A stretch of DNA of 34,930 bases. It comes from a bacterium. GTDB lineage: Bacteria > CAIWAD01. Made by a program: the position numbers and the translations under genes. Below are positions 1 to 34,930 of this stretch, piece by piece. The stretch is taken from assembly GCA_030429345.1 (NCBI GenBank), contig JAUIFJ010000033.1:1-34930 (forward strand), in the 5' to 3' direction. The notes beneath the pieces were generated by a model. The model was not told the origin of the DNA. It did no database searches and was given only the letters and a program-made list of their open reading frames with translations. Position 1 is the first letter of the stretch. The number at the start of each line of letters is the position of its first letter.

Positions 1-3000
1 TGCCGGCAATCGTCGTGGCCACGGTGGCCCAGCCGCCGCCGTTCAGGCGGTACTCCACGGTCTCGAGGGCCAGGTTGTCGTCGGCGTCGAGCAAGACATT
101 GAAGTCGGCATTGACGCAGGTGGCCGTAGGAGGCGTGATCGCCATGGTGGGGACGGTGCCGTCGATGGTGATCAGCGGGTCGACGGCCGCTTCCGCGAGC
201 AGCGGGGCATTGACCACGTCGCGCACGAAGAGGCTCGTGATCTGCACCGGAGTGCCGCTCTCGTTCTCCGCCAGACCGTCGAAGCTGATCCAGAAGAGGT
301 CCGTGGCATCCAGCTGTCCCGCGGTCAAGCCGGTGATCGCGGTGCTGATCTCCATGGTGTTGCCGGTGATGTTGTAGCTCCAGACCGTGCCGTCGGCGTG
401 CGAGAAGAGCGTGCCTACGTTCTTCGGGCTCAGGTATCCGGCATCCCAGCTGAGCATGGCGGTGACCTGGCGCCAGGGTTCGGCGCAGGCGCTGATCGGC
501 TCGATGGCGATCGTCACGGTGCTCGAATCCAGGTAGGCCGGGCCGTCGGCGACGGAGATCAGGCCCGGGCCGGCGGTGTGAGACACCAGGTAGTGGCTCG
601 CGTCCCAGGGATCGAAATCCACGTAGGGGCCGACGCCGACGCCGCTACCGGAACCTTCGCCGGAAGGACCGCTGGGAGCGCCCCACCAGTTGTCCTCGGC
701 ATCGACGACATAGGAACTCATGATGCTGGCCACGCCCCAGGACACATTGCTGAAGCAATTGTTGTTGATGCTCAAGGTGCCTGCGTAGGGATTGTCTTCC
801 ACGAAAACGCCGATGGCGTCGCTGGGCGACTTGTGATCGACGATGTTGCTGATGGTGTTGCCACTGACGACGGCATTGGGGGTCTTGCCTTCCAGGCCGA
901 TTGCGTGTGCCCAAAGTCCGTCGAGATCATCGATGCTGTTGCCGAGAATCTGCGGCGCCACGGTTTCACCCAGGTCGCTGCCGGTCGTGTGATTCAGCAG
1001 GATGCCGTAGGCGCCCTTGCCGCCGCTGACCCAGGGGTTGGGATTGGCGCGGATATTATAGATGTCGTTGTTCTGCACGACCGCGTTGGTGATGTCTTCG
1101 TCATTGTTGGAGAAGCCCAGCACGACAGCGCTCACGCTGCCGCCGGTGGCCGTGTTGCCGATGTTGTGGATCGTGTTGTCCTCGATGAGCATGTTGTCCA
1201 CGGCGGCCGCGCTGCTCTCGACGATGAGCGCGTGTACATTGCCGCTTGTGCTGCTCGTGCCCACGTCGGTGAGGATGTTGTTGCTCACGGTCAGGTCGCT
1301 GTGATCGTCGCTGACGATGGCGTTGTTGCCCGCCGCGTTGGTGATGGTGAAGCCATCCACCGTCACACCGTCGCCGGTGACCGTCATCGCCGCGGAGGTG
1401 TTGCCGTTGACCGTGGTCACGGCGGCGCCCGCGCCGAGCAGCTGCAGGTTGGCCGGCAGGGTCAGGCTGCCCGTATACACTCCGGCGCCCACGTTGACCG
1501 TGCTGCCGACCACGTTGTCGATGGCCTCCTGGATCGGGTTGCCGACGACAAGCTGCGGGCTGTCGTCGTCTACATAGAGGTCACTGTAGTCCCCGCTGAA
1601 TCCGGGATTGTTGTTCGTGCCGCTTCCCAGCCAGGGGCTGTAGTCGAAATTGCCGTCGATCAGGGCGGCGACGGCCACGGGATCCGTGGTGCCGTGTTCG
1701 TTGAACTCGCCATCCTGCACGGCGACCCCGGCGGTGGTGCCCAGGCTGAAGAGGCAGTTACCGAAGCGGTTGTCGTTGACACTGCTCACGACCGTGCCGC
1801 CGTTTTCGTAGTGCACGTAGCCGTAGTCCCAGTTCTCGATGCGATTGCCGGTCACGGTCATGGTCAGCACATCGCCGGCGGAGTAGCCGCCAATGCCCCA
1901 GCTGCCGGCCAGGCCCTGGCCGATCAGGTCGGAGTTCGTCACGGAGAAGGCGTAGGGCGTACGGCGCAGGGGTCGGGCATAGTCTTCTTCCATTGCCGAG
2001 GGGCGGACGCGCGGCTCGGAGCGGGCGCCGGTCGAGTAGCAGTAAACCGCGTCGGCCGCCGGATTGCTGATCTCGGCCTCGTTGAGGCTGCCGTCGCTGT
2101 TGTAGACGTAGACATTCGTTTCGCAGGCATCGAGGACGGCACCGTCGATGTCGATCGTCGTGCCGTCATAGATCAGGATGCCGCTGGCGGTATAGCTGGT
2201 CGGGGAATAGTGGATGCCGGTGATCGTGCAGTCGTCGATCGTGCCGCCGGCGCCAAAGCCGATCTGGATGCCGTTCTGCGCCGTCACGGTCGTGGAACCT
2301 GCGCCCGCGGCCGAGACCTGGTCCAGGTCCACAGTGAGGCCGGTTCCGGAAAGCGCGAAGGCGTTCTTCTGGAAGTCGGTCACGTGTACGTTGTCCAGCA
2401 CCAGGCTGTAGGGGCCGCCCGTGTCGTTGTAGGCGTATACGGAAACACCGTGCTGCGCGCCGCTGAAGGGCGCATCACGCACGCGCGTGACATCCACGTT
2501 GCTGACCGAGCCGCCGCTGTTCCAGAAGCCGATGCCCTGGAAACGGTAGTTGGCGTTGCCCTTGCCGTCGCCGTCGACGGTCAGGCCGCTCAGCGCCAGG
2601 CCGGTGCAGGTGTCCACGAAGATGATCGGGTAGTTGTCGTTCGAGCCCGTGGTGTAGAACAGGGGCAGGCTGGCCGGGGAAAGGACAATCGTCGATCCCG
2701 CGCCGGCTCCGGCGATGGTCAGGTCGTCGGTGGTGATGTGCAGCTGTTCCGTGTAGCTGCCGGCGGTCACGTTGATCGTGTCCCCGGCATCCGCGATGTC
2801 GATGGCGGCCTGGATCGTCATGCCGATGCCCAGTCCATCATCCACCAGCCAGCTGCCGTCGGCGATCACTTCCAGGGAGGTCGTGTTCTCGAAGCCGGCG
2901 AATGCGGCCAGGGCGAAAGCGGTCACATCCGCGCTGTTGGCCTTGTAGAAGGTGAAGGCTTCGGCTCCCGCGCGGAAGGTCTGGTTGCGCAGCAGGTACT

Positions 3001-4099
3001 GGTAGCCGCTGACGGTGATCCCTGTGCTCTCCAGGCCGAACTGGTCCTCGCTGAAGACATTGCCTTCGCCGAAGGTGTTGTTCGATCCGTCGATCAGCAC
3101 ATTGCTGCATGCCCGGTTGGGGGCCGTGTACTGGGAGCAATAGATCGCGAGGCTGCCCCAGGCGTTGTTGGCCGTTGTGCAGTTGTCGACGGTCACATTG
3201 GCGCAGCCCGTCAGCTGGATGCCATTGCCCCAGGTCGCGTCATCCGACTGTACGCCATCGAGGACCACGTTGTCGAAACCGTGGATGTCGAGTCCGGCGC
3301 GGCGCTTGGTCACGCCGCCGGCTCCCTGGATGCGCACATTCTGCACGGTCAGTCCATCGAGCACAGCAGGCGTTCCGCTGGCATGGATCACGTAGCCGCC
3401 GTACTCGCCGGAGGGCGTGATCAGGTTCAGCGTGAACTCGCGCAGGGTCGCGCCGCCCACAGAGGGATGCAGGCCGTAGCCGGATCCGCAGTTGACGTCG
3501 ATGGTCGTATTGCCCATCATGTCGCCGGAAAGCGTGAGCGCCTTGTTGACATTGACCGTGGAAGTAATGGTGTGCAGGCCCGCATCGAGCAGCACGATGT
3601 CACCGGGAGAGGCCGCGTCGATGGCGGCCTGGATCGATGCCGGCGGTGTCACGGTATGGATGCTGGTCAACGGAATACTCGGCGAACCCGTCTCGTCGGA
3701 GATGTTCCAGCCTCCGCTACGCTCGACATAGGCACTCTCGACCAGATCGTCGCCGAGATATGCCTGGAACACGAAGCTGAAATTGTCCGAGCTTGCGCCT
3801 GAGAACCAGACGTCGAACTGCATGCTGGTCTTGCCGTCGCCATCGGCGATCAGCAGCGTGCCGTCGTTGTAGAGCTGATTCCAGCCGCTTTCGCTGAAAT
3901 TGCTGATGCCGACCGGCGTCCGGAAAGGATTTCCGGAAAGGATCTTCATCTGGATGTGATCGTAGCTCCCTACGCCGGCCTCCTGGAAACGCTGTTTCCA
4001 GCTGCCGCCCTCCTCGGGCGAGCCGACCGTGTCGAGGGCAAAGGCCTGACTGGACAGCAGGAGCGCTGCCGCGGTCAGGAAGACATGGGACTTCTTCAT
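1..4099 (-). CDS. giant secreted parallel beta-helix protein with cohesin-like domain (3' end beyond window)
   Basis: This frame is open without a stop from ATG 4099 to the window edge, giving at least 1366 codons; the C-terminus lies outside. The start is MKKSHVFLTAAALLLSSQAFA, a classic signal peptide, with an AAAGAGGT ribosome site 6 nt upstream. Residues about 25-125 form a beta-rich, PEP-CTERM-like jelly-roll region. Three parallel beta-helix blocks each open with an IQAAID...GD/ST-I/V...AG signature at residues about 150, 423 and 850. A DNWWG motif near residue 1133 closes the last helix. A cohesin-like beta-sandwich (about 1190-1330) and the start of an Ig-like domain follow, closely matching the same modules in the neighbour that ends at 4172. 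By analogy a C-terminal sorting module should lie beyond the edge. Role is inferred as an extracellular, probably carbohydrate-related or adhesive protein; no catalytic residues were identified. Confidence 0.85.
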   Translation of the reverse strand, partial: MKKSHVFLTAAALLLSSQAFALDTVGSPEEGGSWKQRFQEAGVGSYDHIQMKILSGNPFRTPVGISNFSESGWNQLYNDGTLLIADGDGKTSMQFDVWFSGASSDNFSFVFQAYLGDDLVESAYVERSGGWNISDETGSPSIPLTSIHTVTPPASIQAAIDAASPGDIVLLDAGLHTITSTVNVNKALTLSGDMMGNTTIDVNCGSGYGLHPSVGGATLREFTLNLITPSGEYGGYVIHASGTPAVLDGLTVQNVRIQGAGGVTKRRAGLDIHGFDNVVLDGVQSDDATWGNGIQLTGCANVTVDNCTTANNAWGSLAIYCSQYTAPNRACSNVLIDGSNNTFGEGNVFSEDQFGLESTGITVSGYQYLLRNQTFRAGAEAFTFYKANSADVTAFALAAFAGFENTTSLEVIADGSWLVDDGLGIGMTIQAAIDIADAGDTINVTAGSYTEQLHITTDDLTIAGAGAGSTIVLSPASLPLFYTTGSNDNYPIIFVDTCTGLALSGLTVDGDGKGNANYRFQGIGFWNSGGSVSNVDVTRVRDAPFSGAQHGVSVYAYNDTGGPYSLVLDNVHVTDFQKNAFALSGTGLTVDLDQVSAAGAGSTTVTAQNGIQIGFGAGGTIDDCTITGIHYSPTSYTASGILIYDGTTIDIDGAVLDACETNVYVYNSDGSLNEAEISNPAADAVYCYSTGARSEPRVRPSAMEEDYARPLRRTPYAFSVTNSDLIGQGLAGSWGIGGYSAGDVLTMTVTGNRIENWDYGYVHYENGGTVVSSVNDNRFGNCLFSLGTTAGVAVQDGEFNEHGTTDPVAVAALIDGNFDYSPWLGSGTNNNPGFSGDYSDLYVDDDSPQLVVGNPIQEAIDNVVGSTVNVGAGVYTGSLTLPANLQLLGAGAAVTTVNGNTSAAMTVTGDGVTVDGFTITNAAGNNAIVSDDHSDLTVSNNILTDVGTSSTSGNVHALIVESSAAAVDNMLIEDNTIHNIGNTATGGSVSAVVLGFSNNDEDITNAVVQNNDIYNIRANPNPWVSGGKGAYGILLNHTTGSDLGETVAPQILGNSIDDLDGLWAHAIGLEGKTPNAVVSGNTISNIVDHKSPSDAIGVFVEDNPYAGTLSINNNCFSNVSWGVASIMSSYVVDAEDNWWGAPSGPSGEGSGSGVGVGPYVDFDPWDASHYLVSHTAGPGLISVADGPAYLDSSTVTIAIEPISACAEPWRQVTAMLSWDAGYLSPKNVGTLFSHADGTVWSYNITGNTMEISTAITGLTAGQLDATDLFWISFDGLAENESGTPVQITSLFVRDVVNAPLLAEAAVDPLITIDGTVPTMAITPPTATCVNADFNVLLDADDNLALETVEYRLNGGGWATVATTIAG

Positions 4100-4126
4100 G
4101 GGGGGGACCTCTTTGCTTGGGAGGTG

Positions 4127-4161
4127 AAAAGGGCCGGGACGTCCACTGAGCGCCCCGGCCC
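4127..4161 (-). terminator. intrinsic terminator after the alpha/alpha-toroid protein gene
   Basis: On the minus strand GGGCCGGG (complement of 4154-4161) pairs with CCCGGCCC (complement of 4131-4138), an 8-bp GC-only stem followed directly by TTTT (4130-4127). It begins 10 nt after the stop at 4172 and ends 28 nt before the ATG at 4099, so it probably terminates or attenuates transcription between the two genes. Confidence 0.7.
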
Positions 4162-4171
4162 GGATCCGGAT

Positions 4172-7100
4172 CTACTTGACCAGGACCATTTTCTTCTGCG
4201 CGCTGAAGGAGCCGGCCTCCAGGCGGTAGATGTATACGCCGCTGGCCAGGCCGCTGCCGTCGAAACGCAGCTCATGGGACCCTGCCGCGGGAGTGCCGCA
4301 GTCGATGCGCCGCACCAGCTGCCCCGTGGTGTTGTAGACGCTGATCTGCGTCGGGGCGGCCTCGGCGAGGCTGTAACGGATCACGGTCGCCGGGTTGAAG
4401 GGATTGGGGTGGTTCTGCTCGAGGCCGAAGCTCTGCGGACGATCGAGCGGAGTGCCCGCATGCGAAAGCAGGACCTCGCCGTTCTCGGCGTCGCGGCCCT
4501 TCAGCTCGCGGATCACGGGAGCGGCATCGCCGGAGAACTGCAGCTGGATCACGGCGCCCGGCTGCAGCAGCTCGCCCAGGCCGACCAGGTCGACGGTCGC
4601 TTCCCCGTCTCCCGCGTGCCAGGCAAGGAAGCCCTCTCCGCAGCTGGCCGAGAGCAGCTCGCCACCCTTCAGCGTGACACTGAGGCCGAGCAGGCTGCGT
4701 TCCACCTGCAGCTGCCACTGGCTGCCGGAACCGCTGAGCGACACGCCCGCGGAGGCGTCCGTCGCCTCGTCCTTGGCCCACTGGTTCTCGATGGCCTGCA
4801 TCAAGGGTGTCGTACAGGCGATGCGGTAGTTCATCGCCAGGATGATCAGGTCCTCGAAGTTGAGCACGGCGTCGGGATCCGGCAGGCCGAAGCGGGACAT
4901 GTCGTCGGTGGGAGCGACGTCCATCTCCTCGTTGCCTGCGTTGGAGGCCTCGCCGTACTGGCCGGCGAGCACATTCAGGTCGTCGAAGCAGATCACGCCG
5001 TCGTAGGGCTCGCCGTAGCTGCCGCCGGCGTCGGCCCAGTCGCCCAGGAAGTAGTTGGTCGCCGAGGCCGGGGCCGTGGCCGCGTCCGCATTGACGCAGT
5101 CCGTGCTCACCAGGACATAGTCGTAGATGCCGCGAGTGGCATAGGTATCCCCGGCAAAGGTGTCCGTGTAGTCGGTGTCGCCGGCAGCGATCGTGGCAAC
5201 CAGGCTGTAGTTGACCATGTCAGGCCAGGCGATCTGCGCAGGCAGGCCGCCGGGGTAGGGGTAGGCGCTGGCGCGCTTGGCGCGGTAGAGCTTGTAGTCG
5301 TCCAGGCCGCTGCCGGCGGTCCAGCTCAGGTAGACGGCGGCATCGCGCGGGGCGGCGTCCAGGTCGGTGGCGGCGACCGGCGCCGCGGTGTCCAGGTGGA
5401 AGGACCAGCTGGAGTGCAGGCTTTCGTAGCCCACGTCGTCGAAGCAGCGTACGACAATGTCGTGGTCCCCGTCGCCCAGCAGCGAGACGTCCACGCTGAA
5501 AGCGCCATCGTCGTAGCTGGCTCCGGCGATTCCCGAGGCGGCAGGAATCCAGGTGCCGCTGGCGTTGAACTCGTACTCCACGCGGTCCAGGTCCACGTTG
5601 TCGTCGGCGTCGATGACGATATCGAAATCGCCGTTGATGCAGAGCATGGAAGCGCCGGGCCAGGTGATGCCGAGCGTCGGCGCCTCGTCGTCGACGACGA
5701 TGTCTACATCGTCATTGCCATGGGCGAAGATGTCCTGGTTGACCGGATCACGCATCACGACCTGGGCGATATGCACGCTGGTTAGCGAGGTCGGAATGGT
5801 GTCGCTGATGCCGTCGAACTCGATGTCGAAGAGGTTCGCCGCGCCGCTGATGCCGCTGGTGAGCCCGAGAATGGCGATCGTGATCTCGAGCTGTCCCGCG
5901 GCGATGCCCAGGTTGTCGGCGAAGGTCGAGTTTGCCGGGGTGTGGTTCTGCGTGATCGCGGTGGGGGTCAGCACGGAGGGATCATAGTCGACGAAGACCG
6001 TGATGCTGCGATAGGCCTCGGTTCCCGCGCTGAGGCTGTAGTTCACGCTGGCGCGATCCACATAGGCCGCGCCGTCGTTCTCCGCGATGTGCTGCCAGGC
6101 GGGGCTTTGTGTCACCGTGTAGTCGCTGGTGCCGAAGCTCAGGCCCGCCAGGTTCTCGCCGGCGATCTCGGGGTAGTGGTCACCGCTGGTGTAGAGGAAC
6201 CCTCCAGAGGGATCCTGGGTCGCCCCGATGAATGCGCAGGCCGCGTTGATCGCGTCCTGGTGCCCCGTGAGGCAACCTGTGGCCAGGGTGGCGATGGCGT
6301 AGCCGGAGGACTGCCAATCCTCGTCGCCGGCATTGCCGCCGTAGGAGAAGCTGAAGGATCCGCTGGGGCACTGGCAGTCCAGCAGCGTCGTCTCCAGCAG
6401 GGCCAGTTCCGAGGAATAGTCGTCGCTGGAGACACAGAAGGCGTCGATCAGCCCTGTGAGACCCAGACTGTACCAGTAGTAGTCCGTGTTCGAATAGGTG
6501 GGATCATAGCCCTGGTCGACGCCGAAGGGGTCGAAGTAGCCGGGCGTGGCATTGAAGCTGTCCTGCCAGAGGACCGCCGCGATGTCGTCCGCGGCGTCGT
6601 CATAGCCGGAGGCGGGGAAGGCCGCATCCAGGGCCGCGGCGGCCTGGGCGTACTTGCCGACATCCCAGGCAATGATGCCGTTGCTGCAGCTCTGGCCGAA
6701 GCGGGCGTCGCGAATGTACTCGGCCAGTCCGGTCGCCGTGCCGCCTCCGCTGTTCGTGATGCGCCAGTTCCAGATGGCCACCGCCCCCGCCTGGTAGGTG
6801 GCGGGAGAACTCACGCCGGGCAGGGTGGCGAAATTGAGCAGGAAGGTGATGTCGGAAGCCGTGTGGATGTTGGCGGCGGCGTCGGCGACGATGAAGTCCG
6901 CCGCGTCCTCCAGCGCCGTGAACCAGGTCGGATCGTTGACCGCCAGATAGGCCTGGTACAGGCCTTCGGCCGTGGCACCATAGATGTTCGCGGGGCTGGG
7001 GGAGGTGCTGTGGCTGAAGGTGCTGGTGACCCAGTCCCATCCGCCGTCATCCGGGTCGTCCGGGCTTTCGCCTGAGCCGTCGAAGCCGTTGCCCGCGTTG

Positions 7101-7327
7101 TCCTCGCTGATATCCGCCTGCATGGCGACCAGGTAGTCGGCAGCGGCGATCAGGGCGGCGTTGAAGTCCCCCGGATCCCCGAAAGCGCGGTCGGCGGGGA
7201 ACTGGACGGGACGATCCCAGCCGGTGGGCATCTCCGCGCCGTAGGGAGTGGCGATCGGAGCCGCGGCCCAGGTGCCGGTGACGCAGAGGCACAGCGCGGC
7301 GCTCAGTAGAATCGGTTTGTGTTGCAT
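4172..7327 (-). CDS. secreted alpha/alpha-toroid protein with cohesin-like, dockerin-like and sorting domains
   Basis: This is 1051 aa, starting at ATG 7327 after an AAAGGA ribosome site, with signal peptide MQHKPILLSAALCLCVTGTWA. Residues about 45-400 are helical with repeats such as QDPSGGFLY, the pattern of terpenoid-cyclase / prenyltransferase-like alpha6-alpha6 toroids that include polysaccharide-active enzymes. A cohesin-like sandwich (about 410-560), an Ig-like domain, and an FN3-like domain with a YKLYRAKR strand follow. Next comes a dockerin-like pair (YDGVICFDDLNVLAGQYG and VLNFEDLIILAMNY), then a second short cohesin-like segment. The C-terminus is a FlgD/type-IX-like sorting module (NPFNPATVIRYSL ... 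ASGVYIYRLEAG ... MVLVK). Domain order matches the next upstream gene, so the two are paralogous in their C-terminal halves. Likely exported to the surface. The toroid's activity is unknown. Confidence 0.85.
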   Translation of the reverse strand: MQHKPILLSAALCLCVTGTWAAAPIATPYGAEMPTGWDRPVQFPADRAFGDPGDFNAALIAAADYLVAMQADISEDNAGNGFDGSGESPDDPDDGGWDWVTSTFSHSTSPSPANIYGATAEGLYQAYLAVNDPTWFTALEDAADFIVADAAANIHTASDITFLLNFATLPGVSSPATYQAGAVAIWNWRITNSGGGTATGLAEYIRDARFGQSCSNGIIAWDVGKYAQAAAALDAAFPASGYDDAADDIAAVLWQDSFNATPGYFDPFGVDQGYDPTYSNTDYYWYSLGLTGLIDAFCVSSDDYSSELALLETTLLDCQCPSGSFSFSYGGNAGDEDWQSSGYAIATLATGCLTGHQDAINAACAFIGATQDPSGGFLYTSGDHYPEIAGENLAGLSFGTSDYTVTQSPAWQHIAENDGAAYVDRASVNYSLSAGTEAYRSITVFVDYDPSVLTPTAITQNHTPANSTFADNLGIAAGQLEITIAILGLTSGISGAANLFDIEFDGISDTIPTSLTSVHIAQVVMRDPVNQDIFAHGNDDVDIVVDDEAPTLGITWPGASMLCINGDFDIVIDADDNVDLDRVEYEFNASGTWIPAASGIAGASYDDGAFSVDVSLLGDGDHDIVVRCFDDVGYESLHSSWSFHLDTAAPVAATDLDAAPRDAAVYLSWTAGSGLDDYKLYRAKRASAYPYPGGLPAQIAWPDMVNYSLVATIAAGDTDYTDTFAGDTYATRGIYDYVLVSTDCVNADAATAPASATNYFLGDWADAGGSYGEPYDGVICFDDLNVLAGQYGEASNAGNEEMDVAPTDDMSRFGLPDPDAVLNFEDLIILAMNYRIACTTPLMQAIENQWAKDEATDASAGVSLSGSGSQWQLQVERSLLGLSVTLKGGELLSASCGEGFLAWHAGDGEATVDLVGLGELLQPGAVIQLQFSGDAAPVIRELKGRDAENGEVLLSHAGTPLDRPQSFGLEQNHPNPFNPATVIRYSLAEAAPTQISVYNTTGQLVRRIDCGTPAAGSHELRFDGSGLASGVYIYRLEAGSFSAQKKMVLVK

Positions 7328-7407
7328 GATTCAGTCCTTTTTTCGCCGTCGGGGCAGTCCGCCGGCCGTCACAGAGTGCAAGGGGGAAAACCCCGGGATC
7401 TATTTGA

Positions 7408-9474
7408 TCAGCGCATGAGAAGGAGTCGCTGGTGCTGCGATTCCCTTCCAGCCTGCAAGTGAAGGATGTACACGCCGCTGGCGAGACCGGCTCCGTCAAG
7501 CGGCAGGAGGTGCCGGCCCGCGGACATCGAACCCAGCGATTCCTGGCGCACACGTTCGCCAAGGCAGTTGTAGAGAGCGATTTCCACGGGCCGCGCCTCA
7601 GGCAGCAGCAGTGGGATCCGCGTCATCGGATTGAAGGGATTGGGACGGGCCGGCTCGACCTGGAAGGCTTCCGGAAGGGACACGGCCCCTTCGAGACTGT
7701 GGGACAGGCGACGGTTGCCTGTATCACGCAGTTCGATCTCGCGGGCCTCGAGCCCGGCGGGCAGTCCCCCGGGGAAGTCCAGACTCAGCAGGGTGCCCTT
7801 CGCGGACTCGCCGGGCAGGAAGACGCGGTCGAGCAGCAGGCCGCCATCGTCCTGCTGGCGTATCACGGCCCGGCCCGGGCAGTCGACCACCACAGGCTCG
7901 GAAGATCCGTCCCAGGCCAGTCGCAGGTGCAGGCCGAGCGTCTCCCCTGCGTCCTCCAGTTCGACCCCCAGTCTTGTGCCGTCGCGGACCAGCCGGATCA
8001 CGGGGCGCGAGGCCGTGTGGTACAGTTCCTTGGCATTCGGCGGCGCGGAGGAGGAGGCAGGTCCGAAAGGCCCGTAGTTCATGGCGAAGATCATCAGGTC
8101 CTCGAAATCGACCTGATTGTCTGTCAGCGGAATGCCCTCGCGCGAGTCGTCGTCCGTGGGGCCGATGTCGATCTGGTTGTCATAGAGCAGGTCGCCCTCG
8201 CTTGTGCTGTAGCGATTGGACAGGCGGACCAGGTCCGTTGCGAAGACCAGGCCGTCGAAGGGCGAGAAGAAATCCCCCAGCAGGTAGTTGGTGCTGCGAT
8301 CGCGGGCATCGGCATGCCCGGGACCCGTCAGCAGCGACGTGTTGACGGCAAAGGCTACATAGCGGTAGACGTCCCGGGGAAGGACCGGATCAAGCTGCGA
8401 CTCGTCCGTGCCGCTGTATACGAGCGTGAATCCCGCCGAGAGGGCCGAGCTTTCGTCCGTCGGGTAGGGATCCATGGGAGCCAGGTCGTCGTATTCCGGG
8501 TAGCCGCTCAGGCCGGAATCCAGCCAGCCTCTTCTGTAGATGCGCACGTGGTCGAAATCCGGGGCGAGGGGATTCTGCCAGGTCAGCAGGACCCCCTCGT
8601 GCCGCGGACGGGCCTCGAGATCGAGCACGTGATAGGCGGGCGGAGCCTGGTTCAGCGTGATCCCGTCCGAGAGCGTGATCCGGTTGCCGTACTCGTCCCG
8701 CAGATGGATGTATACGCTCTTCGGGCCATCGGGCGGGCTGAGGAAGTAGCTGGAGGGAGCGGGCGGCGCCTGCCACAGGGGGGAGGCATTGGCAGGAGCC
8801 GCTGGAGTTCCATCCAGCACGAGCCGGGCCAGGCTGCCGTCTCCCGGCAGCAGGCTGCTGGCGACCTCCAGCTGGGCGCTGACGGCCTGGTTGCCGGCGG
8901 GCACGAGGGCGACAATGTCGAAGCTGTAGCTCTGCGGCGGTGTCACATCGACCGTCAGCAGGACCTCGTCCGCGGCGTTGACGGAAATCGGGGCGTTGTC
9001 CGGATCGCGCAGGCTGACTTCGCCGACCTCGATCAGCGCCGGGCCCCCGGCGGGATCAATGGCATGGAAGAGCTGGCTGAACAGGGTCACGCTGCCCGCA
9101 GGCACCGTCCCCTGGTCCTGCCCCAGGAGCACGCCGGTCACCGTGCGGGTGCCGCTGCCGTCGTAGTGGCCGAACCAGGGATCCCCGCCCCCGGCGAAGA
9201 TCGTGCCCGGCGCCGGTGCGCCGATGGCGCTCAGACGGCTCGGATCCCAGCTCAGTTCCAGATCGAAGAGGCGGATCGAGTCTGGCATGGGCGAGTCCGG
9301 TTCCAGCTGGACCAGCAGTTCGTAGGTATTGGCCGGGACATTCCAGGTGGCCCAGAGGCCCAGCGTGGCATCCGGTCCCAGGCTGAGCGTATAGTCCGCG
9401 GCGCGCGCGCTCGGTCCGCAGAGGCCCGCGGCCAGAAGGCAGGCGGCCAGGAGGAAAGAGGACAGGGTTCGCAT
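7408..9474 (-). CDS. secreted cohesin/dockerin-like protein with C-terminal sorting domain
   Basis: This is 688 aa. The start chosen is ATG 9474 because it gives a clean signal peptide (MRTLSSFLLAACLLAAGLCG) behind TGGAGA; the open frame extends further upstream to 9669 but that part overlaps the preceding gene. A cohesin-like beta-sandwich occupies about residues 27-190 (LFDLELSWDPSRLSAIG is typical). Ig-like and FN3-like domains follow. A dockerin-like pair appears around 415-480 (FDGLVFATDLVRLSNRY and VDFEDLMIFAMNYG). A second short beta domain and a sorting module (PNPFNPMTRIPLLLP ... ASGVYILHLQAG ... LLLMR) end the protein. It sits 29 nt after the 9504-10208 gene and 80 nt before the toroid protein, so co-transcription is likely. 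Probable scaffold or adhesin; no enzymatic motif was seen. Confidence 0.85.
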   Translation of the reverse strand: MRTLSSFLLAACLLAAGLCGPSARAADYTLSLGPDATLGLWATWNVPANTYELLVQLEPDSPMPDSIRLFDLELSWDPSRLSAIGAPAPGTIFAGGGDPWFGHYDGSGTRTVTGVLLGQDQGTVPAGSVTLFSQLFHAIDPAGGPALIEVGEVSLRDPDNAPISVNAADEVLLTVDVTPPQSYSFDIVALVPAGNQAVSAQLEVASSLLPGDGSLARLVLDGTPAAPANASPLWQAPPAPSSYFLSPPDGPKSVYIHLRDEYGNRITLSDGITLNQAPPAYHVLDLEARPRHEGVLLTWQNPLAPDFDHVRIYRRGWLDSGLSGYPEYDDLAPMDPYPTDESSALSAGFTLVYSGTDESQLDPVLPRDVYRYVAFAVNTSLLTGPGHADARDRSTNYLLGDFFSPFDGLVFATDLVRLSNRYSTSEGDLLYDNQIDIGPTDDDSREGIPLTDNQVDFEDLMIFAMNYGPFGPASSSAPPNAKELYHTASRPVIRLVRDGTRLGVELEDAGETLGLHLRLAWDGSSEPVVVDCPGRAVIRQQDDGGLLLDRVFLPGESAKGTLLSLDFPGGLPAGLEAREIELRDTGNRRLSHSLEGAVSLPEAFQVEPARPNPFNPMTRIPLLLPEARPVEIALYNCLGERVRQESLGSMSAGRHLLPLDGAGLASGVYILHLQAGRESQHQRLLLMR

Positions 9475-9503
9475 GGAGTCTCCAGGCTTGGGTTGCGGGT
9501 GAA

Positions 9504-10208
9504 TCAGCGGCTCGGCAGGAAGCCTGCCTGCAGGCGGTAGTGGCGCGCGGGGACCGTGACCGGATCGGTGTATTCGGTGTCGGTAGTGGTGTCGTAGAGG
9601 CTGTAGCCGCCCCAGGGCTGCGAGCTGACGTGGATCTCGTAGAAATCCAGCAGGGGCTGCGCCTGCCAACTCAAACGGGCGGAAGCGCTGCCGGGCAGGT
9701 ATTCGATCTGCAGCTGGTAGTCGGTGCAGGGGGCCTGGACTGCGGCGGGAACCGGCAGCGTGTCCAGCAACTGGGCATCCACGTCGTACAAGTTGTAGAG
9801 CGCCAGGTCCAGGTCGGCGATTCCGGCGTCACCAAGCATCACAGGGAGCTGGAAGAGGATTCCACTGCCGCTGACGTTGAGTCCCGGACCCAGAATGGCC
9901 GCGTTGACGAAGAGCTGGTCCCCGATGATGTCGTGCCAGAAGAAGGTCGGCCCCCCGCTTTGCAGCCAGGCGCCCTGGCTCATCTGCCCCGTCAGCAGCG
10001 TGATCTGTTCCGGGTCATAGGCGATGCGCACGTCGTAGGATTTCAGGTTCTCGCCCGTGTCCAGCAGGGCTTCCACCTGCAGCAGCACTGTCGATCCGGG
10101 GTCTTCGCACTCGGGGATCAGCAGTCTCAGGATCGATTCGGCGTGCAAGGGGAGGCTGGAGAGCAGCAGGAGTGTGGGGATCAGTAGAAAACGACGGCAT
10201 CCGGTCAT
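9504..10208 (-). CDS. small secreted cohesin-domain-like protein
   Basis: This is 234 aa. ATG 10208 is chosen because GAAGGAG lies 6 nt upstream and the N-terminus (MTGCRRFLLIPTLLLLSSLPLHA) is a signal peptide; longer upstream frames lack both. Residues about 25-165 form a cohesin-like sandwich (YDVRIAYDPEQITLLTG is a typical strand pair). About residues 170-234 resemble an FN3-like half (ARLSWQAQPLLDFYEIHV). Unlike its neighbours it has no dockerin-like or sorting segment, ending RLQAGFLPSR. It is first in the run leading to 7408 and 4172. If cohesin- and dockerin-like modules pair in this lineage, this single-cohesin protein could be a receptor for its neighbours; that is inference. Confidence 0.8.
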   Translation of the reverse strand: MTGCRRFLLIPTLLLLSSLPLHAESILRLLIPECEDPGSTVLLQVEALLDTGENLKSYDVRIAYDPEQITLLTGQMSQGAWLQSGGPTFFWHDIIGDQLFVNAAILGPGLNVSGSGILFQLPVMLGDAGIADLDLALYNLYDVDAQLLDTLPVPAAVQAPCTDYQLQIEYLPGSASARLSWQAQPLLDFYEIHVSSQPWGGYSLYDTTTDTEYTDPVTVPARHYRLQAGFLPSR

Positions 10209-10722
10209 GCGTGCTCCTTCGAGTAGATGAGGGACTTGCAACTGGGCAGAAGCGAACGCAGGCTGTGCGTGGGATCTTCGGTCAGGTTCGCTTTGTAGGC
10301 CCATCTGAGGATTTGGCGACCATACGAGTGCCTTGAGGCTCGTGGGATCTGCAAAAGGACAATTGCCTCATGAAGCAAAGCTGGTGCCAAGCTGATGTCG
10401 AAGGTGCTGAGGAAGAGTAGGCTGCCCATTTACAATGGCTTACGATCGCTTGAAGGAAAGCGTATTGCAGGCTGGCGGGAGCGGGAATGGCCGAATCCGG
10501 TCGTTTGCTATAGCGAACTATCGACTTTCCTAGTGTCGTTAGCCTATGGAATGCAAGCTGATTCAGCTTTCCGTTATCGTGCGGTACATCCTTTGTCCAC
10601 GGGGGAGGATTTTGAACAAAGTGAACACTTGCAAACTCCAAAGAATCTTCGTTCGAAATAAAATTTGTCTGTGTTCCTCCGGCCGGAATTTGCGCCCGAT
10701 GGAAGCAGTATTACCTTCGGCC
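10209..10722. promoter_or_regulatory. divergent intergenic region between two secreted-protein genes
   Basis: This 514-nt stretch separates the minus-strand run starting at 10208 from the plus-strand gene at 10723 and should hold both promoters. It is clearly less GC-rich than its flanks. An 88-codon plus-strand frame (10395-10661) and overlapping minus-strand frames exist, but none shows a ribosome site, high third-position GC or a recognisable motif, so no gene is called. No convincing -35/-10 pair could be chosen; the AT-rich patch near 10655-10670 is the likeliest place for the plus-strand promoter. Confidence 0.4.
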
Positions 10723-12045
10723 ATGCGTCTACTCCTGTGCTGTCTGTTCCTGGGTTCCCGCTTCTCGCTTCAGGCGGCGGTGCTGCATGTGCCCGCGGAG
10801 CACACGGACATTGCCCAGGCCTTCTCGGCGGCTCAGCCGGGGGACACGGTGCTGGTGGCGTCCGGACTTCACGACGCTCCTCTCGCCTGGCCTGCCTACG
10901 GCCTCTCGCTCCTTTCCGAAAGCGGTCCGGAGTCCACCGTGTTGCAGGGGAACCTGCAGGCAGGAGTGCTGCGCATCGATGCTCTGCCTTCAGGGCAGCG
11001 CGCCGTGATCCGCGGATTCACCTTCAGCGGCGGAAGAGCCGGTCTGCAGGACGGGAAAGCCGGCGGCGGCCTCTACGCGCGCTCCGCGGAACTGCATGTG
11101 ACAGAGTGCGTCTTCCAGCTCAACCAGGCCTTTCTGGGGGGCGGGGCCGCGCTGATCCACTGCGAGGGCCTGCTGCAGGACAACCTCTTCCTGGCGAACC
11201 TTGCGCACATGGGAGGAGGACTCTACCTGCGCGGCGGCGAACTGGAGCTGCGGGACAACCGCTATCGGGCCAACCAGTGCGACAGCGGCGGCTATGGAGG
11301 AGGACTGGCCCTGGAACACGCCAGCGCGAGCCTGCAGGGGGAAATCTTCCATTCGAACCTGGCCTTCCTGGGCGGAGGCGTCAGCTGCCGGGGGGAAGGT
11401 CCGGCCGGCGCAAGCAGTTTTGAGTCGCTGAGTCTTGTCTACAACCGCGCCGCGGGCGGCGGGGCGATCTACCTCTGGCAGTGCGACGCGCTGATCCGCA
11501 ATTCGATCCTGGCCTACTCGGAGCCGGCGGCGGCCCTGGAGTGCAACCGCTGCGCACCTGCCCTGCAGTGCAACACCTTTTTCGCCAACGGGGAAGACGA
11601 GACGCCCTGCGGCAGCGACCTGGGCGGCATGCTCTACGGGGATCCGCTCTTCTGTGATGCAGAGGCCGCGGACCTGCGCCTGGAAACGGGCTCTCCCTGT
11701 TGGCAGGGCGAGTGCGGCATCCAGGGAGCGCTGCAGGAGAACTGCCAGGGAACCGCTGTCCGGGAGGGCGCGGCCTTGCCGCCCTCCTTCGTTCTTCACC
11801 CTTGCCGCCCCAATCCCTTCAATCCGGCAACCCGTGTCCGTTTCGAGCTTCCCCGCCCCGCGGAGATCCGTGTAACACTGCATGACCTGCGGGGCCGGCT
11901 GCTGCGCACCCTGGCCCAGGGGCCTTTTCCCGCCGGCAGCGGCGAGCTCCTGCTGGATGGAAGCGGATTGGCCAGCGGTGTCTACGTCGTCCTCCTGCGT
12001 TCCGGGGGCGAGGGCCGTGCGGAAAAGATCCTGCTGCTTAAATAG
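10723..12045 (+). CDS. secreted parallel beta-helix protein with C-terminal sorting domain
   Basis: This is 440 aa from ATG 10723, chosen because MRLLLCCLFLGSRFSLQA is a compact signal peptide; an in-frame ATG at 10699 would add eight residues, and neither has a clear ribosome site. Residues about 22-340 are right-handed parallel beta-helix: it opens with AEHTDIAQAFSAAQPGDTVLVASG and then carries repeated GGGL/GGGA turns (GGGLYARS, GGGAALIH, GGGLYLRG, GGGLALEH, GGGVSCRG, GGGAIYLW), the pattern of polymorphic outer-membrane/right-handed beta-helix repeats. A Cys-rich patch (CNRCAPALQC) follows. The C-terminal 80 residues are a sorting module (NPFNPATRVRFELP ... ASGVYVVLLRSG ... KILLLK). It is probably surface-exposed and adhesive or polysaccharide-binding; no lyase residues were identified. 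Confidence 0.85.
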   Translation: MRLLLCCLFLGSRFSLQAAVLHVPAEHTDIAQAFSAAQPGDTVLVASGLHDAPLAWPAYGLSLLSESGPESTVLQGNLQAGVLRIDALPSGQRAVIRGFTFSGGRAGLQDGKAGGGLYARSAELHVTECVFQLNQAFLGGGAALIHCEGLLQDNLFLANLAHMGGGLYLRGGELELRDNRYRANQCDSGGYGGGLALEHASASLQGEIFHSNLAFLGGGVSCRGEGPAGASSFESLSLVYNRAAGGGAIYLWQCDALIRNSILAYSEPAAALECNRCAPALQCNTFFANGEDETPCGSDLGGMLYGDPLFCDAEAADLRLETGSPCWQGECGIQGALQENCQGTAVREGAALPPSFVLHPCRPNPFNPATRVRFELPRPAEIRVTLHDLRGRLLRTLAQGPFPAGSGELLLDGSGLASGVYVVLLRSGGEGRAEKILLLK

Positions 12046-12116
12046 GGTCAGGACAAGGCGCGGGGAATGGCCGGTCGACCGCCGGCATACAAGAATTCGA
12101 ACAGGCTGGAGTAGAA

Positions 12117-12142
12117 CAGCCCCGACCCGAAGGCCGGGGCTG
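12117..12142. terminator. hairpin between convergent genes
   Basis: CAGCCCCG (12117-12124) and CGGGGCTG (12135-12142) form a perfect 8-bp stem with a short loop that can pair further. It lies between the convergent stops at 12045 and 12264. Neither side has a long T-run, so it may act as a bidirectional stop or RNA-end stabiliser. The rest of 12046-12263 holds no gene. Confidence 0.55.
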
Positions 12143-12263
12143 TCGCCCAAATGCCAGTGAAGGCATCGGTGCTCTCTTCACACAGCGGACGCGAAGAGGC
12201 ACGAACCCAGTATACATAGTCCCATGCGGCTCCGCGAAGGAAAAATGCCGCTCGTGGCAACGC

Positions 12264-13547
12264 TCAGCCTTTGGGGATGCTGGGCCACTGGTGAAAGAGG
12301 GTCGGATCCTGGAAGGCGGCCTGGAGGATCAGGGTGGCGGCGCCGACGGCCACGGCCCGCTCTCCCAGAGCGCCCAGGCGGATCTCGACCGGCTGCACAG
12401 TTTCGACCAGCGTGCGACGCCGCACCGTTTCCTGCAGAGGTTTCAGCAGGAGATCGCCGACCCGGCTCAGTCCGCCTCCCAGCACCACCAGACGCGGATT
12501 GTTGAGACTGACCAGGCCCGCCACCATCACGCCCAGGTATTCGGCGGCATCCTCGACGACGCGCAAGGCCAGCGGATCGCCGGCCAGCGCGGCGCGCTCG
12601 ATGGCCTGCATGTCCAGGGCGCCGTCGGCCAGGACACTGTCCGGCTGCTCCGATAATCCTTCACGGGCCTTCTGCTCCAGCGCCGAGCTGCCCACGTAGG
12701 TGGCCAGGCAGCCACGCAGGCCGCAGATGCAGGGACGGCCCCGGGGATCCACGGTCAGGTGCCCGATTTCACCGGCAACGCCGTTTGCGCCGCGGTAGAT
12801 CTGTCCACCCAGTACCTGTCCAAGGCCGATGCCCTTCGAGAGCTTGATGTAGGCGAAATCCGCCACGCCCTGGCCGCAACCCCACCACTGTTCGGCGAGC
12901 GCGCCCAGGTTGGCGTCGTTGTCCACCAGCAAAGGCAAGTGCAGGAAATCCCGCAATTCGTCCAGATGATTGCGGCCTTCCCAGGCGGGAAGAACGACGG
13001 GAGAGACCTTGAAGGGGTGAACCGGGTCGACGGGAGCGGGCAGGCTGACGCCCAGACCGATCACGGAGCGGCCCGCGCTTCGACCTTGCGTCAGGTGCTC
13101 CAGGCACAGGGTTCTCGCCAGCTCGAGCGCGCCCTGCGGATCCTCGAGGGAGGGGAAGCTGCGGCTTTCCCAGGTCTGGATCCGGCCCCGCAGGTCACAG
13201 AGCACCGTTCCCACATGGGAAGCGCCGATGTCCAGGCCGAGGAGCAGGCAGGCCTTGTCCTCGAAGCTGAGTACGATCGGCCTGCGGCCGCCGCTGGTTT
13301 CCCCGGTGCCCGTTTCCCTTACCAGGCCCGTCGTCAACAGATCGTTGACGGCTTCGGAAACGGTCGAGCGGGAAAGACCGGTGCGCCGGGCGATCTCGGC
13401 GCGCGAAATGTGCCGCTCTTCCCAGATCAATCTCAGGATGGCGGGAGCCAGAGGGCGTGCTTCCGACCGCCTGCCCTTGGAGGAGGCCTGGTCCCCGGTA
13501 GGAAAACTGGGTGCCAGGGTCTGCTGTCCGGCTTCTGCGAAGGCCAT
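12264..13547 (-). CDS. ROK-family transcriptional regulator (NagC/XylR type)
   Basis: This is 427 aa. ATG 13547 is chosen for the strong GGGAGGAG ribosome site 2 nt upstream (GTC spacing); the frame is open further upstream but without such a site. Residues about 34-95 are a winged helix-turn-helix (ISRAEIARRTGLSRSTVSEAVNDL is the recognition region). From about residue 105 there is a ROK sugar-kinase-like domain, with the DIGAS phosphate-loop-like motif and the family zinc site GH...CICGLRGCLATY. ROK repressors bind operator DNA and release it on binding a sugar or sugar phosphate. The effector cannot be read here because no sugar operon is adjacent. The retained DIGAS motif leaves open residual kinase activity. 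A promoter and inverted repeat upstream suggest autoregulation. Confidence 0.93.
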   Translation of the reverse strand: MAFAEAGQQTLAPSFPTGDQASSKGRRSEARPLAPAILRLIWEERHISRAEIARRTGLSRSTVSEAVNDLLTTGLVRETGTGETSGGRRPIVLSFEDKACLLLGLDIGASHVGTVLCDLRGRIQTWESRSFPSLEDPQGALELARTLCLEHLTQGRSAGRSVIGLGVSLPAPVDPVHPFKVSPVVLPAWEGRNHLDELRDFLHLPLLVDNDANLGALAEQWWGCGQGVADFAYIKLSKGIGLGQVLGGQIYRGANGVAGEIGHLTVDPRGRPCICGLRGCLATYVGSSALEQKAREGLSEQPDSVLADGALDMQAIERAALAGDPLALRVVEDAAEYLGVMVAGLVSLNNPRLVVLGGGLSRVGDLLLKPLQETVRRRTLVETVQPVEIRLGALGERAVAVGAATLILQAAFQDPTLFHQWPSIPKG

Positions 13548-13613
13548 GACTCCTCCCGGAGTGGGGAACGTGGGGCGCCCCGCTTGCGGGAGCGGCATGC
13601 GTGCGACTTGGCG

Positions 13614-13636
13614 CTTTGTGCTACAACCGGACAAAG
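13614..13636. promoter_or_regulatory. inverted-repeat operator upstream of the ROK regulator
   Basis: CTTTGT (13614-13619) and ACAAAG (13631-13636) are a perfect 6-bp inverted repeat with an 11-nt spacer; allowing one mismatch the arms extend to 8 bp. The repeat overlaps the candidate -10 box of the promoter reading toward the ROK gene, the expected position for repression. It is likely an autoregulatory site, not proven. Confidence 0.45.
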
Positions 13637-13661
13637 TATGGGACTGCCTGCGACAGATCAA
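13633..13661 (-). promoter_or_regulatory. candidate promoter of the ROK regulator gene
   Basis: On the minus strand TTGATC (complement of 13656-13661), a 17-nt spacer and TACTTT (complement of 13633-13638) resemble a sigma-70-type promoter (4/6 and 3/6 matches). The start codon is about 85 nt downstream. Confidence 0.4.
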
Positions 13662-13680
13662 GTTCTCCGGGCACGACTCT

Positions 13681-14106
13681 TCAGCCTCCAGGTGCAAAGG
13701 CATGCGGCAGCGAGGCGGTGACCAGTTCATGGAGCGGCAGCCGGCACAACTCATCGCGCGGGACCCAGCGGCAGGCGTCCGTGCTGCCGTCGACCTCCGG
13801 ACGCAGCACCCCGCCTGTCACACGGGCCCGGAAGAGGATGCGCAGTCGATGCATCACGCCTTCCTCGACCGGACCCACGAAGGAGCTCACCGCGACCAGC
13901 CCCGCTGGCTCGACCCGGAGCCCGGTCTCTTCGTCCACTTCGCGGATCATCGCCTCTTCCGGGCTCTCGCCGAAGTCGATGCCGCCGCCGGGCAGGGTCC
14001 AGCAGCCGGCCAGCCTTGGCACGCGCGCGCTGACGCGGCAGAGCAGCAGGGCGTCCTCTCGTGTGACGAGGGCATAGGCGGCCACGCGGGTCAGTCGTTC
14101 GGTCAT
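13681..14106 (-). CDS. NUDIX hydrolase
   Basis: This is 141 aa, cytoplasmic. The full NUDIX box is present at about residues 45-68: GGIDFGESPEEAMIREVDEE followed by TGL, which fits G-x5-E-x7-R-E-U-x-E-E-x-G-U, so the metal-binding glutamates are intact. The family hydrolyses nucleoside diphosphates linked to another moiety; the substrate cannot be told from sequence. ATG 14106 overlaps the stop of the upstream gene as ATGA, so the two are translationally coupled. The length is usual for a MutT/ADP-ribose-pyrophosphatase-type single-domain enzyme. Confidence 0.93.
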   Translation of the reverse strand: MTERLTRVAAYALVTREDALLLCRVSARVPRLAGCWTLPGGGIDFGESPEEAMIREVDEETGLRVEPAGLVAVSSFVGPVEEGVMHRLRILFRARVTGGVLRPEVDGSTDACRWVPRDELCRLPLHELVTASLPHAFAPGG

Positions 14107-15218
14107 CGGTTCTTTTGTGCCGGCTGCAAGGATGCGCGCATGCCGGCAATGCGTTGTCCGATTTCCGGGTCGACCAGGTGCGTGCCGCTGAAGTCCTTCA
14201 GTCCATGGGGTCCCAGGTGAAAATCGTACTCGCGGTGCTGGTCGAGCACGAAACCCTCTTCGCCCAGGTAGTGGATCACGGCCGTGAGGTCGTGCCCGTT
14301 TCCTCCCCGGTTCTTGACTCTCACGAGCCAGGCGACCTTCCACCACCTGTTGGTTCGTGTGACAATCGTGAAATCCATGTCGAGGATGTCCACGAGCGGC
14401 TGGATCGGCGGCACCTCGCTGCTGAGCGCCTCGCGCCGCACGAAGCCGGCGGTCTGTTCCAGCGGGGAAAGGCGCACCGGGACCCAGTCCGCCTCGCTGT
14501 CGCTGGTCCAGACGGGCTCGCCGCGATCCAGCCGGGCGGCCTGCGGCGTGTCGCCACCCGGCCCTTCACGCAGGGATGCGTACTCCTGGCGGACATAGAG
14601 CGACTGCAGGTCGACCAGGGAGTGCCCTTCGCTGGCCACTCCTTCGTTCACCTGGTCCCATTCGCGGGCCATGGCGGGTGTCTCGCGTGCGAAGAGCGGC
14701 AGATCGTGCCGCAGGGCGAGCTCGCGCAGGCGCAGGACTTCCAGGCGCGTACGGGCCAGTGCTTTGCCCAGATCCAGCAGACGGTCCACTCGCGTTCCCG
14801 AAGCGGAGTCCTGCTGCATGTTCTCCAGTTCGCTTTCCAGCCGGCGCTGTTCCTCGGCCAGGTTCTGCAGCTCGGCCAGCTTCCTTTGTGGGTCGCTCCT
14901 CCTCACCCAGCCTTCCGGGTAGGGAATGGCGTCCCCGTAGCGGCGTCCCAGCTGCTGCTGCTCGAGCAGGGCCAGGCTCTGTTGCAGGATCGTCCGCCGT
15001 GTGCTCACAAGCGGCGGATTCCCTTCCTGGGCAAGGGCCTGCAATCTGCCGCGCACCTGCTCGATGTCCTGCTGCAGGCGCAGGTCTTTCTGCTCGCGGG
15101 CCATGATGAGTGAGGACTCGGCTTCCCGCAGGGCGCCCATCCTGTTGCTGGAATAGAGCAGACTGCCGGCAAAGAGCAAGAGGCTCAGGGCCAGGAGGCC
15201 AACAGCGGATCGTCGCAT
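14103..15218 (-). CDS. membrane-anchored coiled-coil protein with SH3-like and FxLYD-like regions
   Basis: This is 371 aa from ATG 15218. Residues 1-23 (MRRSAVGLLALSLLLFAGSL) are a signal anchor or signal peptide. Residues about 27-190 are Glu/Gln/Arg/Leu-rich coiled coil. Residues about 230-265 (ARLDRGEPVWTSDSEADWVPV) resemble a bacterial SH3 domain. The C-terminal 100 residues have alternating strands (FTIVTRTNRWWKVAWLVRVKN) like FxLYD/DUF3426-type domains. No enzyme motif is visible; it is likely an envelope structural or sensing protein. Its stop overlaps the NUDIX start by 4 nt (ATGA). The function of the pair is unknown. Confidence 0.8.
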   Translation of the reverse strand: MRRSAVGLLALSLLLFAGSLLYSSNRMGALREAESSLIMAREQKDLRLQQDIEQVRGRLQALAQEGNPPLVSTRRTILQQSLALLEQQQLGRRYGDAIPYPEGWVRRSDPQRKLAELQNLAEEQRRLESELENMQQDSASGTRVDRLLDLGKALARTRLEVLRLRELALRHDLPLFARETPAMAREWDQVNEGVASEGHSLVDLQSLYVRQEYASLREGPGGDTPQAARLDRGEPVWTSDSEADWVPVRLSPLEQTAGFVRREALSSEVPPIQPLVDILDMDFTIVTRTNRWWKVAWLVRVKNRGGNGHDLTAVIHYLGEEGFVLDQHREYDFHLGPHGLKDFSGTHLVDPEIGQRIAGMRASLQPAQKNR

Positions 15219-15302
15219 GACAGGGCCTTTCGGTTTTCCGTATCGGATGCGCCGAGTATAAGGAACCGGGTGCAGGGCGAAGGACGCGTCTCTTCCTCCC
15301 CC

Positions 15303-15983
15303 TCAAGGCGAGGGATCCGCCTTCCGAAGAAGCAGCGCGAAGGCCAACAGGATTTCCGAGATCCCCGCCAGCGCCACTCCGGGCGCGCTGAAGCTCTCGA
15401 AGCCGGGCAGCAGGAGTCGCTGCGCGCTTTCCAGCAGGTAGCCCGCGCCGCCGGCCAGCAGCAGCCATCCGAAGAGCGGCCGGACAAGCGTGCCGTGAGA
15501 CAGAAGACGGCCAAGAAGCAGGCAATGCACGCCGAAGAAGACCTGGGCCAGCAGGTAGCCCGTGGCGTGTTCGCTGAGGCGCAGGTAGGCCAGGGTCTCC
15601 AGGGAATTCCCGAGGGCCGCCCCTTCCAGGAGGATCTGCAGGGGCGCGGCGTGATGCATGAGGTTGGCGGCAAGGACCGCCGCGTGCACCAGGCGGAAGG
15701 CGGCGGCCAACAGGGCGAGGCCCGAATGGACCGGACGCAGGAGCTGGTAGAAGGCGATGGCGAGAGCGGTGTCACACAGGAGCATCACCAGGTCCGCGCC
15801 CAGGCCCAGGCGGAAGAGGCCCGGTGCGGCCAGCAGCGCCTCGGCGGTGGCGGAGGGGTCTCCGGGAACCAGCAGGCTCTGGCGCACGAAGAACTCCGCC
15901 GTCAGGCCGCCGGCAATCAGCAACAGGTAGAGCAGGCCCGTGTGACGGGACGTGAAGAGCGGTGGCTGCGCTCGCTCAGGCAT
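15303..15983 (-). CDS. DUF4386 family integral membrane protein
   Basis: This is 226 aa from ATG 15983 with GGAG 7 nt upstream. About six hydrophobic segments are visible, including TGLLYLLLIAGGLTAEFFVR at the N-terminus, a central LGLGADLVMLLCDTALAIAFY, and LLEGAALGNSLETLAYLRL. The conserved AEFFVR near residue 30 and the overall spacing match DUF4386. The family has no established function. It overlaps the end of the upstream oxidoreductase gene by 8 nt, so the two are co-transcribed and probably coupled. DUF4386 genes next to MDR oxidoreductases are a recurrent arrangement, as I recall from other genomes. Confidence 0.85.
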   Translation of the reverse strand: MPERAQPPLFTSRHTGLLYLLLIAGGLTAEFFVRQSLLVPGDPSATAEALLAAPGLFRLGLGADLVMLLCDTALAIAFYQLLRPVHSGLALLAAAFRLVHAAVLAANLMHHAAPLQILLEGAALGNSLETLAYLRLSEHATGYLLAQVFFGVHCLLLGRLLSHGTLVRPLFGWLLLAGGAGYLLESAQRLLLPGFESFSAPGVALAGISEILLAFALLLRKADPSP

Positions 15984-16989
15984 GGGAAGGCTCCTCCCGC
16001 ACCTGGAGCACGATGGGGCCGCGGTTGCCGGCGGCTTCCGCCTCGCGGTGGGCGGCCGCGGCCTCCTCCAGCGGAAAGACCGCGTGGGGCCGCGAGCGGA
16101 ACGCGCCTTCGCGGATCGGAACGCTGACCGCCTCCAGGTCCTGCCGGGATCCGGGGGCGAGAATGCAGTCCAGTTTCGGCCCGCTGCCCAGGCGGGTGGC
16201 CAGCATGCGCAGCAGCTTGCCGGACTTGAAGCTCGCGCTCAGCGCGCGCCCGTCGGCGGGCAGCACCCGGCGGCAGGCTTCCCAGGGCGTGCGCCCAAGG
16301 ATGTCGAAAACCCGGTCCCAGGCCGCGTCGCCGCGGCTGAAATCCTCCTCGCGGTAATTGTATACGCGTTGCGCGCCCAGCGAGCGCACATAGTCGATGC
16401 CGTCGGGGCCGCAAACACCGTCGACCTCCGCGCCAAGGTATTGGCCGATCTGGACCGCAGCGGCACCCATGCTCCCGCTGGCGCCGATCACCAGCAGGCG
16501 CTGTCCCGCGCGCAGGCCTCCCTTGTGCAGGATGTGCCAGGCGATCACGGCGCCGTAGGGCAGGGAAGCGGCCTGCACGTGGGTCAGCCCTTCCGGTTTC
16601 GCGGTCAGGCAGCCGGTTTCCTTGATGCAGAGCAGTTCGGCGTAGGCGCCCATGTCCATGCCCTTGTAACCGAAGACGGCGTCGCCCGGCCGGAAACGTG
16701 TCACGGCGGAGCCGACCTGGTCGACGATGCCCGAGAATTCGCTGCCCAGCACCCGGACTTTCGGCTTCCGCGCGCCGAAGAGGAGTTTCGACACCAGGAA
16801 CAGGGGCCAGGGCATGTTGAATTCCGAGGCCTTGAGGGCGGAGAAATTGCGCGCCAGGCGATCACCGTAATTGACGGTGGTCGCGTGGACCTGGACGCGG
16901 ACCTCCTGCGGTCCGGGAAGGGGGTCCGGCAGGTCGGCGGCATGGAGGACCTCCGGCGGCCCGTACTGCTCACACAGGATTGCTCGCAT
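15976..16989 (-). CDS. NAD(P)-dependent MDR-family alcohol dehydrogenase / quinone oxidoreductase-like protein
   Basis: This is 337 aa, starting at ATG 16989 with GGAG 8 nt upstream. The N-terminal GroES-like half is typical (EVRVQVHATTVNYGDRLARN; VLGSEFSGIVDQVGSAVTRF; RPGDAVFGY). The Rossmann half carries LLVIGASGSMGAAAVQIGQY for NAD(P)H. The structural-zinc cysteines of true alcohol dehydrogenases are missing, so a zinc-free quinone-oxidoreductase or enoyl-reductase-like activity is more likely. Substrate is unknown. It is followed, with an 8-nt overlap, by the DUF4386 membrane protein. Confidence 0.9.
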   Translation of the reverse strand: MRAILCEQYGPPEVLHAADLPDPLPGPQEVRVQVHATTVNYGDRLARNFSALKASEFNMPWPLFLVSKLLFGARKPKVRVLGSEFSGIVDQVGSAVTRFRPGDAVFGYKGMDMGAYAELLCIKETGCLTAKPEGLTHVQAASLPYGAVIAWHILHKGGLRAGQRLLVIGASGSMGAAAVQIGQYLGAEVDGVCGPDGIDYVRSLGAQRVYNYREEDFSRGDAAWDRVFDILGRTPWEACRRVLPADGRALSASFKSGKLLRMLATRLGSGPKLDCILAPGSRQDLEAVSVPIREGAFRSRPHAVFPLEEAAAAHREAEAAGNRGPIVLQVREEPSHA

Positions 16990-17079
16990 GGGTCAAAGCT
17001 CCGGCTGGCTGTGCTTGGTTTCGTGTGCGCAATCAAATAGGGAAAGATTCCCCACTCCTGCCAGCCGTATTGTCGAATC

Positions 17080-18090
17080 TCATGGAAGCCGGAGCACATC
17101 CGCAATGGCCCGCAGATCGAAGGCGCTCACGTTCCCGTCGTCGTGCACGGCGAAGAAGGCGCCCTGCGGAAAGGGGCCGTAGGCCTTTGTCGTGAGCCAG
17201 ACGCCGTCCGTGTTCTGTGTCGCCGGCCCGCGGAAGGCGCCGCGGTAGGACAGGCTGCGCCGGTCGAAGGCGCGGAAGACATTGCGGCCCCGGTGCTGGT
17301 CGGAGACGAGCCACAGCCCTTCCCCTTCCCCCTGGTCCCAGAGGGCGATGCCCTCCACCTGGTTGCGGAAGATGCCCAGGCCGATCACCTCTCCGCTGAA
17401 GCGGCCCTGAAGGTCGAATACCTTCAGCGAACTCTGCTGCGTGTCCTCTTCGGAGAGCAGCAGCCGGTCGTATACGGGGTCGCCGAAGACGGACTCGGCC
17501 ACCTGCAGGGCGCCGGGGCCTTCGCTTTCGCCGATCGCCCGGAGATGCTTCCCGCGGAAGGCCCGGTCCTCGATCCGCCAGCCGTATACCTGGATGCGCT
17601 GGTCGAGGCCGTGATCCGGCGCGGGATCATGGTTGTCGCTCACGTAGACCTGGCCCTCGTGCGCATCGCCGGTGACCCAGAGGCCGTAGGGCTTGCGCAG
17701 CCGCTCCTCGCCCAGGCTGCCCAGAGGCTCGAAGCCGGGCAGGCCCAGCACCTGCACCCGCCGGTTGTCGCGCTCGACGACGAAGACGAGGTTGCGATGC
17801 ACGCTGATCCCGTTGGGGCGGTTGAACTGTCCCGGTGCGGCGCCTTCGCTGCCGACGCGACGCAGGAAACGGCCATCGGCGGCGTCGCAGACCACCAGCT
17901 GGTGCGTGCCCTTGGCCGTCGCGATCAGCCAGTGCTCGCCCTGCGGCCCGTGCCACACGGCCGGGGAATCAATGTTGTCGGCCTCGATGCGCCCGGTCTG
18001 GAAGGCCTCGGGGACCGCGGGCACCTCTTCGCCGGAAGGCAGGCAGCCTTGCAGGAGAAAGAGGATCGGCAGAAGGCAGAGGAGTTTCAT
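17080..18090 (-). CDS. phytase-like beta-propeller lipoprotein
   Basis: This is 336 aa. ATG 18090 is chosen because it gives a lipoprotein signal, MKLLCLLPILFLLQGC, with AGGA just upstream. The mature part reads as a beta-propeller of the 3-phytase family: NIDSPAVWHGPQGEHWLIAT, PNGISVHRNLVFVVERDNRR, QVEGIALWDQGEGEGLWLV, QNTDGVWLT and GAFFAVHDDGNVSAFD are typical blade motifs. These enzymes release phosphate from phytate using calcium. The Cys of LLQGC should be lipidated, placing it at the outer membrane or in the periplasm. It lies 70 nt after a large TonB-dependent receptor, which suits a substrate-import and hydrolysis pair. An inactive NHL-type propeller is a possible alternative. Confidence 0.82.
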   Translation of the reverse strand: MKLLCLLPILFLLQGCLPSGEEVPAVPEAFQTGRIEADNIDSPAVWHGPQGEHWLIATAKGTHQLVVCDAADGRFLRRVGSEGAAPGQFNRPNGISVHRNLVFVVERDNRRVQVLGLPGFEPLGSLGEERLRKPYGLWVTGDAHEGQVYVSDNHDPAPDHGLDQRIQVYGWRIEDRAFRGKHLRAIGESEGPGALQVAESVFGDPVYDRLLLSEEDTQQSSLKVFDLQGRFSGEVIGLGIFRNQVEGIALWDQGEGEGLWLVSDQHRGRNVFRAFDRRSLSYRGAFRGPATQNTDGVWLTTKAYGPFPQGAFFAVHDDGNVSAFDLRAIADVLRLP

Positions 18091-18113
18091 ACAGGATTCC
18101 TGGATTGGCAAAT

Positions 18114-18137
18114 GGCGGGGCCCCGGAAGGCCCCGCC
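18114..18137. terminator. strong hairpin between TonB receptor and phytase genes
   Basis: GGCGGGGCC (18114-18122) and GGCCCCGCC (18129-18137) form a perfect 9-bp stem with a 6-nt loop. It lies 24 nt after the receptor stop and 24 nt before the phytase start. The minus strand continues ATTTGCC, so the T-run is weak. It may partially terminate transcription and lower phytase expression, or protect the receptor mRNA. Confidence 0.55.
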
Positions 18138-18160
18138 CCTTTGTGTTGCAGATCGAATGG

Positions 18161-20914
18161 CTACAGGTCGAACTTCATGCCCAGGCTCATGCGGCGGTCG
18201 TAGTGCTCCACCTGGGTTGTGCGATCCGAGTCGCCGGCATAGTAGCGCAGCGGCTGGTCCAGCAGGTTGTTGGCCTCCAGGAAGAAGCGCAGCTTCGGAC
18301 TGAAGGCCCAGGAGCCGTTGAAGTCCAGGTAGTGTGTCGCGTCGTAGTAGCGCTCGAGACCCGGCGTCAGGTCGACATCGTCCGGATCAAGATAGGCGGC
18401 GTTGAAATTGTAGGACAGTCCCAGCACCAGGCGCTCGTCCTGGTAGGTCAGCGAGGTGTTGAGGCTGTGAGGCGCCGCGCCGGGCAGTCCGTCCGGGTCG
18501 AGGCCCGCCTCGTCGAAGGCCGGATTGTCGACGCTGCTGGTGGTGAAGGTGTAGTTGGCGTAGGCGTTGAGGCGCTCGAAAAGGCCGGGCAGCATGTCCA
18601 GGCGACGCTGAATGGCGAACTCGAAACCGAAGAGTGTCGCCTCGGCCCCGTTGAGAGGCTGGATCACCTCGTAGTCGTTTGTCTCACCGCTGATGGTGAA
18701 GGACTCTTCCGTGCTCTGCACGTAGATGAAGTCCCGGATGAACTTCGAGAATACGCCGAAGCTGACGATTCCCACGTTGCTGTAGTAGCGCACGGCCATC
18801 AGGTCGATGTTCATCGAGGTGGTCGGCTCGAGGGCCTCGTTGCCGATCTCGACTTCCAGGTCCTCCTCGTTGAAGGCGCGGTAGGGCACCAGGTCGTAGT
18901 AGTTGGGGCGGGCCAGGGTGTTGGTGAAGGCGAAACGCAGCACGGTGCGCTCGTCGTAGTCCATGCGCAGGTGCAGGCCGGGCAGGACATTGAGATAGCT
19001 GTCCGTGCCTTCGCGCGCGGCCACCGAGTCGGCCTCGACGAAGTACTCGTTGCCCGTGTAGTCCACGTCGGTCATTTCCACGCGCAAGCCGGCGATCATC
19101 GAAAGGCGGTCGTTCAGCGCCTTCTCGTACTGGCCGTAGAAGGCGGTCACGGTTTCCGTGGCCTCGTAGTTGGCCGCGGCGTATTCCTCTTTCAGGTCCG
19201 TCGCATCGAAGAGGCTCGAGTTGCGCAGGTTCAGGCCGCCCAGGTATTCGGGAGTGGCGAAGTAGCCCGCGGCGTAGTCGCCGGCCAGGAAATCGCTGTC
19301 GCTCATGTCCTCCGTGGACACATCCTGCAGGCTGTTAGGCTCGTTGATGAACTCGTACTCGGTGAAGTCGTTGTCGCGCTCCTTGTCCTTGGTCTTGTAG
19401 CGCAGGCCGAACTTGAGGTGGCTGGGCCGCGCGCCGCTCTCGAAGGGCAGGCGCAGGTCGGCGTGCAGGTTCATGTCGCGTTCTTCGGTGAACTGGTTCT
19501 CTTCGGTGATCTCGCGCAGCTCATAGGCGCTGCGGTCGTTGTAGACGGTGAAATGCGGCTCCTCCAGGTCGGAGGTGTTGACCGTGACCGGGATGTCCTC
19601 AAGGCGCCATTCGATGTAGCGCTCATCGGGACGCTCTTCGGAGGCCTCGGCCATCGAGATGCCCCAGTCCACTTCCCAGGCGTTCTCGAAGAGGTGGTCG
19701 CCGCCCAGGCCGATGGTTGTCACACGCTGGTCTTCCAGGCGGCGGTTGTCAATGCGGTCGTCGTTGCTGCCGCCCTTGGTCTGGCGGCGGATCTCCGCCT
19801 CCTGCACCACTCCGCTGCCGTCCGGCTGATCATCCAGCTTATAGCGCAGGCGGAAACGGTTCTCCCAGTCGTCGCGGTGGTTGTACATGGTCTGGGCGAA
19901 GAGCGTGTGACCCGGCGCCAGGCGATAGTCGAAGGCCGCGGCGATGCTGCGGCGGATGCGCTGCACGTCATAGGTGCGCACATCCCATTCCTCGATGAAA
20001 TGACTGCCATCGTCGGCGGTGTCCCAGGCGCCCTCGCTGTTGTGCGAGCCCATGTGGTGGTCGAAGTAGCTGCCCGAGAGCACGACGCCCAGCCGGCCGT
20101 CATTGAAACGGTCGGCGGCGACGAAGCTGCCGTTGAGCATGGCCTTTTCGGAAAGGAAGTTGTAGCCGCTGCCCAGGGTGCCCGTGATGCGTCGGCCGGC
20201 GGGAGCCGAGCGTGTGACAAGGTTGATCGCTCCGCCAATGGCGTCGCCCTCCATGTCCGGCGTGACCGCCTTGTTGACCTCGATGGTCTGCACCATGTCC
20301 GAGGGCACCAGGTCCAGCTGCACGGCGCGAACTTCGCCCTCGGCGGAGGGGATGCGCTGGCCGTTGATCATCACGCTGTTGAGCCTGGGCTCCGTGCCGC
20401 GCACGTTGGCGAAACGGGCCTCGCCCTGGTCGTAGTTGACGGTGATCGCCGGAATGCGCTTCAGCGCGTCGCCCACGTTGGCGTCCGGGAAGCGGCCCAC
20501 CTGGTCCGAGCTGACGATGTTGCTGATGTTGGCCTTGTGGCGCTGCACGCTCAGGGAGCGGGCCTGGCCCTTCAGCTGGTCGCCGACGACCACCAGCTCC
20601 TCGCCGGCCACTCGGGCCGCTTCCAGTTCCAGGCTGAGCTCGACAATGCCGCGGTCGGGAAGGGTGATCTCGATCTCCTTGTCGCGGTAGCCCAGGTAGC
20701 TGGCCTTCAGGCTGTACGTGCCGCCGGGCACGCCCGTCAGGGTGTATTCTCCGTCCAGCCCCGTGGCGGCGCCCAACCCGGTGCCTTCGAGCACCAGGTT
20801 GCTGCCCGCCAGCAGGCGACCGTTCTCGCCGCTGACCGTGCCGCGCAGTCCGCCGGCCAGGGCATCCAGGGCCAGCATGGCGCCCAGGGCGCAAACTCCT
20901 GTCCATCGCTTCAT
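18161..20914 (-). CDS. TonB-dependent outer-membrane receptor (TIGR01782-like)
   Basis: This is 917 aa. ATG 20914 is preferred over an in-frame TTG at 20917 because GGAGG lies 5 nt upstream of the ATG. A signal peptide (MKRWTGVCALGAMLALDALA) is followed by a carboxypeptidase-regulatory-like domain (about 22-105: GLDGEYTLTGVPGGTYSLKA). The plug domain (about 125-240) shows VSSDQVGRFPDANVGDALKR and VRGTEPRLNSVMINGQRIPS, hallmarks of the Xanthomonas/Caulobacter TonB-receptor class. The rest is a 22-strand-type barrel with FTNTLARPNYYDLVPYR and a C-terminal RMSLGMKFDL strand. It imports a ligand across the outer membrane with TonB energy. The next gene is a phytase-like lipoprotein, which suggests a phytate or phosphorylated substrate. 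It is divergent from the HDOD gene. Confidence 0.93.
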   Translation of the reverse strand: MKRWTGVCALGAMLALDALAGGLRGTVSGENGRLLAGSNLVLEGTGLGAATGLDGEYTLTGVPGGTYSLKASYLGYRDKEIEITLPDRGIVELSLELEAARVAGEELVVVGDQLKGQARSLSVQRHKANISNIVSSDQVGRFPDANVGDALKRIPAITVNYDQGEARFANVRGTEPRLNSVMINGQRIPSAEGEVRAVQLDLVPSDMVQTIEVNKAVTPDMEGDAIGGAINLVTRSAPAGRRITGTLGSGYNFLSEKAMLNGSFVAADRFNDGRLGVVLSGSYFDHHMGSHNSEGAWDTADDGSHFIEEWDVRTYDVQRIRRSIAAAFDYRLAPGHTLFAQTMYNHRDDWENRFRLRYKLDDQPDGSGVVQEAEIRRQTKGGSNDDRIDNRRLEDQRVTTIGLGGDHLFENAWEVDWGISMAEASEERPDERYIEWRLEDIPVTVNTSDLEEPHFTVYNDRSAYELREITEENQFTEERDMNLHADLRLPFESGARPSHLKFGLRYKTKDKERDNDFTEYEFINEPNSLQDVSTEDMSDSDFLAGDYAAGYFATPEYLGGLNLRNSSLFDATDLKEEYAAANYEATETVTAFYGQYEKALNDRLSMIAGLRVEMTDVDYTGNEYFVEADSVAAREGTDSYLNVLPGLHLRMDYDERTVLRFAFTNTLARPNYYDLVPYRAFNEEDLEVEIGNEALEPTTSMNIDLMAVRYYSNVGIVSFGVFSKFIRDFIYVQSTEESFTISGETNDYEVIQPLNGAEATLFGFEFAIQRRLDMLPGLFERLNAYANYTFTTSSVDNPAFDEAGLDPDGLPGAAPHSLNTSLTYQDERLVLGLSYNFNAAYLDPDDVDLTPGLERYYDATHYLDFNGSWAFSPKLRFFLEANNLLDQPLRYYAGDSDRTTQVEHYDRRMSLGMKFDL

Positions 20915-21090
20915 CAAAACCTCCGCCTGTATTGTTGTGGTTCACCTTGGGATCAACTGGCAGGAAAACATGTGGCAGAGGCGTTTCGATTGCGTGAGAA
21001 CGGCGTGATCTGCAAGTTAGAGACCCACCCCGCGGCTAAGCCAGGGCGAATAATGTTTGTGATACATCTACGCTTTTGATAGAGCAGGGG

Positions 21091-21948
21091 ATGCTGAAGC
21101 ATAGCACGGCGGAAAGCGTGGCCCACGGCATCCAGGAGCTGGCAAGCCTTCCAGCGCTGCATGCGAAACTGCTCAACCTGCTGTCCGATCCGGGAACAAG
21201 CCTGATCGACCTGGCGCCCCTGATCAACACGGACACCTCGTTGGCGGCGAGGCTGCTGAGGGTCAGCAACAGCAGCTTCTACGGGCGTTCGGGGCGTATC
21301 ACGACCGTGGTCGACGCCCTCAAGATGCTCGGCGTGATCCAGGTGCGCAGCATTGTCGTGTCGACAGGCATTCTTGCCGCCTTCGACAAGCTGCCGCAGG
21401 ACCTGCTCAACATGAAGGCGTTCTGGTTCCATTCGGCGCTGACGGGCTTCATTGCCAAAGACCTGGCGATCCTGCTGCACATGCCGCATCCGGACGAGGC
21501 GCACACGGCGGGACTGCTGCACGATATCGGCCGCCTGGCGATCGTGGTCCTGGAACCTGTCGAGTACCACAAGCTCTTGCTCTTCGCGCGCAGCTCGGGC
21601 GCCTGGCTGACCAGGCTCGAGAACCAGCACCTCGGCTTCACCCATTGCCGCGTCGGCGCGATCCTGCTGCAGTCGTGGGGCCTGCCCCTGGACCTGGTCC
21701 AGGTGGCCGAGTATCACCACGCTCCGCGCATTCACGGGAACAAGAACCGCCTGGTCTGGCTGGTGCACCTGGCGGATGCGATGGCCCACGCCCTGGAAGT
21801 CGGCAACAGCGGCGAGCCCCGTGTGCCCCCCTTCGAGGGCGAAGCCTGGAGCGAGCTGAACCTGCCGGGCGACGAGCTGAATACCGTGCTGACCAACGCG
21901 GAGACCAACGCCACCGAATTCCTGGAAGTGCTGGTGAACGACAGCTGA
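21091..21948 (+). CDS. HDOD domain-containing signalling protein
   Basis: This is 285 aa. ATG 21091 is preferred over the in-frame TTG at 21076 because of the purine-rich AGAGCAGGGG before it. The single HDOD domain spans nearly the whole protein: LASLPALHAKLLNLLSDPGT, LINTDTSLAARLLRVSNSSF, AGLLHDIGRLAIVVLEP and VAEYHHAPR. The family is related to HD phosphohydrolases and is used in regulation and signal transduction; here the HD pair is retained in LLHDIGRL. No GGDEF, EAL or receiver domain is fused. It is a stand-alone gene between divergent and downstream neighbours. Confidence 0.92.
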   Translation: MLKHSTAESVAHGIQELASLPALHAKLLNLLSDPGTSLIDLAPLINTDTSLAARLLRVSNSSFYGRSGRITTVVDALKMLGVIQVRSIVVSTGILAAFDKLPQDLLNMKAFWFHSALTGFIAKDLAILLHMPHPDEAHTAGLLHDIGRLAIVVLEPVEYHKLLLFARSSGAWLTRLENQHLGFTHCRVGAILLQSWGLPLDLVQVAEYHHAPRIHGNKNRLVWLVHLADAMAHALEVGNSGEPRVPPFEGEAWSELNLPGDELNTVLTNAETNATEFLEVLVNDS

Positions 21949-22268
21949 ATCCCGGGGAGCAGGAAGAGCGATGCATATAGTGTTCAGCACGGTTATCTGC
22001 TTGCTCGTCGACTGTCCCATGGAAGCGAATCCGGCAGACCGCCCCTTGCATGATCTGAAAGAAGCAGCCCATCCAGGAGCACTTCGCCTGGCTGCACTCG
22101 AGGAGCCTGGAGGAATGCGAAGACCTGCTTCAGGCGCACTCCGATTGCCTGAGGAGGAAAGAGTCCCGGACCTGAGAGAAATCGCGCTCCCCTTTCGGTT
22201 CTTGTCCCGCGCCTCGTGCTACCCTAGCTTTGGCTGAAACGCCGCCACTCGAACAGCCAGGATTCCGC
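21949..22268 (+). other. intergenic stretch with a possible decayed small reading frame
   Basis: No intact gene is called in these 320 nt. An 88-codon frame (21971-22237) has AGGAAGAG before its ATG, but its third positions are AT-rich over the second half. A different frame, 22059-22172 (38 codons after a TGA at 22056), has strongly GC-rich third positions and protein-like content (IQEHFAWLHSRSLEECEDLL) but lacks a start codon. It may be the remnant of a small gene. Confidence 0.3.
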
Positions 22269-24413
22269 ATGTCTTCCCAGATCCCCTTTCGCCCCTGCCG
22301 ACAGAGCCTTGGCCTGTTCCTGCTCGTGCTGCTAGCGGCGGCCTCTGCCGCGAGCGCCCAGCGCCTGTCCCTGGACGATAAGAGCCGGGAGGCTGTTGCA
22401 AGCGGCATTCTCCTGGACCTGGCCACGGATCTTGCCGGCGCCGGGCACTATGACGGGCTGCAGGAGGCGGTGCCTTTGAGCGCATCGGCTTTCCGGCAGC
22501 TGCTTTTCCAGGTGAATCACGCACGCGTGGACGGACCCGCCTTTCCCCGGGCGGCCCGCTTGCGCGAATTGGCGCGCGAGGGCAAGGACCGGGGAGTGAT
22601 TCCCCTGGCCCTGCTGGATCTCGAAGTCCAGCGCGTGCGGGAGTCGGCGCTGCAGGAGGGCACGGTCCTGCTCGAGGAGCAGCGCCTGCAGATCGAGGAT
22701 CCTTCCGCTCTGGAGAAGCAGCGGCTGTTTGCCGCCGCGGCTCTGCTGGAGGAGACCTATCGGGGGTCCGCCGTCGACTTCGCCCTGCCCGAAGGGGAAG
22801 GCTGGATCACGAACCGCCCCGAGCCGCCCCTGAAGCTGGAATGGGATTTCGACGACGGCAGCGGCTTCGTGTCACACCAGGCCGGCGAAAAAGTCCGTGT
22901 GCGCTACCGGGAAACGGGCGAGAAGATCCTTCGCCTGCGCACCACCTGGGCCGACGGCGATGTGCGTGTGACGCGCCTCCGTTTCACGGTGCAGCGCATG
23001 GATACGCCCTCGCCGACCGCGGTCTGGGACCTGGTGGCGGAAGAATCCTATGCCGGCGCCGTCGCCGCGGGAAACGCCTACCTCTACCTGGCGCCCGGTC
23101 ACACGCAGCTGACCCGCCCGGTCGTGCTCTGTGAAGGCTTCGACATGGACAACACCATGGACTGGGAAGAGCTCTACGAGCTGGGCAACCAGCAGGACCT
23201 GGTCGAGATCCTGCGCCAGCTGGGCTTCGATTCGGTGGTGCTCAACTTCGACGAATCCACCGACTACATCCAGCGCAACGGCCTGCTGCTGGCCACCCTG
23301 CTGCAGCAGATCGACGCCGTGATTCCCGCCGGGGAGGACTATCCCCTGATCGGGGCCAGCATGGGCGGGCTTGTCTCACGCTATGCCCTGGCCTGGATGG
23401 AGCAGCAGGGAATGGATCACCGCGTGCGCACCTTTGTCTCCTTCGATTCGCCGCAGACCGGGGCAAACATTCCCCTGGGCATGCAGTACTGGCTGGGCTT
23501 CTTCGCTTCCGAGGCGGAGGAGGCGGCCTATTTCATTTCCCGCCTGCAGACGCCGGCGGCCCGGCAGATGCTGCTGGCCCTGGCCGGGAATCCGCCGAAC
23601 CCGAATCCCGGGGCGCACCCCCTGCGTGCTACACTGCTCGGCGAACTGGACGCGCTGGGCGGCTATCCTGCCCTTCCGCGCCTCGTGGCCGTGGCCAACG
23701 GCAGCGGCAGCGGCCTGGACCAGGGCTTCGCCGCCGGCGCGCAGATCATCCGCTGGGAGTACCGCAGCCTCTTCATTGACATTGACGGCAATGCCTGGAG
23801 CCTGGCGGACAACGCGTCGCAGACGATTTTCCGCGGCGAGATCAACCTGATCTGGCCCCTGCCGGATACGGACCAGACCGTCAGCATCAACGGCGCGCCG
23901 CCCTGGGACAATGCTCCCGGCGGCCTGCGCGGCTCGATGGGCGACCTGGACGCCAGCGCCGTGCCCTACGGCGATGTGATCGCCCTGCACGAGAACCACT
24001 GTTTCATTCCCACCACCAGCGCGCTGGGCCTCGATTCCGGCGAGCCCTTCCGCCCCATCGAGGGAGCAACGGATGTGTATACGCTGACGCCCTTCGACTC
24101 GCTGTATTACCCGACAGGCCTCAACCAGGAGCACGTGGAGATCACGGAAGAGTCCCTGTGGTGGTTCCTCGGAGAGATCGTTCCCGAGCTGCCCGCCCCG
24201 CAGCTGGCCATCGAGCGGACGGAAGAAGGCCTGCAGCTGAGCTGGACCGCGGTGCCCGCGGCGCGCAGCTACCGCGTCGAGCAGACGATGGATCCCTCGA
24301 GCTGGCCGGCGACCTTCCTGAGCACGGAAGCGCTGAGCCTGCAGCTGGACGAGGAGCAGGCGCGGGGCTTCTTCCGTGTGACCGCCTCGCTGGACCCGGT
24401 GGCGGGGCGCTGA
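22269..24413 (+). CDS. secreted alpha/beta-hydrolase (lipase-like) with PKD-like domain
   Basis: This is 714 aa. ATG 22269 is chosen for AGGA 8 nt upstream and a signal peptide (residues about 1-30, ending AASAASAQ). A helical region is followed by a PKD-like domain (about 190-245: LKLEWDFDDGSGFVSHQAGE). The hydrolase fold begins near residue 275: PVVLCEGFDMDNTMDW, then the nucleophile elbow GASMGG with Ser364, FVSFDSPQTGANIPLG for the acid region, and ENHCFIPTTSAL near residue 580 with a probable catalytic His. A short FN3-like segment (LQLSWTAVPAARSYRV) ends the protein. Unlike the other secreted proteins here there is no NPFNP sorting module, so it may stay periplasmic or use another route. 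Substrate is unknown; esters or lipids are likely. Confidence 0.85.
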   Translation: MSSQIPFRPCRQSLGLFLLVLLAAASAASAQRLSLDDKSREAVASGILLDLATDLAGAGHYDGLQEAVPLSASAFRQLLFQVNHARVDGPAFPRAARLRELAREGKDRGVIPLALLDLEVQRVRESALQEGTVLLEEQRLQIEDPSALEKQRLFAAAALLEETYRGSAVDFALPEGEGWITNRPEPPLKLEWDFDDGSGFVSHQAGEKVRVRYRETGEKILRLRTTWADGDVRVTRLRFTVQRMDTPSPTAVWDLVAEESYAGAVAAGNAYLYLAPGHTQLTRPVVLCEGFDMDNTMDWEELYELGNQQDLVEILRQLGFDSVVLNFDESTDYIQRNGLLLATLLQQIDAVIPAGEDYPLIGASMGGLVSRYALAWMEQQGMDHRVRTFVSFDSPQTGANIPLGMQYWLGFFASEAEEAAYFISRLQTPAARQMLLALAGNPPNPNPGAHPLRATLLGELDALGGYPALPRLVAVANGSGSGLDQGFAAGAQIIRWEYRSLFIDIDGNAWSLADNASQTIFRGEINLIWPLPDTDQTVSINGAPPWDNAPGGLRGSMGDLDASAVPYGDVIALHENHCFIPTTSALGLDSGEPFRPIEGATDVYTLTPFDSLYYPTGLNQEHVEITEESLWWFLGEIVPELPAPQLAIERTEEGLQLSWTAVPAARSYRVEQTMDPSSWPATFLSTEALSLQLDEEQARGFFRVTASLDPVAGR

Positions 24414-24505
24414 CAGGCGGCAGCCCGGGGCGCGGAAGCTCAGGTAGGGCTCCTGCTCCCCCCCCGATGCGATTTCAGCTGTGCGGGGCTGTTGTGCCCT
24501 GGCAT

Positions 24506-24533
24506 CTTAGATGATATGGGCTTATCATCTAAG
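24506..24533. promoter_or_regulatory. perfect 11-bp inverted repeat, likely metal-regulator operator of the zinc operon
   Basis: CTTAGATGATA (24506-24516) and TATCATCTAAG (24523-24533) are perfectly complementary with a 6-nt spacer TGGGCT. The repeat is AT-rich in a GC-rich genome and ends 2 nt before the first start codon of the zinc-uptake operon. A dimeric metalloregulator (Fur/Zur or ArsR/SmtB-like) is the natural candidate, though the sequence does not match the classical Zur or Fur boxes. TATCAT (24523-24528) inside the right arm could be a -10 box, which would place transcription start at or next to the ATG. Confidence 0.65.
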
Positions 24534-24535
24534 TC

Positions 24536-24850
24536 ATGCGACTGAGGCTGGACAAGAAATGGCACCTGCTGCTGCTGTTCTACTACATGGGCCTGGTGGG
24601 GACGCTCGATCTGCACCACACCCATGGAGTGGATGCCTGCTGCGCCGATGCCCAGGAACTGGCGGGTACTGAGGATCCCTGTCCGGTCCTGCTCCTGCAG
24701 GCGGGCCTGGGAGACGAAGCCCTGCTTCGACCGCAACCGCTCCTGCCGGAACTCGTCGTCGTGTCGCACCCGCGCCGAATCCCGGCACCTCATTCCACCG
24801 CGCCGATTCTCCATTCCGGCAGAGCGCCACCTGCCCCTACCTTCCATTAG
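24536..24850 (+). CDS. small His/Cys-containing envelope protein heading the zinc operon
   Basis: This is 104 aa. The N-terminal MRLRLDKKWHLLLLFYYMGLV is a signal or anchor sequence. It is followed by LHHTHGVDACC and by CPVLLLQAGLG, then a Pro-rich tail ending HSGRAPPAPTFH. The layout (signal, metal-ligand cluster, CPxxLLQA, RAPPA tail) recalls short DUF2946-like or similar small proteins found next to metal-transport genes. High third-position GC supports coding. No ribosome site precedes the ATG because the inverted repeat occupies that place, so a leaderless or structured start is possible. It probably binds metal in the envelope. The exact family was not identified. Confidence 0.7.
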   Translation: MRLRLDKKWHLLLLFYYMGLVGTLDLHHTHGVDACCADAQELAGTEDPCPVLLLQAGLGDEALLRPQPLLPELVVVSHPRRIPAPHSTAPILHSGRAPPAPTFH

Positions 24851-24944
24851 AGGTTGGGTGAGTCCCGCATTTCCTCCTGGAAGGCAGGAAATCGGGAAGG
24901 CAGCGCGTGCTGCGTGGTTTCTGAATCGAATGAGGACTCTTGGA

Positions 24945-25760
24945 ATGAATCGCTTTTTTCGCGGCAGGCTTCTGCCGCTGACCCTTCTTCTGGCGGGAGC
25001 CCTGTTTGTCTCCTGCGACGATGACGACAATCCCGCCTCCGAACATGGCGAGCACCTGGACGCCATCGGTGTGGCCCTGGTGATGGCGGGGGACACCCTG
25101 GTCAAGGCCGAGGGCACGACGGTATCCGGCGAGCTCGAGGTGCACGAAGGCGAGACCCTTGGGCCGCTGCTGGTGCATTTCCTGAGCGACGAGGGCGAAT
25201 GGTTCCGTCCCGACGCGGACGCGGGCAGCGAGTACAGCCTGGATGTCGACGCCAATGGCCTGGTCGTCCATGTGGACGTGAATGCGGCCGACTGGTCCTT
25301 CACGGTCGAGGGCGAGGAAGAGGCGGAAACCGTGCTGGTGATCCACATCCTGCACGAGGACCACGCGGACTACACCAGTCCCGAGCTGCCGCTGCATGTG
25401 CATCACACGGAAGGCGCGCACGGCGAGCCTGTTGGCATGCGCCTGCTGGATGCCGATTCGACGATCGTGCTCGAGACCTTCGCCGACCAGTCGGTCTCCG
25501 GCGAGCTGGAAGTCCCCCTGGGCACGACCGTGATGCTCGAAGCCTGGTTCGTCGACGACGAGGGCGTCGTCTTCCAGCCCGAGGACGACCACAGCCTGGG
25601 CGTCACCGAAGAGACCGGCGGCATCCTGGGGATCACGGTCACTGGCTGGAACCTCGACCTGGAAGGGCTGTCGGCAGGGCACGAGCACCTGGTCTTCGAT
25701 GTGCTCCACGGCGGGCATTCCCATTTCACCAGTCCGGAAGTTCATGTCGACGTGGACTAG
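24945..25760 (+). CDS. His/Asp-rich two-repeat lipoprotein of the zinc operon
   Basis: This is 271 aa. ATG 24945 is chosen over ATG 24930 because GAGGA lies 9 nt before it and the signal is cleaner: MNRFFRGRLLPLTLLLAGAL then the lipobox-like FVSC. After the Cys come DDDDNP and an acidic linker with EHGEH. Two tandem repeats of about 110 residues follow: VHFLSDEGEWFRPD ... ILHEDHADYTSPELPLHVHH and AWFVDDEGVVFQPEDDHSLG ... VLHGGHSHFTSPEVHVDV. Each ends in a His-rich strand plus (Y/F)TSPE. It is probably a metal-binding surface or periplasmic lipoprotein that passes zinc to or from the receptor encoded next, whose gene overlaps its end by 17 nt. No family name was recognised. Confidence 0.82.
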   Translation: MNRFFRGRLLPLTLLLAGALFVSCDDDDNPASEHGEHLDAIGVALVMAGDTLVKAEGTTVSGELEVHEGETLGPLLVHFLSDEGEWFRPDADAGSEYSLDVDANGLVVHVDVNAADWSFTVEGEEEAETVLVIHILHEDHADYTSPELPLHVHHTEGAHGEPVGMRLLDADSTIVLETFADQSVSGELEVPLGTTVMLEAWFVDDEGVVFQPEDDHSLGVTEETGGILGITVTGWNLDLEGLSAGHEHLVFDVLHGGHSHFTSPEVHVDVD

Positions 25761-28014
25761 ATTTTTTTGCTGCATCCGGCCCGGGGTTCTCCTCGGGCCG
25801 GGTCTGTTTTTTCTGCTGCTATCGCAGGCGGCGGCGCAGGGCTCCGGGCCGCATCCCTGCGGCGTGATCGAAGGCGTGATCCGCGACGACGCGGGCCGTG
25901 CCCTGCCCCTGGTCCAGGTCGAGCTGCCGGAACTCAGGCAGGGCGGCTACACGGATGCGCGCGGGGAAGTCCGCCTGCTGCACGTGATCGCCGGAAGCCA
26001 CAGGCTGGTGATCAGCCACGTGGGCTACCACACGGAAGTGCGGGAGGTGGAGGTCGCCGTCGGTGATACGACCCGCCTTGAGTTGGAGTTGCATCACGAG
26101 GCCGTGCGCCTGGAAGATATCCATGTACACGGGGACCACCGGCTCGAGAGCCTGCACGAACCGGATCTCAAGCGCCGCTCCGCGGAGATCCAGCAGGAGC
26201 TGGGCCTGACCCTGGCCGAGACCCTGCAGGAGGAAGTCGGCATCAGCAGCCGGACCATGGGCCCCGCGCCGGCCCGTCCCGTGTTGCGCGGCCTTTCCGG
26301 CAACCGCCTGGTCCTGCTGGAGGACGGAGCCGCCACCGGCGATCTCTCGGCGACCAGTTCGGATCACGCGGTGGCCATCGATCCGATCGGCGCTCGCAGC
26401 CTCGAGCTGTTGCGGGGACCGGAAAGCATGCTCCTCGGCTCGGGCAGCGTGGCGGGAGTCGTCAACGTGGAGCGCGGACTGATCGCCGCTCAGCACAAGG
26501 ACAAGCCCTCCTGGGTCGCCAGCCTGAACGGGGACAGCGGAACAGAAGGACTGGGGAGCGCCCTGCGCCTGGAAACGCCCCTGCGCAGCCTGGACCTGGT
26601 GCTCGACGCCACGATGCGCAACACGGGAAACCAGCGCACGCCCGTCGAAACCCTGGACAACAGCAGCCTGCAATCCCTGGGGTTGGGGGGCGGCCTGGCG
26701 CTGAACCGGGACCACTGGAGTGCCGGCCTGGCCCTCAACCACTATCGCAGCGACTACGGCATTCCCGGCGGCTTCGTCGGCGGGCATCCCGAAGGCGTGG
26801 ATCTCGAGATGCGCACCTCGCGCCTGGAGCTGCAGGCGCAGCGCCGCCTGGCCGCGGGTCCGGTCCACCACCTGCAGCTGCAGTCGAGGCTGGCGCGCTA
26901 CTACCACGCGGAATATGAAAGCTCCGGCCGGCTGGGCATCGACTTCGGCGTGCTCTCCGCCGAACATTCCCTCGAGTTCGGACTGCGGCCGCATCTGGGC
27001 TTTCACCAGGGACGCCTGCGGCTGGAGATGAAGCTGCGCGATTTCGCCACCGGCGGGATCAGCCACGCCCCGGACACGGACGAGCTCTTCCTGGCGGCCG
27101 GCCTGTTGGAACACATCCAGCTGAAGGAGTGGCACGCGAGCTTCGCCCTGCGCATGGAGCACCAGCGGATCACGCCCGACGAGGAGCGGAACAGCGTCGT
27201 CGTGGGGCACATTCGCGAACGGAGCATCCAGGGTGCGGGCCTCGCGCTGCAGCTGGACGCGCCCCTTGCCGAGGCAGGACCCTTTCGAATCCAGACCAGC
27301 CTCGAAGTGATCCGCGGCTGGCGCGCCCCTTCCGTGGAGGAACTCTTCAGCGGCGGACCGCACCTGGCCGCTTATTCCTACGAGATCGGCAATCCGGAAC
27401 TGGAGGCGGAAAGCTCCCTGGGCCTGGAACTGCCGGTGACTTTTCATTGGCACGGAGGCGAGCTGCGTCTGAGCGCCTACGCGACCGACTTCGAAGGATT
27501 CATTTTCCCCTCCTTCACCGGGCAGTTCTCGAGCCGGCGCGCGGACCTCTACGAGTACCGCACGGTCGGTCGGGACGCCCGCTTCCGGGGCCTGGAGTGG
27601 TCGCAACAGCAGAAGCTGGGCCGGTGGGAGCAGGAATCCCGCCTGAGCCTGACCCGCGGCGACCTGAAGAGCGGCGGACACCTGCCCGAGATCCCGCCCC
27701 TGCAAGGCCTTTTCTCGCTGGCCCGCCAGATGGATGCCTGGCGCTATGGCCTGTCCCTGGTCTGGGCGGATCGGCAGGACCGCGTATACAAGGCCGAGGA
27801 TCCCGCGGCGGTTCCCGAGGCGAACACCGCCGGCTGGGTGCGCCTGGACGCGAAGGTGCTCTGGCGCTACCGGGCTTTCGGGGCCTACCAACAACTGCAG
27901 TTCGAGGTCGAGAATGTCTTCGACCGAGAGTACCGCCAGCACCTGAGCCGCATCCGCAGCGTGATGCCCGAAGGCGGCCGCAGCCTGCGCATCACCTGGC
28001 GCAGCTGGTGGTAG
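25744..28014 (+). CDS. ZnuD-like TonB-dependent outer-membrane receptor
   Basis: This is 756 aa. ATG 25744 overlaps the lipoprotein gene by 17 nt and has GGAAG upstream. A long signal peptide (to about residue 32, ...LLLSQAAAQ) precedes a carboxypeptidase-regulatory-like domain (about 38-125). The plug carries LSGNRLVLLEDGAATGDLSA and then SSDHAVAIDPIGARSLELLR with Asp207-His208, the pattern of the ZnuD zinc-receptor class. The barrel ends in an aromatic strand (ITWRSWW). The extracellular part contains His-rich stretches. It likely imports zinc across the outer membrane. The plug motif and the His-rich neighbours support zinc over iron, but this is inference from family and context. Confidence 0.9.
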   Translation: MSTWTRFFCCIRPGVLLGPGLFFLLLSQAAAQGSGPHPCGVIEGVIRDDAGRALPLVQVELPELRQGGYTDARGEVRLLHVIAGSHRLVISHVGYHTEVREVEVAVGDTTRLELELHHEAVRLEDIHVHGDHRLESLHEPDLKRRSAEIQQELGLTLAETLQEEVGISSRTMGPAPARPVLRGLSGNRLVLLEDGAATGDLSATSSDHAVAIDPIGARSLELLRGPESMLLGSGSVAGVVNVERGLIAAQHKDKPSWVASLNGDSGTEGLGSALRLETPLRSLDLVLDATMRNTGNQRTPVETLDNSSLQSLGLGGGLALNRDHWSAGLALNHYRSDYGIPGGFVGGHPEGVDLEMRTSRLELQAQRRLAAGPVHHLQLQSRLARYYHAEYESSGRLGIDFGVLSAEHSLEFGLRPHLGFHQGRLRLEMKLRDFATGGISHAPDTDELFLAAGLLEHIQLKEWHASFALRMEHQRITPDEERNSVVVGHIRERSIQGAGLALQLDAPLAEAGPFRIQTSLEVIRGWRAPSVEELFSGGPHLAAYSYEIGNPELEAESSLGLELPVTFHWHGGELRLSAYATDFEGFIFPSFTGQFSSRRADLYEYRTVGRDARFRGLEWSQQQKLGRWEQESRLSLTRGDLKSGGHLPEIPPLQGLFSLARQMDAWRYGLSLVWADRQDRVYKAEDPAAVPEANTAGWVRLDAKVLWRYRAFGAYQQLQFEVENVFDREYRQHLSRIRSVMPEGGRSLRITWRSWW

Positions 28015-28069
28015 GGGGACAGAGGCATTCGAACAACTGCACAGTACTATTAATTGTGAGACAGAGCCG

Positions 28070-28789
28070 ATGAGCCCTCCCGTGATCCAGGTCGAAACCC
28101 TGCAGCACCGCTACCAGGATGCGCGCGGCCAGCTGCTGCTCGATCTGCGGGTCGAGGCCTTCGAGCTGCCGGCGGCGGCCCAGTGTGCCGTGTCCGGGGC
28201 CAGCGGCGTGGGCAAGACCACCTTCATGAACCTGTTGGCCGGGCTGCTCCCGGTACAGGGCGGCAGGCTGTCGATTGCCGGGGAGGCGCTCAGCGAGGCG
28301 GGCGAGGCGGCGCGGGATCGTATACGCGGACGGCATATCGGCCTGGTCTTCCAGCGCTTCCACCTGCTGACGGGCTTCAGCGCCTTCGAGAACCTGCTGA
28401 TCGCCCAGAACTGCGCGGGCAGCCATGATCCCGATTTCGCGGGCGAACTGCTCGAGCGGCTGGGGCTTTCCTCCCATCGGAATCAGCCTCCGCACCGCCT
28501 CTCGGCGGGGCAGCAGCAGCGCCTGGCGCTGGCCCGTGCGCTTGCCAATCGACCGCGCATCGTCCTGGCCGACGAACCCACGGGTAACCTGGATCCCGAC
28601 ACGGCGGCCCTCGTCATCGGGACCTTGAAGGACCTCTGCCGGGACCAGGGTGCCGCCCTGCTCATGATCACCCATGACGCCGGCATTGCCGGAAGCTTCG
28701 CGGAACAGTACCGCCTGGGGCTGCAGGACGGCATCGCGCGACTGCAGCGCCTGGAGGCGGCAGGGCACTCCGGAAAGGAAAGGGCATGA
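28070..28789 (+). CDS. ABC transporter ATP-binding protein (MacB/LolD-like)
   Basis: This is 239 aa, cytoplasmic. Walker A is GASGVGKTT (about residues 43-51), the Q-loop lies in GLVFQRFHLL, the signature is LSAGQQQR, Walker B is IVLADEPTGNLD and the switch His is in MITHD. These features and the short length fit the MacB/LolD subgroup that works with a FtsX-like permease. Its stop overlaps the permease start as ATGA (28786-28789), so the two are translationally coupled. Similar pairs occur in zinc-regulated loci such as V. cholerae zrgABCDE and P. aeruginosa PA4063-PA4066 (recalled from literature). A zinc-related role is inferred from the neighbours. Confidence 0.93.
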   Translation: MSPPVIQVETLQHRYQDARGQLLLDLRVEAFELPAAAQCAVSGASGVGKTTFMNLLAGLLPVQGGRLSIAGEALSEAGEAARDRIRGRHIGLVFQRFHLLTGFSAFENLLIAQNCAGSHDPDFAGELLERLGLSSHRNQPPHRLSAGQQQRLALARALANRPRIVLADEPTGNLDPDTAALVIGTLKDLCRDQGAALLMITHDAGIAGSFAEQYRLGLQDGIARLQRLEAAGHSGKERA

Positions 28790-30054
28790 AGCGGCCTCGT
28801 CCTATCGGCGTCTTCGGGCTGGCCCGGCGAAGCATCCTGCATCACCGCCTGACGACAGTCGTGACCCTGCTCTCGGTGGCGATGGCCACGGGCCTGGTGA
28901 TGGCGGTCTTCGCGCTGCAGGACCAGTCCCGCCGGGCCATGGAGCAGAGCCATGGCGGCTTCGACGCCGTGCTCGGCACGCGCGGCAGCCCGCTGCAGCT
29001 GGTGCTGAACGCGGTGTATCACATCGAGAACTCGCAGGGCAACCTGCCCTGGTCCGTATACAAGGCGATCGAGGCCGATGGGCGGGTCAAGGAGGCGGTC
29101 CCGCTGGTTCTCGGCGACAATTATTTCGGCTACCGCATCATTGGCACCTCGACGGAGCATCTGGACGGGAACGGCAAAGAGGGCGAGCCCCGATTCGACT
29201 TCGCCGCCGGTCGCCGATTCGATGCAGGCAAACGCGAGGCCGTCCTGGGAAGCATCGTCGCGGACAGGTTGGGGCTGGCGGTCGGGGACACGATCCAGCC
29301 CTATCACGGCCTTGTCTTCGATCCGGGACAACAGCACCAGGAACTCTATCCGGTTGTCGGTGTTCTGGAGCCGAGCGGCACCCCGGGAGACCGGGTGATC
29401 TGGGTCTCACTGGATGCGGTCTTCCGCATGGAAGGGCATGTGCTGCGCGGCAGCGGGGAGGTCTACGAACCCAGCGAGGGGCAGGCGATCCCCGATGCGC
29501 ACAAGGAGGTCAGCGCTGTCCTGCTGAAGCTGAAGAGCCCGCAGGCCGGGTTCTCCCTGGACCAGACCGTCAACCGGCAGGGCACCGTTGCGACCTTCGC
29601 CTGGCCCATCGGCACGATCGTGGTCGACTTCCTCGACAAGGTCAGCTGGGTTGGGCGCTTGCTGGCGGTGGTTGCCGCCATGGTGATGGTGGTCGCGGCC
29701 GCCACGATCTTCGCCGGCATCGCCTCCTCGCTAGGGCAGCGGCGGCGGACCTTCGCCATCCTGCGCGCGCTCGGCATGCGGCGGCGACGGATCGTCGCGC
29801 TGCTCCTGGCCGAAGCGGTTCTTCTGGCCACTGCGGGCGCGGTGATCGGCTACCTGGTCTACATCTGCCTGGCCCTCGTCGCCTCCTCCGTCCTGCGCCA
29901 CCAGGTGGGAGTCGTGCTCTCGCTGGAAGGCAGTCTCTGGACCCTGGTGCTCGCCCCGCTGGTGATGGTGGCTCTCGGTGTGCTGGCAGCCGTCGTGCCG
30001 GCCCTGCGCGCATATACGACCGATGTAGTCGGAGAATTGACCGACAGAACCTGA
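28786..30054 (+). CDS. FtsX/MacB-like ABC transporter permease
   Basis: This is 422 aa. One N-terminal transmembrane segment (TTVVTLLSVAMATGLVMAVF, about residues 23-43) is followed by a large periplasmic domain (about 45-285) with the MacB-type signature (SHGGFDAVLGTRGSPLQLVL). Three C-terminal membrane segments follow, near 290-310 (LLAVVAAMVMVVAAATIFAG), 345-370 and 390-410. The cytoplasmic loop RRRTFAILRALGMRRRRI is typical of the family. The ATG overlaps the ATPase stop. MacB-type transporters usually move substrates by mechanotransmission in the periplasm, so the complex may power metal transfer or extrusion of a metallophore-like product rather than classical import. Confidence 0.92.
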   Translation: MKRPRPIGVFGLARRSILHHRLTTVVTLLSVAMATGLVMAVFALQDQSRRAMEQSHGGFDAVLGTRGSPLQLVLNAVYHIENSQGNLPWSVYKAIEADGRVKEAVPLVLGDNYFGYRIIGTSTEHLDGNGKEGEPRFDFAAGRRFDAGKREAVLGSIVADRLGLAVGDTIQPYHGLVFDPGQQHQELYPVVGVLEPSGTPGDRVIWVSLDAVFRMEGHVLRGSGEVYEPSEGQAIPDAHKEVSAVLLKLKSPQAGFSLDQTVNRQGTVATFAWPIGTIVVDFLDKVSWVGRLLAVVAAMVMVVAAATIFAGIASSLGQRRRTFAILRALGMRRRRIVALLLAEAVLLATAGAVIGYLVYICLALVASSVLRHQVGVVLSLEGSLWTLVLAPLVMVALGVLAAVVPALRAYTTDVVGELTDRT

Positions 30055-30067
30055 GGAGAACCGGAAC

Positions 30068-30604
30068 GTGATACACATCCTCTTGCGGGCCTTCCTGGCG
30101 ACCTGTGTCCTGCTTGCGGCCGGGCGACTGGTGGCCGACGACTTCGATCCGGCGATTCAGGCCGGGCATACGGGCTGCGATCACGTGCATTCCGCGCCCC
30201 ACGGCGGGACGCTGATCCCCCTGGGCGACCACTTCGGCCATGCGGAACTGCTGCTGGATCCAACCAAAGGGCGCCTGCGGCTCTTCGTGCTGGACGCGCA
30301 TGCGGAGAAGGCGATCCGGATCGGCGATCCGATGCTCCAGGTCGCTCTGCTGAGCATTGAGCACAAGGCGGTCGATGCCGAGCTGCTGGAACTGCAGGCC
30401 GTGGCCAGCCCGTTGACCGGGGAGAAGGTCGGGGACAGTTCCGAGTTCACGGGTACACACGCGGCCCTTCTCGGGAAGACGAGCTTCAGCGGTCGCCTGC
30501 AGGCCATTCATCTGAAAGGGATCGCCTTCGAGAATGTCGCTGTCGAGGCTGTTGCCCAGGATGCTGAAATCGGGCAGGCAAAGGAAGCAGGGCATGATCA
30601 CTGA
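30068..30604 (+). CDS. His-rich periplasmic metal-binding protein
   Basis: This is 178 aa with a GTG start at 30068 behind GAGGAG (9-nt spacing). A signal peptide (MIHILLRAFLATCVLLAAGRLVA, first 20 residues typical) is followed by clustered histidines: GHTGCDHVHS, PHGG, GDHFGHAELLLD, LDAHAEKAIRI, and a C-terminal GHDH. The HGGxLxxLGDHxxHxEL...LDAHAEKAIRI pattern recurs in predicted periplasmic proteins beside metal transporters; it occupies the place of the His-rich DUF2796-like partner in zinc-regulated loci. The ATG of the next gene lies inside its end (11-nt overlap). Likely a zinc chaperone or buffer in the periplasm. Confidence 0.83.
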   Translation: MIHILLRAFLATCVLLAAGRLVADDFDPAIQAGHTGCDHVHSAPHGGTLIPLGDHFGHAELLLDPTKGRLRLFVLDAHAEKAIRIGDPMLQVALLSIEHKAVDAELLELQAVASPLTGEKVGDSSEFTGTHAALLGKTSFSGRLQAIHLKGIAFENVAVEAVAQDAEIGQAKEAGHDH

Positions 30605-31277
30605 TCCTCGAATGCAGGTATCACGCGGAAGCTCCCGACGGAAGCCGGCCTTCCTTGCGATCCTGTTCCAGGCCTTCCTGGTTGCCGGAGCGCTGCTGTT
30701 GGCTCCGCAGCCGCCTGCGGCATGCGCCGATTCCCTGGCTGTGTCACTCAACACACAACAGGGCAATCCGGAACTGCGCTGGGAGAAGATGGACGCCTAT
30801 TACTACCGCGAAATGAGCTTCGAGCATCTCAACGATTTCGAGTACATCCCGCCGGGCGGCGCCAGGGTCGACTACCTGACTCCGCCCGTGCCGGAGGACG
30901 GGGGCCTTCCCTTCAAGGAGCGCTTTCCCGGGCGTATACGGGACCTTGACGGCCAGCGGATCGCCATTCCAGGCTTCCTGATGCCCCTTGACGGACGGCC
31001 GGATGCGATGACCAGTTTCGCCCTGGTGCGCAGCATGGCGATCTGCTGCTACGGTGTCGCACCGAAAGTGACCGAATGGATCATGGTCGAGGCCCGTCCG
31101 GAGCAGAAGCTTCGCTATTACAAGAATGTCCCCGTACTCCTGCGCGGTGTGCTGAAGTACAACGAAGTCGTCGAAGAGGGCTGGGTCATCTCCCTGCTCG
31201 AGATGAAAGCGGACGAACTGGAAAGGATCAGCCGCAAGGACCTCGAGGCCTATTACGAGCGGACGGGAGTGCAGTAG
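30594..31277 (+). CDS. DUF3299 family exported protein
   Basis: This is 227 aa from ATG 30594, which overlaps the preceding gene by 11 nt and has AAGGA 8 nt upstream. Residues about 15-45 are a signal sequence (KPAFLAILFQAFLVAGALLL then PAACA). The DUF3299 core is recognisable: IRDLDGQRIAIPGFLMPLDG, FALVRSMAICCYGVAP and KNVPVLLRGVLKYNEVVEEG. The family is small, periplasmic and OB-fold-like. Members sit at the end of MacB-type zinc-regulated operons. The Cys-Cys pair in ICC could bind metal. It is the last clear gene of the zinc unit. Confidence 0.88.
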   Translation: MITDPRMQVSRGSSRRKPAFLAILFQAFLVAGALLLAPQPPAACADSLAVSLNTQQGNPELRWEKMDAYYYREMSFEHLNDFEYIPPGGARVDYLTPPVPEDGGLPFKERFPGRIRDLDGQRIAIPGFLMPLDGRPDAMTSFALVRSMAICCYGVAPKVTEWIMVEARPEQKLRYYKNVPVLLRGVLKYNEVVEEGWVISLLEMKADELERISRKDLEAYYERTGVQ

Positions 31278-31337
31278 GGGGAGGCGGCACGTCGGAAAAG
31301 ATGTAACCGGGAGCATCACACAGGCCATCGGAATGTC

Positions 31338-31706
31338 TTGCTGTCCGGCATTGCCTACGTCCGCCTGGTCTTCGACGGCCCTATCCTCGAACCCAAGGAC
31401 CTGGAGCACCTGAGCCGCGTCGTCGACCGCCACTTGCGAAACCTGCGGGCCACGCCGAAGGAGCAGCAGGAAGCCAGGTCGACGGGAGATCGGGACAGTA
31501 GCCTGCCCGGACCCGCGGGCCTGCAGGCCGCAGCGATCCTGGAGCGCGTACGGGTCAGCCTGTCTGCCAGTCAGCTGCAGGCCCTGGCCGGCGGAACAGG
31601 CTCCCAGGCCCAGGCGCCTGAACCAGGCGAAGTCGAGGTAGAAGACCCGGAGTTCCCGGCGCCTCGCCGGGCTGAGCCAGACGATGAAGACGACCTGTTC
31701 GACTGA
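31338..31706 (+). CDS. small protein of unknown function with acidic tail
   Basis: This is 122 aa, with no ATG or GTG available. TTG 31338 is the only plausible start and has no ribosome site, so the 5' end is uncertain. It lies 60 nt after the DUF3299 gene in the same reading frame. The N-terminal half (IAYVRLVFDGPILEPKDLEH) looks like strand plus helix. A second helix (LQAAAILERVRVSLSASQLQ) follows, then a Pro/Glu-rich linker and the acidic end PDDEDDLFD. Codon use is GC-rich like the host. No family was recognised. It could be a small partner protein or the remnant of a larger one. Confidence 0.45.
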   Translation: MLSGIAYVRLVFDGPILEPKDLEHLSRVVDRHLRNLRATPKEQQEARSTGDRDSSLPGPAGLQAAAILERVRVSLSASQLQALAGGTGSQAQAPEPGEVEVEDPEFPAPRRAEPDDEDDLFD

Positions 31707-32143
31707 GATCCGCTGATTTTCCGGGAATCGTGTCCGAGAAATCGAGGCATTTCAGAATTTTGCAACGCTGTTTATATGGCAGTTGCCAAACCTGACTCAA
31801 TATTTTGAAGCTAATCGAGTCCGGGAATACGCATTCTCGGCCCTTGGCTCCATGGTTGAGAAGCTTGTAGGCCCTGGCTTCTCACCTAGCAGATGCAGCT
31901 GGGATGCGCGCGCCGCGCGCCCTGGGGACAGGGGGGGTGGTTGCTGGGAAAGCTCGAGTGGGCAGGTGGTCTCCGCTGCGGAAAGGGGTCTCTTCCCGCA
32001 CGTGGGGGTTGGCTAAACATTTTGGGTTCAACTTTCTGACATTTTTAAATCTTCTGAACTAGTTTCGCAGAAAATTGAACCAGCACGCGATTTTGATCGC
32101 TACTGCGGTTCGTTCATCAACAAGTTTCAACTGTGAGAAACTA
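31707..32143. other. compositional junction before the AT-rich cassette
   Basis: These 437 nt pass from host-like GC-rich DNA to AT-rich DNA. A G-rich tract (31920-31952, GGGGACAGGGGGGG then GGG runs) and an alternating GCGC stretch (31906-31918) precede a sharp drop in GC near 32010. A frame at 31783-32016 has a protein-like start (QYFEANRVREYAFSALGSM) but no start codon support or family match. No tRNA, attachment-site repeat or transposase was seen. Confidence 0.4.
32022..32050 (+). promoter_or_regulatory. candidate promoter of the AT-rich three-gene cassette
   Basis: TTGGGT (32022-32027), a 17-nt spacer and TTAAAT (32045-32050) give a sigma-70-like pair (4/6 match at -10) about 95 nt before the ATG at 32144. 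AT-rich DNA yields such matches by chance, so this is tentative. Confidence 0.3.
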
Positions 32144-32626
32144 ATGGACCGCTGGATTGCAGTACTGGGTTCTATTGCGTCGATCTTTAGTGCGATTCTT
32201 TCCGCAGTGCATGCAAGACGTTCGAAGGAAAGTGCTGATGCGGCAACAAAGGTAAGAGATGAGTTAGTTGACAAACGGGAGTCGATGGAGGTTTCGAGCT
32301 TATATTCTGATACGCTGAGAATCCTACGCATTGTGTCCAATGTTGGTTCGTCCAGTAATGAGGCATCGATCAAGTCTGTTAACACACAAAACATTGCAAG
32401 GGAAATTGAAGAGTATTCAAGATCATTAATGCAGCAGAGTCAGCATTTTGATACTGAGCTAGGTAATCATGCTAAAAGGTTGTGCAATGATGTAAAGAAA
32501 GACATTGCGCTGCTTGCAGAAGAGATAGATCCGACACTCCTTAAGAGCGCGGGAACTAGAGTTTACTATAAGATTGAAGATTTTCTTCCGCTTGTAAAGA
32601 CGCTTTATGATGAAAAGCTGAGTTAA
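32144..32626 (+). CDS. membrane-anchored coiled-coil protein, first gene of the putative defence cassette
   Basis: This is 160 aa. ATG 32144 is chosen because the protein then begins with a single transmembrane helix (residues 4-22, RWIAVLGSIASIFSAILSAV) followed at once by HARRS; the longer frame to 32075 has no support. By the positive-inside rule the bulk faces the cytoplasm. Residues about 27-150 are helical and rich in Glu, Lys, Ser and Gln, probably coiled coil. No catalytic motif is visible. Base composition is AT-rich, unlike the host. It is 17 nt upstream of the YfbU-family gene, so they share a transcript. It may anchor or gate the other two proteins; that is inference. Confidence 0.75.
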   Translation: MDRWIAVLGSIASIFSAILSAVHARRSKESADAATKVRDELVDKRESMEVSSLYSDTLRILRIVSNVGSSSNEASIKSVNTQNIAREIEEYSRSLMQQSQHFDTELGNHAKRLCNDVKKDIALLAEEIDPTLLKSAGTRVYYKIEDFLPLVKTLYDEKLS

Positions 32627-32643
32627 TCGGAACGGAGCTTAGA

Positions 32644-33198
32644 ATGAAACTCTCAAATGGTGAAAAGCTCATTTTGCTAATGTTGTCAGATGTGTATGAG
32701 AAGCTTGGATTGGAAGGAGGAATAGATCCTGAATTTGTCAGGTCCGTGATCTTCAAGGACCAGTTATGGGCAATTTCTTGGAAGTATACGGGAATTCAGT
32801 TTTCTGACGATGAAACACCCGAGATAGTCAAAGATGTTGTTGACATACTTGACATGTGGAGTTTTATTGAACTGGCTTTTGATCAGTTATCCGACTCTGA
32901 AAAGGAGACTCTGAAAGAACAGGCGCATCCGTTTGGAGATAATCCAAGGTTCACTGGATTTGATGGAAACTATGAGACAGAATACATGAGCGTTGCTAGA
33001 TTTTTGATTAATGATCTTGAACGGTTTGAAGAGTTCAAAGGGCGTAGTATGAATTCACATAGACCATCAATTGAAAGTTATCGTAGGATGTTGTCGGCTT
33101 TTGAACCTATTCGGAGCACATTAGTTTCTAGGGATCTTGGTGTTGACCAATTGACTGCGATCCTTTTGGAGCAAATACACCCAAGTAATAGATCATAA
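32644..33198 (+). CDS. YfbU family protein
   Basis: This is 184 aa with GGAG 6 nt before ATG 32644. It matches the E. coli YfbU family, which is about 164 aa: LSNGEKLILLMLSDVYEKLG at the N-terminus, IVKDVVDILDMWSFIELAFD in the middle, and the family signature FTGFDGNYETEYMSVARFLI followed by RFEEF. The C-terminal YRRMLSAFEP segment is also conserved. YfbU has no firm biochemical function; it has been linked to growth arrest in E. coli (from memory). Here it lies between a membrane coiled-coil gene and an AbiJ/HEPN gene in AT-rich DNA, so a regulatory or antitoxin-like role is plausible but unproven. Confidence 0.85.
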   Translation: MKLSNGEKLILLMLSDVYEKLGLEGGIDPEFVRSVIFKDQLWAISWKYTGIQFSDDETPEIVKDVVDILDMWSFIELAFDQLSDSEKETLKEQAHPFGDNPRFTGFDGNYETEYMSVARFLINDLERFEEFKGRSMNSHRPSIESYRRMLSAFEPIRSTLVSRDLGVDQLTAILLEQIHPSNRS

Positions 33199-33279
33199 AA
33201 TTGCGGTGTTGCGTATTGCAATGGCGAATCCCAGCCAAGCTGAACAAAAGGTGTTTGAACTTTAGTAGGAGAGAATTAT

Positions 33280-34188
33280 ATGGCGATAATTGAGTTGTTC
33301 TCCAAGCGTAGAATGCGCGAACGGGGTGAGTTCCCTGACGTGTATGAGTACGACAGTATTCCTAAAACTCTGAGAATCCAGATACTACACTTGATCGGTG
33401 AAATCTATTCGCAGGGTAACAGATTTACGGATAGTGCAAGAACGGTCTTTCATGAAATCGAACAAGCGCTAAGTAGGGAGTATGGACAATTCAAATTATC
33501 AAGTGGCCACAAAGAAGGTTTCGAATCACTTAGTGAGTTTATACTTAATGAAGCAGATCCAGAGAGAGTTCTAGATGCAGTAGAGTTAGTGTTTCGATAT
33601 GCGGATTCTCAAATCAGAGAAAATTGCTTTTATTTCAACAGATCCATAAGCATGGACGACGCTTTGGAGGAGTTAAATGCAAGATTCAAAGAGTCAGGTA
33701 TCGGATACCAATTTGAATCGGGAGAAATCATCAGAATTGACTCTGAGTTCCTTCATTCAGCGGCGGTAAAACCACTTCTAGTGTTATTGCGAAGTTCTGT
33801 TATTTCAACTGTTAATCAAGAATTTTTGGAAGCACATGAGAGCTATCGTCATGGTAAATTTGAAACATGTTTGGTTGAAGCCAATAAAAGTCTAGAAACA
33901 ATGCTTAAAGTAATAGCCGAGAAAAGAGGCTGGAAATTCGATGATAATGATACTGCAAAAAAACTAATTGAAGTATGTATAAGTAATCATCTTATTCCCA
34001 AGTTTCTTCATAATCAGCTCAATGCTTTGCAATCAATTCTAGAATCAGGTATACCTACGACTCGAAACAAGCTTGCGGGTCATGGCCAAGGTTCTCAAAT
34101 GAGAGTTATTCCTGAGTTTATGGCAGAATACACAATGCATTTAACTGCAACCACGCTTCTCATGCTAGGCCGGGCATCTGGATATTGA
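33280..34188 (+). CDS. AbiJ-N-terminal-domain / HEPN protein (STM4504/CBY_0614-like), putative abortive-infection effector
   Basis: This is 302 aa with AGGAGA 8 nt before ATG 33280. The N-terminus (MAIIELFSKRRMRERGEFPD then VYEYDSIPKTLRIQILHLIG) is the signature of the AbiJ_NTD4 domain of the STM4504/CBY_0614 family. The C-terminal third (about 180-302) resembles the HEPN/Abi_C domain. A helix with SYRHGKFETCLVEANKSLET is followed by the motif TTRNKLAGHGQG with Arg262 and His268, fitting the R-x(4-6)-H active site of HEPN RNases. The family is found in phage-defence contexts. The predicted role is an RNase that shuts down translation on infection. The gene is 81 nt after YfbU and is the last of the cassette. 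Confidence 0.85.
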   Translation: MAIIELFSKRRMRERGEFPDVYEYDSIPKTLRIQILHLIGEIYSQGNRFTDSARTVFHEIEQALSREYGQFKLSSGHKEGFESLSEFILNEADPERVLDAVELVFRYADSQIRENCFYFNRSISMDDALEELNARFKESGIGYQFESGEIIRIDSEFLHSAAVKPLLVLLRSSVISTVNQEFLEAHESYRHGKFETCLVEANKSLETMLKVIAEKRGWKFDDNDTAKKLIEVCISNHLIPKFLHNQLNALQSILESGIPTTRNKLAGHGQGSQMRVIPEFMAEYTMHLTATTLLMLGRASGY

Positions 34189-34792
34189 ATCCTCTTTTGA
34201 CTAGGTAATCCTCTGCGGTGAAAGAATACTGACCGAGACCCCGTGTGTCTGATGGCTTGCCGGTGAAAGTCCAGTCGCGGCAAACATCAGTGATCCGCAT
34301 TGCGAGCACGAAGTGCCTGATAGCCACTTGCACAATGTAATACAGGATGCAATCCCCAGGGCCGGCTCGCTACACGAACTGACTTTCGGCCTAGTCTTCC
34401 AATCCCAGCCTGTACTTGATGATCGTGGGATCGCGCTCAATGGTCTTGAGCAGCACGGCCGCCGTGGCAGAAGGCGGGTAGGCGTAGTAGCAGATGTAGC
34501 ACGGGCTGTAGAGGCATTTGGTGGCAGAGGCAGAGCATTGAGTGGCTGCCCCTGGCATAGCTGATAGCCTAGTTGAACATGAACTGCACGCGGTCGTCGC
34601 CATGCAGCATTAAGCCCATTATGAATTAAGGTGGGAGAGTTGGGCTGGAGCTCCTCAAAAGCCGTCAATTGCAACTGGCGTATATAATTGCTGCTTGGAG
34701 CTGGTACTAGCCAATCCGATTCAGATGGATTTTCTTAGGCTAGGAATGCCAACACACCCATGTAAAACAAGTAGCTGTACCACGCACTATCG

Positions 34793-34820
34793 TTGTTCGA
34801 AATGGTTGAGTCCGTAGATT
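34793..34820 (+). promoter_or_regulatory. candidate promoter of the gene at 34906
   Basis: TTGTTC (34793-34798), a 16-nt spacer and TAGATT (34815-34820, 4/6 match to TATAAT) lie about 85 nt upstream of a start codon with a very strong ribosome site. Tentative. Confidence 0.3.
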
Positions 34821-34847
34821 TGTGCAAAAGCAGCTAAGCCCTTGAAA

Positions 34848-34870
34848 AAGGAAGGGCCATGGCCTTCTTT
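34848..34870 (+). terminator. hairpin in the leader of the gene at 34906
   Basis: AAGGAAGG (34848-34855) pairs with CCTTCTTT (34863-34870) over 8 bp with one G-U pair and a 7-nt loop. A-rich DNA precedes it and TTT ends it. It may be a terminator reading either way, or a leader attenuator, as it lies between the candidate promoter and the start at 34906. Confidence 0.4.
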
Positions 34871-34905
34871 AGTGGTGCATAACCAAATCAATAAGGAGGA
34901 AAACC

Positions 34906-34930
34906 ATGACCCAGCAGCATGAAGCCAATT
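34906..34930 (+). CDS. start of an unidentified gene cut by the window edge
   Basis: Only the first eight codons (MTQQHEAN) are present. The near-ideal ribosome site TAAGGAGG with 6-nt spacing (AAAACC) makes a real start convincing. Nothing can be said about function. Confidence 0.6.

Follow-up and report, generated by a model that had tools for sequence, protein, structure and literature searches.

A putative CruR-like arrest leader precedes a His-rich lipoprotein and a ZnuD-like receptor in a predicted seven-gene metal-uptake operon

We analysed a window of 34,930 nucleotides, the whole of contig JAUIFJ010000033.1 from a bacterium of the CAIWAD01 lineage. It contains a seven-gene unit whose first gene probably encodes a metal-responsive ribosome-arrest leader of the CruR kind, placed at the head of an outer-membrane metal-uptake unit to which a zrg-like module is joined. 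The leader reading is drawn from a C-terminal RAPP motif and a cysteine spacing that reproduce the CruR geometry. The metal sensed and transported is quite probably zinc, as the receptor site, COG0523-type GTPases and the zrg-like genes all suggest. A broader proposal stands just short of an even chance, namely that a class of zinc-sensing arrest leaders (HxH...C...R[AGS]PP), together with an Ig-like His-rich lipoprotein, controls ZnuD-type uptake in the FCB superphylum and beyond. If this holds, it would mark the first demonstrated case of zinc sensing by an arrest peptide.

The receptor and the zrg-like module

The packed seven-gene arrangement given in a preliminary description of the window was confirmed by the ORF calls. 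Seven tightly packed ORFs lie on the same strand at 24536-31277 (+), with overlaps of 17, 4 and 11 nt and gaps of 94, 55 and 13 nt. They start with ATG at 24536, 24945, 25744, 28070, 28786 and 30594, and with GTG at 30068. The gene preceding them, 22230-24413 (+), encodes a large protein resembling lipases and esterases, which includes a PKD-like stretch, and is apparently unrelated.

24536-24850 (+), gene 1, putative leader peptide, 104 aa, 8 His and 3 Cys
24851-24944 (+), leader-lipoprotein intergenic region, 94 nt, from the ORF calls
24945-25760 (+), gene 2, His-rich lipoprotein, 271 aa, two repeats
25744-28014 (+), gene 3, ZnuD-like TonB-dependent receptor (Pfam, NCBIfam, profile); predicted zinc-site residues D206, H207, E389 and H539, numbered from base 25747 (add 1 from the ATG at 25744)
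28070-28789 (+), gene 4, ABC ATPase of LolD/MacB type (Pfam, NCBIfam)
28786-30054 (+), gene 5, MacB_PCD/FtsX permease (Pfam)
30068-30604 (+), gene 6, periplasmic His-rich protein, 178 aa, signal peptide
30594-31277 (+), gene 7, DUF3299 protein, signal peptide (PF11736, 25.2 bits, cut-off 22)

Pfam recognised the receptor, the ABC ATPase, the MacB/FtsX permease and the DUF3299 protein, and a scan of Pfam and NCBIfam gave no match for genes 1, 2 and 6. Comparison with related genomes indicates that genes 1 and 2 are real, since homologues precede the receptor there in the same order.

A profile built from seven receptors and run against the PDB matched ZnuD of Neisseria meningitidis (4rdr) best, with 225 bits against 103 bits for the copper receptor OprC. 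ZnuD is thus the closest solved structure, although the window receptor differs from it by an additional N-terminal carboxypeptidase-regulatory-like domain and scores far below the NCBIfam ZnuD cut-off (126.7 bits against 950). In an alignment mapped on 4rdr, 79 of 79 receptors share the four zinc ligands of ZnuD (D/H/E/H), and ZnuD residues H100, E340 and H499 fall on conserved columns with a constant offset of 14. The zinc site is printed as D90/H100/E340/H499 (PMC4557270); we take the printed D90 to be D99, since the Asp adjoining H100 is the aligned, invariant one. Read in this way, the D99/H100/E340/H499 site is kept in the window receptor, whereas the four ligands are missing from the OprC alignment. 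The receptor had been called ZnuD-like at the outset, and both its profile score and these four ligands bear this out; its plug and barrel residues, which could have matched a different ligand class, include the invariant ZnuD ligands. COG0523-type GTPases lie near 5 of the 78 receptors described below, mostly in related Latescibacterota-like genomes that are not independent. With the ZnuD profile and ligands, they lend sequence support to the original assignment to zinc acquisition.

The ATPase, permease and DUF3299 genes have counterparts in zrgC, zrgB and zrgE of Vibrio (PMC9817125), and the two-gene MacB-type ABC transporter is common to ZrgABCDE and to PA4063-PA4066 of Pseudomonas. The proposed likeness to zrg loci thus stands for these three genes and fails for the periplasmic protein, which is not recognised as ZrgA (DUF2796). 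Gene 6 matched nothing in Pfam, NCBIfam or the PDB, its single-sequence structure model reached a pLDDT of 37, and relatives were found in 4 of 279 other genomes. A further difference from the known systems is that the module is here joined to a receptor unit. The Vibrio operon has zrgD (DUF2607) next to its promoter (PMC9817125), so that zrg loci themselves may include a small first gene; no DUF2607 protein was found in the source genome. The direction of transport in the known systems is disputed. Because the Pseudomonas counterpart PA4064-PA4065 has been argued to be an exporter (PMC11481552), a role of the MacB-type pair as importer is doubtful by analogy.

Arrest-leader features of gene 1

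The leader comprises an N-terminal hydrophobic segment, H28xH30, C49 and RAPP at residues 96 to 99. Its C-terminus reads ...HSGRAPPAPTFH-stop, which places RAPP five residues ahead of the stop.

24617-24682 (+), putative sensor codons for H28 and H30 (24617-24625) and C49 (24680-24682), from the leader alignment and the Cys spacing
24746-24845 (+), part of the 3' third of the leader that is rich in C and poor in G, putative Rho utilisation region, from base composition
24821-24832 (+), codons of the RAPP arrest motif

Strong ribosome arrest that resists EF-P has been proven for RAPP and RGPP, and RSPP is reported to be only partly permissive for arrest (PMC12992588). We considered the 70 receptor loci with at least 0.9 kb of DNA upstream of the receptor. 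A short upstream ORF on the same strand ending in R(A/G)PP, with no other filter used, is present in 47 of them, related MAGs in these leader and receptor counts not being independent. The motif lies 1 to 7 residues ahead of the stop. RSPP-ending leaders of similar make occur in 10 further loci (L055, L083, L096, L099, L100, L111, L113, L124, L129 and L131), and an R(A/G/S)PP leader is absent from the remaining 13. The motif was found 49 times in 173 kb upstream of receptors and 5 times in 1538 strand-kb elsewhere in the same loci, an 87-fold enrichment of R(A/G)PP-ending ORFs; at least 2 of these 5 are leaders of neighbouring copies of the receptor unit. Permuted motifs used as controls matched in 0 to 10 of the 70 loci. 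A separate locus set from 290 genomes gave a leader in 14 of 30 loci (15 before L039 was removed, judged spurious by eye). An extra ORF in L023 of that set was likewise rejected as spurious. Two loci, L058 and L062, have two leader copies before one receptor (at about 2.0 and 0.75 kb, and at 2.2 and 1.1 kb), which suggests that leader and lipoprotein were duplicated in tandem.

A Cys occurs 45 to 50 residues ahead of the motif Arg in all 63 evaluable leaders, which were chosen without selection for Cys and exclude one truncated leader, and other offsets are far less frequent. Aligning 60 leaders showed that the Arg, both Pro and the Cys are kept, that H28 and H30 are nearly invariant and that little else is conserved; this alignment was selected for Cys, so that the invariance of C49 within it is circular. 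An H-x-H is present in most leaders. In the window leader, 46 residues intervene between C49 and R96.

These features are close to those of CruR (DUF2946, Bp2923) in the CruR/bfrG operon of Bordetella pertussis, where RAPP and a CXXC motif, 45 residues apart, switch the downstream receptor by copper through Rho (PMC9426467). Both operons begin with a small exported protein ahead of a TonB-dependent receptor, both leaders have RAPP a few residues from the stop and a metal-ligand Cys about 45 residues earlier, and the C-rich, G-poor leader RNA of the window is comparable to the rut region of CruR. The 100 bases at 24746-24845 are the most C-over-G-rich of the leader and end just ahead of its stop. 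Their C minus G value of 0.26 is above that of 99.96% of 100-base windows on the whole plus strand, as expected for a Rho site within the leader. The window leader differs from CruR in having HxH...C in place of CXXC, with a CC and the single C49 (DPCPV) as its cysteines, and in matching the Pfam DUF2946 profile not even at E 10. The operon differs in having a lipoprotein between leader and receptor and in its ZnuD-like rather than OprC-like receptor.

We infer stalling, metal sensing, the part played by Rho, zinc as the metal, expression as an operon and the role of the lipoprotein from these likenesses, and the following course of events is proposed. Under metal starvation, the ribosome would stall at RAPP, close to the leader's C-terminus, and shield the C-rich leader RNA from Rho, so that transcription would continue into the lipoprotein, receptor and ABC genes. 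The Cys of HxH...C, some 47 residues before the stall, would then sit at about the exit of the ribosome tunnel. When metal is sufficient, HxH...C would bind it, stalling would be relieved and Rho would terminate transcription ahead of gene 2.

The same leader mechanism could respond to copper, the whole unit being a distant CruR-BfrG-like copper-uptake operon. We consider this unlikely. It has in its favour the kinship of the mechanism and the leader geometry with CruR, a CXXC at about the expected position in 23 of 64 leaders and a DUF2946 match at E ≤ 0.01 in 9 of 60 related leaders, DUF2946 leaders being mostly found in copper operons and some of them before OprC-type receptors (PMC9426467). 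DUF2946 genes also occur beside zinc-related efflux genes in Caulobacter (PMC4176598). Against copper, the receptor profile scores more than twice as many bits with ZnuD as with OprC, the four zinc ligands are kept in the receptors and lacking in the OprC alignment, COG0523 GTPases and zrg-like genes lie nearby, and the window leader has no CXXC. It is highly improbable that gene 1 is instead a small secreted structural or carrier protein that binds metal in a zinc-uptake operon: its hydrophobic N-terminus, its His and Cys content and its place in the operon would suit such a protein, but little is conserved beyond HxH, a single Cys and RxPP, which keep a fixed spacing, and arrest has been proven for the C-terminal motif, which is strongly enriched upstream of receptors. 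The preliminary description had counted gene 1 among the uptake components; its features are instead those expected of a regulatory arrest leader.

As a kind, upstream ORFs that carry an arrest motif and precede TonB-related genes are already known. Small secretory proteins ending in RAPP or RGPP have been described before such genes throughout Gram-negative bacteria (Fujiwara et al. 2025, PMC12992588), and the leaders reported here share these properties. That work makes no mention of zinc in its main text, and the HxH...C sensor, the lipoprotein partner and the association with ZnuD are added here. A literature search covering sources outside most subscription journals returned no paper linking such a leader to zinc or to the lipoprotein described here. 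Control of zinc uptake is known mainly through DNA-binding repressors. Zinc sensing by the leader would make nascent peptides a second, translation-based layer of control in many uncultured phyla. The compact HxH...C at a fixed distance from RAPP makes relief of arrest by metal testable by point mutation.

The lipoprotein and the distribution of the unit

AlphaFold2 predicts two Ig-like β-sandwiches for the lipoprotein (pLDDT 87.8, pTM 0.65). A Foldseek search with this model returned generic Ig-like, S-layer and adhesin domains only, with no known metal carrier among them, and Pfam gave marginal Ig-like matches for only a few of the homologues. One repeat is the rule in the family, and two-repeat forms occur in several phyla. 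All of 57 homologues share residues H37, G42, H137, H140 and D142, which include the conserved motif H37, H137xxH140xD142. This H...HxxHxD site probably serves the lipoprotein in capturing metal at the outer membrane or in passing it on. The family is previously undescribed and unannotated, and it gains a clear partner here.

An alignment-based scan of genome contigs revealed 78 related receptor loci; a contig scan with a single receptor as query had found nothing. The records are labelled Latescibacterota, Gemmatimonadetes, KSB1, Calditrichaeota, Ignavibacteria, Rhodothermales, Balneolaceae, Zixiibacteriota and others, and the cultured Fodinibius roseus (L096) is among the carriers of the unit. 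Of the 78 loci, 65 have a lipoprotein homologue, which in nearly every case immediately precedes the receptor, and the window lipoprotein is 44 to 52% identical to the homologues that precede the receptor in related genomes. In G002, G003 and G004, which belong to the family of the window, the lipoprotein stands before the receptor, and the small His/Cys protein precedes it in the two with enough upstream sequence, the G004 contig being too short upstream to judge. No ABC, periplasmic or DUF3299 genes follow the receptor in any of the three, and no relatives of the DUF3299 or periplasmic proteins were found in them. This distribution indicates that leader, lipoprotein and receptor are the widespread part, and that the ABC/periplasmic/DUF3299 module, absent after the receptor in all three family members, is a local addition in the lineage of the window. 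The first two genes had been described as lineage-specific, a view that is nearly reversed by the occurrence of lipoprotein and leader across many phyla. The corrected view of the operon concerns which genes are core and which are added.

The Rhodothermales contig L079 and the similar contig L074 carry a similar ATPase and permease on the opposite strand, at a distance of a few kb from the unit. The presence of zrg-like genes near the unit in these contigs suggests a repeated functional link between the two modules. In these zrg-like regions (L074 6393-8857 and L079 11274-13715, both on the minus strand) the permease has a long His/Asp-rich loop, and a DUF3299-like protein, recognised by eye, and a MerC-like protein are also located near the receptor unit.

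Transcript start and RNA features

24499-24528 (+), candidate sigma-70-like promoter CTGGCA-18-TATCAT, by consensus match only
24506-24533 (no strand), perfect inverted repeat with 11-nt arms and a 6-nt spacer (CTTAGATGATA/TATCATCTAAG), over the -10 box

The candidate promoter is the only promoter-like match on the plus strand within 24300-31500. Its predicted +1 lies at or adjoins the leader ATG, which suggests a leaderless mRNA for the leader. No Shine-Dalgarno sequence precedes this ATG, so that translation of the leader would need a leaderless or weak start. The dyad at 24506-24533 is a candidate operator, possibly for a repressor, and the reading of the transcript start from promoter and dyad is a weak one. 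A genome-wide regulon for the dyad was rejected, as its 26-base core has no second copy in 4.24 Mb with up to 3 mismatches allowed. One FUR-family protein was found in the genome (G000:C65:81749-82087, L143), and its gene adjoins MsrB-like and MarR-like genes.

Purely transcriptional control, in which a repressor on the 28-bp dyad would run all seven genes and RAPP would be a relic, has very little probability in our view: a perfect dyad over the sole promoter-like match and a FUR-family protein in the genome would fit it, but the dyad is single-copy, no copy of it was found upstream of the leader in G002 or G003, and RxPP and the Cys spacing are kept across phyla. A repressor layer and the proposed arrest layer may also coexist.

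No convincing intergenic terminator or special RNA fold was found between leader and lipoprotein, and the predicted fold of 24815-24965 is not stronger than that of shuffled sequences (z = -1.0). A strong terminator-like hairpin of 13 pairs followed by CTGTTTTTTC is located at 25774-25803 (+), within the first receptor codons and directly past the lipoprotein stop. This hairpin could lower the synthesis of the receptor relative to that of the lipoprotein.
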